DNA of 64,000 bases from Sulfurovum sp. (GTDB lineage Bacteria > Campylobacterota > Campylobacteria > Campylobacterales > Sulfurovaceae). Positions 1 through 64,000 of the stretch are shown here, piece by piece. The DNA lies in the NCBI GenBank assembly GCA_027068485.1, contig JAMOSB010000027.1:48984-112983 (forward strand), given 5' to 3'. Both the position numbers and the translations under genes were made by a program. Under the pieces are notes generated by a model. It searched no databases and was not told where the DNA came from. It saw only the letters and a program-made list of their open reading frames with translations. The stretch's first letter is position 1. Each line of letters begins with the position of its first letter.

Positions 1-49
1 TAGCAGAAGCAAGTGTCAATGAGACGATCAATAGGATGAGGATTTTCAT
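1..49 (-). CDS. Start of a secreted protein, probably lolA (partial)
   Basis: Only the first 16 codons are in the window, reading leftwards off its edge. They begin with ATG at 49 and spell a hydrophobic signal peptide starting MKILILLIVSL and ending in ASA. A perfect AAGGAG ribosome site lies five bases upstream. It is divergent from secA. In Campylobacter jejuni, as I recall, the gene divergent from secA is the outer-membrane lipoprotein chaperone gene lolA, and the gene after secA here is a LolC/E-like permease, so lolA is the best guess. That identity rests on synteny alone, since the mature protein is not visible. Confidence 0.6.
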   Translation of the reverse strand, partial: MKILILLIVSLTLASA

Positions 50-61
50 ACGACTCCTTAA

Positions 62-120
62 GGGTATAGAGTGTAAATATACCCAAAAGCCACTTGGATA
101 CCTATTAAGGGTGACCTTAA
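62..120. promoter_or_regulatory. Two inverted repeats in the secA divergent control region
   Basis: GGGTATA at 62-68 is repeated in inverted form as TATACCC at 78-84 with a 9-base spacer. TTAAGG at 105-110 is repeated as CCTTAA at 115-120 with a 4-base spacer. Neither is followed by a T-run on either strand, so they look more like operators or leader hairpins than terminators. A weak -10-like element (TAAAAT) lies near 130, upstream of secA. The function is inferred only from position. Confidence 0.4.
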
Positions 121-168
121 TCTCTTTTTGGATAAAATAATCGGAATTTATAAAAGGGCAAGTAGAAG

Positions 169-2805
169 ATGATAAAAAAGATACTCAATATTTTTGGCAC
201 ACGAAACGATAAAATCGTAAAAAGCTACCTCAAAAAAATCAAACATATCAACGCACTTGAGGCGACCTATCAACCACTCAGTGATAGGGAACTCAAAGAG
301 GCATTTAATACGCTTAGAGCCAGTGTAGTGGAGGGGGCTAAGTCTCTTGAGGAGGTCTGCTATGACTCTTTTGCTATCACCCGAGAGGCGAGTAAGCGTA
401 CCCTTGGACTTCGCCACTATGATGTACAGCTTGTGGGGGGCTTGGTACTCAACGATGGCAATATCGCAGAGATGAAAACAGGAGAGGGCAAGACACTGGT
501 TGCAACCCTTGCGGTAATACTCAACGCGATGGAGGGCAAAGGGGTTCATGTCGTCACGGTCAATGACTACCTTGCTAAGCGGGATGCCAAAGAGATGGCA
601 CCACTCTATGAGTTTTTGGGCTACAGTGTAGGGAGTATCACCGCCGATATCCCCGATGAGATGAGTCGCAAGGCCCAGTATGAGGCGGATATCACCTATG
701 GTACCAACAATGAGTATGGATTTGACTACCTGCGTGACAATATGAAAGTGCGTGCAGAGGAGAAGGTACAACGCCTCCACCACTTCGCGATCGTCGATGA
801 GGTCGACTCTATCCTCATCGATGAAGCACGAACCCCACTTATCATCTCAGGACCAACCCAGAGAGATCATAACCACTACGCCAAAGCCAATGAGATCGCC
901 ATCGCTATGGAGCGTGGAGAGAAGAAAGAGACCCGACCAGGGGAGCCAGAGGAGACCACAGGGGACTTCATCGTCGATGAGAAGAACCGTACCATCATCA
1001 TGACAGAAGATGGACTCCAAAAAGCCCAAGATCTCTTTGAGGTGGAGAACCTCTACAACCTTGAGAATGCTGCCCTCTCCCACCACCTCGACCAAGCCCT
1101 CAAAGCCCACTATATCTTCGAGAAAGATGTCGACTATGTAGTACAAAACGATGAGATTATCATTGTCGATGAGTTTACGGGTCGACTCTCTGAGGGGCGA
1201 CGCTACTCTGAGGGACTCCACCAAGCACTCGAAGCCAAAGAGGGAGTTGCTATCCAAGAGGAATCACAAACCCTCGCAGAGATCACCTACCAAAACTACT
1301 TTAGACTCTACGAGAAGCTTGCGGGTATGACAGGGACGGCACAGACCGAGGCGACAGAGTTTGCACAGATCTATGACCTTGATGTCATCTCTATCCCGAC
1401 CAATCTCCCTATCGCCCGTCTCGACAAAAATGACCTCATATACAACACCGAACGAGAGAAGCTCGATGCGGTAGTACGCCGTGTCAAAGAGCTCAATGCC
1501 AAGGGGCAACCTGTCCTCATCGGAACAGCATCCATCGAGAAGTCTGAACTCATCGATGAACGACTCAAAAAAGAGAAGATCGCCCACAATATGCTCAATG
1601 CCAAAAACCACTTCCAAGAGGCGGAGATCATCATGAACGCAGGGCAAAAAGGTGCTGTCACCGTCGCGACCAACATGGCGGGGCGTGGAGTCGATATCAA
1701 GATCGATGATGAGGTTAGAGCGTTGGGTGGATTGATGATCCTAGGGACAGAACGCCACGAGTCACGCCGTATCGACAACCAACTTAGAGGGCGTTCGGGT
1801 CGTCAAGGTGACCCAGGAGAGAGCCAGTTCTTCTTGAGTCTTGATGACAACCTCTTGCGTATCTTTGGTGGAGAGAAGATCCGCAATATCATGAGCCGTC
1901 TCGGGGTCGAAGAGGGGGAGTATATCGACTCCAAGATCGTCACCCGTTCGGTCGAAAAGGCACAGAAAAAGGTCGAAAATCAGCACTATGAGTCACGAAA
2001 ACATATCTTAGAGTATGATGATGTCGCCAACCACCAACGAAAAGCGATCTATGGCTTTAGAAATCAGCTCCTCGATAGCACCTTTGATATCGGAGCAAAG
2101 ATCAAAGAGAACCGTGAAGAGTATATCCTCCACCTCCTTGAACTCTCTGAGATCTTTGAGGGGATTGCCAAAGAGGACTTCAACTTAGAGAAGCTCATCG
2201 CACTCATCGAAGAGGAGCTCAATATCGTTGTCGATATCGAAGCCTTCAAAGAGAAAGAGGTCTCACAACTCACGGAGATGATCCGAGAGATGATGGAGAA
2301 CCTCTACGAAGAGAAGATGGCACAACTCGCACCAGATCAGCGAGAGGAGATAGAGCGTATCCTCTACCTCCAAGTGCTTGACCCACAGTGGAGAGATCAC
2401 CTCTATGAGATGGATGTCCTCAAGACAGGTATCGGACTGAGAGGCTATAACCAAAAAGACCCACTCACGGAGTATAAGCAAGATAGCTACAAACTCTTCA
2501 CCGACTTGGTACAACGCATCAAATATGAGGCGGTCAAGACCCTTCAGCTTGTACAGTTTGACTTCCGCTCTCCCGATGAGGAGGAGGCAGCACTAGAGCA
2601 GATGCGTGAGAAGCTTGAGCATGATATCCAAGAGGCACAACTCAACCAATCGTTTGAGGAGGGGGAGATCGTCGATGAGGCGATTATGCAACCGATTACG
2701 GGTACCAAAAAACCCAAGCGAAACGACCCCTGCCCGTGTGGTTCGGGTGACAAATATAAAAACTGCTGCGGACAGAGCGGACCCAAAAAAGGGGTCTTCG
2801 CCTAA
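169..2805 (+). CDS. secA: Preprotein translocase ATPase SecA
   Basis: SecA is the motor ATPase that drives unfolded preproteins through SecYEG at the inner membrane. The 878-residue length is normal for the family. Walker A is GEGKT at residues 105-109, and the DEVD Walker B motif follows in the first nucleotide-binding fold. The TNMAGRG and [11 protein letters not shown] helicase-type motifs are present in the second. The C-terminus has the zinc-binding [13 protein letters not shown] motif used to bind SecB and lipids. The ATG has a modest upstream purine run. The stop codon overlaps the ATG of the next gene by one base, so the pair is probably co-transcribed. Nothing is broken or unusual. 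Confidence 0.98.
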
Positions 2806-4031
2806 TGTCCCACTCCACCACCTCTCTCCCACCCAACAAACACTTTGTTGGGCATATCATCCAACACTACCTCAAGTATGATAGAGAGAACCCCTTTATC
2901 TTCATCTCTGCACTCTTAGCCTTTTTGGGGATTGCTACGGGGGTGATGGTACTGATGATCGCTATGGGGATTATGAACGGAACCCAACAGGAGTTTACCA
3001 AAAAGCTCTTTGTGATGAACTACCCCCTTACCCTTCTACCTATCGAAGAGGGTGCCATCGATGATAGACTTATCACTCAACTCTCCCACGACTTTCCTAC
3101 ACTAAAGTTTAGCCCCTACTACACCACCCAAGTCATCACCAAAAACAGTGACGCAGTCCAAGGCTCCCTCCTCTATGGGGTAGACTATACCAAAGAGAGT
3201 GCCATCAACCCTATCTTTGCCAAGGGACAAGGAGAGGGAGAGAGTCGATTTCGTCTGGTGATGGGAGAGGGACTCTCCTTTGAGATGGACGCACCCATTG
3301 GAGAGAAGGTCACCCTCTACTTCTCAGAGCAACAAGCTGTGGGGTTTGGTACTATGCCCCTACAGAAACGCTTTGTCGTGGATGGAGTCTTCAAATCAGG
3401 ACTCAAAGCCTATGATAAGGCGATCATGTACGCACCCTTAGAGGCGTTTGAGAAGCTCCTCAAACGCCCTCATGGGGTCTATGATGGACTTCATATCTAC
3501 ACCACTGAGCCGATGGAAGCGATCAAAGAGATCCAAGCACACCTCCCCTCCACGGTGATGATAGAGGGGTGGTGGGAGCAAAATGGCAACTTCTTCTCCG
3601 CAATGGAGATGGAGAAGAAAGCCCTCTTCTTGGTACTCCTGCTCATTATCCTCATCGCCTCACTCAATATCATCTCCTCACTACTGATGACGGTGATGAG
3701 TCGTCGTAGTGAGATCGCTTTGATGCGGACACTCGGAGCCACTCAGCAGGAGATACGCATGATCTTCTTCCGTTTAGGGGTGATCATCGGGAGTGCGGGT
3801 ATCGTCACGGGTACCCTCCTTGGGGGGCTTGGCATCTGGGTGCTGACCACCTTTGATATCATCTCGATGCCAGCAGATGTCTATGGAACGAGCCGTCTCC
3901 CCGTGGACTTGACCCTCAGTGACTTTGGGTTGATACTCCTTGGTACGACTCTTATCATCCTACTCTCCTCACGCTACCCTGCCAAGAAAGCCTCTCAGAC
4001 CGACCCCCTACTCGTCCTCAAAAACGAGTAG
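2805..4031 (+). CDS. LolC/LolE-like ABC transporter permease
   Basis: This is a 408-residue FtsX-type permease of the lipoprotein-releasing (LolCDE) family. It has one N-terminal membrane segment after a short cytoplasmic stretch (about residues 28-55), a large periplasmic domain of roughly 200 residues, and three C-terminal membrane segments. The typical coupling sequence SRRSEIALMRTLGAT lies after the second segment, and a short PAKKASQTDPLLVLK tail closes the protein. Such a protein would move lipoproteins from the inner membrane to LolA with a LolD ATPase, which is not in this window. A single LolC/E-like permease (LolF arrangement) is likely in this lineage. It overlaps secA by one base (TAATG). 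Confidence 0.85.
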   Translation: MSHSTTSLPPNKHFVGHIIQHYLKYDRENPFIFISALLAFLGIATGVMVLMIAMGIMNGTQQEFTKKLFVMNYPLTLLPIEEGAIDDRLITQLSHDFPTLKFSPYYTTQVITKNSDAVQGSLLYGVDYTKESAINPIFAKGQGEGESRFRLVMGEGLSFEMDAPIGEKVTLYFSEQQAVGFGTMPLQKRFVVDGVFKSGLKAYDKAIMYAPLEAFEKLLKRPHGVYDGLHIYTTEPMEAIKEIQAHLPSTVMIEGWWEQNGNFFSAMEMEKKALFLVLLLIILIASLNIISSLLMTVMSRRSEIALMRTLGATQQEIRMIFFRLGVIIGSAGIVTGTLLGGLGIWVLTTFDIISMPADVYGTSRLPVDLTLSDFGLILLGTTLIILLSSRYPAKKASQTDPLLVLKNE

Positions 4032-4038
4032 TCACCCG

Positions 4039-6600
4039 CTACTTATTGATGATATGCCGTGGGGCTTCGAGTGTACGCTTGAGTAGCTTAAGGGGTAGAG
4101 AGAGGATATCATCCATCGCACTGGTCTTGACCTTGGGTCGGTTCAGTGTACCCGTGACACGCAGTCCCACGGTCATACTCTTATCCTTGCCCATGATGAT
4201 ATAGCCTAGCAGTGGGATACTCCCGACAACCTTACCAAACTCCCGTGCGGTCTGTATGGCAAGGTTCATCTTGAGCCGTTTAGTTTTGAGATTGACCTCC
4301 CCTTTCCCTACGATGGTGGCGGATTTGCCCTTGATATAGATAGAGTCAAAAAAGACTTTATCTCCTATCATACGGTACTCTACCACCCCACTCTTGACCC
4401 GAAACCCCTTCTCAGAGAACCCTGGACTACTTAGTGTCGCAAGGGCAGGGAGGGTATTGATCAGGGCGAGGAGGTTGTTGTAGACTTTGAAGTTGCTAAT
4501 CACCCCACCCTCTACGATAATGCGTCCTCGCATCACCCCGTTAGGATTGCCCGACTGTTTGAGGGAGTAGCGTCCCCGCTGTAGCCCCTTAAACCCGATG
4601 AGGGGCTGAAGGAGCTTATCTTTGATACGCAGGGCTTGCAGTGAGATCCTCTTCCCTTTTTGGGTAAACTTGACAATATCCCCACCAAGACTCCCCACCG
4701 CTTTGATATTGCCACAAGGAGAGATCTCGATATCGTAGCTGTCGGTAAGGAGCTTGTAGCGACCATAACGCAATTGACTATTGGTACCGATGACGACTAG
4801 CTTTTTACGCTTGGTGCTACGACGCTTCTCTTGAATGGAGAGGAGCTTCTTTAGATCGATATTGAGATGCGTTAGACGGATGCGTGACTTGTGTGCATTA
4901 TAGTAGAGGCGTTTGCCAAAGGCGTAGAAGTAGAGGCCACGCGGTGTCACCTTTCCACGACACGGGATAGAGGTGTGGCAGAGGCTATCTTTTTCATAGA
5001 AGAAGCAGTCCCGACGCGTAATCGACCCGCTAAAGTGATAGGTCCTAAAGTCTTTGGTCTGGATAGAGAGCCGTCCATCATTGAGGGAGATACCGATATT
5101 TTTGAGGTAGGGTTTGAGCTTTTTGAGGCGTGTAGCGACAATCTCTACCCCCTTGGGCTGACTCTGGACTCTCAACCCCAAGCGAGGAATCACCACCTTC
5201 ACACGGTCACGGTAGTCAAGGTAGAGTGGCAGATGCTTCTTTTGAATCACCAAAAACTTCTCTCTCCCCTGCCCTATGGCAATCTCTTTGGCATCAAAGA
5301 GCAGCGTCGCATTCTGCTCTTTGAGTGCGATATCCCCACTCACATTACCCTCATACCATGAGGATTTGAGCCAGACCCTCTCCACTCTCACATGCCCCTC
5401 ACGATAGGAGATGCTTCCTGCTTTGACGGGGAGGGTTACACGACCGATCGAGAGGTTGCCCTCACCGAGTACCACATCGACTTTGACGGTGAGCTTAGAG
5501 GGGGCTTGGGTGAGAGGGATAGCGATCCAGATAGCCAACTCTGTGTTGGGGTTGTCATGAAGCACAGGGATAGTGAGATGGTAGGCGTTGAGTATCTTCT
5601 GCACCACCGCATCGACTTGACTCTTGATTTTGAGATCGAGTATCAAGCGGGGGGTCTCCTCATTGGTGAGATTGAGGATAGTGATCTTACTGCCATTGAG
5701 ATCACGCCCCTCATAGCGTGGAGAGTCTAGATCAAAGTAGAGTCCCCCATGATGATAACGCAACAGAAAGCTATCGGCAAGGACGGGAGAGAGTCCCTCT
5801 TTGTAGGCGATGGTGACATGGTTGAAGCCTATCTTCCCCTCTAGGGAGTCCATATCCATCTCAAACCCCTCCTCACCCCAGACCCCCTTGCCCGATAGGG
5901 TGTAGAGTTCATAGGAGTCTGCGGTAATCTTATCGACAATCCACGCTTTGATTGTCTCACTCAAAGGAGTTTTGGCTATCAGTTTGCGTAGACTCTTAAA
6001 ACGATCTGTATGTAGCGTGAAGTCTATCTTCTTGGCACGCTTATGTGCCTCTAACTCCCCCGTGATACCCAGTAGATCAAAGGAGGCATTGAGCCAGAGG
6101 TGATCCTCATTGGGCTGATAGTGTAGGGTAGCAGTGGCTCTGCTCTGCTCTGCTTTGGCATAGAGCAGTGGGATATCGATATGATAGCTATTATCCTCGA
6201 GGCGATGGATCGTCCCTGCGATCTCATAGCCATCTAGCACCCCATAGAAGATACCCTCTGCGTAGAAGAGGGTCATCGTCTGCTCTTGGATCTGAATGTG
6301 ATTGAGTTCTATCGTCTCAAAAAAGCTCAAAAGATACTTCATCCTATCAAAAGTCTCATCAAGTTCAAGAGGGGAAGAGGAGGCTTCGCTAGGGGGGAGT
6401 GTGATATTCTTGGCTTTGAGTATCAGTTTTTTATCGAGTTTGATGTATAATCGTTCGACGGTGTACTCACCCAATGCGAGTCGATCGACTTCAATCCCTA
6501 CCTTAAGCCAGACAAAAAGAGCCAACATCATGACGACTAAAAAAAGTAGACTATTTCGCAGTAGTGTATGGATTGAGAATACTATAATCCTTCTTATCAT
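4039..6600 (-). CDS. AsmA/YhdP-like inner-membrane protein (DUF3971 type)
   Basis: This is an 853-residue protein with one N-terminal membrane anchor (about residues 5-32) followed by a long beta-rich periplasmic region. Near the C-terminus are sequences typical of the AsmA_2 region (residues around 680-830, including a YRMIGDKVFFDSIYIKG stretch). YhdP, TamB and AsmA relatives are thought to bridge the two membranes and carry phospholipids. The role here is inferred from that family. The ATG at 6600 is preceded by an AAGG ribosome site, and its first 71 bases overlap the 5' end of mltG on the other strand. An internal ATG at 6534 would still keep only half of the anchor, so 6600 is preferred. 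Confidence 0.8.
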   Translation of the reverse strand: MIRRIIVFSIHTLLRNSLLFLVVMMLALFVWLKVGIEVDRLALGEYTVERLYIKLDKKLILKAKNITLPPSEASSSPLELDETFDRMKYLLSFFETIELNHIQIQEQTMTLFYAEGIFYGVLDGYEIAGTIHRLEDNSYHIDIPLLYAKAEQSRATATLHYQPNEDHLWLNASFDLLGITGELEAHKRAKKIDFTLHTDRFKSLRKLIAKTPLSETIKAWIVDKITADSYELYTLSGKGVWGEEGFEMDMDSLEGKIGFNHVTIAYKEGLSPVLADSFLLRYHHGGLYFDLDSPRYEGRDLNGSKITILNLTNEETPRLILDLKIKSQVDAVVQKILNAYHLTIPVLHDNPNTELAIWIAIPLTQAPSKLTVKVDVVLGEGNLSIGRVTLPVKAGSISYREGHVRVERVWLKSSWYEGNVSGDIALKEQNATLLFDAKEIAIGQGREKFLVIQKKHLPLYLDYRDRVKVVIPRLGLRVQSQPKGVEIVATRLKKLKPYLKNIGISLNDGRLSIQTKDFRTYHFSGSITRRDCFFYEKDSLCHTSIPCRGKVTPRGLYFYAFGKRLYYNAHKSRIRLTHLNIDLKKLLSIQEKRRSTKRKKLVVIGTNSQLRYGRYKLLTDSYDIEISPCGNIKAVGSLGGDIVKFTQKGKRISLQALRIKDKLLQPLIGFKGLQRGRYSLKQSGNPNGVMRGRIIVEGGVISNFKVYNNLLALINTLPALATLSSPGFSEKGFRVKSGVVEYRMIGDKVFFDSIYIKGKSATIVGKGEVNLKTKRLKMNLAIQTAREFGKVVGSIPLLGYIIMGKDKSMTVGLRVTGTLNRPKVKTSAMDDILSLPLKLLKRTLEAPRHIINK

Positions 6601-7480
6601 CGCATTTACCTTTTATATTACACTACCCATCAAAACAACACAGACACTCTTTGTACCACAAGGCTCTATTGGACACATTATAACACAGCTGACTAAAAAA
6701 GGGTATGCTTTAAGCCCCATCGATAAATATCTTCTTGCCCTTCTAGGCAAGCCACAGAGCGGATGGGTGCATATCGGTAAGACTTCACTCAATCGTATCG
6801 ATTTTCTACACAAACTCGCCACGGCTAAAGCCAAGATAGAGGAGGTCACACTGATCCCAGGAGAGACCAAACCACTCTTCTTCGCCTCTCTAGCCCACGA
6901 TCTCTCACTCGACCCCAAGAAACTCGACACCTACTATAGCCAATCTAGCCCCTACCCCGAGGCGGGTATCTATGCCGATACCTACTATGTACCCTATGGT
7001 ATCACCGAGAAGCACCTCATCTACTTTCTACTCCATGAGTCACAAAAGAAGTATGAGAAGATCTCCAAGAAGATCTATGGTGTCTACAATCCCAAGCAGT
7101 GGTTGAGGATACTCACCATCGCCTCCATCATCCAAAAAGAGGCTGCCAACACCCAAGAGATGCCACTGGTCTCCTCTGTCATCTACAACCGTCTCAAAAA
7201 AGGGATGCCTCTACAGATGGATGGGACACTCAATTACGGACGCTACTCCCATACCAAAGTCACCCCCCAACGCATCAAGCGTGACACCACACGCTTCAAC
7301 ACCTACAAGTACAAAGGACTCCCCCCCTCTCCCATCGGATCGGTGAGTCTGGATGCCATTCTCGCAGCGACCAAACCAGCAAAGAGTAACTATCTCTACT
7401 TTATGAAAAACCGATCAGGGGTACATGACTTCACCCATAGCTACCGCTCTCATCGGCACAATATCCAAAAAGCTCGCTAA
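6530..7480 (+). CDS. mltG: Endolytic murein transglycosylase MltG
   Basis: MltG cleaves nascent peptidoglycan strands at the inner membrane and so acts as a terminase of glycan synthesis. From the ATG at 6530 the product has 316 residues, close to family size. It has a short basic N-terminus, a membrane segment at about residues 14-29 and a C-terminal YceG domain. The catalytic glutamate is in ASIIQKEA, followed by the conserved SVIYNRL and MDGTLNYG motifs. The reading frame is open further upstream to 6302, but the added residues have no family look and run antisense through the AsmA gene. The ribosome site at 6530 is weak. The 5' end overlaps the divergent AsmA-like gene. Confidence 0.92.
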   Translation: MTTKKSRLFRSSVWIENTIILLIIAFTFYITLPIKTTQTLFVPQGSIGHIITQLTKKGYALSPIDKYLLALLGKPQSGWVHIGKTSLNRIDFLHKLATAKAKIEEVTLIPGETKPLFFASLAHDLSLDPKKLDTYYSQSSPYPEAGIYADTYYVPYGITEKHLIYFLLHESQKKYEKISKKIYGVYNPKQWLRILTIASIIQKEAANTQEMPLVSSVIYNRLKKGMPLQMDGTLNYGRYSHTKVTPQRIKRDTTRFNTYKYKGLPPSPIGSVSLDAILAATKPAKSNYLYFMKNRSGVHDFTHSYRSHRHNIQKAR

Positions 7481-7485
7481 CGCAC

Positions 7486-7677
7486 CTACGCGTTATCACG
7501 CCTAAAACGACAGCTCCCAAGGGTGATCTGCTTCCCTTTGGCGATCTCAGACTCGATATAGGCGAGGGTTCCCTCAGCATCAGTCTCAGGCATCTCCTCT
7601 GCGATTATACGCAACGCCTCTTCACGACTCGTCTTCAGCCAGCGTTTCTCATGGGTGTACTGCGTATAGAGTGACAC
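7486..7677 (-). CDS. Small conserved-looking protein, unknown function
   Basis: This is a 63-residue protein starting at a GTG that shares one base with the TAG stop of the gene upstream (7677), a typical translational coupling. It is charged and soluble, with no signal peptide or membrane segment. The N-terminal half looks helical, with a TSREEALRIIAEEMPE stretch, and the end is basic (GSCRFRRDNA). I do not recognise a family. The coupling and the protein-like composition argue that it is real. It may act with its upstream partner. Confidence 0.6.
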   Translation of the reverse strand: MSLYTQYTHEKRWLKTSREEALRIIAEEMPETDAEGTLAYIESEIAKGKQITLGSCRFRRDNA

Positions 7678-7871
7678 TACTTCCAGCCTAGCTCATCAAA
7701 GATCGGTTGCATCTCTAGCCACCAGTTCTCAAAACGAACGGCGATATCATTGATCGCATTATCCTCATTTTTCCACTCATTGAGCTTCTCCAGAATAAGG
7801 GGTTTACTCTCTACTTTGAGTTGCTCCGACTGCTCCACATGGTCAATGACCTCTTGAATTTTTGCTTTCAT
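7677..7871 (-). CDS. Small soluble helical protein, unknown function
   Basis: This is a 64-residue acidic protein, probably all helix, ending in WWLEMQPIFDELGWK. The start at 7871 has a strong GGAGAG ribosome site at 7876-7881, and a good -10 (TATACT on the minus strand) lies at 7896-7891, so this gene has its own promoter. It is coupled to the 63-residue gene downstream by a one-base overlap. No family was recognised. The two form a small bicistronic unit lying tail to tail with mltG. Confidence 0.65.
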   Translation of the reverse strand: MKAKIQEVIDHVEQSEQLKVESKPLILEKLNEWKNEDNAINDIAVRFENWWLEMQPIFDELGWK

Positions 7872-7890
7872 TATCTCTCCTTTTTTGATT

Positions 7891-7896
7891 AGTATA
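7891..7896 (-). promoter_or_regulatory. Putative -10 of the two-small-gene unit
   Basis: TATACT on the minus strand lies 20 bases before the ATG at 7871, with a GGAGAG ribosome site in between. The implied leader is very short. No clear -35 is seen, which is common in this lineage. Confidence 0.45.
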
Positions 7897-7931
7897 ACAC
7901 AGTTTTAGTTTAATGGGAGTTTCGTAGTGCA

Positions 7932-7965
7932 ATCTCCAAACACTCCTAGGTTGGAGATCCTTTTT
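7932..7965 (+). terminator. Hairpin with a T-run, terminator-like on the plus strand
   Basis: ATCTCCAA (7932-7939) pairs with TTGGAGAT (7951-7958) and is followed by CCTTTTTC. In sequence terms this stops plus-strand transcription, yet the gene that ends next to it (the hybrid kinase) is on the minus strand, where the hairpin lacks a T-run. It may work both ways or block read-through into the kinase antisense strand. Confidence 0.5.
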
Positions 7966-7966
7966 C

Positions 7967-9544
7967 TTAAGATTTCATGACCTGTTTAAGCACCATTGAG
8001 AGTCGTTCTTGACTCAGTGGTTTGGTGAGATACTCATCCATTCCTGCATTGAGAAACCGCTCTCGATCTCCCTTGAGGGCATTGGCAGTCAGGGCGATAA
8101 TAGGTGTATGGGGGAGATTATTTTTGCGACTATAGGCAACAATCTGCCGTGTCGCCTCTATCCCATTCATATTGGGCATATTCTCATCCATCAAAATCGC
8201 ATCATACTGGTTTGATTGAAACATCTCTACCGCTTCGACTCCATCATTGGCAATATCAAAGGAGAGATTGAGTTTTTTGAACACTACCTTCATAAACATC
8301 TGATTGGCTTTGTTGTCCTCTACGAGTAGCACCCGCTTAGAACTAAAATCAATCGATTTGAGTGGGAGGCTCTTCTGCTCAATCGCAGAACCGATGGTCG
8401 CAGGAATAGCAAAGTAGAACTCACTTCCAACCCCTACTTCACTCTTGAGCTTCAGCTCCCCACCAAGAAGTGTCACGAGTTCACGACTGATAGAGAGTCC
8501 CAACCCTGTTCCACCATACTTACGGGTGATACTGCTATCTTCTTGATTGAACGCTTCAAAGATATGCCCCTGCTTCTCAGGAGCGATACCGATCCCCTCA
8601 TCGCGTACACTCACCTCTAACTGCCCCTCTGCGTAGCCAATCGTCACAAAGATATGCTTCCCCTCTGGGGTAAACTTAATCGCATTACCAATAAGATTGG
8701 AGATAATCTGTTTGATACGCAGTGGGTCGGTGTTGAGGATAGGAGGAAGATTCTCATCAATATCGAGGCAGAGTGAGATATTTTTATGACTCGCCTTTGC
8801 CTGAAAGAGATACATCACGACACTAAACTCATCGTTTGTATTGAAGTCGATCTTATCGATATCGAGTTTACCCGATTCGATTTTGGAGAAGTCAAGTATA
8901 TCTTCTATAATCTGTAAGAGTACCATACTAGAGCTATCGATGATATTGACATACTCTAGTGCTTTACGCCCCCGACTCTCATTCTTGAGAATATCAATAA
9001 ACCCCATAATTGCATTGAGTGGGGTGCGTATCTCATGACTCATATTGGCTAGAAACTCCGATTTGGCTTTGGTCGCCTGCTCTAGCTCTACGACTTTGAC
9101 TTTGAGTTTTTCTTTATCCTGACGGTTCTCATGGGTTAGTTTCAGGCGTGAGATCACCTTGTAGACCGTATCTAAAAACTGCTTGATCTCAATGGGCTTG
9201 AGGATATAGTCATCGACTCCTAGCTTGATAGAGTCTAAAAAGTAGTTACTCTCATTGTGAGCAGAGAGGATAATACACGGGACTTCACTATCAGACTCCT
9301 TGACCTGCTTAATCATCTCAATCCCATTCATCAGTGGCATATTGATATCCGTAAAGAGTATCTCAAAGGGGTGCTGTTTCGCCTGAGCCTCCTTAAACTT
9401 CTCCAATCCATCCTCTCCATTGACTGCGACAGTGATATCCTCAAAGATATTACTCAAAAACCCAAGGGTTGCCTCTCTCGCCTCTTCATTATCCTCAACA
9501 TAGAGTACTTTTAAGTGCTTTGAAAACTCAAGAATCTCTTTCAT
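7967..9544 (-). CDS. Hybrid sensor kinase, REC-HisKA-HATPase-REC
   Basis: This 525-residue cytoplasmic hybrid kinase has no membrane segment. The first receiver domain (about 10-125) has phosphoacceptor D66 in LFTDINMPLMNG and the lysine in YILKP. A short coiled coil leads to the HisKA domain with H170 in NMSHEIRTP, then an HATPase domain with the N box (NLIGNAIKFT) and GGTGLGLS. The C-terminal receiver has D453 in ILMDENMPNMNG. A receiver at the front means the kinase itself is probably controlled by phosphotransfer. It is the last gene of a five-gene operon, and its first 17 bases overlap the end of the gene upstream. No DNA-binding regulator is encoded nearby, so the output is unknown. Confidence 0.92.
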   Translation of the reverse strand: MKEILEFSKHLKVLYVEDNEEAREATLGFLSNIFEDITVAVNGEDGLEKFKEAQAKQHPFEILFTDINMPLMNGIEMIKQVKESDSEVPCIILSAHNESNYFLDSIKLGVDDYILKPIEIKQFLDTVYKVISRLKLTHENRQDKEKLKVKVVELEQATKAKSEFLANMSHEIRTPLNAIMGFIDILKNESRGRKALEYVNIIDSSSMVLLQIIEDILDFSKIESGKLDIDKIDFNTNDEFSVVMYLFQAKASHKNISLCLDIDENLPPILNTDPLRIKQIISNLIGNAIKFTPEGKHIFVTIGYAEGQLEVSVRDEGIGIAPEKQGHIFEAFNQEDSSITRKYGGTGLGLSISRELVTLLGGELKLKSEVGVGSEFYFAIPATIGSAIEQKSLPLKSIDFSSKRVLLVEDNKANQMFMKVVFKKLNLSFDIANDGVEAVEMFQSNQYDAILMDENMPNMNGIEATRQIVAYSRKNNLPHTPIIALTANALKGDRERFLNAGMDEYLTKPLSQERLSMVLKQVMKS

Positions 9545-12419
9545 TATGCCCCTTTGGTAATTTTTCTTCTGCTAGAGGGATTTGGATACAAAAGCACGCC
9601 CCCTCTGGGGTATTGGATACAGATAAGATACCACCACAATGCTCTTCAATAATCGTCTTGGACATATAGAGTCCTAGCCCCATACCATCCTTCTTACTTT
9701 TGGTTGAGAAGTATGGATCAAATATTCTATCAAGTATCTCCTTAGGTACACCCCCACCATTATCATACACCTCGAGGGTGGCATACTCCGCTTCATCATA
9801 GGTCACAACCCTAATGTAGGGATCTGCCACCCTCTTCTCAATCAGAATATCTTCCGCATTTTTCAGAAGGTTTAGTATCACCTGTCGCAGCTCATTGGGG
9901 TAGGTACTCACCCGCTTATGAGAGTGGCACTCTACTTTGAGGGTGATGTTACAGTTGGCTATCGAAGTAGCGATGATATCCATCGCCCCTTTGACGACAG
10001 TAGCATACTCCACTTCAACACACGCCTTATCCTCTTTGTAGAACTCTCGAAAATCATCAATCGTGGTACTAAGATACTGAGAAAAGCTCCCTATCTTCTC
10101 TAGCTTCTGTGTAAAATAACTCGGCTCATACTTCTCTAACATCACCTTCAAACTTAAATCACTCGCAGTAGCAGAGATCGCGGTGAGCGGTTGTCGCCAC
10201 TGATGGGCTATCATACTAATCATCTCTCCCATCTGAGCGAGCTTTGTTTGATGAAACATCGCCTTATCTTTCTCACGGTTCTTTACCACCTCCTCTTTGA
10301 TCTTTCGTTTGAGGTGGGTATTGAGTGATCGTAGCTCATTTTGAGTCTTCTTAAGTTTGCTTAGATCAATGGTCGTTGAGATACGGATGCGTTTGGCACG
10401 ATCGATATAGATCCCCTTGATGAGTGCGGGGAATGTCGTCCCATCTTTGCGTCGCATCTGAGCACGATAGGGTTGAGCATCCCCTTGTATCTTCTCTTTG
10501 ACCAGTGATCTTGAGTGGCTAGAGACAAACTCCAATATCCCAACCCCACGCATCTCCTCATGTGAATGATAGCCAAAGAGCTTAAGGGCTTGAGGGTTAG
10601 CATCTTGTACCCGTCCATCCTTAAAGACAATCACCCCCTCAATGGTGGAGTTGATGAGTTTTTGTAGCTTTTTATTATTCTCTCGTAGCAAGACAACAAA
10701 CCCCAAAATCACAATCAGAAGAAGTAAGAATCCCCCTACAATCTGCCAAATCAACTGGTAGTTACGATGCTCTTCTATCGTGACACTATACCAGTGGTTT
10801 AAGATCGCCTCTCTCTCTTTGATGGAGGTCATCTCTAGTGCTTTATCAAGGATAGAGAGGAGCAGAGGTTCACGGTTGCTCACCCCAAAGCTCCCCTCTA
10901 TAGGATGTGCTATCGCCTTACCCATAATCTTCAAACAACCACTATACTCCTTGGCTATTTTCGAACTTGCCGTATAGGCAAACGACACATAGGCGAAGAT
11001 CTCCCCACTCTCTACCTTTTGATAGGGGTGATCGGCTATTGAGACTATCTGAAGTGAGGGATAGAGTGTCTGAAGATGCTTTCTGAGATTTTCAAACCCA
11101 TACTTGATCCCTATCTTCTGATTTTTGAGTGCCTCTAATCCTACGATATAGGGCTGATCGATCTTGGTCACAAAGACTAAGTTATCTTCTATATAGGAGG
11201 AGGTAGGGGTCAAAAAGGTGTAGTAGTTGGGTTTACGCATCGCTAGAAGATTCATATCACAGATACTATTTTTGAGCGATTTGAGTTGGAGTATCCAGTT
11301 ATCAGTCTCCACAAACTCCGCGTCTAACTCTACGGTACGAAGTATCAACTGGCTCATCTCCACCGCAGAGCCTGAGGCATTCCCCTTCTCACTATAGGAG
11401 AAGGGGTAGAAGGTTTTATCATAACAGATTCGTACCGTTTTTTTCTCACGGATATAGGCTTGCTCTTGGGCTGTCAAGAGACGCATCACCCCTTTGTTGG
11501 GGTGATAGATAAATCTATCAAGGGTTGAAAGTGGATAGTAGACCCCTTTGATAAGATTGATAATCTGAGCAATACTCTTAACCTTCTCTCGATCAAACTG
11601 ACCAAAGTTTATCCCAAATCCACTAAGCTCTTGAAGGGTGTTGGCTTCATAGATCAGTGCCTCTTTGGTCTTGGAGAGGGTGTTGTAGTCTTGGTAGATA
11701 CGATCGATACTCTCTTGCTTATGGTGCCACACATACTCCCACCCCCGTTTGGTTGCTTCATAGAACCGCTTGACTCTATCGGGGTGTGCTTTGAGCATCG
11801 CTTGAGAGGTGAAGAGGATATCGCCATACGCTTCAAAACCGTAGTTTTTAGGGACAAAGTAGTCTACCTCTAGATTTTGCATCTTGGCAAGGTAGGGTTC
11901 ATTGGAGATATAGGCGATCATCATATCCACCTTTCCCTCTTTGAGTTGTTTGAGGTCAAATATCGGGGGGGTCGCCTCATAGACAATCCCATTACTCTTA
12001 AGCATCGTCTGAATCGCAATCCCCTCCAACCCTTTGGAGAGAGAGAGTCTCCTTCCATTGATATCTTTGAGTGTTTTGATACCTGCGGAGCGAAGCCCCA
12101 TCAAGATAAAGGGGCTGTTTTGGAAGATAGGCATCAATCCCACAACCGCCTTACCTTGAAGGGCATCATAGATCAACGCAGAGTCACTGATACCAAAATC
12201 ACTCTTGGCATGGAGTACCTCATCGGTGATATTGATCCCCTCTTCAAACTCCTTAAAGGTGACATCTAACCCCGCCTCACGATAGAAGCCCTTCTCTTTT
12301 GCCATGATAAATCCCGCAAACTGAAACTGATATTTCCATTTTAGCTGTAGGGAGACTGGCTCTAGTACCTCTGCGTGTAGTAGCATACTAAGCATAAGAA
12401 GTAGTATTAGCTTACCCAT
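9528..12419 (-). CDS. Histidine kinase fused to two periplasmic substrate-binding domains
   Basis: This 963-residue sensor begins with a signal peptide. It then carries an NMT1/SsuA-type binding domain (about 20-240; PVSLQLKWKYQFQFAGF and KEKGFYREAGL are typical) and a second SBP_bac_3-type domain (about 315-545). A membrane segment follows near 555-580, then a PAS domain, a coiled coil and a kinase core of the HWRQP class with H739. HATPase motifs include NELRQVILNLLKNAEDIL and GMGLGLYMSK. The layout suggests direct sensing of one or two small solutes in the periplasm. Its kinase core closely matches that of the next gene upstream. ATG 12419 overlaps that gene's stop (TAATG). Confidence 0.92.
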   Translation of the reverse strand: MGKLILLLMLSMLLHAEVLEPVSLQLKWKYQFQFAGFIMAKEKGFYREAGLDVTFKEFEEGINITDEVLHAKSDFGISDSALIYDALQGKAVVGLMPIFQNSPFILMGLRSAGIKTLKDINGRRLSLSKGLEGIAIQTMLKSNGIVYEATPPIFDLKQLKEGKVDMMIAYISNEPYLAKMQNLEVDYFVPKNYGFEAYGDILFTSQAMLKAHPDRVKRFYEATKRGWEYVWHHKQESIDRIYQDYNTLSKTKEALIYEANTLQELSGFGINFGQFDREKVKSIAQIINLIKGVYYPLSTLDRFIYHPNKGVMRLLTAQEQAYIREKKTVRICYDKTFYPFSYSEKGNASGSAVEMSQLILRTVELDAEFVETDNWILQLKSLKNSICDMNLLAMRKPNYYTFLTPTSSYIEDNLVFVTKIDQPYIVGLEALKNQKIGIKYGFENLRKHLQTLYPSLQIVSIADHPYQKVESGEIFAYVSFAYTASSKIAKEYSGCLKIMGKAIAHPIEGSFGVSNREPLLLSILDKALEMTSIKEREAILNHWYSVTIEEHRNYQLIWQIVGGFLLLLIVILGFVVLLRENNKKLQKLINSTIEGVIVFKDGRVQDANPQALKLFGYHSHEEMRGVGILEFVSSHSRSLVKEKIQGDAQPYRAQMRRKDGTTFPALIKGIYIDRAKRIRISTTIDLSKLKKTQNELRSLNTHLKRKIKEEVVKNREKDKAMFHQTKLAQMGEMISMIAHQWRQPLTAISATASDLSLKVMLEKYEPSYFTQKLEKIGSFSQYLSTTIDDFREFYKEDKACVEVEYATVVKGAMDIIATSIANCNITLKVECHSHKRVSTYPNELRQVILNLLKNAEDILIEKRVADPYIRVVTYDEAEYATLEVYDNGGGVPKEILDRIFDPYFSTKSKKDGMGLGLYMSKTIIEEHCGGILSVSNTPEGACFCIQIPLAEEKLPKGHNERDS

Positions 12420-13870
12420 TAGATACCCTTTGGAAGCCGTACTTTAAAGATCGCTCCCTCATCACTATTGGTCACACTCAGCTCACCACCACAATGCTCC
12501 TCAATAATTGTCTTGGACATATAGAGTCCCAACCCTGTACCATTTTTGTCTAGCTTGGTAGAGAAGTAGGGGTGAAAGATCTTCTCCATAATCTCAAGAG
12601 GGATTCCTCCACCATTGTCGGATACTTCTAGTGTCACAAAGCCAAACTCCTCATAGGTCTTGATAAGAATATAGGGTGCGATAACCTGCTTCTCTAATAG
12701 GATATCTTCCGCATTTTTGAGTAGATTGAGTACCACTTGCCGTAACTCATTGGGGTAGGTTGAGATCATCACATGACACTGGAAGTCGACTTTGAGGGTG
12801 ATATTGCGGTTGCTAATCGCCGTGGAGATGATATCTAATGCCCCCTTGACGACCGTCGAGTAGTCTATCGCAATACGCTCCTTATCCTCCTTGTAAAACT
12901 CCCGAAAATCATCAATTGTTGTACTGAGATGCTGAGAGAACTCCACTATCTTCTCTAACTTTTGGGTAAAGTACCCCACTTCATACTTCTCAAGCATCAC
13001 CTTAAAGATCAGATCATTGGCACTAGCCGATATCGCAGCAAGAGGCTGTCGCCACTGGTGGGCGATCATACTAATCATCTCTCCCATCTGAGCGAGTTTC
13101 GTCTGCTGAAGCATCGCCTTGTCCTTCTCTCGGTTTTTGGCAACCTCTACTTGTACCTTCTGAGCCAAGCGTTCATTAAAAGTCAAAAGCTCTCTAGAGC
13201 GTTTACTATCGATATAAGCAACCACAATAATCGCAAAGAAGACCACAATCCCCAAGAGGATAATCATCGCCAAGACACGATCAAGCTCCTCTAGGGAGTC
13301 GTTGATAAGGGTATGCCCTTGCATCGAGAAATCCACCACTAGCAGGGCTTGAGTCTGATTCTCCTTGACAATAGGCTTGATAAAAGTCATCCAAACCCCT
13401 TTGGCATCCTTCTGGGTGAAGTAGACCTCTTTTTGGGTCTGATAGGCTTCGATAAACTTACTTGGATTGAGCGGTTCGTAGAGCTCTTCAAACTCACTCC
13501 GCTCCTCCTCATCAATCGCCCCATCAAGTAGAAAGCGAAACCCTTTCCCCTCTTCGGGTCTATCAACTACATAGATATAGCGGTAGCGATCAGAGATAAA
13601 GAGCTGTAGACTCTTCTCTAGCTCATCACGGAGTATACTATCGTGCTTGAGGGTACTGTAGAGGTCGGAGAGGAGCGGTGTCTCAATCATACTAGAGATA
13701 TTTTTGGTGATATCATAGATATAGTTGATATAGATATCCTCCGTCGTCTCCTCGACAAAATCCCTCGTCTGCTTAAACGAGATATAGGTCGTCAAGTAGC
13801 CCAAGAGTACCAAAAATGCCAAACCATTAAAGAGATAATTAAATCTAAAAAACTTCAACTCTTTGATCAT
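12419..13870 (-). CDS. Membrane histidine kinase with periplasmic sensor domain
   Basis: This is a 483-residue classical sensor kinase. The first membrane segment is at about residues 12-32, a roughly 160-residue periplasmic domain follows, and the second segment is near 198-220. The kinase core has H271 in AHQWRQP and the ATP-binding motifs NELRQVVLNLLKNAEDIL and GTGLGLYMSK. The sensor domain may be of a dCache or single-Cache-like type, judging from size and a mixed alpha/beta look, but I cannot confirm this. Its C-terminal half is nearly the same as that of the binding-protein kinase downstream, so one arose by duplication. It overlaps its neighbours by 4 bases and 1 base. Confidence 0.9.
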   Translation of the reverse strand: MIKELKFFRFNYLFNGLAFLVLLGYLTTYISFKQTRDFVEETTEDIYINYIYDITKNISSMIETPLLSDLYSTLKHDSILRDELEKSLQLFISDRYRYIYVVDRPEEGKGFRFLLDGAIDEEERSEFEELYEPLNPSKFIEAYQTQKEVYFTQKDAKGVWMTFIKPIVKENQTQALLVVDFSMQGHTLINDSLEELDRVLAMIILLGIVVFFAIIVVAYIDSKRSRELLTFNERLAQKVQVEVAKNREKDKAMLQQTKLAQMGEMISMIAHQWRQPLAAISASANDLIFKVMLEKYEVGYFTQKLEKIVEFSQHLSTTIDDFREFYKEDKERIAIDYSTVVKGALDIISTAISNRNITLKVDFQCHVMISTYPNELRQVVLNLLKNAEDILLEKQVIAPYILIKTYEEFGFVTLEVSDNGGGIPLEIMEKIFHPYFSTKLDKNGTGLGLYMSKTIIEEHCGGELSVTNSDEGAIFKVRLPKGI

Positions 13871-14280
13871 TTGGCATACCGTTTGAGTGCGTTAGGGAGG
13901 GTGAGGTGATAGCGACGCATCACCTCTTCTCTAAATCGAATCTGAGGACGACCCTTCCGCCAATAGAACGCCCCAAAGCTATTGGGATTATCCTTGAATG
14001 CCTTATAGCTTGTTACAAAGAGTGGCTTCTCTTGACAGTTGACTTGAGGAAGATCCAACACTTTAGCTACGATGAGGATATGGGCTTTATGACACTGCTT
14101 CACCATCACAAACTTACGGCTATGCCTCAAGAGCTTAGAGACCTCACTATCTCCATATACCTTAATGGGTCGATGCTTGAAAATGGCAGGGATCACCTTC
14201 TCATAGAGTTTGAGTTCATAGTTGTCCCCTGCCCTCAATACCATACCAAAGAGGAGTAAAATCAAAAATATCTTATACAT
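13867..14280 (-). CDS. Small secreted protein between receptor and kinase
   Basis: This is a 137-residue protein with a signal peptide (about 17 residues ending in VLRA). The mature part includes an IKVYGDSEVSKLL stretch and a C-terminal GAFYWRKGRPQIRFREEV motif. The size, the export signal and the place between a TonB-receptor-like barrel and a kinase recall the YfiR/DUF4154-type periplasmic partners of membrane signalling proteins. I do not see enough similarity to name it so. A likely role is to link the state of the outer-membrane barrel to the kinase. Cysteines at two places (QCHKAH and NCQEKP) could form a disulfide. Confidence 0.75.
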   Translation of the reverse strand: MYKIFLILLLFGMVLRAGDNYELKLYEKVIPAIFKHRPIKVYGDSEVSKLLRHSRKFVMVKQCHKAHILIVAKVLDLPQVNCQEKPLFVTSYKAFKDNPNSFGAFYWRKGRPQIRFREEVMRRYHLTLPNALKRYAK

Positions 14281-16196
14281 TAGAAGGTGTACTCGATACT
14301 TAAGAGTAGCTTTCTATCGATAGGAGAGATACGCAAAGAACGCTCCTGTACGAGTGTCTCAGGGCTGATACGCAGATACTCTGAGACTTTAGCATTATCA
14401 AAAAGGTTGGTACCTTTAAGCGAGAGAGTCAGATCATCACTTTGATGATAGAGTACTCCCAAAGAGTAGTCATAACGATTTTCCTCCTCATAATCATCAC
14501 GATAGAAGATCACTTCATTAAAGAACTCAAAATTATCCAGTGTGGTAAAGTTTCTCAAAGTCATCGCATACTGAGTGAGAACATCCAAGACGGGTAGGTT
14601 ATTGATGGTATTGACACCAATAGAGAGTTCGAGCTTATCATAGGCTCCATAGGAGTTGGTGTAGCGTGTGAGTAGACTGGTGATATCAACCCCTTTACTA
14701 CAGACAGCAAGATGTCCCGTCTCATCTGGAAGAAGCTGATTGCGTAGTGCCATATAGCTCAAGATCACATCATACGCTTCTGCTCCATTGGTATATTTGA
14801 AGTTTTGGATATAGTTAGTCTGTTGAGACTTCTTGACATGCTTGGTAGGCTCACTAAGGTAGCCACTATTGACCAGATAGGGATCGATACTAAACTCGAT
14901 ATGGGAGATCGTCGTCTTGGAGACAAACTGCTCCTCCGTATAGGTGTACCCTACACGATAACTCAGAAGGTCATCATCTTGATTGGAGTAGTTGTTGCGT
15001 ACCTGAGCAAAAGAGACTCCCATGGTGATGATCTGATTATCCGCTAGGGCGTATTGGTTCTCTACAAAGAGTGTCGCGGTGGTCTGCTGATCGTGTCCCG
15101 AACGGGTACACTCTTGATCATTGATACGAATCGTATCATACTTAAAGTGCTTAAATCGGTACTTCGCCCCCAAAGAGAGCTTATTGTAGCGTGTATTGTG
15201 ATGATAGTTTGCCCCTACGGTATAGACCTCAGAGGTGGAGTCTGACTCTAGCTTATAGATCAGCTTCTGATCTGCAAAGGCATTGATGCGTTGGAGCAAC
15301 CGCTTATTGAGATCTTCAAAGTAGCTCTTGGAGTCGAAGCTATCAAAAGTAAAGAGCCAAGAGAAGTTCTTCACCTTTGTATCATACCCAAAGTGAAAGA
15401 AACGGTTATCAACACGCGACTCTTTAGGGGTAGCAAAGAGGCTCGCATCGACAAACCCATCACCCTTTTTCTGAATCATATCAAGGAGGATATGGTGATT
15501 CTCTTTGGTGAGTGTCCCCATAATATGCTGTGTTTGACTATCTCGTGAGAGGGTTGATCCTCGGTTGTAGTAGGTGGTTCGCTTATCATCAATCACATTA
15601 CCATAGGCGAAGTAGGACCAGTCACTATCGAGGGTACTCGTCGTATAGCCCGTAAGACTTTTTGTCCCATAGCTCCCATACCCTAACCGTACTTTACTCC
15701 CCTCATCTTTGGATGCCTCTTTGGTGTAGAGTTTGATAATCGTAAAGGCGGGTTCGGTAGAGAACTCATAGGTAGGACTCCCCGCATAGACCTCGATATG
15801 GTCGACAAAGTCAATATCCATATTGCCATAGACAATCAATCCACTCCCATAGAGTCCTGTACAGATCTCTTGGTTATCGATATAGATCTTGAGGTTGCTA
15901 CTCATATAGGGGATGACTGTTTGAAGACTATAGGGGTCGCTGATACCATAGTTGTTTTCATTGTAGCCAAAGGGGTAGGTCGATTTGAGCAGGTCTTTGA
16001 GGTTGTGGGCTTGCATACGGATGATATCTTCACGGGTATAGATATAGGAGATACCGCTATTTTCAAGCTTTGTCTTCTCACTCAAATCTGTTTTGCGTTC
16101 GATATCACTTAGGAGCATATCGATCCCCAACTCATCTGCGTGTAGTAGCCCAACACACAGCACCCCCCCTAACAGAAGCTTTTTACCTATGCTCAT
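14280..16196 (-). CDS. TonB-dependent-receptor-like outer-membrane barrel
   Basis: This is a 638-residue product with a signal peptide ending near LLHADE. A plug-like domain (about 40-170, with YIYTREDIIRMQAHNLKDLL) is followed by alternating beta strands and a final strand ending in F (LLLSIEYTF). These are the marks of a TonB-receptor fold. I see no clear TonB box before the plug, and the length is on the short side. The frame is open to a GTG at 16214, but GAGGAG lies five bases before ATG 16196, which decides the start. It heads the operon of small secreted protein, two kinases and hybrid kinase. It may therefore signal rather than only import. Confidence 0.85.
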   Translation of the reverse strand: MSIGKKLLLGGVLCVGLLHADELGIDMLLSDIERKTDLSEKTKLENSGISYIYTREDIIRMQAHNLKDLLKSTYPFGYNENNYGISDPYSLQTVIPYMSSNLKIYIDNQEICTGLYGSGLIVYGNMDIDFVDHIEVYAGSPTYEFSTEPAFTIIKLYTKEASKDEGSKVRLGYGSYGTKSLTGYTTSTLDSDWSYFAYGNVIDDKRTTYYNRGSTLSRDSQTQHIMGTLTKENHHILLDMIQKKGDGFVDASLFATPKESRVDNRFFHFGYDTKVKNFSWLFTFDSFDSKSYFEDLNKRLLQRINAFADQKLIYKLESDSTSEVYTVGANYHHNTRYNKLSLGAKYRFKHFKYDTIRINDQECTRSGHDQQTTATLFVENQYALADNQIITMGVSFAQVRNNYSNQDDDLLSYRVGYTYTEEQFVSKTTISHIEFSIDPYLVNSGYLSEPTKHVKKSQQTNYIQNFKYTNGAEAYDVILSYMALRNQLLPDETGHLAVCSKGVDITSLLTRYTNSYGAYDKLELSIGVNTINNLPVLDVLTQYAMTLRNFTTLDNFEFFNEVIFYRDDYEEENRYDYSLGVLYHQSDDLTLSLKGTNLFDNAKVSEYLRISPETLVQERSLRISPIDRKLLLSIEYTF

Positions 16197-16237
16197 CTCT
16201 TCTCCTCTTTGCACCCTATGCTACCCACACAGACAAC

Positions 16238-16281
16238 AACTTCTTTGAAGTTATTATACTTGAATGTGGTTAAAGATAACC
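16238..16281 (-). promoter_or_regulatory. Sensory-operon promoter with two flanking palindromes
   Basis: On the minus strand a consensus TATAAT lies at 16258-16253, about 57 bases before the ATG at 16196. A perfect palindrome AACTTC-TTT-GAAGTT (16238-16252) sits directly after it, over the expected transcription start. A second inverted repeat GGTTA-AAGA-TAACC (16268-16281) sits just upstream, where a -35 would be. This is the classic placement of operators. The binding protein is unknown. Confidence 0.55.
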
Positions 16282-16407
16282 CCGCGATACAAAAGCATAA
16301 AAAATTTTAAGAGAAATAACAATACCATAATAATTTTATGATAGAATAAATACTTATACAATAAAGCATCAGAGACGCAGACGGTGCAAATACTAAAGGT
16401 GATTTAT

Positions 16408-16971
16408 ATGCAAAGACCTACCCCAAAAGATCGACCCGTTATCCTCGACCCCAAGCAGTATATCGTAAGTAAAACCGATGCCAAAGGTATCATTACCTAC
16501 GGTAATGAGTACTTTGTAGAGATCTCTGGCTACTCTGAAGCGGAGCTGATTGGCAAGCCTCATAACCTTATCCGCCACCCTGATATGCCTAAAGTGATCT
16601 TCAAACTTATGTGGGAACGCATCCAAAATGACCAACCCATCATGGCACTGGTCAAAAATATGGCAAAAGATGGACGCTACTACTGGGTCGTCTCGGAGTT
16701 TGAAGCCAAGCGAAATAAACAGACCCAAGAGGTGATCAACTACACCGCCTTTCGTAAAGCCGCACCCAAAAAAGCCCTTCCCGAGATCGAATCTCTCTAC
16801 GCCAAACTACGAGAGATTGAGAAGCAGTCTGGAGTAGAGGGTTCCCAAAACTACCTTGAGGGGTACCTCGAAGACAAAGGGGTCTCGTATGATCAATATA
16901 TCAATAAACTCGTAGGCAATAAAGGACTCTTTAAGATCTTCTTTGGGGCGATGAAAAAACTCTTTGGATAA
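16408..16971 (+). CDS. CetB/Aer-like PAS-domain protein
   Basis: This is a 187-residue soluble protein with an N-terminal PAS domain (about 15-125). It contains the Aer-type signature IRHPDMP and the sequence NEYFVEISGYSEAELIGKPHN. In Aer and CetB this domain binds FAD and reports redox state to the chemotaxis system. There is no HAMP or methyl-accepting domain here, so it would need a partner such as CetA, and none is encoded nearby. The frame extends to a GTG at 16384, but AAAGGTG lies at the right distance from ATG 16408. The C-terminal 60 residues are a helical tail ending in a hydrophobic and basic stretch (LFKIFFGAMKKLFG). Confidence 0.85.
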   Translation: MQRPTPKDRPVILDPKQYIVSKTDAKGIITYGNEYFVEISGYSEAELIGKPHNLIRHPDMPKVIFKLMWERIQNDQPIMALVKNMAKDGRYYWVVSEFEAKRNKQTQEVINYTAFRKAAPKKALPEIESLYAKLREIEKQSGVEGSQNYLEGYLEDKGVSYDQYINKLVGNKGLFKIFFGAMKKLFG

Positions 16972-16988
16972 GCCTCTACACTAGCACA

Positions 16989-19832
16989 CTAAAAATCTTT
17001 ACGAAAGACGATGTCGTAGGATTGAGAGGGTTCACTCACACTCATAATACTCTGGGTATTACGGTTGTGGTCATACTTGAGCTTGACACTAGAGATGGTA
17101 TCATTGACATAGATAATCGTAATCTTCGAGGTGAGTCGCTTCCCCACCTCGATACTGTTCCCCTCACCCAACACAAGGTGGTCAAGCTTGACTCCGATAT
17201 TGGAGAGTGCTGATTTTGCCATCGCTCCCCCCATCATACGCATCATCTCTTCACTACTATTGGTACCTGCTCCTGCGGTGGAGTCAAAAAGTATCATTGA
17301 GAGTATCTCCTCTTTGCTCAGGTAGGGTTGGGCAGAGAAGCGTATCATCGGAGCAGTCGCACTTCCTGTCACTGTGATAGTAATCACATGCTCCACCGTA
17401 CGATAATCTACACTCGCCTCGATTAGAGCATTGGCTGGTTTCCCTGTAAAGAATAGATGACTACTATTGAGTAGAAATCGCTTCTGCTCAAAGCTATAGT
17501 AGCCCCCTTTGAGTAGCTCAATAGAGCCCAGAAGCATCAGCTCTGCCCCCTCACTCTTGTGTAGACTCAAATCAGGCTTTAGCCTCACCTTCACCTCCCC
17601 CTCTTTGTAGAGTAGTGGGGTTTGACTCTTGATCGTAACCGCGACACTCAACCCCTCCATCAAGCTACTTTTGGGTTTGGTTGACATCTCCTGCACAATG
17701 AGGATATCACTATCAGAGGCGTAACTCTTCTTCTCCAAATCATAAAAGAGTCGCCCCTCTAGCAGGGTGATATCCCCACGGATGGCGGTTTTGTTGCCAT
17801 CTAGCACTGCGGTGAGATCGATGGCACTTTTGAGCTTGACAAGCTCATGTTCGATAGGCAGACGATCCGCGACCAGAGCAAAACGCCCTTTGGCTCGCTT
17901 GGGGGCGTAGCTCCCTGTGATCGTAAGGGCATCATTGACCCAGAAGGGGGCGATGGTGAGGTTATCCTCTCCTAGTTGCACCACAGAGGGTTTGGTCGCA
18001 AAAAGTGTCTGCTTCTGTGTGGTGAGGGTGTAGTGTGGGAGGGTGAGGGTTGAGCCATTGATCTCGAGGGCGATATCGACTGCCTCCACCACCTGTGTGC
18101 TTTTGCGTCCTGATTGATAGGTGATCTTTGGGGTGCGTAGTGCGACCAAAAGCTTCTCTTTGGCTATCAACTCGGTATCGAGTGTTACAGCACCCTCGAC
18201 TTTGAGAGGCTCTTTGAGTGGGTAGAGTGCTTGAATTGATTGCATCAGTTCAGAGAGACTTCCCGTTGTGGTTGTCATACGCAGACGCTTTGCAACACTC
18301 CCCGATAGACGACTACGCAAGCTCCCAAACGCTATCTCTCCAACCAGTTGTGTGGTATTGAGCTCATACTGACTTGCCACCCTAAGCATATCACTCTGAA
18401 GCGTTAGATTGACCTCTTGGTCCTGTAGGGTAACCCGACTCTCAATAGGGTTGAGCCTCTCCCATTTGAGCTTAGGGCTATAGGCTTTGAGCAGTGAGTT
18501 AGGGGGAATACGAGTCGTGGCAGTAAGGGTGAGATCCTTCGCATAGCTCACATTGATATCCATCATCACAAGATTGGAACGAAGAGCTATAGTCGCCTGA
18601 TGAGAGCTATTCTCCTCTAGGCAGATAGGTGCATCGACTACCACCATCACACGGGAGCTATTGAGCTCTGGGGGGAGTACGAGTAGCTCATGGAGTGACA
18701 ACGGCTCTTTAGTAGCAAGATGGAGCTGACCATTGGGGAGCCTATCAGCATCAAATGATCCAACCAAGCCTTGGCTCTTTAGCGTGGTAGCGATCCCCTC
18801 CCCTCGACTCTGATAGGTAAGGGTGAGTCCATCAAGCAGACGAGTGAAATTACTATCGATACCTCTTAGCCTATCGAGCGTGATACGCCCCTCATAGGAG
18901 AGATTCTCATCCAAAGAGAGGTGGTTATTGATGACTACACCTTGGGTATAGGGGGTCGTGAGACGAAGGGTTGTATCGGCACGCAAGAGCGTCTGATTGA
19001 TATCATAAGTAAGGTGGCTATGGAGCTGATCCATATCGATACTCAACGGGGTATCAGGTGTGCTATTGGCAAGAGAGAGTACCCCCATGACCTGCTTATC
19101 GAGTGTGGCAGAGAGTAGTGACTTAGAGGCGTTGAGTTCGATCATCACCTCCCCTATACGCGCAGCATGGATAGGCAGTGCATACTGCTCAAAGAGTGAC
19201 TCTTTTGGTCGGAGATACAGCTGACCGATAAGCTGATTGCTTCGCACCCTCCCCTGATAATGCAGATCCGTCAGGTTACTCTCTACGCCTAGGGTGAGCT
19301 GTGCTACATCCAACTGCTCCTTGGCGTACGCCACCCCCTTGATCTCTACACGCACCCCCTCCAGAGCCACCCCAGAGTGGACAAAGGGGGCAAGTGAGAT
19401 GCTCCCCTCCTCTAGCACAATCGCTATCGCAAGGGAGCTATTGCTCTCGCTTGATGCGTGAGATTCCTCCGTAGCACCCCCCAAATGCTCCACCAGAGAG
19501 GTGACCCCTTCGAGATTGATAGACTCTAGTGCGAGTTTACGGATATGAAGCTCTTGGTCTATCAGGCTTAGGAGATTCCACTCTACTGTGATCTTCTCAC
19601 CAATCAACTGATCTCTATAGCGAAGATCATAGATCGTCACACCATGCCATACTCTCCCCTCTATTTTCGTGTAACTGATATTATAATCTGGTGCAAAATG
19701 GTTGGCAACCTCACCTAGCCACAGTGGGGTATTGGCAAGACTATAGAGGAGTATCAGCGTTCCACCAATCAAAACGAGAAGATTGATTAGTAGTGTGCGT
19801 ATCCACAGTAGGGGAAGAAGTAAGCGTCTCAA
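16989..19832 (-). CDS. tamB: TamB-like translocation/assembly module protein
   Basis: This is a 947-residue protein with an N-terminal membrane anchor (about residues 10-32) and a very long beta-rich periplasmic body. The C-terminus has the DUF490 (TamB) type, ending with a terminal F as in barrel-interacting strands. TamB is inner-membrane anchored and spans the periplasm to TamA, serving outer-membrane protein insertion and phospholipid transport. The gene overlaps tamA upstream by four bases, which makes the assignment very secure. The downstream end is only 17 bases from the convergent PAS gene, with no hairpin seen between them. Confidence 0.92.
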   Translation of the reverse strand: MRRLLLPLLWIRTLLINLLVLIGGTLILLYSLANTPLWLGEVANHFAPDYNISYTKIEGRVWHGVTIYDLRYRDQLIGEKITVEWNLLSLIDQELHIRKLALESINLEGVTSLVEHLGGATEESHASSESNSSLAIAIVLEEGSISLAPFVHSGVALEGVRVEIKGVAYAKEQLDVAQLTLGVESNLTDLHYQGRVRSNQLIGQLYLRPKESLFEQYALPIHAARIGEVMIELNASKSLLSATLDKQVMGVLSLANSTPDTPLSIDMDQLHSHLTYDINQTLLRADTTLRLTTPYTQGVVINNHLSLDENLSYEGRITLDRLRGIDSNFTRLLDGLTLTYQSRGEGIATTLKSQGLVGSFDADRLPNGQLHLATKEPLSLHELLVLPPELNSSRVMVVVDAPICLEENSSHQATIALRSNLVMMDINVSYAKDLTLTATTRIPPNSLLKAYSPKLKWERLNPIESRVTLQDQEVNLTLQSDMLRVASQYELNTTQLVGEIAFGSLRSRLSGSVAKRLRMTTTTGSLSELMQSIQALYPLKEPLKVEGAVTLDTELIAKEKLLVALRTPKITYQSGRKSTQVVEAVDIALEINGSTLTLPHYTLTTQKQTLFATKPSVVQLGEDNLTIAPFWVNDALTITGSYAPKRAKGRFALVADRLPIEHELVKLKSAIDLTAVLDGNKTAIRGDITLLEGRLFYDLEKKSYASDSDILIVQEMSTKPKSSLMEGLSVAVTIKSQTPLLYKEGEVKVRLKPDLSLHKSEGAELMLLGSIELLKGGYYSFEQKRFLLNSSHLFFTGKPANALIEASVDYRTVEHVITITVTGSATAPMIRFSAQPYLSKEEILSMILFDSTAGAGTNSSEEMMRMMGGAMAKSALSNIGVKLDHLVLGEGNSIEVGKRLTSKITIIYVNDTISSVKLKYDHNRNTQSIMSVSEPSQSYDIVFRKDF

Positions 19833-21598
19833 AATGATTGTCCTATCTGAAATTGGATACCATAGTGTGAGGTATCATCGACATTGAAGCCCACATCGAG
19901 CTTAAATGGTCCAATGGGTGTCATATAGCGAACCCCAACCCCCGCAGAGGTGATCATCTCTCCTGAGAAGTCCGCACTCGCTTCATTGAGCAGGGTCTTA
20001 TCCATAAAGACGGCTCCGTAGAGTTCTCCCACGATAGGGTAGTCCGCCTCCACCGAGAGGTTGAGCATACTAGAGGCACCATAGTTACTATCGTCTGTAG
20101 AGGAGCGTAACACCCCTAGTTCATTGTAGCCATAGGCACGGTTGGAGTAGGAGCCTCCCCCAAAGAAGTACTTCGACTCGGGGAGTCCCATCGCAGACTC
20201 ATTGGCGATACTCCCCATCTTGCCCACCACCGCAAAGGTGAGATCTGCTAAGGTATAGATGACACGCCCCTCTAGGATACTCTTCGTATAGAGACTCGAC
20301 TCCTCATCATGAGAGAGTCCCATCTCATGGTAGAGTGAGAGGTAGTAGCCCTTTTTGGGGTTGAGCTTGGAGTCTCGTGCATCATAGGTGAGTGTGAGGT
20401 AGGGGTAGAAGAGCGAGAAGATCCCCTCACTCACCGCCTGCTTGAGGATCACCCCCTCTTCGATATTGTCCACGCCATTGATGACGATATGCTCTAGTGC
20501 TACCCCACCCTCCACGCGTAGCTTACCATCGGTATAGGCTCCATAGAGACGGCTGAAGCTCTTCTCCTCTCTAAACCCCTCAAACTCTAGGTTGGAGTAC
20601 CCCACCTTGGCACCCAAATCAAGATAATACCCCCTCAGGGTAAAAAATGTGGGCTGATAGTAGGAGAGCATAAAGTGTTGCTCCTTTTGAGACCATCCCC
20701 CCTCTACCCCTAAACGGCGTGCATCCCCCCAAAAGTTATACTTGGTGAGTTTGGCATGGATACGCTTTCCTACATAAGTATCATACCCCACCCCTATCTC
20801 AAAGTGGTAGGGTTTGGCACGCTCTCGAAAGGTGATATCGACAGGGATAACATTGTAAAACTTCCTATCAACATTGATAATCACACTATCAAAGGCTTTG
20901 AGCTGATAGAGACTGTTGGAGGTCTCTTGGACGCGTTCTTGACTAAACGGCTCCCCCTCCAAGGCTCTCACCCGTGAGCGAATCACCGCTCTGTCAATAG
21001 AGGTGAGTCCTGAGAGGGTAAGTTTGCCAAAGGTACAGATCCCATCTTTGCGTAGGGTGTAGCGAAGATCCACGCGGTGTTTGACAAGATCGACAAAGGC
21101 TTTGGTATCAAGCTCATAACTACAGTACCCTCTCTTGAGCAGTGCAGAGATAATCTGATTTTTGATAGCGATAAAACGACGCGCCTGAAAGATCTCCCCC
21201 CGCTTAAAAGTCACCAAGCCAGAGAGATTGAAATCGGTGGTGATATTGATATCTCCAACCAAAACAGGGAGCTTCTCATCGATAGTAACCGCTACAGTGG
21301 TGTTGCTCTCCTCGATATGAAACGAGGCATCATAGAACCCCTCTGAATCATAGAAGCTTCCCAACGACTCCTCTAGTGTTGGGAGGAGTTTATCCTTGAT
21401 ACGAGGCGTATCCTCCTTCCAAAACTCAAAAAACTGCTTGGTATCAACCCCCATCGCCTCTTGAAGTTGTGACTCATCAAACGCTTGTTGTCCATGAAAT
21501 GCGATGATATGAGTGGGTAGGTCAACACTTTTGGCACAGAGTGTCACCCCAAAGAGAAGTAGTGTCGCAACTAGATAGTATCGAAGGAGTAAGAGCAT
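19829..21598 (-). CDS. tamA: TamA-like Omp85-family outer-membrane protein
   Basis: This 589-residue product has a signal peptide ending near CAKS, a region of POTRA domains (about 25-270) and a C-terminal Omp85 16-strand-type barrel ending in F (YGIQFQIGQSF). The IGPFKLDVGF stretch before the last strands is typical of BamA/TamA. The loop motif normally written RGF/RGY appears as NRAYGY. The partner gene tamB follows with a four-base overlap, and gpsA precedes with a one-base overlap. Together TamAB help build parts of the outer membrane. Confidence 0.93.
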   Translation of the reverse strand: MLLLLRYYLVATLLLFGVTLCAKSVDLPTHIIAFHGQQAFDESQLQEAMGVDTKQFFEFWKEDTPRIKDKLLPTLEESLGSFYDSEGFYDASFHIEESNTTVAVTIDEKLPVLVGDINITTDFNLSGLVTFKRGEIFQARRFIAIKNQIISALLKRGYCSYELDTKAFVDLVKHRVDLRYTLRKDGICTFGKLTLSGLTSIDRAVIRSRVRALEGEPFSQERVQETSNSLYQLKAFDSVIINVDRKFYNVIPVDITFRERAKPYHFEIGVGYDTYVGKRIHAKLTKYNFWGDARRLGVEGGWSQKEQHFMLSYYQPTFFTLRGYYLDLGAKVGYSNLEFEGFREEKSFSRLYGAYTDGKLRVEGGVALEHIVINGVDNIEEGVILKQAVSEGIFSLFYPYLTLTYDARDSKLNPKKGYYLSLYHEMGLSHDEESSLYTKSILEGRVIYTLADLTFAVVGKMGSIANESAMGLPESKYFFGGGSYSNRAYGYNELGVLRSSTDDSNYGASSMLNLSVEADYPIVGELYGAVFMDKTLLNEASADFSGEMITSAGVGVRYMTPIGPFKLDVGFNVDDTSHYGIQFQIGQSF

Positions 21599-22485
21599 TA
21601 GTGTAGAAGATCCTTGACACTCTCAAGGGGATCTTTTCCCTCCTCTATCATCGCATAGACCTCATGGGCGATAGGGAGATAGATACCTTGCTCTTGGGCT
21701 ATGGTGTGGAGTGCTTTAGCTGTAGGGACTCCCTCAGCGACCTCTCCTAGCTCAGTAAGTATCTCTGCCATACTCTCTCCACGAGCCAGTCCAAGCCCCA
21801 CGCGATAGTTTCGTGAGAGGGTAGAGCTAGCCGTCAAGAAGAGATCCCCTGCTCCTCCCAAGGAGAGAAAGGTCTCCCCTTTGGCACCAAACGCTTCTCC
21901 AAAACGGGTCATCTCTACAAGCCCTCGGGAGATGAGTGCAGCTCTAGCATTGTTACCCAACCCTAGACCATCACAGACACCCCCCGCAATCGCGATGACA
22001 TTTTTGTAGGCACCTGCCACCTCCGCTCCCACCACATCATCACTCACATACCCTTTGATAAAATCGGGCAGTGCCTCAGCATAACAGTGAGCCAAAGAGA
22101 GATTGGTCGAGCTGATTTTGAGTGCGGTAGGAAGTGACTGCTGTACCTCCGTAGCAAAAGAGGGACCCGAGATAAAGGCCAAGCGATCTGTCGAGATAAA
22201 GGCTCCATAGACCTCATTGAGAAAAGCCCCTGTCATGGTCTCTATCCCCTTAGCCGCGACCAAAATCTTCTGCCCTTTATCGACAAAGTACTGCTCCAAC
22301 CACCCCCGCACAGACTGTGCAGGGATCGTGACCACAAGGTACTCATAGCTCAGTGCCTCCTCCATCGTGACAAAATTCTCTATCGCTTTAGGGGTACGGG
22401 AGGTGATGACCACCTCATTTGTTTGACTGTAGGCATGGTAGAGTGCCTGCCCCCATTTACCCGCTCCAATAATTGCTAATTTCAT
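21598..22485 (-). CDS. gpsA: Glycerol-3-phosphate dehydrogenase [NAD(P)+]
   Basis: GpsA reduces dihydroxyacetone phosphate to sn-glycerol-3-phosphate, the backbone for phospholipids. The protein opens with a Rossmann motif (IIGAGKWGQAL). Other conserved parts are ISGPSFATEV, the catalytic lysine in GAYKNVIAIAGG and the SRNYRVGLGLARG sequence. An ATG at 22491 lies two codons upstream, but the GAGGGA ribosome site is too close to it; it is well placed for ATG 22485, giving 295 residues. It overlaps tamA by one base and likely forms one unit with tamA and tamB. Confidence 0.95.
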   Translation of the reverse strand: MKLAIIGAGKWGQALYHAYSQTNEVVITSRTPKAIENFVTMEEALSYEYLVVTIPAQSVRGWLEQYFVDKGQKILVAAKGIETMTGAFLNEVYGAFISTDRLAFISGPSFATEVQQSLPTALKISSTNLSLAHCYAEALPDFIKGYVSDDVVGAEVAGAYKNVIAIAGGVCDGLGLGNNARAALISRGLVEMTRFGEAFGAKGETFLSLGGAGDLFLTASSTLSRNYRVGLGLARGESMAEILTELGEVAEGVPTAKALHTIAQEQGIYLPIAHEVYAMIEEGKDPLESVKDLLH

Positions 22486-22551
22486 CGACATGCTCCCTCT
22501 TAGAAAAAAGTACCCGATAGTAACATAAAACCCTTAGGTCTAGTAAATTTT

Positions 22552-22557
22552 AGTATA
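22552..22557 (-). promoter_or_regulatory. Putative -10 for gpsA-tamA-tamB
   Basis: TATACT on the minus strand lies about 67 bases before the gpsA start, within the 96-base gap after the radical SAM gene. The gap is AT-rich and holds no other gene. Confidence 0.4.
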
Positions 22558-22581
22558 AAACAACTTAAAACGATACCTTAT

Positions 22582-23487
22582 TTAAGAACGCTTACAAGCC
22601 TCTTTTTCGCGTGATTGAGGATTGAACCGCTCTTTATAACTACAGTGCTGGCAGAGTGGTTCGATGGCTTTGCCACACTGGAATCCTTCGATGATGGCGG
22701 TGGTACGGGGGGTGGTGAGTATCGTATGGAGTGGGGTATCATGAAGTGACCCTAGTGCCATGACCCCCTCACCATCTAAGCAACACGGCACCACACGACC
22801 ACTCGCCAAGATCGCAATATGTGACTGGAGTCCTTGACAACTCCCATCACCATAGAACGCATTATCCAAAGAGGGCCACTCAAAGTAGTAATCAAAGTGC
22901 ATTAAGATTTTGGGGGCTAGGCGTAGGGATTTTGGGTAGTTTTGGAGGAGTTTTTCGATATCCATAGATTCCCCAAACACCCCACCAAGGTATCTAAAGA
23001 GACGGTGATTAAACGCTGATTCACTCCTCTGCTCATCAAAATTCCATAGACGCAGATTGATAAAGACCCCCTCCCTCCCGTGGCGTAGCTTCTCTTGACA
23101 CAACGCTACAATAGGCTCCATATATTGCTCAAATCGCAATGCCGTATTGTTTTTATTGAAGCTATTAAGGGAGATATTGATCTGTTTGACTGCGGGGTGG
23201 AAGAGTGTCTCATAGGAGTGTTTTTTGAGAAAGTAGCCAGAGGTGGTAAGGAGTGCCTTGAGTCCGTGTTTGGCGATGATATCTAAGTAGCAGGAGAGAT
23301 TAGAGAGGGTGAGAGGATCCCCCATCACATGACAAGCGATCTCTTTGGTGTAGGGCTTGACCTGCTCTATCACCGACTCAAAAAATCCTAACTCCATTGT
23401 AGTAGTCGGGAGTGTTTTGGTCGGGCAGAAGCTACAGCTTAGCCCACAGCCACTTGTTAGCTCGATATAGACACGATAGAACTTCAC
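22582..23487 (-). CDS. Radical SAM protein with SPASM-like C-terminus
   Basis: This is a 301-residue radical SAM enzyme. The cluster-binding cysteines are C14, C18 and C21 in SGCGLSCSFCP. Further cysteines near the end (VPCCLDGEG, FQCGK, CQHCSYKERF) resemble a SPASM auxiliary-cluster region. Such proteins modify peptides or other small substrates by radical chemistry; the substrate here is unknown. The start is GTG at 23487, only four bases after the stop of the upstream gene, so the two are coupled. No obvious precursor peptide gene lies next to it. Confidence 0.85.
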   Translation of the reverse strand: MKFYRVYIELTSGCGLSCSFCPTKTLPTTTMELGFFESVIEQVKPYTKEIACHVMGDPLTLSNLSCYLDIIAKHGLKALLTTSGYFLKKHSYETLFHPAVKQINISLNSFNKNNTALRFEQYMEPIVALCQEKLRHGREGVFINLRLWNFDEQRSESAFNHRLFRYLGGVFGESMDIEKLLQNYPKSLRLAPKILMHFDYYFEWPSLDNAFYGDGSCQGLQSHIAILASGRVVPCCLDGEGVMALGSLHDTPLHTILTTPRTTAIIEGFQCGKAIEPLCQHCSYKERFNPQSREKEACKRS

Positions 23488-23491
23488 ACGA

Positions 23492-24559
23492 CTACTTCAT
23501 ACAACTAGCAAGATCAGTGATCGTTTTGGCACTACGAAGACACTTCATCTTCGACTGGTAGCGAAATATCTCTGCGTCAAATGCCTCTAACAGATGCTCT
23601 CGCTCCTCACCTCGCCACTGTTCGATATTGGGGTATCGCTCTTTGGTAAGTTTGGCTTTGAAGTCCACAAATGGCTCCAAGCACTCATTGGCGGCGATCC
23701 ACTCCTGTGCTTGGACTAGACATATACGAGTCTTTTGCATTGTTTCTAGGTAGGCAGGGAGGAGCTTTTTACTCTCCTCAAAGAGGTGTTCGCCTTGTCT
23801 ATTGAGCCAGAGATTTCGCTCCTCTTGAGTGAGGTTTGCCTCGGTGAGGTGGTGTTGCTTAAGGCTTTGATGGTACGCGACTGCGAGTTTAGCAAGACGC
23901 TCAGGAAAAGACTTAGGGAGTGCCATCCCCCCCTTTTTGAGAGAACTCTTCAGCAGAGCTATCTTCTCTAGAGGATAGGCTGGTAGCTCAAAATCTATCG
24001 CTTCAGGCTTGATATCGAGTGTGACGCTAGTTGCTTGCTTGCGGTAGTAGAGTCCAAAGGCACGATACTCTACAAGGAGGGGAACGCCTTGATAGAGACA
24101 CTTCTTAACCCCATCAGCCTCCCAAAGCTCACACGAGAGGTTGGCGATCGTCATTGCTCCATGCGGTAGGAGATGGGAGGTGTCTGCTTCGTTTAATGCC
24201 CCCTCAGGGATCTTATAGCGTGTTATCTTCTTACTCTTAAAGTTGACCTTACTACACCCCTGCTCTTCACACTTCTGCTCTTTTTTGATGCGTTGGACAT
24301 GGTGAAAAGCCCCTGTGACCACCTCATCACTCTCCTCATGGTAGCGTGTCACAGCTCCATAGAGTTTGAAGTTTAGTCTAGCCGTACCATTGATAGAGAG
24401 ATTGAGGTCATCGGCTAACGCTCCTCCTCCACTAATACTGTAGTTGATCCTAGCAGACCAGACACCATAGGGCTTGGGTGTGGAGGCGTGGGTAGTGAGT
24501 GTAGAGAGGGCAAACCCCAAAGAGAGGATAACCCCATAGCGTCTTAGGCAAGATAACAT
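23492..24559 (-). CDS. Secreted protein of unknown function
   Basis: This is a 355-residue product with a clear signal peptide at the start chosen here (MLSCLRRYGVILSLGFALS, then TTHAS). The ATG at 24559 has AAGGA seven bases upstream. A longer frame to 24640 lacks a ribosome site and hides the signal peptide. The mature part is mixed, with a beta-rich first half (YSISGGGALADDLNLSINGTARL) and a helical second half. Eight or so cysteines are spread along it, some in CEEQGC and SCELW contexts. No family was recognised. It lies just before the radical SAM gene and may be co-expressed with it. Confidence 0.75.
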   Translation of the reverse strand: MLSCLRRYGVILSLGFALSTLTTHASTPKPYGVWSARINYSISGGGALADDLNLSINGTARLNFKLYGAVTRYHEESDEVVTGAFHHVQRIKKEQKCEEQGCSKVNFKSKKITRYKIPEGALNEADTSHLLPHGAMTIANLSCELWEADGVKKCLYQGVPLLVEYRAFGLYYRKQATSVTLDIKPEAIDFELPAYPLEKIALLKSSLKKGGMALPKSFPERLAKLAVAYHQSLKQHHLTEANLTQEERNLWLNRQGEHLFEESKKLLPAYLETMQKTRICLVQAQEWIAANECLEPFVDFKAKLTKERYPNIEQWRGEEREHLLEAFDAEIFRYQSKMKCLRSAKTITDLASCMK

Positions 24560-24627
24560 AGCTATATCCTTGTTTGATTTGATATATTGTAACATAAGAT
24601 ACCCCCCAATCAAAGCACCCCTTGATG

Positions 24628-24654
24628 AAAAAAGCAACACCCTAGAGCGGTGCC
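24628..24654 (-). terminator. Rho-independent terminator after the M14 gene
   Basis: On the minus strand GGCACC and GGTGTTGC form a short stem with a GC-rich loop directly after the stop codon, followed by six Ts (24633-24628). The stem uses two G-U pairs, so it is weak but well placed. Confidence 0.5.
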
Positions 24655-27230
24655 TAATACTTCTCTAGTGAATTGTAGTAGATCGTCTGAGGCTCAGAGA
24701 AGTTGGGGACATCATCATAGGTAAAGACCGCATAGTACTTCTCTTTACTAAAGGTGGCGAAGTTATCATAGGTATAGGTATCCTTTCCTCCATAGATCTT
24801 CACCCCATCCATAAAGTGACGCGGTGGGTGGAAACTGTTGCGTACGACATAGTAGCCCTTGAGTGCCTCATCCTCAACCTTATCCCAAGTGAGTTTAATC
24901 ATCTTATGCTCTTTGGTGAGTTGAAGGTTGCTCACTTTATCAACAGGTTTACGGCGTTTTTTGATCGATTTGACTATCAACTCCGCATCAACCCCCCAAT
25001 CTACAATACGATTTTGGGCTCCTGAAGCGGAGGTAGGCTTGATGACAAGCTTAAGCTTTTTACCCTGCTGATACATCGTATCAAGTACACTCTTAGAGAG
25101 GGTATCAAACTTAAAGTACTGACACGCCTTGGCGGAGAGGTCAGACTCTGCGACCTCATAGCCGATATACTCAATCTTCTCACGGTTCTTGATATCCTCA
25201 TAGGTACCCACCTCATCGACCTCAACCAACTCGACATAGTATCGCACATCTGAACGCTTCTTAAAGCTGTTTTTATTGCGTATACGCAACGCACACTGTG
25301 TAAGGATCGTCTCTTCATGAGAAGGCAGAGAGGAGAGATCAAACTCAAGGTAACCATAGACACGATTACCTGCTTTATCAAATCCACTCTTCAAGCCCGA
25401 TTCAACACAATCACTAGAGATCGTAGAGAGTCGTGTCGCAGGAAGGTTAATCTTCGTATCTTTCACCGTATACTTGATATCAAGAATGGGACGGTAGTGA
25501 ATCCCACCTCCAAACTTCCCATACCCAATATCAAACTGCATCATCTGAGAGTCTTCACCCGCAGGCAACTCTTTGGGACCATCGACACGGAAGATAGCGG
25601 TTTTATTTTGGATCTCCTCTTGGAGTAACTCACACTCATGACTCGAAAACTCCCAAAAGTTCCAGATCCCCTGTGTGAGTTTACTGGAGACGATCGCTTG
25701 TCCTATCACCCCTTTGGCACGGGCATTTTCTATCTGAGTGAAGTCCGTCACATCACTCACACTCCCATGCTCTAACAACGAGAGATTCCACTCTCCAAAC
25801 TTCTCAATCTTCGCAGCGACACGGTTCATCGGATAGAGATAGAAACGAGCCGATTTGATAATCGCATTGTGAGGCAACGCATCAAAATCAAAGCTCATCA
25901 CCGCATTACAGATCCCCTTAGATTGGTTGATCCCTACAAAGAGTGAGTTCTCCCCAAAGTGTGAACGGTTCTGCTCTTGGGTGTACTCTCCCACATAGCC
26001 TGTCCCACTCTTATTGGCAAAGATAAGCTTAAAAAACTCATCATCCTCTAGCCATGTACGCACCTTGACTACAGGAGCAAAAGGGGACTTATAGCCACTC
26101 TTTTTATTGACCGCACGGATAGAGTAGTGGTAGTTGGTTGAGCTAGCTAGATCGGTATCTAAGAAGTGGTTCTCCCCTACGATACCCACTTTGGTGCGTT
26201 CATTACACGCATCTTTATCCTCTGTACTTCGGTAGATCTCAAAGAAGATATCCTCTCGCTTCTCATACTTCCATACCAGCTTCACAGAGGTCGCATCACG
26301 ATACTCTAGGGTAAACTCCTCTACACGACGCGGTGCAAACGCAGAGTAGTTGACCACCTCACCAAAGACCTTCTTAAGTGCAGGGATATTCTCATGGATA
26401 CTTCCACTCATACTCTTCATATAGTCAGGAATGTTTTTCGTCCCCACCTCAACCACGATAGCTAAGGCTCCCTTGGAGTAGTAGTACTCTCGCCCACTCC
26501 CAGAGATGAGGGCTGCGGGTGGCTTTCCTCGGTGGATACCATACTTGCGTCCTGTCACCTTAGAGATCTCATCATTCATATTGGCACACAAGACATTCAT
26601 ATCTGTCCCATCGATCTCCGCCTCATGCATAAAGCGGTGAGCAGGAAAGAAGACATTCCCCTGAGAGTGGTAGTCTAAGGCAATGGTGATATTGTCTCGT
26701 GCATCGACAAACTCTTTGATCGCACGGGTCTCTGCTTCTGAGAAGGGAGCCTCTCCGCCATAGACATTGGAGGCGGTATTGGGGTTTTTGACAAACCCTA
26801 TCGAGAAGTTACGGTTGAGATCGACCCCAATGGTTCCATCATGGTTGACCCGACGGTTTTTCCGCCAAAAAGAGAAGTGTTCTCGTGAGTACTCATATCC
26901 ATCAGGGTTGAGACATGGGACGATATAGAGTGTCGACTCAGCCAAAGACTTCTCTAGCTCAGGATCGACCCGCTGATTGTGAGCAACATACTCGATAAAC
27001 TTCAATGCCAACTCATGCCCAATCCACTCGCGTGCGTGAATACTCCCCGTATAGAGCATCGCAGGCTTCTCATCGGCTCTCTGCACATCTTGAGAGATCT
27101 TAGCAAGGACAATATCCCGCCCCTCATAGGTGGTACCTATCTTCACAACCTCGATCAGATCAGGGTGTTGTTTTTCTATCGTTTTGAGAAAGTCTAAACT
27201 CTCACTATAAGACATATATTGGTTTTTCAT
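24654..27230 (-). CDS. M14 zinc carboxypeptidase with fibronectin-III and DNRLRE-type modules
   Basis: This is an 858-residue protein. Residues 5-300 form an M14 carboxypeptidase. Zinc ligands are H65 and E68 (HAREW) and H188 (LDYHSQGN). The catalytic glutamate is E261 (VVEVGTKN), and substrate-binding residues lie in NPDGYEY, WRKNRR and DLNRNF. After it come a fibronectin-III-like domain (about 305-395), a long beta-rich region like the DNRLRE family of surface proteins (about 405-770), and a final fibronectin-III-like domain (about 775-855). No signal peptide is visible, which is odd for such modules. It is downstream of two ATP-grasp genes with an 85-base gap. Confidence 0.88.
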   Translation of the reverse strand: MKNQYMSYSESLDFLKTIEKQHPDLIEVVKIGTTYEGRDIVLAKISQDVQRADEKPAMLYTGSIHAREWIGHELALKFIEYVAHNQRVDPELEKSLAESTLYIVPCLNPDGYEYSREHFSFWRKNRRVNHDGTIGVDLNRNFSIGFVKNPNTASNVYGGEAPFSEAETRAIKEFVDARDNITIALDYHSQGNVFFPAHRFMHEAEIDGTDMNVLCANMNDEISKVTGRKYGIHRGKPPAALISGSGREYYYSKGALAIVVEVGTKNIPDYMKSMSGSIHENIPALKKVFGEVVNYSAFAPRRVEEFTLEYRDATSVKLVWKYEKREDIFFEIYRSTEDKDACNERTKVGIVGENHFLDTDLASSTNYHYSIRAVNKKSGYKSPFAPVVKVRTWLEDDEFFKLIFANKSGTGYVGEYTQEQNRSHFGENSLFVGINQSKGICNAVMSFDFDALPHNAIIKSARFYLYPMNRVAAKIEKFGEWNLSLLEHGSVSDVTDFTQIENARAKGVIGQAIVSSKLTQGIWNFWEFSSHECELLQEEIQNKTAIFRVDGPKELPAGEDSQMMQFDIGYGKFGGGIHYRPILDIKYTVKDTKINLPATRLSTISSDCVESGLKSGFDKAGNRVYGYLEFDLSSLPSHEETILTQCALRIRNKNSFKKRSDVRYYVELVEVDEVGTYEDIKNREKIEYIGYEVAESDLSAKACQYFKFDTLSKSVLDTMYQQGKKLKLVIKPTSASGAQNRIVDWGVDAELIVKSIKKRRKPVDKVSNLQLTKEHKMIKLTWDKVEDEALKGYYVVRNSFHPPRHFMDGVKIYGGKDTYTYDNFATFSKEKYYAVFTYDDVPNFSEPQTIYYNSLEKY

Positions 27231-27269
27231 TCTATCGTATTCTCTTTAGTTAGTATTTTTTGATCTAGT

Positions 27270-27298
27270 AGCACACCCCCGTGGTGGGGTAGCGTGCT
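27270..27298. repeat. Strong hairpin between the ATP-grasp and M14 genes
   Basis: AGCAC-ACCCC and GGGGT-AGC-GTGCT pair around a GTGGT loop. There is no T-run after it on the minus strand, so it is not a standard terminator. It could set the ratio of ligase to carboxypeptidase by slowing transcription or protecting an RNA end. Confidence 0.45.
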
Positions 27299-27315
27299 AT
27301 GGGGTAGGAGGGGTG

Positions 27316-28755
27316 TTAGAGTGTCTCTTTAAAAGCATCCCACTGCTTCATAAGCTTTTTGAGCATTTTGGATTTCAACCATGAGAACGCTTCACTCAGT
27401 CTCTCTGGTTCGGTCTCTAGGGCATGTACTAGTGCGAGGGTATCAAACTTCTTTAGGATCTTCGCAGACTTCTTCTTACCAATCCCATCGACAGAGGTGA
27501 GGAGTCTCTCTAGGTTCTCTTCACTTAGGAGTATCGTCTCCTCTACCTCTTCACTCTGAGCCGTCTCATCTGAAGCGATTGCCTCTAGGGGGCGTGGATT
27601 ACTCTTGGCGTGGACTTTACGAATCGTACGCCCATAGTTGTCTTGGAAGTTCCACACTTCACTAGGCCACTCCTCAGAGGTTCTATCTTCTGTACATAGG
27701 ATAGGGTAGAGGGCATCTAGCTCATGAAGGTAGATCTCACCCTCCTCTGTCTGCTTACTCTTCTTATCCAAGAAGTAGGCACCATCATAGCTAGGGGTAT
27801 AGCGTCCAAAGGTGATATAACGCAAGGTTCGTAGAACAGAAGCGTCCATCTTACCAAGCTCCTCCCAGTTATATAGAGGTATATGAGGAAGTGGGAAGCG
27901 TCCATCAGAGAACTTCCACATCAAGTACTGCCCAATCCAATCTCTAATATACGGGAACGCAGCAAATGCTGTCGCACACTCCAAGATACGGTACTTACCA
28001 TCTTCACCTACTGCAATATCACACGCCCAATACTCTGCATTGGCATTTTTGGAGACCTGTACGGCTAAGTCAAGAAGCTCTTTAGGGACATCCATATAGT
28101 CCATACTTCCTCCTTGAGAGGTGTTGGTGAGCCACTCACCCTCAGGTGGTCGTCGCCAGAAAGCACACACAGGCTTATGCCCAATCAGCATCACCCGTAC
28201 ATCCGCAGACATCGGTACAAAGTCTTGGAAGTAGGCAGGGTGATACTTCTTCTGAGCGAGAAGGTTATGTGCCTCTTGAGCAGAGTCTACCTTATGGACA
28301 AAGTATCCCCCATAGTTAGAAGGACCGTAAGATTTTTTGATAATCTTAGGGAACTCTGTCTTATCGATAAACTTCTCCGCTTTTTGCTTATCATAATAGA
28401 TGTAAGTCTTAGGAATAGGGATATCATACTTCCACGCAAAACGGGTCACATTCTCTTTGGATTTGTTGGAGAACTGTGTATCCATCGAAGGGATAAACTG
28501 CACATGAGGCAACTCTCGTGCAATCTCTCTAAAGGTCTCATAGGCTGTCGCAGGGATATTACCAATAAGGATATCAATCTTCTTGCGTCGCACCTCTTTG
28601 ACAAAACGATCTTTATCATTTTTCCAGTGGTAGACTACTGTCTCAATCTTATCTGGCCACCCTCTAAAGTTGGATTTATCAAAAAATCTCAATACATGAT
28701 CGAGATAGAGCATACCAAGTCGTGGTAACTTTGCGTGTTTTGTTTTCTTTGCCAT
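27316..28755 (-). CDS. ATP-grasp ligase with C-terminal helix-hairpin-helix region
   Basis: This is a 479-residue protein whose central ATP-grasp fold (about 95-290) resembles the YheC/YheD and RimK-like carboxylate-amine ligases. The lysine pair K140-K141 and the loop GPSNYGG (144-150) would bind ATP, and D246 and E259 are the expected metal ligands. The usual asparagine after the glutamate (E-x-N) is alanine here (ECATAF). The last 65 residues contain a helix-hairpin-helix-like VDGIGKKKSAKILKKF sequence. A GTG at 28761 touches the ribosome site, so ATG 28755, six bases after it, is the start. It follows the next ATP-grasp gene after nine bases. The substrate is unknown. Confidence 0.8.
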   Translation of the reverse strand: MAKKTKHAKLPRLGMLYLDHVLRFFDKSNFRGWPDKIETVVYHWKNDKDRFVKEVRRKKIDILIGNIPATAYETFREIARELPHVQFIPSMDTQFSNKSKENVTRFAWKYDIPIPKTYIYYDKQKAEKFIDKTEFPKIIKKSYGPSNYGGYFVHKVDSAQEAHNLLAQKKYHPAYFQDFVPMSADVRVMLIGHKPVCAFWRRPPEGEWLTNTSQGGSMDYMDVPKELLDLAVQVSKNANAEYWACDIAVGEDGKYRILECATAFAAFPYIRDWIGQYLMWKFSDGRFPLPHIPLYNWEELGKMDASVLRTLRYITFGRYTPSYDGAYFLDKKSKQTEEGEIYLHELDALYPILCTEDRTSEEWPSEVWNFQDNYGRTIRKVHAKSNPRPLEAIASDETAQSEEVEETILLSEENLERLLTSVDGIGKKKSAKILKKFDTLALVHALETEPERLSEAFSWLKSKMLKKLMKQWDAFKETL

Positions 28756-28764
28756 TTTCACTCC

Positions 28765-29664
28765 CTATTGTTTAGTTTTTCTATCAATCATCTCTACGAT
28801 AAGATCTATTTTGCGTTGATTGAAGTCTAGTCCCATCTTCTCTTGCTCTGGAGTTGCAAAAGCAGGAATACCATTGACCTCAAGGACGACATACTCCTCT
28901 CGCTCTTGGTCATAGATGATATCTACCCCTGCGATATCTGTGCCACACACCTTGGCTGCTTTTTTGGCTAGCTCAACGATAGCATCATCAGGCTCCCGAA
29001 GGAAAATACTTCCACCACTGGTGACATTGGTACGCCAGTCTGTCCCACTCGCCTTACGCCCGTAGCAAGAGACAAACTCTCCATCGACAATATCAATACG
29101 GAAATCGGTATTGTCATACTTCAAGAACTTCTCTACATAAAAGAAGCGAAGATCCATCTGATTGAGGAACGGAAGGAGGGTATCGAGTGTCGCTTCACTC
29201 TCAATCTTGGTGAGTCCTACCCCACCCCATCCATCGGTTGGCTTATAGACCATCTTACTCCACTTCTTCATAATACTTTTGAGTTGCTCTCCATCATCTC
29301 GGTGACAGAGCTTAAAGCTTGGTGTCGCCACCCCATGTTGACGCAAAAGAAAAGAGGTCTGAAACTTATCCTCTGTTAGAGCAAACGACTCATAACTATT
29401 GATCATGGGGATGACACGGTTGAGGGCTTGGTAGAGAAATATCTGATACTGAGTCTGCTCACCTGCATTATAGGAGAAGAAGAGGTCAAGCTTATCGACT
29501 TTGAGCTTATCGTGTAGAATATGCCCATTTTTAGCCACAGCATGACGCAAGTTGATACCTGTCACCGTTTCTATATTTCTCTCGTTGAGGGCTTTGACAA
29601 TTTTCTTCTGTATCTTATCACCACCGCTATTGCTATAGAGCCACATTCCTATTTTTCTCGACAT
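28765..29664 (-). CDS. RimK-like ATP-grasp ligase
   Basis: This is a 299-residue ATP-grasp protein that looks fully equipped. It has K151 before the glycine loop GWGGVG (155-160), D258 in AGVDIIYD, and E272 and N274 in VLEVNGIP. The TDWRTNVTSGGS stretch is typical of RimK-type enzymes, which join amino acids (often glutamate) to a peptide carboxyl end or a cofactor. It starts an operon with a second ATP-grasp gene and an M14 carboxypeptidase. It is divergent from an M20 peptidase across an AT-rich 90-base gap that must hold both promoters. The substrate is unknown. Confidence 0.87.
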   Translation of the reverse strand: MSRKIGMWLYSNSGGDKIQKKIVKALNERNIETVTGINLRHAVAKNGHILHDKLKVDKLDLFFSYNAGEQTQYQIFLYQALNRVIPMINSYESFALTEDKFQTSFLLRQHGVATPSFKLCHRDDGEQLKSIMKKWSKMVYKPTDGWGGVGLTKIESEATLDTLLPFLNQMDLRFFYVEKFLKYDNTDFRIDIVDGEFVSCYGRKASGTDWRTNVTSGGSIFLREPDDAIVELAKKAAKVCGTDIAGVDIIYDQEREEYVVLEVNGIPAFATPEQEKMGLDFNQRKIDLIVEMIDRKTKQ

Positions 29665-29754
29665 TCACACTCCTCCTATATTGATATTTAATCTATGATT
29701 TTACTATATTTTACTAAAATATCCTATTAAAATTTTCTATCTTTAGGAGAGCCG

Positions 29755-30858
29755 ATGCATCAGCCAAATTTTGAAGAGTTAAAAGAGATTATAGAGATCA
29801 ACTCATGGACCAACAATAAAACAGGGGTCGATAGACATGGAGATAGGTTTGCTCAGTGGATGGAGCCACTAGGCTTTAGCCTGACGCGTCACCGTAGAGA
29901 GGAGATTGGTGATCATCTACTCTTTCAAAGCCCCCACAGAGCAGGCAAAAAACTCCTCCTACTGGGACACCTCGATACGGTCTTCCCTCCCGATACCTTT
30001 GAGGGGTTTCGTGAGGATGAGGCGTGGATCTATGGTGCGGGTGTGTGTGATATGAAAGGGGGCAACTATGTCGCCCTCCAAGCCCTCCGTAACCTCAAGC
30101 AGAGCCAAGGAGCGATCTACAATATCGACTTTTTGCTTGTGAGTGATGAGGAGACGGGCAGTGATGACTCCAAGATGCTCTCTAGCCAACTCGCCTTAGA
30201 CTATGACTACTGTATGGTCTTTGAAGCTGCGGGAGTCAATAATGAAGTGGTCATAGGACGCAAAGGGGTGGGGACATTCTTCCTCGACATTGAAGGGGTC
30301 GCAGCCCACGCAGGCAACCACTACGCCCAAGGGGCTGATGCCAATCTCGAAGCTGCCCACAAGCTGATCCAACTCGTCGCTCTGACCGACCTAGCACAAG
30401 GGACGACTGTCAATGTAGGCAAACTCAGTGGTGGGATAGGTGCCAACACCATCTCCCCCAAAGCCCAACTCACCTTTGAGATACGCTACACCACGACCCA
30501 AGAGCGTGATCGTCTACTCAGTGCTATTAGGCAGATCGTTGCACAGAGCCATATCCAAGGTACTACATCTACCCTCTCAGGGGGTATCCAACGCGATGTG
30601 ATGCAACCCTCCCCCCAACAACAACAGCTCATTGAGCGTATCAATACTGCCTGTGGCATCACGCTCCCTACCGAACAACGAGGAGGGGTGAGTGATGCCA
30701 ATATCATCGCCTCCCAAGGTATCCCTACCCTTGATGGATGGGGTCCCTATGGCGATGGCGATCACACCATTCATGAGCGTGCCTCCAAACAGAGTTTTGT
30801 AGAGCGTATCGCTCTGGTCTCAGAGATCTTCACACACTTCACCCAAGGTGAGATCTAG
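29755..30858 (+). CDS. M20 family metallopeptidase (carboxypeptidase G2-like)
   Basis: This is a 367-residue cytoplasmic M20 peptidase. The metal-binding pattern is visible in order: H in GHLDTV, D in GVCDMKGG, the catalytic and metal glutamates in SDEETGS, a glutamate in FEAAG, and the last H in GDHTIHE. The IGRKGVGTF and AHAGNH region is the dimerisation domain typical of the glutamate carboxypeptidase branch. Such enzymes remove C-terminal glutamate or split amino-acid conjugates. AGGAG lies five bases before the ATG. It is divergent from two ATP-grasp ligases, so it may trim what they make. It overlaps the convergent comF gene by four bases. Confidence 0.9.
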   Translation: MHQPNFEELKEIIEINSWTNNKTGVDRHGDRFAQWMEPLGFSLTRHRREEIGDHLLFQSPHRAGKKLLLLGHLDTVFPPDTFEGFREDEAWIYGAGVCDMKGGNYVALQALRNLKQSQGAIYNIDFLLVSDEETGSDDSKMLSSQLALDYDYCMVFEAAGVNNEVVIGRKGVGTFFLDIEGVAAHAGNHYAQGADANLEAAHKLIQLVALTDLAQGTTVNVGKLSGGIGANTISPKAQLTFEIRYTTTQERDRLLSAIRQIVAQSHIQGTTSTLSGGIQRDVMQPSPQQQQLIERINTACGITLPTEQRGGVSDANIIASQGIPTLDGWGPYGDGDHTIHERASKQSFVERIALVSEIFTHFTQGEI

Positions 30859-31430
30859 CGATTCGCATCCGCTAAGGTCAAAGCAAACAGCACATTGACC
30901 CCCTCTTGGGTGAGAAGCTGATGGGCTTCACGCAGGGTACTCCCCGTCGTGATGATATCATCGACAAGTATCACATCGATCCCCCGCTTCCCATGATAGC
31001 TAAAGTCACGCGGATTCTCCATACGGTACGCTAGACTCTTCCCTGCGTAGGTGAGAGGATTTTGAGCCAATAGTGTAGCGTGTAGTGGAGGGGTCGCAGG
31101 GGTCTTCATCGCACGGGTGAGAAGTGCCACATGGGCATACCCCCCTTTGACCACCTCATCAATACCGATAAGATAGACCCGTCCCTCATCCACCTCCACA
31201 AACTCCAAGATAAACGGACGAAGCACCATACGCCCCAACGCACGATAGATACGATACCCCTCTGGTGTATGCTTGGTATGTAGAAGTGGAGCAAGTGTCG
31301 TATAGGCAAAGAAGCTAATCACATCAAGCTCCCCTAACTGGCGTGTTGCGATTGTTGGGACAAAGAGCATCGACCGACAGGCCAAACAGATCACCGACCA
31401 ACTCCACCGACCACAACTAAAACAACGCAT
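30855..31430 (-). CDS. ComF-family phosphoribosyltransferase-like protein
   Basis: This is a 191-residue ComF/GntX family protein. It has an N-terminal zinc-ribbon-like pair of cysteine motifs (MRCFSCGRW and CLACRS) and a type I phosphoribosyltransferase fold with the PRPP motif VILVDDIITTGSTL near residue 150. ComF proteins support natural DNA uptake in several bacteria; in others the role is not settled. The gene appears to stand alone, tail to tail with the M20 gene, and its start is close to the divergent cytochrome gene. Confidence 0.9.
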   Translation of the reverse strand: MRCFSCGRWSWSVICLACRSMLFVPTIATRQLGELDVISFFAYTTLAPLLHTKHTPEGYRIYRALGRMVLRPFILEFVEVDEGRVYLIGIDEVVKGGYAHVALLTRAMKTPATPPLHATLLAQNPLTYAGKSLAYRMENPRDFSYHGKRGIDVILVDDIITTGSTLREAHQLLTQEGVNVLFALTLADANR

Positions 31431-31509
31431 ACGCTAGGCTCCTTTAAGTAAAATGAATTCTATAGAAGTGTAAAATACCACATATACTATCCCCCATAAG
31501 GAGTCTACT

Positions 31510-31986
31510 ATCCCCTCTATAGAAAAATCCCTGCCCTATCTGGCTATTGGTGTCGTACTGCTCTATGCACTCTATAATGCCAATCACACCCCAACACAGA
31601 GACCTGTAGAGAGTCCCTCTAGCAGAGAGACCCCACACACCACGCTCCATAAGCGTCCATCTACTCCCTATAGCCCCCAAGCAATCGAAGCCTATATCAT
31701 CCATGTCATCAACCATGGCTCCTCACAGTTTGACTTCAGGGGTGGGGTGATGGAGGGGGGATTTTCCTCAGAGGAGGATGCCCCCAAAATCGCCTGCTAT
31801 ACCCTCACTCTGGCAGGCTACACACCAACCACGCCCTGCCCTACAGAGGCATCTATGCTCTATACAGGTATCTGTGGAGGGTGTCATGGGGATGATGGCA
31901 AAGGGTTAGGAGGTACCTACCCTGATCTTACGCAGAAGCATCTCTTGGGTATCCAAAAACAGATTGATGCCTCTTTGGCTCACTAG
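31510..31986 (+). CDS. Membrane-anchored cytochrome c-like protein with a non-standard start
   Basis: The frame is open from 31474 to 31986 and encodes an N-terminal membrane segment (SLPYLAIGVVLLYALY), a linker and a heme-binding CGGCH motif followed by GDDGKGLGGTYPDL. The first ATG (31747) would cut off the membrane segment. No ATG, GTG or TTG lies before that segment. A perfect AAGGAG (31498-31503) stands six bases before an in-frame ATC (31510), giving 158 residues. The gene thus either uses a rare ATC start or has lost its start. A methionine motif (GGVMEGG, about residue 81) comes before the heme motif, the reverse of the usual order. Confidence 0.65.
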   Translation: MPSIEKSLPYLAIGVVLLYALYNANHTPTQRPVESPSSRETPHTTLHKRPSTPYSPQAIEAYIIHVINHGSSQFDFRGGVMEGGFSSEEDAPKIACYTLTLAGYTPTTPCPTEASMLYTGICGGCHGDDGKGLGGTYPDLTQKHLLGIQKQIDASLAH

Positions 31987-31991
31987 GCGTA

Positions 31992-33356
31992 CTACTCCAC
32001 ACTAATCGTACAGGTGAGTTGATTGCTTTGGGTGGTGCTGTCCCAGAGATTGCTATTGGAGAGCCTCATAGCAGCGTCACCCTCTCCTATCTCAAGGTAG
32101 AGGCAGTAGCTCCCTTTGGCTATCCCCTTCAACGAGAGATCTGCTCTAATCTCTTGGCTCTCTTGGGGCTGAAACTGGCGGATATCAATATCCTGCTCAA
32201 AACGATACCGCTCTGTCGTTCCTTGCAGTACCAGTGCGACAGGGGGCTTAACATAGGGAGCAGCGTAGCCCTTATTGATCAGTGTGAGTGAGACACCAAG
32301 CTGTTGGGGTGTGGGATCAAGTAGAAGTTTCTGGGCTACCAAACGATACCCTAAGTTATCGCGTATCTCGCTATAGCACCCCCCATCCTTCCACTTCTGT
32401 AGGACATCTGGATGATAGGCATCATTGAGATAGGAGTAGTGCATACGCTTAAACTCTGCTAGAGCACTGCTACAATCAGAGAGTGTTGCATCACTCCCAG
32501 AGCCTATCCCACAAGTCTCTCCACCAACGGGAGCATACTTCGCATCATTGATCACATACGATTTCCAAAACGCAATACTATCTGATGGGTAGGTACCCAT
32601 ATCGGTACTACTTGCCAAGACACAGTCATTGTGATGTCCTACTTTGGCTCGGATATCCTCTGTATAGGCGATAGCCTCTGTGATCTTCCCCTCTTCTCCT
32701 GCCTCGCGGTAGGTAGTAGCTGTACCAAAGAGTAGCTCTTTGTGCATGGGGGTGCGTATCTGTATATACTTATCGGGAAAGAGCTCTACAAGCTTCTCAA
32801 TAATCGCTTTACGGTTGGCTTTGTAGTTAGGGTCACTTGCTTCAAACTCCCCTGTGAAGCTATGCCACTCCCCCCATGCGCCAATACATCCCGCTTGTAC
32901 GACTGAGATCGTTGAGCTGTAGCGTTGAAGTAGTGATTTGAGCTGATCGAGATGCCCTAAGATAATCGCTTTGGTCGGGTCATCACCTGAGCTATCATTA
33001 CGATACTTGACCCGAAAGATTAGCTTCACACCGCTGGCATTGGCATCAGAGAGGTTCTGTGTGATAGTCGCAATCAGGCTACTGGGTAGCTGTGTCGTCG
33101 TCTGATACGCCTCAAGATCCAGTGGGGCATAGACCAGTGTGTAGCCATCCTCTCGTACCTCTTCAAACATATTATAGGACTTCTGAGCTGTAAGGGGGTA
33201 ATCTGCATCATAAAACCCTCTATGAGGATTGAGTCGATTGGCCAAGAGATCCTCTTGATAGGTAATACCCTCTGTGTCACCCTGCTCAGTGGTAGTACCC
33301 CCACACCCAATCAAAACACCTAGAGCCAAAATCCCACTCATTATCTTTAAACGCAT
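31992..33356 (-). CDS. DUF4874/DUF4832 lipoprotein, possible polysaccharide-active enzyme
   Basis: This is a 454-residue protein with a lipoprotein signal (LGVLIGC, lipid on C18). The body matches my memory of the DUF4874 plus DUF4832 pair: NRLNPHRGFYDADYPL near the start, a GAWGEWHSFTG motif about residue 160, then a TIM-barrel-like region and a beta-rich end. These families are often found near sugar-handling genes and are thought to be hydrolase-like; no activity is established that I can rely on. It ends against the cytochrome gene and is divergent from the EPS locus and its riboswitch, so it may belong to the same programme. Confidence 0.78.
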   Translation of the reverse strand: MRLKIMSGILALGVLIGCGGTTTEQGDTEGITYQEDLLANRLNPHRGFYDADYPLTAQKSYNMFEEVREDGYTLVYAPLDLEAYQTTTQLPSSLIATITQNLSDANASGVKLIFRVKYRNDSSGDDPTKAIILGHLDQLKSLLQRYSSTISVVQAGCIGAWGEWHSFTGEFEASDPNYKANRKAIIEKLVELFPDKYIQIRTPMHKELLFGTATTYREAGEEGKITEAIAYTEDIRAKVGHHNDCVLASSTDMGTYPSDSIAFWKSYVINDAKYAPVGGETCGIGSGSDATLSDCSSALAEFKRMHYSYLNDAYHPDVLQKWKDGGCYSEIRDNLGYRLVAQKLLLDPTPQQLGVSLTLINKGYAAPYVKPPVALVLQGTTERYRFEQDIDIRQFQPQESQEIRADLSLKGIAKGSYCLYLEIGEGDAAMRLSNSNLWDSTTQSNQLTCTISVE

Positions 33357-33467
33357 ATCTATCCTTTGGTTATCAAGTTACATAGTATAGCTAAAGCCTC
33401 TTGCTCCTTAAGGATACCCCACCACAAAAGAGGATAAAACCAAAGAGCGTGCAAAGTTGTGTTACGA

Positions 33468-33489
33468 GAGGTAATGGAGAGGTAATGGA
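33468..33489 (+). repeat. Tandem 11-base direct repeat at the distal EPS promoter
   Basis: GAGGTAATGGA occurs twice without spacer. The spacing equals about one helical turn. The TATAAT at 33497-33502 follows, so the repeat covers the -35 area, as in activator-dependent promoters. Confidence 0.6.
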
Positions 33490-33496
33490 GTTATAT

Positions 33497-33591
33497 TATA
33501 ATTCGGACATAAAGCTTGAGAGAGCGGGCAGAAAGCCTTGTTCACTCAGAAGTAAAAGCTCGTTATAATCTAAAATAGTTTTAGTTATAAT
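33497..33591 (+). promoter_or_regulatory. Three TATAAT-type -10 elements in series
   Basis: Exact TATAAT hexamers stand at 33497-33502, 33564-33569 and 33586-33591. The last lies about 20 bases before the riboswitch aptamer, so a transcript from it would begin right at the aptamer. The first would add a leader of about 100 bases. No convincing -35 boxes are seen. Confidence 0.5.
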
Positions 33592-33608
33592 TTTAGCAAT
33601 AAGAATAT

Positions 33609-33682
33609 TAGGCCAAACCTACTGTGAAGTGGGGACGGAAAGCCTCAGGTCTTCGAGAGAAGATAGCTGGGTTGCATCCGTC
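33609..33682 (+). ncRNA. Cyclic di-GMP-I (GEMM-I) riboswitch aptamer
   Basis: The sequence matches the GEMM-I consensus closely. GGCCAAACC leads into the P2 hairpin CCUACU-GUGA-AGUGGG, whose GNRA tetraloop is the class hallmark that docks into P3. The joining segment GGACGGAAAGCC corresponds to the conserved GGACGCAAAGCC. The P3 hairpin is GUCUUC-GAGA-GAAGAU, and AUAGCUGGGUUGCAUCCG closes the aptamer. It lies 127 bases before the lipoprotein gene that opens the EPS locus. Ligand binding is inferred from the class. Confidence 0.92.
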
Positions 33683-33721
33683 TGTTTAACGGCAGATGGA
33701 ACGCTTATTTTTATAAGTTTT
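33677..33721 (+). terminator. Riboswitch expression platform: two hairpins, second with a T-run
   Basis: TCCGTCTG (33677-33684) pairs with CAGATGGA (33693-33700). Just after it CTTAT-TTTT-ATAAG (33704-33717) is followed by TTTT. The first stem shares bases with the 3' end of the aptamer, so aptamer closing and this hairpin may compete. Whether c-di-GMP turns expression on or off cannot be told by eye. Confidence 0.5.
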
Positions 33722-33808
33722 ACTCCTATAAGATCTTATCTCTATCTTTATTATCTAACATATTTATAGATTATTTTAAAAATCTAAATCATTTTTAAGG
33801 ATAATCAA

Positions 33809-35206
33809 ATGTGTACAACGACTCAAATCAAAAATAGTTTAATCATGCTCTCATTTGCAGCAATCGTTGCGGGATGTAGTACAGCTCCAGAGGGAACAAC
33901 CGCTACAATCGAAACCACACCAACCAATACAACACATACGATAGAGATCATCGTCTCTGGTACCACACCAACAACGACACCAACAACCGTGACACCTAGT
34001 ACCCTATCAACACAAACTATCGTCACAACACCGCCTACACAGACACTCGTCTCAGCACCTGTCACACAACCTACGGCGACACCAACAACCACACCTATAG
34101 CACCTGCGGTCATCACACCAACGACACAACCTGTAGTAACACAACAACCTACTACAACCCCTACACCAACACAAACAATAAGTGTCGCACCTGCAACACA
34201 CCCTAGCGTCGTAGCACCCCTTACAAATATTACACACCAAGGGATCGTCAAAGATAGCCATACAGGTCGAGGCTTAGCCAATGTAACCGTAACCTTAGGG
34301 GATGTAACTACCACAACCGATGCACAAGGAGCCTACACGCTCAATCAGGTAACGGCTAGTGATGAAGCGGTTGTACGCTTTGAGAAAGAGGGGTACCTCA
34401 TCGGTGCAACAACCATTAAAATCAAGGCATTGACAGAGAACAATGAGTCTACACCAAACTATGTATCCTATACACTGACTCCCAACAACTATCATTGGGA
34501 CTATGCAAGTAGTGATGAGATTCAGGGTGCACATATTATCATCGATGCTTCTGTAGCCTATAATGACCGTCAAGGAAACCTCTACACGGGGACAAATAGA
34601 GCCGAACTCACCTACCTTGATATCACTTCTATCGAGGGGAAAAACGCTTTTACTGGTGACTTTTCAGGAATCAATAGCAATGGAGTAGCCGTACAGTTTA
34701 GTAGCTATGGGTTAATCTCTCTTCTACTCAAAGATAGCAGTGGAGAGGCATTGACACTTGCACCAAATGAAACAATAACCCTTCGATTTGATGCAACACC
34801 CTCTTTGGAGCAACAAACCACTCTCCCTTTATGGTATTATGACTATGAGCAGGGGTTGTGGTTTGAAGAGGGGACAGCAGAGTTACAACAGGATGGTACC
34901 TACGAAGGAGAGGTTTCACACCTTGGGACTTGGAGTATCAACCTTCCCCTTGAAGAGGAGAGCGGAATCTACCGTGGTCGTATGGTTGATGGCAATGGAG
35001 AAGCCAAAAGTCATGTAAGAGTCCAAGCAATCGGAACCAACTGGATCAGTAGAGACCTTACTACCGATGAAGATGGTTTCTTTGAACTAGAAGTCGTACC
35101 AAATAGTAGCTTTACACTTGCAGCGTATGATTATGAAAATCGATACGGAGCAAACTACACAGGTACTATTGCACCTATCGCTTCTGGTGATAGTGTAGAA
35201 GATTAA
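33809..35206 (+). CDS. Thr/Pro-rich surface lipoprotein with regulatory-like beta domains
   Basis: This is a 465-residue lipoprotein (lipobox IVAGC, C23). Residues about 27-145 are an unbroken low-complexity stretch of Thr, Pro, Val and Ala, built from TPTTT-like units, and look like a flexible or glycosylated stalk. Next is a carboxypeptidase-regulatory/CnaB-like domain (about 148-215, GIVKDSHTGRGLANVTVTLG). Then comes a beta-rich region with PLWYYDYEQGLWFEEG, and a second regulatory-like domain (about 385-450). It is the first gene behind the c-di-GMP riboswitch. A role in holding or exporting the polysaccharide at the cell surface is inferred from position. The stalk DNA is repetitive and may vary in length. 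Confidence 0.8.
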   Translation: MCTTTQIKNSLIMLSFAAIVAGCSTAPEGTTATIETTPTNTTHTIEIIVSGTTPTTTPTTVTPSTLSTQTIVTTPPTQTLVSAPVTQPTATPTTTPIAPAVITPTTQPVVTQQPTTTPTPTQTISVAPATHPSVVAPLTNITHQGIVKDSHTGRGLANVTVTLGDVTTTTDAQGAYTLNQVTASDEAVVRFEKEGYLIGATTIKIKALTENNESTPNYVSYTLTPNNYHWDYASSDEIQGAHIIIDASVAYNDRQGNLYTGTNRAELTYLDITSIEGKNAFTGDFSGINSNGVAVQFSSYGLISLLLKDSSGEALTLAPNETITLRFDATPSLEQQTTLPLWYYDYEQGLWFEEGTAELQQDGTYEGEVSHLGTWSINLPLEEESGIYRGRMVDGNGEAKSHVRVQAIGTNWISRDLTTDEDGFFELEVVPNSSFTLAAYDYENRYGANYTGTIAPIASGDSVED

Positions 35207-35233
35207 GCATTAGTTAAGCAAAAGGATAACATT

Positions 35234-36757
35234 ATGAAAAAGATATTTTTACCACTCTTATTTCCACTCACTGTATCAATGGCAATTGATTTCACCATGA
35301 CTCCATCAGGGATTACCGCTCCGATAGAGACAAACCCAACCACTGAAGAGACCACTGGTTCAACACCCATAGCCACCTCTACCAAAACAAACCCTTATCT
35401 TGAAGAGGTCACTCTTCCTAGCTGTGACGCAAGCAATCCCGAAGTACAGTTTATTCGAAGTAACGCAGACTGGAGTACGATTAACCGTAGTGATAAACGA
35501 ATCTTCTGTGTCTCTCCTGGAGATTATCGATCACTTAGACATATTAGTCTAACATCGAGTGGAACAGCAGAAAAACGACGCTATATTATCTTGAATAATG
35601 GCAATGATACACATCCTGGAAAACTCGATAAGAGTCAACTAGCAAATTATGGTTTACGCCTTGAGCATGCTAGCTATTGGGTCATTGATAGATGGAGTAA
35701 TTTTGATGATAACCTACCCAAGGCACTTGAACTCTCTAATGGTTCTTCATATAATATAATCAATCGAGCATTTACCGATAATATTGCTCAATCCATACTT
35801 ATTACCGATCGATCGAATAATAATACTATTCAAAATAGTCGTTTTCAAAATATGGCACATCCTTATCGAGTAGCGGATGGAGTTTGTATCTCCATTATGC
35901 AATGGGGTGCAGATTCATACGAAACAAAAAATATCAAGATTATTAATAATGAGATTGTTAATCAAGGAGATGGCTTTCAATCCGTACGGGGACCACGATA
36001 TTCCGATGGTCTTCTACAAGACGGAAATTGTGAAGGATTAATTATTGATAGTAACGATATTTACATCGATGAGCGTATCTATACAGATGGTCGAGGACAC
36101 TATACTCCTACAGGAAAATATGCTTATGCTGAAGATGCTATTGATCTCAAAGTAGGATCTGAAAATCCTAATAATCCAATTATTATTACTAATAATCATA
36201 TGTGGGGTTCAAGAGAATCAGACCGTACCAACTCACTATTAAGTTCACATGGTGGATTAATTGTTATCCACTATGGTGTTAAGTACCTTAAAATTAAACA
36301 AAATCTATTCTTTGATTCCCTGGCTGGAATTGGTTCAGGTGACAATAATCGTTTCCCCTATTCTTTATCGGAAAGTGAAATTACAGATAATCTATTTGTT
36401 GACATTGGTTTATCTAATGGTGTTGGTGGTATATCAGGAAAAGTCTTCTACTTTGCAGATCAAAATAGTCAAGTTATGATAAAAGATAATCTTCTAAAAG
36501 ATTGTAGAGATCAACAAGCTCTATTTTGGACAACGTCTAATTTCTCTTATTTAAACAATACGACTATTAATCAAGAAAAGAGTAATATTAATACGAGTTC
36601 ACTTTGGAAAAACTCTTCCTCTTCTGTACTGATACCAGAGGAGAACTACACAACAGAAGAGGCATTAAACCTAGGTTATACCAATGCCTATACATTTACA
36701 ACTAATACTTTTACAACAAGCCCAAAAGTCATTAGTCTTGAGAATACACTTAAGTAG
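35234..36757 (+). CDS. Secreted right-handed beta-helix protein
   Basis: This is a 507-residue protein with a signal peptide (MKKIFLPLLFPLTVSMA), a Thr-rich linker to about residue 50 and then a right-handed parallel beta-helix. The repeating NNTIQNSRFQN-like and ITNNHMWG turns, rich in Asn, are typical. This fold is used by polysaccharide lyases, epimerases (AlgG-like) and hydrolases, and no catalytic residues can be named with confidence. It lies 27 bases after the lipoprotein gene behind the riboswitch, so it should be c-di-GMP controlled. The likely job is trimming, modifying or binding the exported polysaccharide. AT content rises in its second half. Confidence 0.82.
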   Translation: MKKIFLPLLFPLTVSMAIDFTMTPSGITAPIETNPTTEETTGSTPIATSTKTNPYLEEVTLPSCDASNPEVQFIRSNADWSTINRSDKRIFCVSPGDYRSLRHISLTSSGTAEKRRYIILNNGNDTHPGKLDKSQLANYGLRLEHASYWVIDRWSNFDDNLPKALELSNGSSYNIINRAFTDNIAQSILITDRSNNNTIQNSRFQNMAHPYRVADGVCISIMQWGADSYETKNIKIINNEIVNQGDGFQSVRGPRYSDGLLQDGNCEGLIIDSNDIYIDERIYTDGRGHYTPTGKYAYAEDAIDLKVGSENPNNPIIITNNHMWGSRESDRTNSLLSSHGGLIVIHYGVKYLKIKQNLFFDSLAGIGSGDNNRFPYSLSESEITDNLFVDIGLSNGVGGISGKVFYFADQNSQVMIKDNLLKDCRDQQALFWTTSNFSYLNNTTINQEKSNINTSSLWKNSSSSVLIPEENYTTEEALNLGYTNAYTFTTNTFTTSPKVISLENTLK

Positions 36758-36764
36758 TAGGTTG

Positions 36765-36793
36765 GCTCCTATACATTCGTAGCATATAGGAGC
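36765..36793 (+). terminator. Perfect 9-base hairpin after the beta-helix gene
   Basis: GCTCCTATA (36765-36773) and TATAGGAGC (36785-36793) form a perfect stem with an 11-base loop eight bases after the stop codon. No T-run follows, so it may act as an RNA end stabiliser or a factor-dependent stop. It separates the riboswitch-linked pair from the glycosyltransferase genes. Confidence 0.5.
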
Positions 36794-36820
36794 TAATGTA
36801 AACTTTAATTGGAGAGTAGC

Positions 36821-36826
36821 TATAAT
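36821..36826 (+). promoter_or_regulatory. Putative -10 for the glycosyltransferase segment
   Basis: TATAAT lies 28 bases before the ATG at 36854, with an AAGGGGG ribosome site in between. With the hairpin upstream, this suggests a separate transcript for the genes from 36854 on. Confidence 0.5.
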
Positions 36827-36853
36827 TAAGGAGATAAGATTTAAGGGGGTTGT

Positions 36854-37969
36854 ATGCCAGTACCACACTGTGACATTACTGTATTTGGTTCAAAAGGGCA
36901 TACACAACAAATCTTAACAGGGTACTTTTTACTTCAAAAACAGGGTTTTATTACTCTAAAGTCTCATATACATAATTTAAAAAATCATGAAAGAGATCCT
37001 GACAACCCTTTTAAAGATGCCCAAGAGTACCATATTCAAGTTCTAGTCAATCAATCACTTACACTCTACTATGATATGCATGATAGCTATGAGATCAATC
37101 TCAAAGCACTTAAAAATTCCGATATCTATTTTAAACGTAGTTATCTCTCTTCTTATATTGAAAAAATCAAAAAAACATTATCTACACCTATTATACCTTT
37201 AGGGTTTAACTATTGGGTCTATCCTAACAGTATAGATAAAGAGAATATTAAACGCACTCTTTTTATCTCTAATATCACACTCAAAGAGCGTGCAGGAATG
37301 CTCCTAAGAGCGTTAAGTTTTCCAAGCTCTATTAGTAATGCTCCTAAACTTAAAGAGATAGAGTGTACCCTACCTACAGAGGAATATAAAAATAGAAAAA
37401 TTCTCTTCATGGTTCGAGCATGGGATCCTGCCCTCTTTCCAAATATTTCACAAGAAGCAACAGAACAGCTTGAAGAGATTAATCAGACACGTGCTTCCTG
37501 TATCAGAGTCTTGAAAAAGGAGTTCAAAAAAGATTTTTATGGTGGGTTTTCTTCTACTCCTTATACCCAAAAGTACTATAAAGATGCGATTGTTCCGAAT
37601 CCTGCTAGCACAACAAAAAGTAATTATCTTAAACAACTGCAATCCTATCCAATATGTATTGCAACAACAGGACTTCATAATTCTATTGGATGGAAATTTG
37701 GAGAGTATGTTGCTATGTCTAAAGCAATTATTTCTGAAAAACTTATCTATACACCTCCTAAAGCATTTCAAATTAATCAAAATTTTTTGGAATTTCAATC
37801 ACCTGATGAGTGTATTGAAAAAACACTTTTACTCTATCAGAATGAGGATATACGCTATCAAATGAGACTCAATAATGCATACTACTATCATCACTATCTT
37901 AAACCTGATAACTTAGTCTATAATACACTTATGAACGCACTATCTCTCAATATAGGAAGTTATCTATGA
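36854..37969 (+). CDS. Probable glycosyltransferase
   Basis: This is a 371-residue soluble protein. The C-terminal half has features of a GT-B nucleotide-sugar-binding domain: PICIATTGLHNSIGWKFGEYVAMSKAII, followed by a region of the form SPDECIEKTLLLY seen in many GT1/GT4 members. The N-terminal half is less typical and no donor can be inferred. It is the first sugar-transfer gene of the AT-rich block and overlaps the acetyltransferase gene by four bases. It may instead be one of the glycan-modifying proteins with a GT-like fold. Confidence 0.6.
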   Translation: MPVPHCDITVFGSKGHTQQILTGYFLLQKQGFITLKSHIHNLKNHERDPDNPFKDAQEYHIQVLVNQSLTLYYDMHDSYEINLKALKNSDIYFKRSYLSSYIEKIKKTLSTPIIPLGFNYWVYPNSIDKENIKRTLFISNITLKERAGMLLRALSFPSSISNAPKLKEIECTLPTEEYKNRKILFMVRAWDPALFPNISQEATEQLEEINQTRASCIRVLKKEFKKDFYGGFSSTPYTQKYYKDAIVPNPASTTKSNYLKQLQSYPICIATTGLHNSIGWKFGEYVAMSKAIISEKLIYTPPKAFQINQNFLEFQSPDECIEKTLLLYQNEDIRYQMRLNNAYYYHHYLKPDNLVYNTLMNALSLNIGSYL

Positions 37970-38418
37970 GTAAAGTTGTTCTATTTTTTTATAAAATTGC
38001 ATTTTTTCTTATGCAAAAAAAGATACCACTACTTCCAAACATTTTTAATAAACTCTTTGTTCGTATTCTTTTTGGATGTTATATAGGACTTGGAGCTAGA
38101 ATCGGAAAAGGAACTCGTATCGGTTACGGTGGAATTGGTGTTGTAATTCATCATCGAGCAATTATAGGTAACAATGTTATTATTCATACAGGTGTCACAA
38201 TTGGTGGAACAACAAAGCACTATAAAGTACCCATCATCGGAGACAATTCTATTATCGCATCTGGTGCAAAGATTATTGGTCCCATTTCAATTGGAAACAA
38301 CTGTATAATTGGTGCTAATGCTGTTGTCCTAGAGAGTATTCCTGATAACTGTGTTGCAGTTGGAGTCCCTGCAAAAATTATTAAACGAAATATTAATATC
38401 TTTCATTATAGAGACTAA
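37966..38418 (+). CDS. Serine-acetyltransferase-like hexapeptide-repeat protein
   Basis: This is a 150-residue left-handed beta-helix acyltransferase. Hexapeptide repeats run from about residue 45 to 135 (IGKGTRIGYGGIGVVIHHRAI, IHTGVTIGG, IIASGAKIIGPISIGNN). The ending AVGVPAKIIKR is typical of the CysE/EpsC branch. A short hydrophobic N-terminus precedes them. Shortened CysE relatives in polysaccharide loci are often sugar O- or N-acetyltransferases rather than cysteine-pathway enzymes; that is the more likely role here. It is coupled to the gene upstream by a four-base overlap. Confidence 0.85.
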   Translation: MSKVVLFFYKIAFFLMQKKIPLLPNIFNKLFVRILFGCYIGLGARIGKGTRIGYGGIGVVIHHRAIIGNNVIIHTGVTIGGTTKHYKVPIIGDNSIIASGAKIIGPISIGNNCIIGANAVVLESIPDNCVAVGVPAKIIKRNINIFHYRD

Positions 38419-38423
38419 TACAT

Positions 38424-39536
38424 TTAACAATAAAGTTTATCAAAAATAACAGAAATCTCCTGAGCTCTATCAGCATGTGTTCTATCTTCAAAGCCTGACC
38501 TAAACACAGCGTTTTCCTTTTTATTAAAATAGAGATATGCTCTAACCTCTTCTCGAGCTTCATTCAGTTGATTAAGTCCAAAAAGACGAAAAGAACTATA
38601 TTTTAAAAGATCTGGCATTCCACCTACCGCACTTCCAACAATAGGAAGAGAAGTGTTTATTGCCTCTATCAATACCAGACCAAATGCTTCATGTCGTGCA
38701 AAGTGTAATAGAAGGTTAACCTCTCTCATAAGAGAAGTAATACTCTTTTGAAATCCTATGAACTGTACCTGCTTCTCTATTTGATACTCTTTTAATTTTT
38801 CAATTAACATCGCATAATAGTTGGGATTAAGTTCTGTATCACCTGCAATCAAATAATATAAATTGGGATCTTCTTTTAATAGAGGTGCAACTATATCAAT
38901 ATTAAGTTCTATTCCTTTATTAGGTACAATCCTTGCCACAGTTAAGATTACACGAGCTCCCTTTGGTAATTGAAATCTACTTTGTAATGGAAATGATTCT
39001 CTTCTCTCTTCTCTCTTCTCTAATACATTCAGAACAACAGAACTTTTATCTTTATCCAGCTGAAAAGTCTCTCTATTTGTTACTAAGGAGTGTTGTGTTA
39101 TATGATAACTATAATCAAAAGATTGTATTATCCAAGACCAGACATAATCTTTTGGGCTAGAAAGATCTATTGGTTCATAATATTCATGAAATGCTTTAAT
39201 CTTTTTAGTTTTTGTTCCCAATGCTAACAAAAATGTTACAAAATCTGTACCTCTATTATGAGAAATAATAATATCTAAATGCATCTTCCGAATATGTAAA
39301 AGATTAGAGAACAACCTTAAAGGCTTTGATTTCAAATCATACTCTACTCTACTAATAGCAGAGACATACCGTAACAAGTTTTCTTCTATCTCTCTATCCT
39401 GAAAACGATCTACAGAATAGAGTGGAATAATACAAACATAGTAACCCAACTTTACCAATTCTTGGGCTAAATGTACCTCTAAAAGTTCAGCAGCTCCTCG
39501 ATCAATTCGATTTACAACAATACCAATTCTTTTCAT
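38424..39536 (-). CDS. GT4-family glycosyltransferase
   Basis: This is a 370-residue GT-B enzyme. The N-terminal domain has VNRIDRGAAELLEVHLAQEL. The C-terminal donor domain has ILTVARIVPNKGIELNI and the E-x7-E type motif in HEAFGLVLIEAINTSLPIVGSAVGG. These are standard for retaining GT4 enzymes. It is read leftwards, between two rightward groups, tail to tail with the acetyltransferase gene with a five-base gap. Donor and acceptor are unknown. Confidence 0.9.
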   Translation of the reverse strand: MKRIGIVVNRIDRGAAELLEVHLAQELVKLGYYVCIIPLYSVDRFQDREIEENLLRYVSAISRVEYDLKSKPLRLFSNLLHIRKMHLDIIISHNRGTDFVTFLLALGTKTKKIKAFHEYYEPIDLSSPKDYVWSWIIQSFDYSYHITQHSLVTNRETFQLDKDKSSVVLNVLEKREERRESFPLQSRFQLPKGARVILTVARIVPNKGIELNIDIVAPLLKEDPNLYYLIAGDTELNPNYYAMLIEKLKEYQIEKQVQFIGFQKSITSLMREVNLLLHFARHEAFGLVLIEAINTSLPIVGSAVGGMPDLLKYSSFRLFGLNQLNEAREEVRAYLYFNKKENAVFRSGFEDRTHADRAQEISVIFDKLYC

Positions 39537-39581
39537 ACTCTCTCCCTATTTATCATTAAGCTATATATATAAAAGTCAAGA

Positions 39582-39587
39582 TATAAT
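39582..39587 (+). promoter_or_regulatory. Putative -10 for the 39,649 gene group
   Basis: TATAAT lies in the AT-rich 112-base divergent gap, 62 bases before the ATG at 39649. The ribosome site of that gene is poor (CAAG), so its translation start is less certain than others. Confidence 0.4.
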
Positions 39588-39648
39588 AAAAAAATCATAC
39601 ATTAGGATAGAAGATTGCAGAACTTTATGTTTACTAACATTCAAGCAA

Positions 39649-41028
39649 ATGAAAGATAATATCAATAATTCAATACACTTAAATCTCTTAGCTACAACTA
39701 CTTTTTTACTCTCTTTTTTATCTCTTAACCTCTTCTCTTTTAATCTCTACCTCTCACCAATTATTATCTATTCTCTGATGATACTACTTGGTAGTATAGC
39801 CATTATCAGCTTGTCAAATGAAGATAAACTAATCAAAATAAAACTCTTTATTTCTATTTTTTCTCTATTGCTTATCTATATTTTACTACATGATTCTATT
39901 CTTCTTACTTTCTATCCAAATAAACTGCCATTTGACTATCCAGATGATAAGACTTTTTATCACTTTTCTGATCTTTCTCTTCCCTATCTTACGGGTGAAA
40001 AACATTTTTTAACTCTCTTTAGCTTTGCTTCGTATCCAATGCATGATCTTCCATTACATGTTATGTTCTCAGGAACTATTAATCTTCTATCCCATATTAT
40101 TGATGGAGAAAATAATATCCTTGTACAGAAACTATTATCACCTTTTTTTGCTTCACTTTTCTCTGTTATTCTCTATTCAACACTGAAATTCCAGTTCAAA
40201 AATGCACACTTTGCACTTCGTGCAACCCTTGTCTATTCGCTACTCTCTGCTATGTTTATCTACTCTACCTCACTTATGAGAGATACCGATATTGCCTTAG
40301 CCTATATGCTTGTTATTTACCTTTTTTTTCAACCCAACAGTAAGCTTAATTTTTTCTTTATTTTTATAATTGCCTCTATTACACTCTACCTTAGAACTGA
40401 ATCGGGACTTGTACTCTTTGGGATTTTACTACTTTACAGTTATTTTTATATTCAGACGATTCGTTCCAAAAATTTACGATTTATTTTATATCTTTTTTTT
40501 ATAACGCTTTTTATTTTTATTGTATTATTAATATCAGGAAAATTGATGGCTATGATCAATATGAGAAGTGAAATTAATACAACAAAGGCCTTAACACACG
40601 CGTCAAGTAGTTCTATCGGTCTTCTTCTCAATAAACTCCCTTTTCCGCTTAATACTATCACTAAACTTCTTTTTGGACAGATACAACCTTTTCCATTTTT
40701 TAATGCTATAGATAGATTTCCAGAAGCATTAAGTGGTATTTTCTGGCCTCTTATCTTTATCTCTATGCTCTATACAATCATTCAAAAAAATTTACAAAGA
40801 CATCTTAATCAAAAAACTATTACACTACTTCTTCTTGCATTATTAGTCTTACTTCTTATGTCTTCAGAGCCTATGGCAAGAAGGATGATGAGTGTTTACC
40901 CTATTATCTATATTGTAAGCTTATACTTTTTTCTCTATAGCCCTAGAGACAAAATCAAATATACTATACTCTATTATCTATTTGGTATTATGACACTTAA
41001 TACTCTATATTATATTATTAAGTTATAA
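39649..41028 (+). CDS. Polytopic membrane protein, possible Wzy-type polymerase
   Basis: This is a 459-residue protein with about eleven hydrophobic segments, a larger loop near residues 100-135 (YPDDKTFYHFSDLSLPYL), and another basic loop near 300-345. The layout, length and place in a locus that has a flippase but no other polymerase candidate suggest a Wzy polymerase or a GT39/GT83-like membrane glycosyltransferase. Sequence motifs alone do not settle this, because Wzy proteins share little similarity. The DNA is among the most AT-rich of the window. Confidence 0.6.
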   Translation: MKDNINNSIHLNLLATTTFLLSFLSLNLFSFNLYLSPIIIYSLMILLGSIAIISLSNEDKLIKIKLFISIFSLLLIYILLHDSILLTFYPNKLPFDYPDDKTFYHFSDLSLPYLTGEKHFLTLFSFASYPMHDLPLHVMFSGTINLLSHIIDGENNILVQKLLSPFFASLFSVILYSTLKFQFKNAHFALRATLVYSLLSAMFIYSTSLMRDTDIALAYMLVIYLFFQPNSKLNFFFIFIIASITLYLRTESGLVLFGILLLYSYFYIQTIRSKNLRFILYLFFITLFIFIVLLISGKLMAMINMRSEINTTKALTHASSSSIGLLLNKLPFPLNTITKLLFGQIQPFPFFNAIDRFPEALSGIFWPLIFISMLYTIIQKNLQRHLNQKTITLLLLALLVLLLMSSEPMARRMMSVYPIIYIVSLYFFLYSPRDKIKYTILYYLFGIMTLNTLYYIIKL

Positions 41029-41055
41029 TACAAGAGCCTAAGGGAGGAGTTTATT

Positions 41056-42078
41056 ATGAAATTACTTTTAATTGGACCAAGACTCAATCAAGATAATCTC
41101 TCTGTAGTAGGAGGGGCTATTACACTATTTGAAAACCTCATTTATCAACTTGATTCTCATAATATCTCCTATTCTGTTATCGATACGAACAAACATAACT
41201 ATCCCAATCGATGGCATGCATATTTTTCAATTTTTTTACAAATTATTCTAAAACAGAAATCATCTACACATCTCTCTTTACATAGTTCTAGAGACTATCT
41301 TATTTTTGGACCACTACTTATCCTTATAGGAAAAATCTTCTCTAAACATGTCAGTCTTAGAAAATTTGGAGGAGAAGCCTCACGCATATATCAAGAAAGC
41401 CACTATTTCAAAAAAAAGTTTATTCATATGATTTATAAGCATGTTGATACACTCTTTTTTGAGCTACACTCTCTTGTCAACTTTTTTCAACCACTAAACC
41501 CGTATATTTTTTGGTTTCCAAATGTAAGAGAACAGACTATTACTCCTCTACTACCCAGAAGCTATCATAAGAAGTTTGTATTTATTAGTTCAGTGAAACA
41601 TCAAAAAGGTATAAATGAGATTATACAAGCTTCTAAACTTTTACCTGATACTTATAGTATTGATATCTATGGTCCTATTGATGATAATAACTACTCTAAG
41701 GAGTACTTTAGACAAGAACAGATCTCCTATAAAGATATACTCTCTCCTCAAGAGGTACTCGCGACCTTAAACACCTATGATGTTCTACTCCTACCCACCT
41801 ATTACAAAGGAGAGGGATACCCTGGTATTATTATTGAAGCCTATTCACTTGGTATTCCCGTTATCTCCACAAATCTTCAAGGTATTATGGAGATTGTAGA
41901 CCATACTCAAACGGGTTTTTTAATTGAACCAAAATCTGTTGATCAACTACTTGAAAAAATCTATGCCTTTACATCTCAAAATTATCCTATAATGTCTCAA
42001 TATGCTTATCGAAAATTTAATGATTTTAATGCTGAAACACAAACAAAACAGTTTTTAATACATATAGACTATGCATAA
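41056..42078 (+). CDS. GT4-family glycosyltransferase
   Basis: This is a 340-residue enzyme. The C-terminal domain holds FISSVKHQKGINEIIQAS and the motif GEGYPGIIIEAYSLGIPVIST, the glutamate-bearing donor site of GT4 enzymes. The N-terminal domain begins with LLIGPRLNQDNLSVVGGA, a typical glycine-rich first loop. A GGGAGGAG ribosome site stands before the ATG. The stop overlaps the start of the heparinase-like gene by eight bases. The donor sugar is unknown. Confidence 0.9.
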   Translation: MKLLLIGPRLNQDNLSVVGGAITLFENLIYQLDSHNISYSVIDTNKHNYPNRWHAYFSIFLQIILKQKSSTHLSLHSSRDYLIFGPLLILIGKIFSKHVSLRKFGGEASRIYQESHYFKKKFIHMIYKHVDTLFFELHSLVNFFQPLNPYIFWFPNVREQTITPLLPRSYHKKFVFISSVKHQKGINEIIQASKLLPDTYSIDIYGPIDDNNYSKEYFRQEQISYKDILSPQEVLATLNTYDVLLLPTYYKGEGYPGIIIEAYSLGIPVISTNLQGIMEIVDHTQTGFLIEPKSVDQLLEKIYAFTSQNYPIMSQYAYRKFNDFNAETQTKQFLIHIDYA

Positions 42079-43663
42079 CTTTTTTAGATTTCTAGAGACA
42101 ATTAAATATCTTCGGGGTATACAGATTTATTTTAGACTCTTCTATTGGTTACGACGACAGTTTAAAAATAACTTTTTCCAGCACAACGACTATAGTAAAA
42201 CTTCTTCTCTAAAAAGTCACCCCCTTATACTCTCTTCTTTCCCTCATAATTACCATACCTATACGCCTTCTCAAACATTTACATTTCTCAATCAACGCTA
42301 TAAATTTTCATCTAAAATCAACTGGAACTATTCTAATTATGGTAAGCTCTGGACTTATAATCTAAACTACTTTGACTACCTACACCAGGAGAATATAACT
42401 AAAGAGGAGGGGCTATCTTTAATCTATGATTTTATCAATCAGTTTCATACACTTAAAGATGCTATAGAGCCTTTTCCTTCCTCCCTTAGAACAGTGAACT
42501 GGATTAAATTCATAAGCTACTACCATATTGAAGATCTAAAAATTTCTCTATCTCTTTATCAACAATATAGGATACTTTTAAATAACCTAGAGTATCACCT
42601 TCTTGGAAATCATCTTCTTGAAAATGCTTTTTCACTACTCTTTGGAGCATACTATTTTCAGGATCACTCTCTCTATGAGAAAGCTAATAAACTATTAAGC
42701 GAAGAACTTAAAGAACAAATTATGCAAGATGGTGGACACTTTGAACTGAGTCCTATGTATCATCAACTCATACTATTTAGAGTGCTAGAAGCTATTAACC
42801 TCATTCAGCATAATCATTGGCAAAGAGATGAACTACTAATACTCCTAAAAAATACCGCTACCAAGATGATGGCTTGGCTTAATCAGATTAGCTATAAAGA
42901 TGGTTCAATCCCACTATTGAATGATAGTGCTAACACTATTGCACCTACGACAAAACAACTCAATAGCTATAGCTCTAGCCTTGGTATCACCCCCTTAGCT
43001 ACTATCAAACTTAACGAGAGTGGGTATCGAAAAATCAGACAAAACAATTATGAAATGATTATAGATATTGGTTCAATAGAAGCACACTATATCCCAGGTC
43101 ATACACATAGTGATATATTCAATTTCGAACTTCATATTAACCATACTCCTTTTATTGTTGATACAGGGACATCAACCTATGAGAATAATACTCGTCGCCA
43201 TATTGAGCGTTCAACATATGCTCACAATACTGTGGTCTTAGAATCACATAATCAAAGTGATGTATGGAGTAGTTTCAGAGTTGGTAGTCGTGCCTCTGTT
43301 CAAGAAATTATAGAAACACCACACTCTATCCAAGCAATCCATAATGGGTATCAAAAACACTTCAATGCACTCCATAGAAGAACCTTTTTCTTTGAAAAGA
43401 GAACAATTAAGATTATTGATGAAATTTTAAGTTCCAAATCTTATCATGCCATTGCTAGACTTCATTTTCATCCAGAGATTAAACTTCAACAGACTCATCA
43501 TACTATCCTTGCAAATGGCATACAACTAAACATTAAAAATGATGAGAGTGTAAACTTCAATATTAAGGAGTATAATTATGCTTCAGAGTTTAATAAACTT
43601 ATAACTGCGAAGGTTATTGAGATACCCTTTAGTAAATACTTAGAAGTTGAGATACTATTATGA
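42071..43663 (+). CDS. Heparinase II/III-family protein
   Basis: This is a 530-residue protein with an alpha-toroid N-terminal region (about 60-310) and a beta-sandwich C-terminal region (about 315-520). The family motif is clear: GHTHSDIFNFELHINHTPFI followed by VDTGTSTYENN and RSTYAHNTVVLE. Family members cleave uronic-acid polysaccharides by beta-elimination. Members inside biosynthetic loci, between glycosyltransferases, are common and may control chain length or remodel the product. No signal peptide is seen, so the place of action is unclear. It overlaps its neighbours by eight and four bases. Confidence 0.88.
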   Translation: MHNFFRFLETIKYLRGIQIYFRLFYWLRRQFKNNFFQHNDYSKTSSLKSHPLILSSFPHNYHTYTPSQTFTFLNQRYKFSSKINWNYSNYGKLWTYNLNYFDYLHQENITKEEGLSLIYDFINQFHTLKDAIEPFPSSLRTVNWIKFISYYHIEDLKISLSLYQQYRILLNNLEYHLLGNHLLENAFSLLFGAYYFQDHSLYEKANKLLSEELKEQIMQDGGHFELSPMYHQLILFRVLEAINLIQHNHWQRDELLILLKNTATKMMAWLNQISYKDGSIPLLNDSANTIAPTTKQLNSYSSSLGITPLATIKLNESGYRKIRQNNYEMIIDIGSIEAHYIPGHTHSDIFNFELHINHTPFIVDTGTSTYENNTRRHIERSTYAHNTVVLESHNQSDVWSSFRVGSRASVQEIIETPHSIQAIHNGYQKHFNALHRRTFFFEKRTIKIIDEILSSKSYHAIARLHFHPEIKLQQTHHTILANGIQLNIKNDESVNFNIKEYNYASEFNKLITAKVIEIPFSKYLEVEILL

Positions 43664-44889
43664 AGATTCTTTTTATTACAGATAATTTTCCACCTGAAGT
43701 TAATGCTCCTGCAACACGTACATATGAACACTGTAGAGAGTGGATTCAATCTGGTGCTGAGATTACTATCATTACTTGTACACCAAATTTTCCAAATGGT
43801 AAAGTCTATCAAGGGTATAAAAACAAACTCTACCAAAAAGAGATACATGAGGGGATAACCATTATCCGAGTTTGGAGTTATATCGCACCAAATAATGGTT
43901 TTATCAAAAGAGTTTTAGATTATTTTAGCTTCTCTATCATGGCATTTTTAGTTGGTGTTTTTCAAAAGCATGATATTATCATCGCGACATCTCCACAATT
44001 TTTTACAACATGGTCCGCATGGGGCATCTCTAAAATACGATCTAAACCATGGATTTTTGAACTAAGAGATCTTTGGCCAGAATCAATACGCACAGTTGGT
44101 GCAATGAAAGAGGGCATTGCCCTACGATTATTAGAGAAGATTGAACTAGCCCTCTATCACGATGCAAACTACATCATTCCTGTAACCAATGCCTTTAAAG
44201 AAAATCTCATAAAACGAGGAGTGGATGCAGAAAAGATTAAAGTCATCACCAATGGAGCAAATATTAAATATTTTTTTATGCGTAAAAAAGAACAACAGCT
44301 ACTAAAGGAACTCAATCTCACTAATAAGTTTGTTTTTGGCTATATTGGTACACATGGTATGGCTCATAGTCTAGATTTTATTGTTCAATCTATTGCAAAA
44401 ATAGACTCAGACTCTATTCATTTTCTCTTTATTGGAGATGGTTCTATGAAATCAACCATCATTGAACTCGCATCAAAACTATCATTAAAAAATATTACAT
44501 TTTTAGATTCAATTCCAAAAGAAGAGGTGCCTAGATACCTCTCGATTATTGATGTTTCACTTGCCCCATTAATAAAATCTGATACCTTTAAAACCGTTAT
44601 ACCTTCTAAAATATTTGAAGCATCTGCTATGCAAAAACCCACCCTACTGGGTGTAGAAGGAGAAGCTCAAAAGATTCTTGAACACTATCATGCAGGACTC
44701 TGTTTTAAACCCGAAGAGGAAGATGACTTTATATCAAAAGTCTACCGCTTAGCTAAAGATAAGGAAGCTTATAGTAGATATCAAAAAGGATGTTCAGCCT
44801 TAGCTCAAGCCTACAATCGTCAATTATTAGCAAAACAGATGCTTCAACATATTGAAACACTCTATCAAGAGAAAACAAACCTAACTTAA
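43660..44889 (+). CDS. WbuB-like GT4 glycosyltransferase
   Basis: This is a 409-residue enzyme with the opening ILFITDNFPPEVNAPATRTYEH, typical of the WbuB-type N-acetyl-L-fucosamine or related transferase branch. It has a membrane-associated stretch near residues 85-110 and the donor domain with FGYIGTHGMAHSLDF and SKIFEASAMQKPTLLG. The branch often adds the second sugar on a lipid carrier, but the donor cannot be told here. The end overlaps the convergent GT2 gene by nine bases. Confidence 0.88.
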   Translation: MKILFITDNFPPEVNAPATRTYEHCREWIQSGAEITIITCTPNFPNGKVYQGYKNKLYQKEIHEGITIIRVWSYIAPNNGFIKRVLDYFSFSIMAFLVGVFQKHDIIIATSPQFFTTWSAWGISKIRSKPWIFELRDLWPESIRTVGAMKEGIALRLLEKIELALYHDANYIIPVTNAFKENLIKRGVDAEKIKVITNGANIKYFFMRKKEQQLLKELNLTNKFVFGYIGTHGMAHSLDFIVQSIAKIDSDSIHFLFIGDGSMKSTIIELASKLSLKNITFLDSIPKEEVPRYLSIIDVSLAPLIKSDTFKTVIPSKIFEASAMQKPTLLGVEGEAQKILEHYHAGLCFKPEEEDDFISKVYRLAKDKEAYSRYQKGCSALAQAYNRQLLAKQMLQHIETLYQEKTNLT

Positions 44890-45855
44890 TATGTTTTTGA
44901 TACGCTGTTTGATCTCTCTTGCCCTCTTTCGTCCAACTAACATAACAAGTATATGATTATACCACTTATCTCTATAGAGAGGTTTTTGATAACCTAATGT
45001 ATACAACATATATTCGGCTTCCTTTTTTAATATATCATACCCTAACTCCTCATCCTCAATAAATAGAATATACCTAGAGTAAATAAGTGCTAAGCTCTCC
45101 CTTACTTTATCCTTACCTAAACTTTTTTCCATCAATTTCATATAGGTTGTATAGGAGTCCAATACAGAAGCTAATGCACGATACGAAACCTTTTTAGAGA
45201 GACTATCTTGATTATCTTTACGATAATAGCCTATACTCTCTTCAACAAAAATAAGCTTTGTCGCACGCATTACAATCCGTGCAGAGAACTCTCCATCATC
45301 ATTACTAGAGAGAGCTTCATTCCATCCCAAACTCTCTTCAATCAAACTACGAGGAATCAACCAAGTATAAATCACCATAGCCATACCACTATACCATAAC
45401 TCAATCAAAAACTCTTCAGTCTTGTCATAATTATGATTAACTGGAGGGCTTTTCCACAAAACATTTTCAATACTCTCATAAAATATACCCCAGCGTCCAA
45501 AAGCAACGCTTCGACTATTTTGACTTTTAAGTGCTTTAACTTGTAGACGAATCTTGTCTGGATCTAAAAGGTCATCTGCATCTAAATATTGGATATAACT
45601 TCCCGTAGCATAGCTAAATGCCCTATTGCGTGCTACGGATGCTCCACTATTGGGTTGTGTATAGAGAGAGATATGCTGATATTTTTGCTCATACACTCGT
45701 ACAATAGATACACTCTCATCGGTTGAACCATCATCTACAATAATAATCTCAATATTAGAATAACTCTGATTAAGACAAGACTCTATCGTCTCACCAATAT
45801 AGTGCTGTGCATTATAAAGTGGTATCAAAATTGAAACTTTTGGGCTATTCAACAT
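44881..45855 (-). CDS. GT2-family glycosyltransferase
   Basis: This is a 324-residue GT-A enzyme. The start is classic (VSILIPLYNAQHYIGETIES). It has the metal-binding DADD motif (YLDADDLLDPDK) and the NDDGEFSAR motif further on. GT2 enzymes invert and use a nucleotide-diphospho sugar. It is read leftwards against the group that ends at 44889. A separate promoter must lie in the 145-base gap to the right. Confidence 0.92.
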   Translation of the reverse strand: MLNSPKVSILIPLYNAQHYIGETIESCLNQSYSNIEIIIVDDGSTDESVSIVRVYEQKYQHISLYTQPNSGASVARNRAFSYATGSYIQYLDADDLLDPDKIRLQVKALKSQNSRSVAFGRWGIFYESIENVLWKSPPVNHNYDKTEEFLIELWYSGMAMVIYTWLIPRSLIEESLGWNEALSSNDDGEFSARIVMRATKLIFVEESIGYYRKDNQDSLSKKVSYRALASVLDSYTTYMKLMEKSLGKDKVRESLALIYSRYILFIEDEELGYDILKKEAEYMLYTLGYQKPLYRDKWYNHILVMLVGRKRAREIKQRIKNILS

Positions 45856-45919
45856 GGTTCAACCTTATTTTTGTCTATTTTACGACAAAAGCACTTTTAG
45901 CTCTCTAAAAGAGTAGAGG

Positions 45920-45952
45920 CTAAGCCTGAAAGCTTAGGAATAATGCTATGAT
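45920..45952 (+). promoter_or_regulatory. Promoter with inverted repeat before the 46,001 gene
   Basis: CTAAGC (45920-45925) and GCTTAG (45932-45937) form a perfect inverted repeat with a six-base spacer. A TATGAT -10-like element follows at 45947-45952. The repeat covers the -35 area. An AAGGA ribosome site lies before the ATG at 46001. Confidence 0.45.
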
Positions 45953-46000
45953 TTAATACAGTTTTTTTAATAAAAAATAGAAGAAGGAAAGGAATGAACT

Positions 46001-47155
46001 ATGAAAATACTAATGTACGCTCGTTCTATTGGTAGTGTGACCGAGACCTTTATCCATCAAGATGCTCTCTACCTCTCCAAAAACCATGACCTACTCTTTA
46101 TCTGTGACACTATTACTGACTCAGGAAACTACCCACTCTATGATAGGATTAAAGTCGTGGAGGAGTCCCCCTTTAGACTCTCTATCCTTCAGCGATTAGC
46201 CTTAAAACTTGATATCAAGATGGACTACTACAATCAATCCTTTGCTCAAACCATCAAGGAGACAATTGAGACATTCAAACCCGATATTATCCATTGTCAA
46301 TTTGGTATTCAAGCACTCAAGCTTATCGATAATCTAGAAGATCATAGCATACCACTCGTAATACAGTTTCGTGGACATGATGCGAGTAATCTACTCCACA
46401 AAAAAGCCTATGTCAAACGCCTCAAAGAGGTGTTAAGTAGACCAAACTACCACGCTATCTTTGTGGCAAATTCTCTGAGAAAAAACCTTAAAGCCAAGGG
46501 GATTGGTGTAGAAGGGAGTATGATTCTTCATAGTGGTATCGATTTGACTAAATTTGCTCTAAGCCCATCGAAGCCCAAAGACTCCTCTGCCCCCTTCACC
46601 TTTCTTCAAGTCTCCTCACTTGAAGAGCGAAAAGGGATAGAGTATACCCTCCACGCCTTTGCCATATTGCTTCAAAGTCATCCCTCCAAAGCATTTAAAC
46701 TCATCTTAACAGGTGATGGTGAACGCAAAGCCTCCTTGGTCACACTGGTAGAGCAGTTGGGGTTGAGTGAGTTAGTAGAGTTTGTTGGGTTTGTCTCTCC
46801 TCTGGAGGCCAAGGCACTCATGCAACAAGCCGATGCCTTTGTCCATCATAGTATCACCACAGAGGATGGCAACCAAGAGGGGATCCCCAATGCACTGATG
46901 GAGGCGATGGCGATGGAGTTGCCTGTCATTAGTACCTACCACTCAGGTATCCCTGAGCTTGTCACCGATGGGGTCAATGGCTACCTTGTCAAAGAGCGGG
47001 ATATCCAACACTATGCTACGCGTATGGCAGATATACTCAGCTGGAAGCGAATGCCACTCAACCGAGAGGTGATTGCCAAAGAGTTTGAGATCAATTTTCA
47101 TATCAAAAAACTCGAAGATTTTTATCATCGTGTGAGCCAAAAGAGTGTAAAATAG
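46001..47155 (+). CDS. GT4-family glycosyltransferase (AmsK/EpsD-like)
   Basis: This is a 384-residue enzyme of the exopolysaccharide GT4 branch. Recognisable parts are DIIHCQFGIQALK, the sequence VIQFRGHDAS, SLEERKGIEYTLHAFA and the donor-site motif EDGNQEGIPNALMEAMAMELPVI. This branch is frequent in colanic-acid and amylovoran-type clusters. Base composition changes here to the GC-richer style of the rest of the chromosome. It is followed after 30 bases by the MBOAT gene with a strong AAGGAG site, so the group to 50563 may be one operon. Confidence 0.92.
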   Translation: MKILMYARSIGSVTETFIHQDALYLSKNHDLLFICDTITDSGNYPLYDRIKVVEESPFRLSILQRLALKLDIKMDYYNQSFAQTIKETIETFKPDIIHCQFGIQALKLIDNLEDHSIPLVIQFRGHDASNLLHKKAYVKRLKEVLSRPNYHAIFVANSLRKNLKAKGIGVEGSMILHSGIDLTKFALSPSKPKDSSAPFTFLQVSSLEERKGIEYTLHAFAILLQSHPSKAFKLILTGDGERKASLVTLVEQLGLSELVEFVGFVSPLEAKALMQQADAFVHHSITTEDGNQEGIPNALMEAMAMELPVISTYHSGIPELVTDGVNGYLVKERDIQHYATRMADILSWKRMPLNREVIAKEFEINFHIKKLEDFYHRVSQKSVK

Positions 47156-47185
47156 AGGTATAACTCAAAGGAGAGGAGTGCGGTA

Positions 47186-48643
47186 ATGCTATTTAATTCC
47201 TATGAATTTATTTTTCTTTTTCTCCCTATCACCTTTTTTATCTACTTCTATCTCAATAAACAACACCTCACAGAGCTAAGCAAAGGCTTTTTAGTCTTCG
47301 CCTCACTCTTCTTCTATAGCTGGTGGAATGTCGCCTATCTTCCGTTGATTCTTGTCTCTATGCTCTTCAACTATAGCCTCGGGGGACAACTGGCTCGCTA
47401 TGAGCAGAAGCGACGCTGTTGTAGTAAAAGAAATCTACTCAGCGTTGGGATTGTTGCCAACCTTGCTCTGCTTGGGTACTTTAAATACTCAGACTTTTTT
47501 ATCGAGAACTTCAATCTTCTCACAGGGGGGAGTCTCTCACTGCTTCACCTTGCCCTCCCCTTGGCGATCTCTTTTTATACCTTTCAACAGATCGCCTATC
47601 TAGTCGATAGCTACCGTAGTGAGACCAAAGAGTATGATTTTCTCAACTACGCGGTCTTTGTTACCTTCTTTCCTCAACTCATCGCTGGTCCTATCGTCCA
47701 CCACAAAGAGATGATGCCTCAGTTTGCCACACTACGCAACAAGGTTATCAACTACCACAATATCGCTCTAGGACTCTTTATCTTCTCTATGGGACTCTTC
47801 AAGAAAGTTGCTATAGCAGACACCTTTGCTATCTGGGCGACTGAGGGGTTTGATGTGGCGACCAAGCTGGAGATGATTGAAGCGTGGGCAACTTCACTGA
47901 GCTATACCTTTCAGCTCTACTTTGACTTTAGTGGCTATACCGATATGGCGATTGGGTTGGCACTCCTGTTTAATATCACCCTTCCTATCAACTTCAACTC
48001 TCCCTATAAGGCTCTCTCGATTCAATCATTTTGGAGACGCTGGCATATCACCCTCTCACGCTTTCTCAAGGACTATCTCTATATCCCACTAGGGGGCAAC
48101 CGCAAAGGGGAGCTTCGTACCTATCTCAATCTCTTTGCCACCTTCCTACTGGGGGGGATTTGGCATGGAGCGGGATGGACTTTTGTCTTTTGGGGTGCCC
48201 TACACGGTATCGCCTTGATGGTCCATCGAGCGTGGCAAAAACTTGGGATCACACTCCCTGCCCTGCTGGCATGGTTTATCACTTTCAACTTTGTCAATAT
48301 CGCATGGGTCTTCTTCCGTGCCAAGGAGTGGAGTGATGCGATCAAAGTACTTCATGGTATGTTCGCAGGTGCTTTGATCTTCCCTGCTGCTCTGGAGAGT
48401 AGACTCGATTTCCTTAAACCACTTGGGATCACTTTTGGCGGGTGGATCAATGGTATTCATGGGGATTTCTATACGATACTATGGCTCATCTGTGGATTTG
48501 TCGTGGTCGTGGGTATGAAAAACTCTATGCAGTGGCGTGACCAGTTCAAACCCACGATGCTTCATATGCTTGCAACCGTTCTTTTTTTACTTTCGATTTT
48601 TATCCTCTATCGCAAAAGTGAATTTATCTATTTTAATTTTTAG
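47186..48643 (+). CDS. MBOAT-family O-acyltransferase (AlgI-like)
   Basis: This is a 485-residue polytopic membrane enzyme. The catalytic MBOAT signature is present: the invariant histidine in LGGIWHGAGWTFVFWGALHG and the preceding QSFWRRWHITLSRFLKDYLYIPLGG. AlgI-type proteins carry acetyl or other acyl groups across the inner membrane for transfer to a polysaccharide by a periplasmic partner. The next gene is SGNH-like and fits as that partner. The start has a good ribosome site. Confidence 0.95.
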   Translation: MLFNSYEFIFLFLPITFFIYFYLNKQHLTELSKGFLVFASLFFYSWWNVAYLPLILVSMLFNYSLGGQLARYEQKRRCCSKRNLLSVGIVANLALLGYFKYSDFFIENFNLLTGGSLSLLHLALPLAISFYTFQQIAYLVDSYRSETKEYDFLNYAVFVTFFPQLIAGPIVHHKEMMPQFATLRNKVINYHNIALGLFIFSMGLFKKVAIADTFAIWATEGFDVATKLEMIEAWATSLSYTFQLYFDFSGYTDMAIGLALLFNITLPINFNSPYKALSIQSFWRRWHITLSRFLKDYLYIPLGGNRKGELRTYLNLFATFLLGGIWHGAGWTFVFWGALHGIALMVHRAWQKLGITLPALLAWFITFNFVNIAWVFFRAKEWSDAIKVLHGMFAGALIFPAALESRLDFLKPLGITFGGWINGIHGDFYTILWLICGFVVVVGMKNSMQWRDQFKPTMLHMLATVLFLLSIFILYRKSEFIYFNF

Positions 48644-48654
48644 GAGCATTGGCT

Positions 48655-49644
48655 ATGTTAAAGTATAAAACCTATGTAAAAAGACTTATGTTAATTCTCC
48701 TTCTGCTTTTTGGGGGATCCTTTCTCTATGTCTATCACTATGCCAAAAGTTACCCTATCCCTCTGTTTCATCGTATCTCTCTTGATGCGAAGATGAAGTT
48801 TATTCGAGATATGGAGCGTAGAGAGGCGATTGATACCATCATTGTCGGCTCCTCCATCGGACTCAATAACCTCCAAGGGCTAGAGCTAGAGCGTAGTGCT
48901 AAAACCATCCATCATCTACTCAACTTCTCCGCACTTGGACTTCAAGCGCCACAGATAGAACAGCTCTCAAAACTCTTCTCGCTCTTTCCCAATCTCAAAC
49001 GGGTCATCTACTCCGCACAGTATGAGGATTGGTCGGGTGCCAATACTTTTGAGTCATCAGAGATAGATGCCGCACGAACCTATCTCCTACTCGGTCGGGA
49101 GAAGATCGATCTACACTACACCATCTACACCTACAAGCACCTACTAGAATTTGCTAAAAACCACTGGCAGTGGGAGAAGAAGTATCGCCCCAATACCACC
49201 AACCATGGACTCTCCTTTGATGCTTCGGGGAGTGTACCTCTTGAGATGTATGGTGACAAGATCAACCACAAGATGTATGCTACCCCTCCCCTTGACACCC
49301 TGCTCTTCCAAGAGGATTATCAGGCACTCCAACGAGTAGCTAAGGCACTGCACAAACAAGGGATAGCCTTTTACTTTATCGCTGAACCCTATCGTGCCTA
49401 TATGCTAAAGCATTATAAAGAGATTGCACAAGCACGCCGTAGCTTTATCCAAGAGACACAGCGTATTGTTACCGATGCGGGTGGGGTGTTTCTCGACCTC
49501 CATCCACAGCTACATCTTGGCGATGCGTACTTTGCTGACCGTGAACACCTCAACAGCAAGGGGAGTCTCATGACAGCCAAAGCCGTTGCGACGCTAATTG
49601 ATCGTACTGAATCTAAGATTATACAAAAGGAAAACGATGAGTGA
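48655..49644 (+). CDS. SGNH-like membrane-anchored partner of the MBOAT protein
   Basis: This is a 329-residue protein with one N-terminal membrane anchor (about 10-28) and a periplasmic domain. It has VGSSIGLNN (serines near 66-67) and, near the end, FADREHLNSKGSLMTAKAV, whose D and H fit the SGNH/GDSL catalytic pattern. This is the layout of AlgJ/AlgX/DltD-type partners that finish acyl transfer onto a glycan. A TTG at 48649 is too close to the GGAG site, so ATG 48655 is chosen. The end overlaps the next gene by eight bases. Confidence 0.75.
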   Translation: MLKYKTYVKRLMLILLLLFGGSFLYVYHYAKSYPIPLFHRISLDAKMKFIRDMERREAIDTIIVGSSIGLNNLQGLELERSAKTIHHLLNFSALGLQAPQIEQLSKLFSLFPNLKRVIYSAQYEDWSGANTFESSEIDAARTYLLLGREKIDLHYTIYTYKHLLEFAKNHWQWEKKYRPNTTNHGLSFDASGSVPLEMYGDKINHKMYATPPLDTLLFQEDYQALQRVAKALHKQGIAFYFIAEPYRAYMLKHYKEIAQARRSFIQETQRIVTDAGGVFLDLHPQLHLGDAYFADREHLNSKGSLMTAKAVATLIDRTESKIIQKENDE

Positions 49645-50563
49645 CCTACTATTTAGCATTACCATACCCGTCTACAACAATGAGAAGACTATAGAGAAGA
49701 CCATCAACTCCTGTTTGAAGCAGAAGGGGGATATCCCCTATGAGATACTTATCCTCGATGATGCGAGTACCGATAGTGTCCCCAAGATCCTCTCACGCTA
49801 TCAGGAGAACCCAAAGATTCGTGTCATCACCCTAGAACAACGCATCTCCCTCATGGAGAACCACAACGCCTGCCTCCAGCATGCCTTAGGAGACTATGTC
49901 ATCTTTTGTCATGCAGATGATACCCTAGAGGAGCATGCGATTGAGACACTCTACTACCAACTCAAAAAAAGACGATTCCCCCAAAAGTATATCGTCTGGG
50001 GTCATACCATCTTTAAAGACTTTGCAGAGAAAGCGATCTATGAAGCGGGCTTTAACTACAATGAGATAGTCGTAGGGGAGTTTGCCCCGTTGATGTTCCT
50101 CTATGGTGGGCTTCAACCCACGGGGACTTGCTACAGCAGAGCCTCTCTGATTGAGTATGGTAGTTTCCTCCCCGTCGATCACAACTCCTCTCCTTCGGAT
50201 ATGACAACGATGATCTATCTTGCGATGCAGGGGTTTAGGTTTGAGATGATAGATGAGATGATTCTCAATCGAGAACAAGCCACCACCTCAATCCAAAATG
50301 CAGGCACAGAGGATCTCTATCTGCGTGATCTAGATGATGCGTTTGCCTACTTTATCCCCACTCTCTCTCCTGAGAGTATCGATAAACTTATCTATATGTC
50401 AGGCAAACAGAAGACAAAACCCTTCTACTTCTACCATGCCATTCTCCAAGATAGTCGGTACAAAGGTGCCGTTAAAGCCGTCATCCTCCATACGCTCCTT
50501 AAAAAACCGTGGCTCTTACGAAGCAAACTTATCCATAAAATCCTTAAACGCATCTATCTCTAA
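49637..50563 (+). CDS. GT2-family glycosyltransferase
   Basis: This is a 308-residue GT-A enzyme beginning MSDLLFSITIPVYNNEKTIE. It has the metal-binding DDTLEE motif after FCHA and a typical PSDMTTMIY acceptor-region motif. The ATG at 49637 has AAGGA just upstream and overlaps the end of the SGNH-like gene; a longer frame from 49598 lacks support. The stop overlaps the convergent AsnB-like gene by four bases. Confidence 0.9.
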   Translation: MSDLLFSITIPVYNNEKTIEKTINSCLKQKGDIPYEILILDDASTDSVPKILSRYQENPKIRVITLEQRISLMENHNACLQHALGDYVIFCHADDTLEEHAIETLYYQLKKRRFPQKYIVWGHTIFKDFAEKAIYEAGFNYNEIVVGEFAPLMFLYGGLQPTGTCYSRASLIEYGSFLPVDHNSSPSDMTTMIYLAMQGFRFEMIDEMILNREQATTSIQNAGTEDLYLRDLDDAFAYFIPTLSPESIDKLIYMSGKQKTKPFYFYHAILQDSRYKGAVKAVILHTLLKKPWLLRSKLIHKILKRIYL

Positions 50564-52452
50564 GATGCGTTAAGGGAGGGTTTCTTATACTGATTGGTGT
50601 GGTACTCATGCCACTTTACTAGGGTAAAAAGCCCCCAAATTGCCCAAGGGTCCAATGCTCTTTGCTCATAAAACTTATGGAGGAAGTGGGTAATCTTCTC
50701 CTCTTTGAGATAGGGACGCAGTGCTTGAGGCATCTGTTGTAGGGTCTTATAGACCTCTTCTTTTAATACTCCATGTAACCACGCATCCAAGGGAATCGTA
50801 AACCCTTTTTTTGACATAAAAGGAACCGTCGAGGCGGAGAGTTTACTCAGTAACGCCTTTAGCGGGTATTTCCCTTGTGCCTTACCATCACGCGTGACAA
50901 TACACTCAGAGAAACGATACGATTCAGAGAGGCTTAAGAGCCGTTTAGAGAGGAGTGGTACACGCACCTCAAGACTATGATACATCGAAGCACGATCCAC
51001 CTTGAGTAGGATACGCGGTAACTGTAACTCCATATCAATCTTGCGTGCAGCATCCATGGCATCCTCAAGCGTATTGATCTTATCACCTACCTCATCGAGG
51101 TACTTCTCTAGTGTCTTAGGCAGATAGACCGTTGTATCAATCAAGTAGTCTGCCATCTGTTTTCCATCGGTGACAGAGTTCTCTGCGATATAGTACGCCT
51201 CCAGTGAGGGAAACTTGAGAAGCCGTTTAGGAAGCACCTTCCCCTTGTCCAAACGACTCTTAACAATAGCATAGAGTAGTGAAACTCTATTGACCTTGCC
51301 AAACTTATTGAGTCGTTTGAGTAGCTCAAAGTAGTTTTTATCACGATCATAGCCATAAAACAGCTCATCTCCTCCATCCCCTGAGAGGCAGACAGTCACC
51401 TGCTCTTTTGCCATACGAGAGACCATAAGGGTAGGGAGTGAGGAGAAGTCATTAAAGGGTTCACTATAGGCTTGAATATTCTCCTCAATCAACCCCAAGA
51501 GATCCTCCGCTTCAATCCGCTTTACATAGGCAGAGACCTCAAACTTCTTCGCATACGCTAGGGCAATCTCCCCCTCTGAAAAGCGTTTATCCTCTACATC
51601 AATGGTAAAACCTGAGATGCTATCTTGTTGCTGTGACGCAGCTTGTGCAACTAAGGGAGAGTCAACCCCACCAGACAAAAACACCCCTACAGGGACATCA
51701 CTCACCAACTGATTTGAGACCTCATCTGCGATAGTCTGCTCTAATCCTACGATAGGCTCCTCCTCTTTTCCATACTCATAATAGAAGAGAGGGTGGGAGG
51801 GATTATCTCTATCAAAGCGTTGATAACTCCCATTGGGTAGAGAGTAGGTATCTTTGTATAAGGCATATCCATTAGGGATATAGCCAAACTGTAGATAGCT
51901 TTTGAGTGCCGAGGGATCGATCTCTTGAGCGTTCCATTCATGATTGGTGATGTGGTCATATTGAGAGGAGATGACCACCCCCTCTTCACTACGCAAGATA
52001 TAGAGTGGCTTAATCCCACTTCTATCTCTTGCTACCACCAAGGAGTTTTCTGATTTATCATAAAATGCAAAGGCGAAGATCCCATCTATCATCTGAAGTG
52101 TCTTCTCTACCCCTTGATGGATCAGAGCATAGAGCAACACCTCGGTATCTGAGGTCGTTGTAAAGGTGACTTGATAGCTCTCTCTTAGCCTATCACGCAG
52201 TGACTCAATCGCATAGAGTTCTCCATTGAAGACGAGGACATAGCGTTGACATACCGAGTGCATCGGCTGATCTGCTTCACGCTTCAAATCCCTAATCGCC
52301 AGTCGTCTAAACCCAAGAACCATATCCTCACTACTCCAAATCCCCTCTGAATCAGGTCCTCTTCGAGCCATAGTTTGATTAGCCCATAGGACAAAATCTC
52401 TCTGCTCTTTGGCTTTTTTATGATGGGAGAATACCCCTACAAAACCACACAT
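50560..52452 (-). CDS. AsnB-like glutamine-dependent amidotransferase/synthetase
   Basis: This is a 630-residue asparagine-synthetase-type protein. The class II amidotransferase domain starts with the catalytic C2 (MCGFVGVF) and has the RRGPDSEG and FNGELY motifs. The synthetase domain has the PP-loop SGGVDS (260-265). In polysaccharide loci such proteins often amidate a sugar acid or do a related step (as WbpS-like or asparagine-synthetase-like enzymes) instead of making free asparagine. That role is inferred from context. It is the last gene of the leftward group coming from rmlA. Confidence 0.9.
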   Translation of the reverse strand: MCGFVGVFSHHKKAKEQRDFVLWANQTMARRGPDSEGIWSSEDMVLGFRRLAIRDLKREADQPMHSVCQRYVLVFNGELYAIESLRDRLRESYQVTFTTTSDTEVLLYALIHQGVEKTLQMIDGIFAFAFYDKSENSLVVARDRSGIKPLYILRSEEGVVISSQYDHITNHEWNAQEIDPSALKSYLQFGYIPNGYALYKDTYSLPNGSYQRFDRDNPSHPLFYYEYGKEEEPIVGLEQTIADEVSNQLVSDVPVGVFLSGGVDSPLVAQAASQQQDSISGFTIDVEDKRFSEGEIALAYAKKFEVSAYVKRIEAEDLLGLIEENIQAYSEPFNDFSSLPTLMVSRMAKEQVTVCLSGDGGDELFYGYDRDKNYFELLKRLNKFGKVNRVSLLYAIVKSRLDKGKVLPKRLLKFPSLEAYYIAENSVTDGKQMADYLIDTTVYLPKTLEKYLDEVGDKINTLEDAMDAARKIDMELQLPRILLKVDRASMYHSLEVRVPLLSKRLLSLSESYRFSECIVTRDGKAQGKYPLKALLSKLSASTVPFMSKKGFTIPLDAWLHGVLKEEVYKTLQQMPQALRPYLKEEKITHFLHKFYEQRALDPWAIWGLFTLVKWHEYHTNQYKKPSLNAS

Positions 52453-52483
52453 CTCACCCCTCCTCTTCTCTCTTAATTTTTTC

Positions 52484-53401
52484 CTATCTCACTAGCCTAG
52501 AGAGTCTTGCTCTCAGCCACTTTAACCCCTCTTGGTAGAGGAGTGTTGCATAATACCTTCGGCGATGCACGATCAAACCATACGCCATCATCTTATCATA
52601 AAAATAGCCACTCAACGCCTCCTCACCGATACGGCGGTAGTAGCTGTAGAGTGCAAAGTAGTTCTGCTCATACATCACTGCTTTTTGGTAGAGACTCTTA
52701 CTACTATAATCACTTGCTCCGTGGTGTCGGTAGATTGCGGGCTTGATCTCACGGAGAAACTTCCCTGCTCCATAAGCACCAAGAAGTGAAGCCAAGAAGT
52801 TATCATCGATAGGGGCACAGTGATGCTCAAAAGGATAGGCATGCAAAATCTCCACATTTCTAAAACACACTGCACAGATACCTGTCCCCAAAAACTCTCT
52901 TTGGATCTCCTCTCCTGTTCTATCTGCCTCACTCCAGACAAACTCCTGCTCCATTGCGGGATCTTCAAAGCGTGTCTGCATAGGAGAGTAGCTGACAACA
53001 TAGTCATGATTATGTTCTAAAAATGCTATATGTTTTTGGAGATTGAGAGGATCTTGCCAGTAGTCATCCCCATCACATGGTGCAATATACTTCCCTCTTG
53101 CCCGTTGGATATTGCGTATAAAGTTCTCTCGTACACCGATATTTTTATCTAAAAAATTGGCTCGGATAATCGTAGGAAATTTGGCTTCGTAGCGTCTCAG
53201 TATCGCTACAGTTCCATCCGTTGAGCAGTCATCATCTATCACAATCTCAAAAGGAAACGCCGTCTCCTGCATCAAAAAGCTATCGAGTGCCTCTTCGACA
53301 TAGGCTTCAAGGTTATAGGTACGCATACAGATACTTACCAATGGAATACTAGCCTCCCCCTGCCATCGTGCCATAATCTCCTCTTGGGTTTTGGCTATCA
53401 T
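52484..53401 (-). CDS. GT2-family glycosyltransferase
   Basis: This is a 305-residue GT-A enzyme. VSICMRTYNLEAYVEEALDS opens the fold, DDDCSTDGTVAIL follows, and the metal site is CDGDDYWQDPLNL. The C-terminal part (YRRIGEEALSGYFYDKM, LKWLRARLSRL) is helical and basic, as in membrane-attached members. The ATG overlaps the stop of the PIG-L gene by four bases, which makes co-expression likely. The sugar is unknown. Confidence 0.92.
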   Translation of the reverse strand: MIAKTQEEIMARWQGEASIPLVSICMRTYNLEAYVEEALDSFLMQETAFPFEIVIDDDCSTDGTVAILRRYEAKFPTIIRANFLDKNIGVRENFIRNIQRARGKYIAPCDGDDYWQDPLNLQKHIAFLEHNHDYVVSYSPMQTRFEDPAMEQEFVWSEADRTGEEIQREFLGTGICAVCFRNVEILHAYPFEHHCAPIDDNFLASLLGAYGAGKFLREIKPAIYRHHGASDYSSKSLYQKAVMYEQNYFALYSYYRRIGEEALSGYFYDKMMAYGLIVHRRRYYATLLYQEGLKWLRARLSRLVR

Positions 53402-54804
53402 GGTAGACTCCGTGGAGAGAGTACCTGCTTGACACGCGTCTTAGAGAGATTGGCGATATCAATCACAAAGAAGAGTTCATTGGCTCGCACCCCCCGCCTA
53501 AAGTAGGAGTCATCTATCCCTTTTGCCTGCTCTCTCAACTGCTTCCAACCCAAACGGTAGTTCTCTAGGGGGGATCGCCACTGGGTATCGAGTCGTAGAT
53601 CATGCATCGCTTCAAGGGCGAGGAGTTTACTCTTCTGCGTCACGCTAGAGAGAGGGTAGGAGTAGAGTGCATCAAAGTAGGTATCCGCCTCAAGAGCAGG
53701 TGGTAGAGAGAGACTCCCTCCCTCATCACCATACGGATAGTACTCAGTATAGCGAAAGTGGTTGGTATAGAGATAGAGGCTCCCCTCTACCAATCCCACC
53801 TTTTTGATCGCTTCAAGCAGTGCCACAGTGGTCAACTGATGGTCAGGGTGATTATCGATCAGTGGATAGGGAGTGACGATAATATCAGGTCGAATCTCTT
53901 GAAGTAGATAGCTTAGATTATCGACCAAGCCTCTCCAGTTTGCCTCCCCGACCAACCCCTTGGATAAGAGGGAACTATTTTGCTTACGATAGGTAGAGAT
54001 ATCCCCTATCTTGGTGTAGCGTCCCACCACCGTATGGTTTTGATCTTGATACATCTGTGCCAAAGTCCCATCAAAAAACCCAAGATTGACAATCTGCTCA
54101 CCACTCACACCACCCAAACGAGGTACCATCAAGCTATCCCAAGTCCGAAGCTCCCCTTTTTTGAGGTAGTGGCGTACAGGATCCCGATAGAGTTCATCAT
54201 ACATAAAAGCTCCTGCATCCCCTGCGGTGATGGTGACCACATAGGAGCGGTTACTCTCACTATAGAGACCAAATGCTGCGATCTCGGCATCATCAGGGTG
54301 GGGTGCTAGCACCATAATCGTAGGATTTTTCTGTTTTGGCTTCTCAAAGCAGATCACAGAGACCTGCTGGTCTTTGATCGTTACATACTCCCCTTGAAGC
54401 TTGATGGTTTTGCGCTTATTACTCCCTAGATGAGAGAGGTTAAGGTAGCGTATCCCCTTGGCTCCACGCTCCAGATAGGCGATACGCTGATCCTCTTGCG
54501 AGGAGAGTGTGATAGAGGGTTGTAGATACTCCCCCTTCCATGTGGTATCGATATGGAGCTTAAGTAGGGTTGTCTTGGCTAGAGAGACCCCATCAGGCAG
54601 TGTCACCACCCCACCCTTTAGAGAGCAGGTGAAGATCGAAGCACGACTCTGATTAAACTCATAGTGATAATCCGTGGCTACATCATAGTGGTAACTCATT
54701 GCCCTACTCTTGAGGATTGTCATGGTTTTCATCCCAACAACACCCATCCCCATCACGACAATACCCAATACTCCCCAGAGTAAAACCATTCGTTTTTTCA
54801 TCAC
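53398..54804 (-). CDS. PIG-L-family deacetylase with membrane anchor
   Basis: This is a 468-residue protein with an N-terminal membrane segment (about 6-28). A beta-rich region follows to about 160, and then a PIG-L (LmbE) domain. The zinc motif HPDDAEI is at residues 169-175, and the DNHPDHQLT motif about residue 320 supplies the third ligand. PIG-L enzymes remove N-acetyl groups from sugars. With the anchor this one would work on the outer face of the inner membrane, on polysaccharide units or the growing chain. It overlaps the flippase and GT2 genes by four bases each. Confidence 0.9.
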   Translation of the reverse strand: MMKKRMVLLWGVLGIVVMGMGVVGMKTMTILKSRAMSYHYDVATDYHYEFNQSRASIFTCSLKGGVVTLPDGVSLAKTTLLKLHIDTTWKGEYLQPSITLSSQEDQRIAYLERGAKGIRYLNLSHLGSNKRKTIKLQGEYVTIKDQQVSVICFEKPKQKNPTIMVLAPHPDDAEIAAFGLYSESNRSYVVTITAGDAGAFMYDELYRDPVRHYLKKGELRTWDSLMVPRLGGVSGEQIVNLGFFDGTLAQMYQDQNHTVVGRYTKIGDISTYRKQNSSLLSKGLVGEANWRGLVDNLSYLLQEIRPDIIVTPYPLIDNHPDHQLTTVALLEAIKKVGLVEGSLYLYTNHFRYTEYYPYGDEGGSLSLPPALEADTYFDALYSYPLSSVTQKSKLLALEAMHDLRLDTQWRSPLENYRLGWKQLREQAKGIDDSYFRRGVRANELFFVIDIANLSKTRVKQVLSPRSLP

Positions 54805-56261
54805 AAATCTCCTCCTCTTTTTTTAGCTAATAGTGGTCGCACCTGTACCATAAAGAGCTCAAATGAGTCACTCTTTAGTAGATAATTAAGTCCGATATAG
54901 AGGATCGTAAAGAGCGACCCCTTAAGTACCAACAGTACAAACAACGCCTGATCGACTCCCCCAAGCAACCACTCTGTCATCACTACGGCTACGATACCAA
55001 TCGCATACTGCACCACAAAGGGTTTGATGAAATAGTGCATAGGAAGCACTATCTCTTTAGAGGCGAAATAGATATTGATTCCAATATCCCAGATACCAAC
55101 AACAATCAATCCATAGAGAAACGCATCCATCCCCCAAAGATAGAGTACCACGAAGTTTAGTAGTGCAATGGTCACTTTATAGAGTGCCATCTTTAAGACC
55201 ACTTTTGACCTTCCACGACTCAATAAAATATTCATCATCAACGCCCCCATAGGACGCACAAAGCCACTCAGTACGAGTATCTCAAAAAAGTGTACAGAGG
55301 GGAGCCATTTGGGACCAAAGAGTAGCACAATCAACTCCTCAGAGATGACAAACATCCCTCCAAGAAGAAGAAAGGTTACAAACGAGATGATTCCATAACT
55401 CTTCATCACGATACTTTGAAAACGGGGTAGATTGTTTTGGACGAGGCTAAGTGCAGGAAAGAGGATGCTCATTAGACTCTCAGAGGAGTACTGTATCACA
55501 AAGAGATTGAGGGCTTTCCCGCGTTGATAAAATCCCAATGAGGTCGCATCAAAGAGTTTACCAATCACCATATAGTCCAGACGCGTAAAGATATTGTCGA
55601 TCAACCCCGTCAAGAACATCCTAAACCCAAATGCCCAGAGCTGTAGCAGTGCTTTGAGTGAAAACTGTAGTGTAGGTTTCCACTTAGCTCGATTCCAGAT
55701 AATCAGATTATACCCAATCCCCTGAACAAACCCTTGCACCACAAGACTCCAGACCCCTGCTCCATAAAATGCCAAGGAGACCCCCACCACACCCCCAATC
55801 AAAGAGGCTACAAGTGTTATCTTGGTGATGAGTTTATGCCCCAACTCTTTACGCAGTTTGATTGTTTGAAGGCTAGAGAATGCCGAGATGATAAAGGTAA
55901 ATGCCAGTACTTTAGTCAGGAGTACCAACTGCTCATTGTGATAAAACAGAGCTATCTTCTCCGCTGAGAAGTAGACTATCATCGTGAGGAGAGATGCAAC
56001 GAGTAGATTGAAGTAGAAGACAGAGCTATAGTGTACAGGCAACACCCTACGACGCTGTATCAACGCCCCACCTAGACCAATATCTGTGAAGATATCTGCC
56101 ATCGCAATAAGGACGGTCACCATCGCAATAAGTCCAAACTCCGAAGGCTCAAGGAGTCTAGCTAGAAAGATTGAGACGATAAATCCCATACCACTTCGGG
56201 CTAGCTTACCCATAAAGTCCCAGATAAAGGCGGTTTTGGCTCTACTTTTGAGGTTATCCAT
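54801..56261 (-). CDS. Wzx-type polysaccharide flippase
   Basis: This is a 486-residue MOP-superfamily exporter with 12 or more membrane segments. Its beginning (FIWDFMGKLARSGMGFIVSIFLARLLEPSEFGLIAMVTV, shown here by key parts such as ARLLEPSEFGLIAM) is typical of the WzxC/MurJ-related lipopolysaccharide exporters. It would flip lipid-linked sugar units to the periplasm. A longer frame to 56312 exists, but ATG 56261 overlaps the rmlB stop by eight bases and begins directly before the conserved part, so it is preferred. The ribosome site is weak. Confidence 0.9.
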   Translation of the reverse strand: MDNLKSRAKTAFIWDFMGKLARSGMGFIVSIFLARLLEPSEFGLIAMVTVLIAMADIFTDIGLGGALIQRRRVLPVHYSSVFYFNLLVASLLTMIVYFSAEKIALFYHNEQLVLLTKVLAFTFIISAFSSLQTIKLRKELGHKLITKITLVASLIGGVVGVSLAFYGAGVWSLVVQGFVQGIGYNLIIWNRAKWKPTLQFSLKALLQLWAFGFRMFLTGLIDNIFTRLDYMVIGKLFDATSLGFYQRGKALNLFVIQYSSESLMSILFPALSLVQNNLPRFQSIVMKSYGIISFVTFLLLGGMFVISEELIVLLFGPKWLPSVHFFEILVLSGFVRPMGALMMNILLSRGRSKVVLKMALYKVTIALLNFVVLYLWGMDAFLYGLIVVGIWDIGINIYFASKEIVLPMHYFIKPFVVQYAIGIVAVVMTEWLLGGVDQALFVLLVLKGSLFTILYIGLNYLLKSDSFELFMVQVRPLLAKKRGGDL

Positions 56262-57279
56262 GTAGGTACTTCTTGAGATACCACTCAATCGTCTTAACGA
56301 TCCCACTCTCAAAATTCTCTTGGGCTACCCAGCCCAACTGCTCCTCTAGCTTGGTCGCATCGATTGCGTATCGGCGATCATGCCCTGCACGATCTTGGAC
56401 ATAGACAATCTGGTCAGCATACTGCTTCATCGAAGCTTTGGGGTGGAGTCTATCGAGTATCTCACAGATCGTATGGGCGATGGTGTTGTTGTCTCGCTCA
56501 TTGCGTCCACCGATATTGTAGACCTCTCCTGCTACCCCATCGTGATAGACCAGATCGATCCCTCGACAGTGGTCAAGGACATAGAGCCAGTCACGGATAT
56601 TTTTGCCATCGCCATAGATAGGGATAGACTCCCCACGCAGTGCCTTACGGATAATCGTAGGGATGAGCTTCTCATCGTGCTGTTTGGGTCCATAGTTATT
56701 GGAGCAGTTGGTAATGGTACTATTCATCCCGTAGGTGTGGTAGTAGCTTCGTACGATCATATCACTACTCGCTTTACTTGCAGAGTAGGGAGAGTTGGGA
56801 GCATAGGGTGTCTGCTCATTAAAAAGCCCCTCCTCCCCAAGCGTACCATAGACCTCATCTGTAGAGATATGGTGAAATCGACACCCCGCATACCCCTCCC
56901 GATAGACAAATGGTTTCTCCATCCAGTAGCCATAGGCAACATCCAATAGGGTAAATGTCCCCGTAATATTGGTCTGGATGAAGACCGAAGGGTTGGCAAT
57001 AGAGTTATCGACATGACTCTCAGCCGCAAAGTGTATCACCCCACGGATATCATACTGCTCAAAGAGAGAACGCACCAACACTCGATCACAGATATCCCCC
57101 TCCACAAAACAGTAGCGAGGATCACTGGATACCTCAACGAGGTTTGCTACCTCCCCTGCATAGGTAAGAAGATCCAGATTGATCAGACGATAGGCTGGAT
57201 ACTTCCCCAAAAAATAGGGGATAAAGTTCGATCCGATAAACCCCGCTCCCCCCGTCACCAAAATAGATTGTCGTTTCAT
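56254..57279 (-). CDS. rmlB: dTDP-glucose 4,6-dehydratase
   Basis: RmlB turns dTDP-D-glucose into dTDP-4-keto-6-deoxy-D-glucose. The 341-residue length fits the family. The NAD-binding GGAGFIG is at residues 10-16. The active-site pair D141-E142 lies in STDEVYG, and the YxxxK pair is Y165/K169 (SPYSASKA). The RSYYHTYG and NCSNNYGPKQ motifs are standard. It follows rmlC after 11 bases and overlaps the flippase gene. Confidence 0.97.
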   Translation of the reverse strand: MKRQSILVTGGAGFIGSNFIPYFLGKYPAYRLINLDLLTYAGEVANLVEVSSDPRYCFVEGDICDRVLVRSLFEQYDIRGVIHFAAESHVDNSIANPSVFIQTNITGTFTLLDVAYGYWMEKPFVYREGYAGCRFHHISTDEVYGTLGEEGLFNEQTPYAPNSPYSASKASSDMIVRSYYHTYGMNSTITNCSNNYGPKQHDEKLIPTIIRKALRGESIPIYGDGKNIRDWLYVLDHCRGIDLVYHDGVAGEVYNIGGRNERDNNTIAHTICEILDRLHPKASMKQYADQIVYVQDRAGHDRRYAIDATKLEEQLGWVAQENFESGIVKTIEWYLKKYLHG

Positions 57280-57290
57280 ACTCCCCTCCT

Positions 57291-57863
57291 CTATCTGCTA
57301 GGGTAGAGCGACATATCATAGGAGAAGAGTGTCGCGTCTTCTAAGTATGGCTGGCTCTGGTCTTTGTCTGAGAGTAGAAGCTCCCCCTCCCCCCATCTAA
57401 TCCCAATCGTCGGGTCATTATAGACAATCCCACGATCAGCTTGAGGGGCGTAGTAGTTGTCCACCTTGTAGGTAAAACGAGCCGTCTCAGAGAGGACAAG
57501 AAACCCATGTGCAAACCCACGCGGGACAAAGAGCTGTTTTTGGTTTTCGCAGGAGAGTTCTACCGCGACAGACCTCCCAAAAGTGGGAGAACCTCGACGG
57601 ATATCAACTGCTACATCGAGTACACGCCCCTCAATCACCCGACAGAGCTTACTCTGTGTATAGGGTGGGAGCTGATAGTGAAGTCCACGCAGAACACCCC
57701 TAGAGGATTTGGACTCATTCTCTTGGACAAACTCCACCCTATGCCCCAACGCCTTCTCTAAAAGATCGAGACGAAAAGTCTCCATAAAGTAGCCTCTATC
57801 ATCTCCAAATACTCTAGGCTCAATCACCATCACACCTGCTAGAGCTGTCTTCGTTATCTTCAT
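57291..57863 (-). CDS. rmlC: dTDP-4-dehydrorhamnose 3,5-epimerase
   Basis: RmlC epimerises the keto sugar at C3 and C5 on the way to dTDP-L-rhamnose. The 190-residue cupin has RGLHYQLPPYTQSKL with the catalytic histidine. The VDIRRGSPTFG and VPRGFAHGFLVLSE motifs are also present, as is the tyrosine-bearing YKVDNYYAPQ stretch. The order rmlA, oxidoreductase, rmlC, rmlB, wzx is tight and on one strand. Confidence 0.97.
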   Translation of the reverse strand: MKITKTALAGVMVIEPRVFGDDRGYFMETFRLDLLEKALGHRVEFVQENESKSSRGVLRGLHYQLPPYTQSKLCRVIEGRVLDVAVDIRRGSPTFGRSVAVELSCENQKQLFVPRGFAHGFLVLSETARFTYKVDNYYAPQADRGIVYNDPTIGIRWGEGELLLSDKDQSQPYLEDATLFSYDMSLYPSR

Positions 57864-57879
57864 CTGCTACTCCTTTGGA

Positions 57880-59022
57880 TTATGCATTGAGGACGCGGTC
57901 ACAGATATCGTGCCACACCGATACCGCTAGCGTCTTAGGCAAAATGACATCATCAAAGGTGATCATCTCCCCCTTGGCTACGGCACGCTTCATCACCGCA
58001 TGGTGCATCAGACCAATAGGGAGATGGTTGGGGTGAGCGGTGATCTCTACTGCGATACCACGCACCGCAAAACTCCCAATCCCCTTGGCTATCTCTTCAC
58101 CCTCTTGGAGATCTCGTTTGGCAATCGTTGCCACACTGATGCGTGGGGTCGCACTGTTGTCAAGGAGGATGCCACCCCCCTCCAAGATACGACTCACCGT
58201 CTTCATAATCTCCATATGGCAGAGGTGATAGGTACGATCAAGTACATAGTAGGGTCCCTCTCCCATCTTATAGTAGCGTAACCCCGCCTGCTGTGTTGCG
58301 GTATGCTTGGCGACGATAAAGACCCCTGCAGGGAGCTTAGGTGAGAGCAGGTAGTCACTGATAGGATACCCCAACGCCTCCGCCTCTTTGGCGAGGAGAT
58401 CCCCCCCTGCTTGCATCGTATCACGCTCAAGCCCTAGTAGCCCCTCTTTGGCGATCCCTGCACCCAACCCGTTGGCAACCAAGGTCTGCTCTATCTGCAC
58501 CTTTGTCCCATCGGTAAAAGAGGTCACCATCGGGAGGCTAATCCCTGACTTTTTAGACCAATACGCCATCTCCTCAGGGGTTGGCGTATGGTTGAGGAAG
58601 CCTTTGATATTGCTATAGACAAGTGGGGTAAAGCCCATCGCGATTGCCTCCTCATGGAGCTTCGCTAGTACCCCTGGCTGATCCCCCTCCGCCTCACTGA
58701 TAACCCCTTTACCAACAAAGAACGACCCCACTGTCACATGAAACTCCGAGTTCATCGTCACCACGGGGATCTTCGCCTCGACTAGTTGGCTAATGGTATC
58801 ACACGCATAGATAGCATCTCCCGTACACTCTACGACCAGATCGGAGTGGGCTATCACCTCATCGAGTGAATTGGTCATAAACGCCACATAGGGGAGATCA
58901 TCACGCGATGCGATCGTCGTGCGTGTCAAAATCTTTGAGAGTTGATAGTGGGGGTGGGCATGGAGTAGATCGATAAACCCCTTTGCGATAAATCCTGATC
59001 CTATTACACTAATTCGTGACAT
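57880..59022 (-). CDS. Homoserine-dehydrogenase-like oxidoreductase with SAF domain
   Basis: This is a 380-residue protein with a Rossmann N-terminus (RISVIGSGFIAKGFIDLL). It has VECTGDAI and a VVTMNSEFHVTVG region like the COG4091-type homoserine dehydrogenase relatives. The C-terminal SAF-like domain begins near residue 285 and includes KRDLQEGEEIAKGIG and AVAKGEMITFDDV. It is embedded between rmlA and rmlC, where rmlD would be expected. RmlD is a short-chain dehydrogenase and this protein is not one, so it may make a different sugar or provide another precursor. A GTG at 59025 is rejected, since GGAG is best placed for ATG 59022, which overlaps the rmlA stop by one base. Confidence 0.85.
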   Translation of the reverse strand: MSRISVIGSGFIAKGFIDLLHAHPHYQLSKILTRTTIASRDDLPYVAFMTNSLDEVIAHSDLVVECTGDAIYACDTISQLVEAKIPVVTMNSEFHVTVGSFFVGKGVISEAEGDQPGVLAKLHEEAIAMGFTPLVYSNIKGFLNHTPTPEEMAYWSKKSGISLPMVTSFTDGTKVQIEQTLVANGLGAGIAKEGLLGLERDTMQAGGDLLAKEAEALGYPISDYLLSPKLPAGVFIVAKHTATQQAGLRYYKMGEGPYYVLDRTYHLCHMEIMKTVSRILEGGGILLDNSATPRISVATIAKRDLQEGEEIAKGIGSFAVRGIAVEITAHPNHLPIGLMHHAVMKRAVAKGEMITFDDVILPKTLAVSVWHDICDRVLNA

Positions 59023-59912
59023 CACTGCTCCTTTTGTCTGTGTTGTTTCTCACTTGCCATGGCGATCATATACTCTCCATACTCGGTCTTCTCAAGTGGC
59101 TTGGCAAGGGCGATAAGCTCCTCAGAGCTAATCCACCCCTTATAGTGTGCCACCTCTTCGATACAGGCGACCTTATAACCCTGTCGCTGTTCGATATTTT
59201 GGATATAGAGTCCCGCTTGGGCAAGGCTCTCATGGGTACCCGTATCGAGCCACGCATAGCCTCGTCCAAGGAGTTCGACACGCAAGCTCTTTCGCTCAAG
59301 GTAGACTTGGTTGATTGAGGTGATCTCTAGCTCTCCTCGCTCAGAGGGGGTCACGGACTTGGCGATCTCTACAACATCATTGTCATAGAAGTAGAGTCCT
59401 GTCACGGCGTAATTACTCTTTGGGTGGGTGGGTTTCTCTTCGATAGAGATCGCATGATTTGCCTCATCAAACTCCACCACCCCAAAGCGTTCGGGATCCT
59501 TGACATAGTAGCCAAAGATCGTCGCACCATGGGGCTGTTGTGCAGCGAGTTCGAGTCGGGGAGTCAACCCTGGTCCATAGAAGATATTGTCCCCTAGTAC
59601 CAAGCAGACACTCTCCTCACCAATAAACGATTCACCAAGGATAAACGCCTCAGCCAATCCCCGTGGAGACTCCTGTACCTTATACTCAAGCCTCATCCCC
59701 AGTGTTGAACCATCTCCAAGGAGTGCTTCAAATCGTGGTAAGTCTTGTGCGGTAGAGATGATGAGTACCTCGCGTATCCCTGCAAGCATCAAGATAGAGA
59801 GTGGGTAGTAGATCATAGGCTTGTCGTAGACGGGGAGCAACTGTTTGGAGATGACCTGTGTGATGGGGTAGAGTCGTGTGCCACTCCCCCCTGCTAAGAT
59901 AATACCTTTCAT
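59022..59912 (-). CDS. rmlA: Glucose-1-phosphate thymidylyltransferase
   Basis: RmlA joins dTTP and glucose-1-phosphate to give dTDP-glucose, the entry step of the dTDP-sugar pathway. The 296-residue length fits. It has the nucleotide-binding [13 protein letters not shown] (6-18), the KPMIYYPLS substrate motif, LGDNIFYG and the [10 protein letters not shown] stretch. It is the first gene of the leftward EPS group that runs to 50560. Confidence 0.97.
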
Positions 59913-60000
59913 CGCAACTCCTTTGGTAGTTCATACCTAACTGTAGCAATCCTCTGCTGAAACTCCCCTTGAAGAGACTAGCCACAGAGCCTACGCCACC

Positions 60001-60819
60001 CTATACCCCATCACATGTTACCGAGATGATCTCTTCATGCTCACTATCGATGCGTGCTGCTGTGAGGCTCCCTCCCCAGAGACACCCTGTATCCAGAGCC
60101 AGTACCCCATCTGCTTGATGAAGCCCCAATGTCGACCAGTGTCCAAAGATCACTTTGAGATGAAGAGGCTTACGCTCCTGACTCTCAAACCACGGCTTGA
60201 GTCCCTTCTCACGCAGGGCTTGGGTGGGAGCTCCTTTTTGGTCAAAGTCGAGTCGGCTATCGTTGTAGCAGTATCGCATACGAGTAAAAGCACTGACAAT
60301 ATAGCGGTCGATATCGATCTTGCTTGCGTCACGGTTGAAGCGGGTAATTCCCTGCTTAAACATCTTTTTGAGCCACACTTTGGCGTGGTCACTCTGGAGC
60401 TTCTCCTCCACACGCCTCGCATAACGAATCGCCATGCCCAGATCAAACTCAGGAGAGATCCCCGCGTGTGCCATACAGTACCCTAGCTGATAATCCACCT
60501 GCAAAAAGGGCTGAGAGCGAAGCCAATCGATCAGTAACCCCCCATCCTCTGCCTCCAAAATAGGATCAAGCGTAGGGTTAGACTTCTTGAGTCCATAGTA
60601 GATGGCGATGAGGGTGATATCATGATTGCCCAAGACGATCTTGACTGCATGGCGTATACTATAGAGGTAGCGTAGGGTTGCAAGAGAGTCACTTCCACGA
60701 TTGACTAGATCCCCTGCGACCCAGAGGGTATCGTGCGTGGGGTCAAAGTCGATCTTGCATAGGAGTGCTTGGAGAGATGTGTAACACCCTTGGATATCCC
60801 CTATCGCCCAGACCGCCAT
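60001..60819 (-). CDS. apaH: Symmetrical bis(5'-nucleosyl)-tetraphosphatase
   Basis: ApaH splits Ap4A into two ADP and also removes Np4 caps from RNA. The 272-residue protein has the metallophosphatase motifs GDIQGCYTSL, WVAGDLVNRGSDSL and VLGNHDIT, followed by the AHAGISPEF motif. Its length is normal. The start overlaps the stop of the glycosylase gene upstream by one base. It ends after the EPS locus border; the 88 bases before rmlA hold nothing clear. Confidence 0.95.
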   Translation of the reverse strand: MAVWAIGDIQGCYTSLQALLCKIDFDPTHDTLWVAGDLVNRGSDSLATLRYLYSIRHAVKIVLGNHDITLIAIYYGLKKSNPTLDPILEAEDGGLLIDWLRSQPFLQVDYQLGYCMAHAGISPEFDLGMAIRYARRVEEKLQSDHAKVWLKKMFKQGITRFNRDASKIDIDRYIVSAFTRMRYCYNDSRLDFDQKGAPTQALREKGLKPWFESQERKPLHLKVIFGHWSTLGLHQADGVLALDTGCLWGGSLTAARIDSEHEEIISVTCDGV

Positions 60820-61316
60820 TAGGCTACTCCTAGTGCCGTTTTGTAGGCGATGACCTTGGCTTCAAAGCTCATCTTGGCGTAAGCGGGTGAGGGAGAGGGG
60901 AGGTAGAGACGCTCGATCTCCAGATGCCCTAGCTGTGCCTCAAAGAGATGTTGGGCTTTACGCCCTGTAAAGGCTATCCGCTCAATCTGAGGATGTGCCT
61001 CTAGTACTCCTTGGATATCATTGAGTGAGGCATCTTCTATCTGACTATCCAACGCATTCTCACGGTAACACGAAGCGACCATATCCCATAAGCCTAGCTT
61101 GGACTCTTTGAGAAGCCAGAGTTTCTGATCACGGTTGCGTATAGGGTACCCCGTCACCTCCTCCAAAATCCTCCAAAACTGATTGCGGGGATGGGCGTAG
61201 TAGAAGTTATGCTTCATAGCGTCGATACTAGGAAAGGAGCCTAGTATCAAGGTCTGCGTATCGTGGAAGAGTATCGGATCAAAAGGGTGTTTAATCGCTC
61301 TGCTATCTTCAGACAT
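60819..61316 (-). CDS. Uracil-DNA-glycosylase-superfamily protein (DNA-deoxyinosine glycosylase-like)
   Basis: From ATG 61316 the product has 165 residues. The front shows HDTQTLILGSFPSIDAMKHNFYYAHPRNQFWRI in key parts (LGSFPS, HPRNQFW), the active-site pattern of the TDG/MUG-like family annotated as DNA-deoxyinosine glycosylase. LPSPSPAY near the end is the second conserved motif. The frame is open to 61433, but those residues run through the DUF4149 gene and lack family look; GAGGGGG stands before ATG 61316. It would remove damaged bases such as hypoxanthine. Confidence 0.85.
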   Translation of the reverse strand: MSEDSRAIKHPFDPILFHDTQTLILGSFPSIDAMKHNFYYAHPRNQFWRILEEVTGYPIRNRDQKLWLLKESKLGLWDMVASCYRENALDSQIEDASLNDIQGVLEAHPQIERIAFTGRKAQHLFEAQLGHLEIERLYLPSPSPAYAKMSFEAKVIAYKTALGVA

Positions 61317-61326
61317 CACGCCCCCT

Positions 61327-61806
61327 CTACCGACACGCTTTACGCATATTTTGTACCAGTAGCACCAGCAGTGCCACCGCAAAGATCTTGAAGTTGATCT
61401 CACTCCCTTTATGGGTGTTGACAAAGGCATCACTCTGCGTCATCGCCTCCCCTGCCATCTGCATCGTAAGGATATCAGGTAGGTAGTAGTGACCAAACAT
61501 CAACCCCGTAGCGATCGCAAAAAAGAGGGCGATATGCGTAAGGGGATCTCGCTCAAACTTCTTATACTTATACCCCTCATAGAGGGCGATTACAACAACC
61601 GTAAAGGTGACAAGATAGGAGAGCCGTACAAAGTTTTGGGTCATAATCAGCCCCTCTTGGTAGTGACTCAGCACCCCATCCCCTAGCCAGTTTTGGGTGT
61701 GGAAAGTCACAGGTGCGACCACCGCCCCTGCAAAGATACCTGCTCCGAGTGTCATACCCAAGAGGATCAGATAGAAGATGGTAAAGGCTCTAAAGTATCG
61801 ATTCAT
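61327..61806 (-). CDS. DUF4149-family membrane protein
   Basis: This is a 159-residue protein with four hydrophobic segments (about 8-30, 58-78, 86-108 and 135-155). GAGIFAGAVVAPVTFH near the start and the later GLMFGHYYLPDI match the DUF4149 (TMEM205-like) family. Its function is unknown. Its first 17 bases overlap the end of prmC, so it is likely co-translated. Confidence 0.82.
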   Translation of the reverse strand: MNRYFRAFTIFYLILLGMTLGAGIFAGAVVAPVTFHTQNWLGDGVLSHYQEGLIMTQNFVRLSYLVTFTVVVIALYEGYKYKKFERDPLTHIALFFAIATGLMFGHYYLPDILTMQMAGEAMTQSDAFVNTHKGSEINFKIFAVALLVLLVQNMRKACR

Positions 61807-62644
61807 TAGCTATACTCCTTGATGCAAAAAAGTCTATCACAAAGCCTCGATCGAAGCCTGATAGATCGTGATAAAAGTGGATGGATTGTACTCCAAGTTC
61901 CTTAACAAACGCCTCGATGGGGGCTTTTTGGTCATACCCCATCTCACACGCAAGGTAGCGTACCCCCTTGGCGTGACTATCAAGGATAATCTGTTTGAGT
62001 AGCTCATCTCCTACCCGCCCCCCAAAGAGTGCCTCTTTGGGTTCGTAGTCGACCACATTGGGTTTGAGTAGAAAATCCTCCGCGATATAAGGGGGATTGG
62101 AGACGACTAGAGAGACTGCCTCACTCACCTCATCCATCAGATTGGATTTGCGTAGGGTTATCTGCTCTGCCACCCCTAGCCGTCTAACATTCTCCTTGGC
62201 TACACGCAGAGGGGTATCACAGATATCTGTTGCGATAATCTGAAGCTGAGGAAAGTGGCGGGCAAGCACGATACTAATCGCACCCGACCCCACCCCAATC
62301 TCCACTATCTGCTCTATCTTCTCCCTACGGATTATCGTTGCGACCAGATCAATCAAAATCTCCGTCTCAGGACGAGGGATCAAGACCCCCGCCTCCACCG
62401 CTAGGGTGATATCATAAAAACTCGCCTCCCCTACGATATACTCATAGGGTTCATGGGCTTTGCGTCGTGCCACCAAGCTACGATACCCCGCTACTGCTAC
62501 TACCTGCTTCGTATCATGCGTAAAGAGATAGAGTCGCTCCTGTTTGAGATAGTAGGCAAGGAGAAGCTCCGCTTCAAAGCGGGGGCGTTCACACGCATCG
62601 ACTAGCTCCCAACTCGCCTCCTCCAACAGCTCCCTAATCGTCAT
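61790..62644 (-). CDS. prmC: Release factor glutamine methyltransferase PrmC
   Basis: PrmC methylates the glutamine of the GGQ motif in peptide release factors. The 284-residue protein has the SAM-binding EIGVGSGAISI (115-125), the substrate-gripping NPPY (183-186, SNPPYIAED) and the N-terminal helical domain with PYEYIVGEASFYD. Length is normal. It overlaps the M48 gene by 11 bases and the DUF4149 gene by 17. Confidence 0.95.
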   Translation of the reverse strand: MTIRELLEEASWELVDACERPRFEAELLLAYYLKQERLYLFTHDTKQVVAVAGYRSLVARRKAHEPYEYIVGEASFYDITLAVEAGVLIPRPETEILIDLVATIIRREKIEQIVEIGVGSGAISIVLARHFPQLQIIATDICDTPLRVAKENVRRLGVAEQITLRKSNLMDEVSEAVSLVVSNPPYIAEDFLLKPNVVDYEPKEALFGGRVGDELLKQIILDSHAKGVRYLACEMGYDQKAPIEAFVKELGVQSIHFYHDLSGFDRGFVIDFFASRSIANESIL

Positions 62645-63911
62645 GGTGGGTACTATCCATATAGGCGAAGATTCCCTCTTTTTTTAGCGGTTGTTCCTCG
62701 GCTACCACGACCCCTGTGGCATCATACCCAAGCTCTTTGAGTCGCTCGATAACAGGAGGATGTGTATGGTAGAAGAAGATCACTAGAGGATGAGACTTTG
62801 GAAAGGATTTGTTCTCTGTGACCAGTTTAAGGAGTGCCGAGGTGAGGTTTTCTCTCCCTCCCATCTCTGAACCATAGGCATCCGCCGCATACTCATTGTG
62901 ACGACTCACATAGGAGAGCAACGGTGTAAAGAGGAAGCTTAGTAGAGGCATAAGAAGCAGGAGCATCGCGATCTCTACCCCTGCATAGGGGCTTACACCC
63001 ATCTGCAAAAAGAGGCTATCGGGTAGATGCCCAAAGAGATAAAATGCCACAAAGAGCAATACCCCCATCAAGCCGATATTTTTCCAGATATCCCCATGGG
63101 AGAAATGCCCTAGCTCATGCCCAAGGACAGCAAGAAGCTCCTCTTTGTTGAGCTTGGCGATGAGGGTATCAAACAGCACCACCCGCTTACTCTTTCCAAG
63201 CCCTCCAAAGAAGGCATTGAGACGGCTATCTCGTCTGCTCGCGTCCATCACAAAGATCCCCTCACTCTGAAGCCCTGCACGCGTCATCAACCCAAGGATT
63301 GCCTCTTTGAGCTCCCCCTCCTCTAGGGGGGTAAAGGTGTTGAAGAGGCTCATAAAAAACGGCATAAGGATATTGGCAACTACTGCGATACCAAACATCA
63401 CCACAAAGCCCCAAAACCACCAACTCTCAATACTTGAGACAATCCACGCCAAAAGCCCAAAGATCCCTCCGCCAATCACCACAAAAAGGAGTGCTGATTT
63501 AAGGGCATCAAGAAGGAACATCTTTGGAGTCATCTTATTGAACCCAAATGCCTCATCGATCTTAAAGGTCTGATAGAGTGCAAAGGGGAGTCCTACGAGG
63601 TAGTTGATCGCGATAAACCCAAAGAGAAACAGCACCGATTCCATCACACCATCTAGGGAGGGGATCATCGAGGCGAGGAGCTTAAACCCTGCGAGTACCC
63701 ACCACAAAAAGAGCAGATAGTCCACAAAACTCTCAATCAAGGAGAGCTTCTCTTTGGCGACGGCATAGTTCCCCGCTACGAGGTATTTACCCGTAGGCAT
63801 CAACACCGCATCCCCTCGCTTCTCTTGGTTGATATAGCCTATCTGCATAATGGAGATATAGAGTCTCATAAAAGTGTAGAGGGAGTAGAGTGCAATCACG
63901 ACTTCAAGCAT
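62634..63911 (-). CDS. M48A (Ste24-like) membrane metallopeptidase
   Basis: This is a 425-residue integral membrane zinc peptidase. The active site is HELGH at residues 265-269, and the third ligand is E340 in RHNEYAADAYG. Hydrophobic segments lie near 1-20, 62-85, 92-112, 137-160, 165-190, 282-298 and 312-335, as in the CAAX protease 1 family. Bacteria lack most prenylated substrates, so membrane protein quality control is more likely. An AAAGGA site lies before the ATG. It heads a five-gene leftward unit that includes prmC, the DUF4149 gene, the glycosylase gene and apaH. Confidence 0.93.
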   Translation of the reverse strand: MLEVVIALYSLYTFMRLYISIMQIGYINQEKRGDAVLMPTGKYLVAGNYAVAKEKLSLIESFVDYLLFLWWVLAGFKLLASMIPSLDGVMESVLFLFGFIAINYLVGLPFALYQTFKIDEAFGFNKMTPKMFLLDALKSALLFVVIGGGIFGLLAWIVSSIESWWFWGFVVMFGIAVVANILMPFFMSLFNTFTPLEEGELKEAILGLMTRAGLQSEGIFVMDASRRDSRLNAFFGGLGKSKRVVLFDTLIAKLNKEELLAVLGHELGHFSHGDIWKNIGLMGVLLFVAFYLFGHLPDSLFLQMGVSPYAGVEIAMLLLLMPLLSFLFTPLLSYVSRHNEYAADAYGSEMGGRENLTSALLKLVTENKSFPKSHPLVIFFYHTHPPVIERLKELGYDATGVVVAEEQPLKKEGIFAYMDSTHHDD

Positions 63912-63964
63912 CTGATGTATCCTTTTTTTGTTGTGGAATATACCTTATAAAGGCTTAATTTTGA

Positions 63965-64000
63965 TATAATTTTGCCAATATCACCCCAAGGAGTCCCTAT
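63965..64000 (+). promoter_or_regulatory. Promoter and ribosome site of the next rightward gene
   Basis: TATAAT at 63965-63970 and AAGGAG at 63988-63993 point to a plus-strand gene whose start codon lies just past the window edge. Its product cannot be told. Confidence 0.55.

Follow-up and report, generated by a model that had tools for sequence, protein, structure and literature searches.

The locus raises the question of whether an RNA leader in Sulfurovum, a group of sulfur-oxidising relatives of Campylobacter and Helicobacter, reads c-di-GMP, and if so, which genes it controls and in which direction. We propose that a c-di-GMP-I riboswitch at 33602-33679 likely turns on a transcript encoding a lipoprotein and a beta-helix protein at high c-di-GMP levels, and that these genes are likely switched on when the bacterium settles. 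What the analysis itself shows is that the aptamer matches its family and keeps the contact bases, that a hairpin is predicted which overlaps C33675 and recurs in related leaders, and that the association with the genes is conserved.

A cmscan search of the window, i.e., the whole 64-kb stretch of DNA analysed, gave RF01051 as the only match above the cut-off of any family. This c-di-GMP-I (GEMM-I) aptamer lies at 33602-33679 on the forward strand, and the RF01051 search that the original prediction had asked for returned a significant score of 57.7 bits (cut-off 35; E = 1.1e-8) over model positions 1-87 of 87, confirming a near-consensus GEMM-I aptamer at full length. The predicted span (33609-33721) begins 7 bases late and takes in 42 bases past the end of the aptamer. 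P2 (33618-33633) is capped by a loop of the GNRA type, as anticipated (GUGA, 33624-33627), P3 extends over 33641-33673, and both partners of the interhelical pair, C33636 and G33666, are there. A genus model, R1, built from 34 aptamers including this one (33 from Sulfurovum and one, L007, from another family of the order), scored the aptamer at 77.0 bits. Across these 34 aligned aptamers, 98.9% of the helix cells are paired (0 of 500 shuffles as high) and 12 of 18 pairs have changes on both sides (matched by 0 of 500 shuffles), while further pair types number 26, a value reached by 13 of 500 shuffles. Since pairing and covariation exceed all 500 shuffles, the alignment indicates that the aptamer structure is real and under selection in the Sulfurovum lineage. 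Judged by sequence and predicted structure, 33602-33679 is a c-di-GMP-I riboswitch. Because relatives carry pairs of aptamers, a second, decayed copy was sought on its 5' side (cmscan of 33360-33830, E up to 10), and none was found.

For comparisons beyond this locus, we used 103 aptamers, i.e., the genus-model matches in the window and in 80 fetched stretches, which were chosen mostly from well-assembled genomes and high-scoring matches; three of the 103 come from two other families. The interhelical C and G each occur in 101 of them. On a mapping to Vc2 numbering that we partly take as given, G33612, A33639 and C33675 are the equivalents of G20, A47 and C92, which over the 103 aptamers (this one included) are kept in 102, 103 and 101 cases, respectively. 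These three bases are the c-di-GMP contacts of Vc2 in the accessible text of PMC4744006, and G11 of Cd1 is equated with Vc2 G20 in that of PMC9262584. The joining segment, on the other hand, is not the intact consensus that had been claimed: it reads GGACGGAAAGCC, the consensus being GGACGCAAAGCC, and model pair 12-37, which adjoins the pocket, is C-G instead of the G-C of RF01051. This reversal is found in 102 of the 103 aptamers, including the present one, and with both sides changed together it is, on the aligned sequences, a lineage signature. As to exceptions at the contact positions, C92 is replaced by U in the aptamer of L109, and in one copy of a pair in L079 (6858-6937, reverse strand) both G20 and C92 are replaced, by A and U respectively, which makes that copy either decayed or a candidate for another ligand.

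The reversed pair, which differs from both RF01051 and RF03167 (c-di-GMP-I-GGC), could be taken to mean that the aptamer responds to another cyclic dinucleotide, either cGAMP or the ligand of RF03167. We consider this very improbable. RF03167 does score 56.7 bits on 33602-33679, but this is below its cut-off of 59, and while it precedes RF01051 by E-value on four of the seven aptamers in seven fetched loci, RF01051 leads by bits on three of those four (e.g., 71.8 versus 66.4). It is the bases at model positions 11 and 38, G rather than A and A rather than G, as in c-di-GMP-I, that led us to reject the variant ligand families. The cGAMP riboswitch, a GEMM-I variant, presumably has A at the G20 position, where G33612 stands here. 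The RF03167 class shares the overall fold and a comparable score, but was discarded on its sub-threshold score and on base 38, the A47 position, which is A in this aptamer and G in our own reading of the RF03167 consensus. For GEMM-I ligand variants, one pocket nucleotide is spoken of in the available part of PMC9481103. The four aptamers on which RF03167 outranks RF01051 are those of L035, L037, L039 and L040, though A stands where the RF03167 consensus has G, and annotation pipelines may label aptamers of this lineage wrongly as RF03167.

The riboswitch is followed by a run of four genes on the forward strand (33809-38418), the first two being, as the original prediction stated, those of a surface lipoprotein and a beta-helix protein, both predicted. 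The lipoprotein (33809-35206, 465 aa) has a carboxypeptidase-regulatory-like domain (PF13715, 34.5 bits, cut-off 32.2) and a lipobox cysteine, C23, that is invariant in 15 aligned proteins; its gene has the ribosome site AAGGA. The structural model consists of beta-strand modules (mean pLDDT 72; unreliable over residues 1-138), and its best Foldseek matches, nearly all of low TM-score, are Gram-positive pilins and transthyretin-like domains of carboxypeptidases. The second gene (35234-36757) encodes a predicted secreted right-handed beta-helix protein of 507 aa (PF13229, below its cut-off) with a good model (mean pLDDT 82), whose structural matches are weak: glycosidases, PL6/alginate lyases and tailspikes, with TM-scores by query length of at most 0.44 among the best 50 matches. 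A search for relatives of this protein in a named genome collection found none. The third gene (36854-37969), encoding a protein of 371 aa with no family match in the profile search, is probably on the same transcript as the lipoprotein gene, and it is overlapped by the fourth (37966-38418), encoding a hexapeptide-repeat acetyltransferase of 150 aa (PF00132; nearest NCBIfam EpsC, below cut-off).

The aptamer had also been placed at the head of an exopolysaccharide locus, which the gene order does not bear out. The run ends at 38418, and a glycosyltransferase gene of reverse orientation (38424-39536) lies before the polysaccharide genes, which begin at 39649 and encode glycosyltransferases, a heparinase-like protein, an MBOAT protein, a weak AlgX match, a flippase and sugar-nucleotide enzymes. 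Because this gene separates the run from 39649, an exopolysaccharide operon under the switch was rejected, and the switch probably controls surface proteins beside the polysaccharide locus rather than the locus itself.

The link between aptamer and lipoprotein recurs in relatives. Matches to the lipoprotein were found in 22 of 150 genomes of the family and in 21 of 78 Sulfurovum genomes, and among the 17 strong loci (E < 1e-60, both searches pooled) an aptamer stands upstream in 16, nine of which carry two in a row. Tandem c-di-GMP-I riboswitches are known (PMC4759541), with 347 doublets and 12 triplets counted, according to the accessible portions of that paper and of PMC9481103, respectively; the nine loci resemble them, whereas the aptamer at 33602-33679 is single, and the second copy in several relatives is closely preceded by a TATAAT of its own. 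In the G357 locus, the aptamer runs into undefined bases. An aptamer likewise precedes each of the short or partial lipoprotein matches of L150-L153 and L159, and the weaker match of G455 has one that was not assigned to the gene. Ten weaker matches examined had no aptamer, nor had those of G462 and G005. The strong homologue of G010 has no aptamer within the upstream stretch examined, which counts against the gene link. In three genomes a further aptamer lies 3' of the lipoprotein gene (L131:2894-2972, L132:2859-2937 and L133:2808-2886), preceding a short gene that matches only the C-terminal part of the lipoprotein; in G003 and G439 the beta-helix gene comes after that short gene.

On the 5' side of the aptamer, a promoter-like TTCACT-17-TATAAT (33541-33569, forward strand, 10 of 12 matches, TATAAT at 33564-33569) is followed by a second TATAAT, read in the sequence at 33586-33591 (forward), ten bases before the aptamer. 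Promoter-like sites in 33360-39700 number 29 against 22.7 expected (sd 5.1), i.e., with no clear excess. From the TATAAT at 33586, transcription would probably start a few bases 5' of the aptamer. On the 3' side, a terminator-like hairpin (33674-33704, forward; -13.0 kcal/mol, equalled by 0 of 100 shuffles) is immediately followed by the T-tract TTATTTTT (33705-33712, forward). The terminator scan gave a core stem of 10 pairs (33677-33700, forward), the sole terminator-like site on the forward strand of 33360-39700, where both strands together have 4 such sites against 2.9 expected. The end of the aptamer had been expected to overlap the platform stem, and indeed a stem that shares aptamer bases and reaches the T-tract is present, the shared pairs being the two lowest only, which draw on G33674 and C33675, the C92 equivalent.

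From this arrangement we infer ligand binding, termination and the ON direction. Without ligand, G33674 and C33675 would close the hairpin 33674-33704, whose stem would abut the T-tract, and polymerase would terminate there. With ligand, C33675 would pair with c-di-GMP, the stem would stop at 33700, leaving four bases up to the T-tract, and polymerase would continue into 33809-38418. Since the lowest pairs include the C92 equivalent, c-di-GMP would compete with the hairpin.

The nine leaders most like that of 33602-33679, itself one of them, were grouped as type A; close kin among them are G444, G027, G429, G439 and G003. In a test that required the end pairs and ranked hairpins against shuffles, seven of the nine have a hairpin on the last bases of the aptamer that reaches the T-tract, equalled by at most 1 of 100 shuffles, and in six of these seven the hairpin base is GUUG or GGUUG, GGUU being the P3 strand. 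Of the other two, the first copy of G443 has a weak hairpin (25 of 100 shuffles equal) and the G028 leader has no hairpin on the last aptamer bases in the same test. The type A hairpins, as predicted from the leader sequences, favour a transcriptional ON switch. Against it, five of the nine leaders are close kin, and in the 33602-33679 leader the predicted competition involves two G-C pairs only, the 10-pair core is compatible with the aptamer, and the GGUU strand has no downstream pairing in the ligand-free fold, where P3 has a probability of 0.66-0.80 with the core hairpin formed alongside. In the other eight type A leaders the P3 probability is 0.01-0.45, and by these folds they fit the ON model better than the 33602-33679 leader does.

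This bears on the opposite direction, an OFF switch in which the ligand frees the core hairpin 33677-33700 as a terminator, and which we regard as unlikely. The core begins two bases past C33675, it is present along with the aptamer in the ligand-free fold, and taken by itself it passes the terminator scan; c-di-GMP-I switches of the OFF type also exist, according to the accessible text of PMC9262584. Yet four bases lie between the end of the core stem and the T-tract, while the stem that does reach the tract in six other type A leaders uses P3 bases that the ligand would withdraw. Surface proteins are, moreover, the expected targets of activation by c-di-GMP. A switch that is translational or mixed, in which pairing of the 5' flank or P3 changes RNA stability or access to the ribosome site (~33797), seems quite unlikely for this leader, where 129 bases separate the aptamer from the start codon and pairing of the 5' flank has a z of -0.03, but several other aptamers lie only 22-36 bases 5' of the start codon. 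RNAalifold of the type A leaders also pairs UUAGG with CCUAA (CCUAU in the 33602-33679 leader). Over 97 leaders, the 5' flank is slightly more complementary to downstream DNA (mean z -0.33, se 0.13; 12 below -1.5) than an upstream control is (mean z +0.12, se 0.10; 5 below -1.5), a modest effect given that for the P2 arm, taken as comparison, 13 of 97 leaders fall below -1.5 as well (mean -0.12, se 0.11). For 33602-33679 we retain the ON switch as the likely reading.

The ON mechanism cannot simply be extended to all leaders. In 97 leaders, the 3' strand of P3 showed no general excess of complementarity to the DNA that follows (mean z 0.07, se 0.10), so a P3-strand switch in every leader was rejected and is claimed only for type A and a few others. 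A hairpin of the type A kind occurs in 32 of the 103 aptamers, ranks within 2 of 40 shuffles in 19 of the 103, where ~7-8 would be expected by chance, and reaches -8 kcal/mol in 12; because it is present in only 32, platforms of other kinds must exist. A first terminator scan, run without shuffle control, found a hairpin of -7 kcal/mol or lower before a T-rich stretch in 35 of 99 leaders. The 3' part of the aptamer plus 60 bases is more stable than shuffles (mean z -0.67; below -1.5 in 27 and above 1.5 in 6 of 103), a result that implies no direction.

Besides the present locus, riboswitches of this class are widespread in the genus. RF01051 was found in 72 of 78 Sulfurovum genomes, with 531 matches and a median of 5 and a maximum of 21 per genome, counts that are a lower bound owing to strict filters (E up to 0.001); in a sample of the phylum, 25 of 298 genomes, belonging to 9 of 58 genera, have it. 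After 14 of the 103 aptamers had been dropped (4 with no gene found and 10 with the gene more than 420 bases away), the remaining 89 precede 76 genes, with two aptamers each before 13 of these. Proteins that look exported or membrane-bound are encoded by 62 of these 76 genes versus 191 of 461 other genes of the same loci (Fisher p = 5e-11), and lipoprotein-like ones by 22 of 76 versus 30 of 461 (p = 1e-7). The same rule was applied to both sets, a crude one of a hydrophobic stretch, plus a lipobox pattern for lipoproteins, that counts membrane proteins as well, and genes within either set are not independent. The most numerous groups, for which one member each was scanned to give the name, comprise 11 very large cadherin/Calx-beta proteins, 8 DUF4382 lipoproteins and 8 members of the family of the 33809-35206 lipoprotein, followed by 6 single PAS domain proteins and 5 CAP proteins.

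The genome of this contig has five RF01051 aptamers, including 33602-33679. The other four (G000, L035-L038) stand before genes for two proteins of more than 2000 aa with SdrD_B repeats (DUF11 also in one of them), a cadherin/Calx-beta protein of 2042 aa, and a lipoprotein of 502 aa without a Pfam match. The same genome encodes 8 GGDEF and 5 EAL domains, a possible supply of ligand. PilZ had no match in this genome and none over the cut-off in the 78 Sulfurovum genomes (two matches below threshold in G031; control positive in 5 of 14 genomes), and flagellin was found in 0 of the 78 (profile control positive in 4 of 14). We tentatively raise the possibility, with the PilZ and flagellin searches as its protein side, that c-di-GMP output in Sulfurovum runs mainly through RNA, hundreds of riboswitches with a fixed reversed C-G pair replacing PilZ-type receptors and switching on species-specific lipoproteins, adhesins and matrix proteins. 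If so, the settled state would be read directly by messenger RNAs, and the genus would offer a clean case for the role of c-di-GMP where swimming is not an option. If the switches work as predicted, a genus without a flagellin or PilZ match answers c-di-GMP via RNA on surface genes.

That c-di-GMP would be tied to surface proteins, as originally predicted, fits the gene order, but such a link is not new. In Vibrio cholerae, the Vc1 c-di-GMP-I riboswitch precedes the adhesin gene gbpA and regulates it positively, according to the accessible text of PMC4744006, an earlier example of an adhesin gene under ON control. Vc1 shares with the Sulfurovum switch the aptamer class, the G/A/C contact bases, a long 5' leader followed by a surface-attachment gene and, as predicted here, the positive direction; the phylum and gene are different, the 12-37 pair of Sulfurovum is reversed relative to the family consensus, and its terminator-like hairpin touches the C92 equivalent. 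The available part of PMC7423583 likewise places a c-di-GMP riboswitch before a surface protein gene, cbpA of Bacillus thuringiensis, although this encodes a collagen-binding protein of a Gram-positive. In C. jejuni leaders, no metabolite riboswitch except TPP is reported in the accessible text of PMC3847290, and among the matches listed from the open-licence literature, no paper described a c-di-GMP riboswitch in Campylobacterota. The class is known, as is control of surface genes by such switches; the present one is a further member in riboswitch-rich Sulfurovum, and what makes it interesting is that most of the c-di-GMP output of this genus may pass through RNA.

Some aptamers stand before genes of signalling proteins. 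Six (L055, L056, L069, L073, L089 and L092) precede small proteins of one cluster, of which the scanned member, L055, is a PAS domain protein, and these genes could feed back on signalling. Another precedes a hybrid histidine kinase with a nitrate/nitrite sensing (NIT) domain (L060:4238-6865, with a homologue in L076). In the window itself, the riboswitch adjoins a divergent gene with DUF4832 and DUF4874 (31992-33356, reverse strand), and a zinc carboxypeptidase (M14) stands beside two RimK-like ATP-grasp genes at 24654-29664 (reverse), which looks like a peptide-ligation unit.
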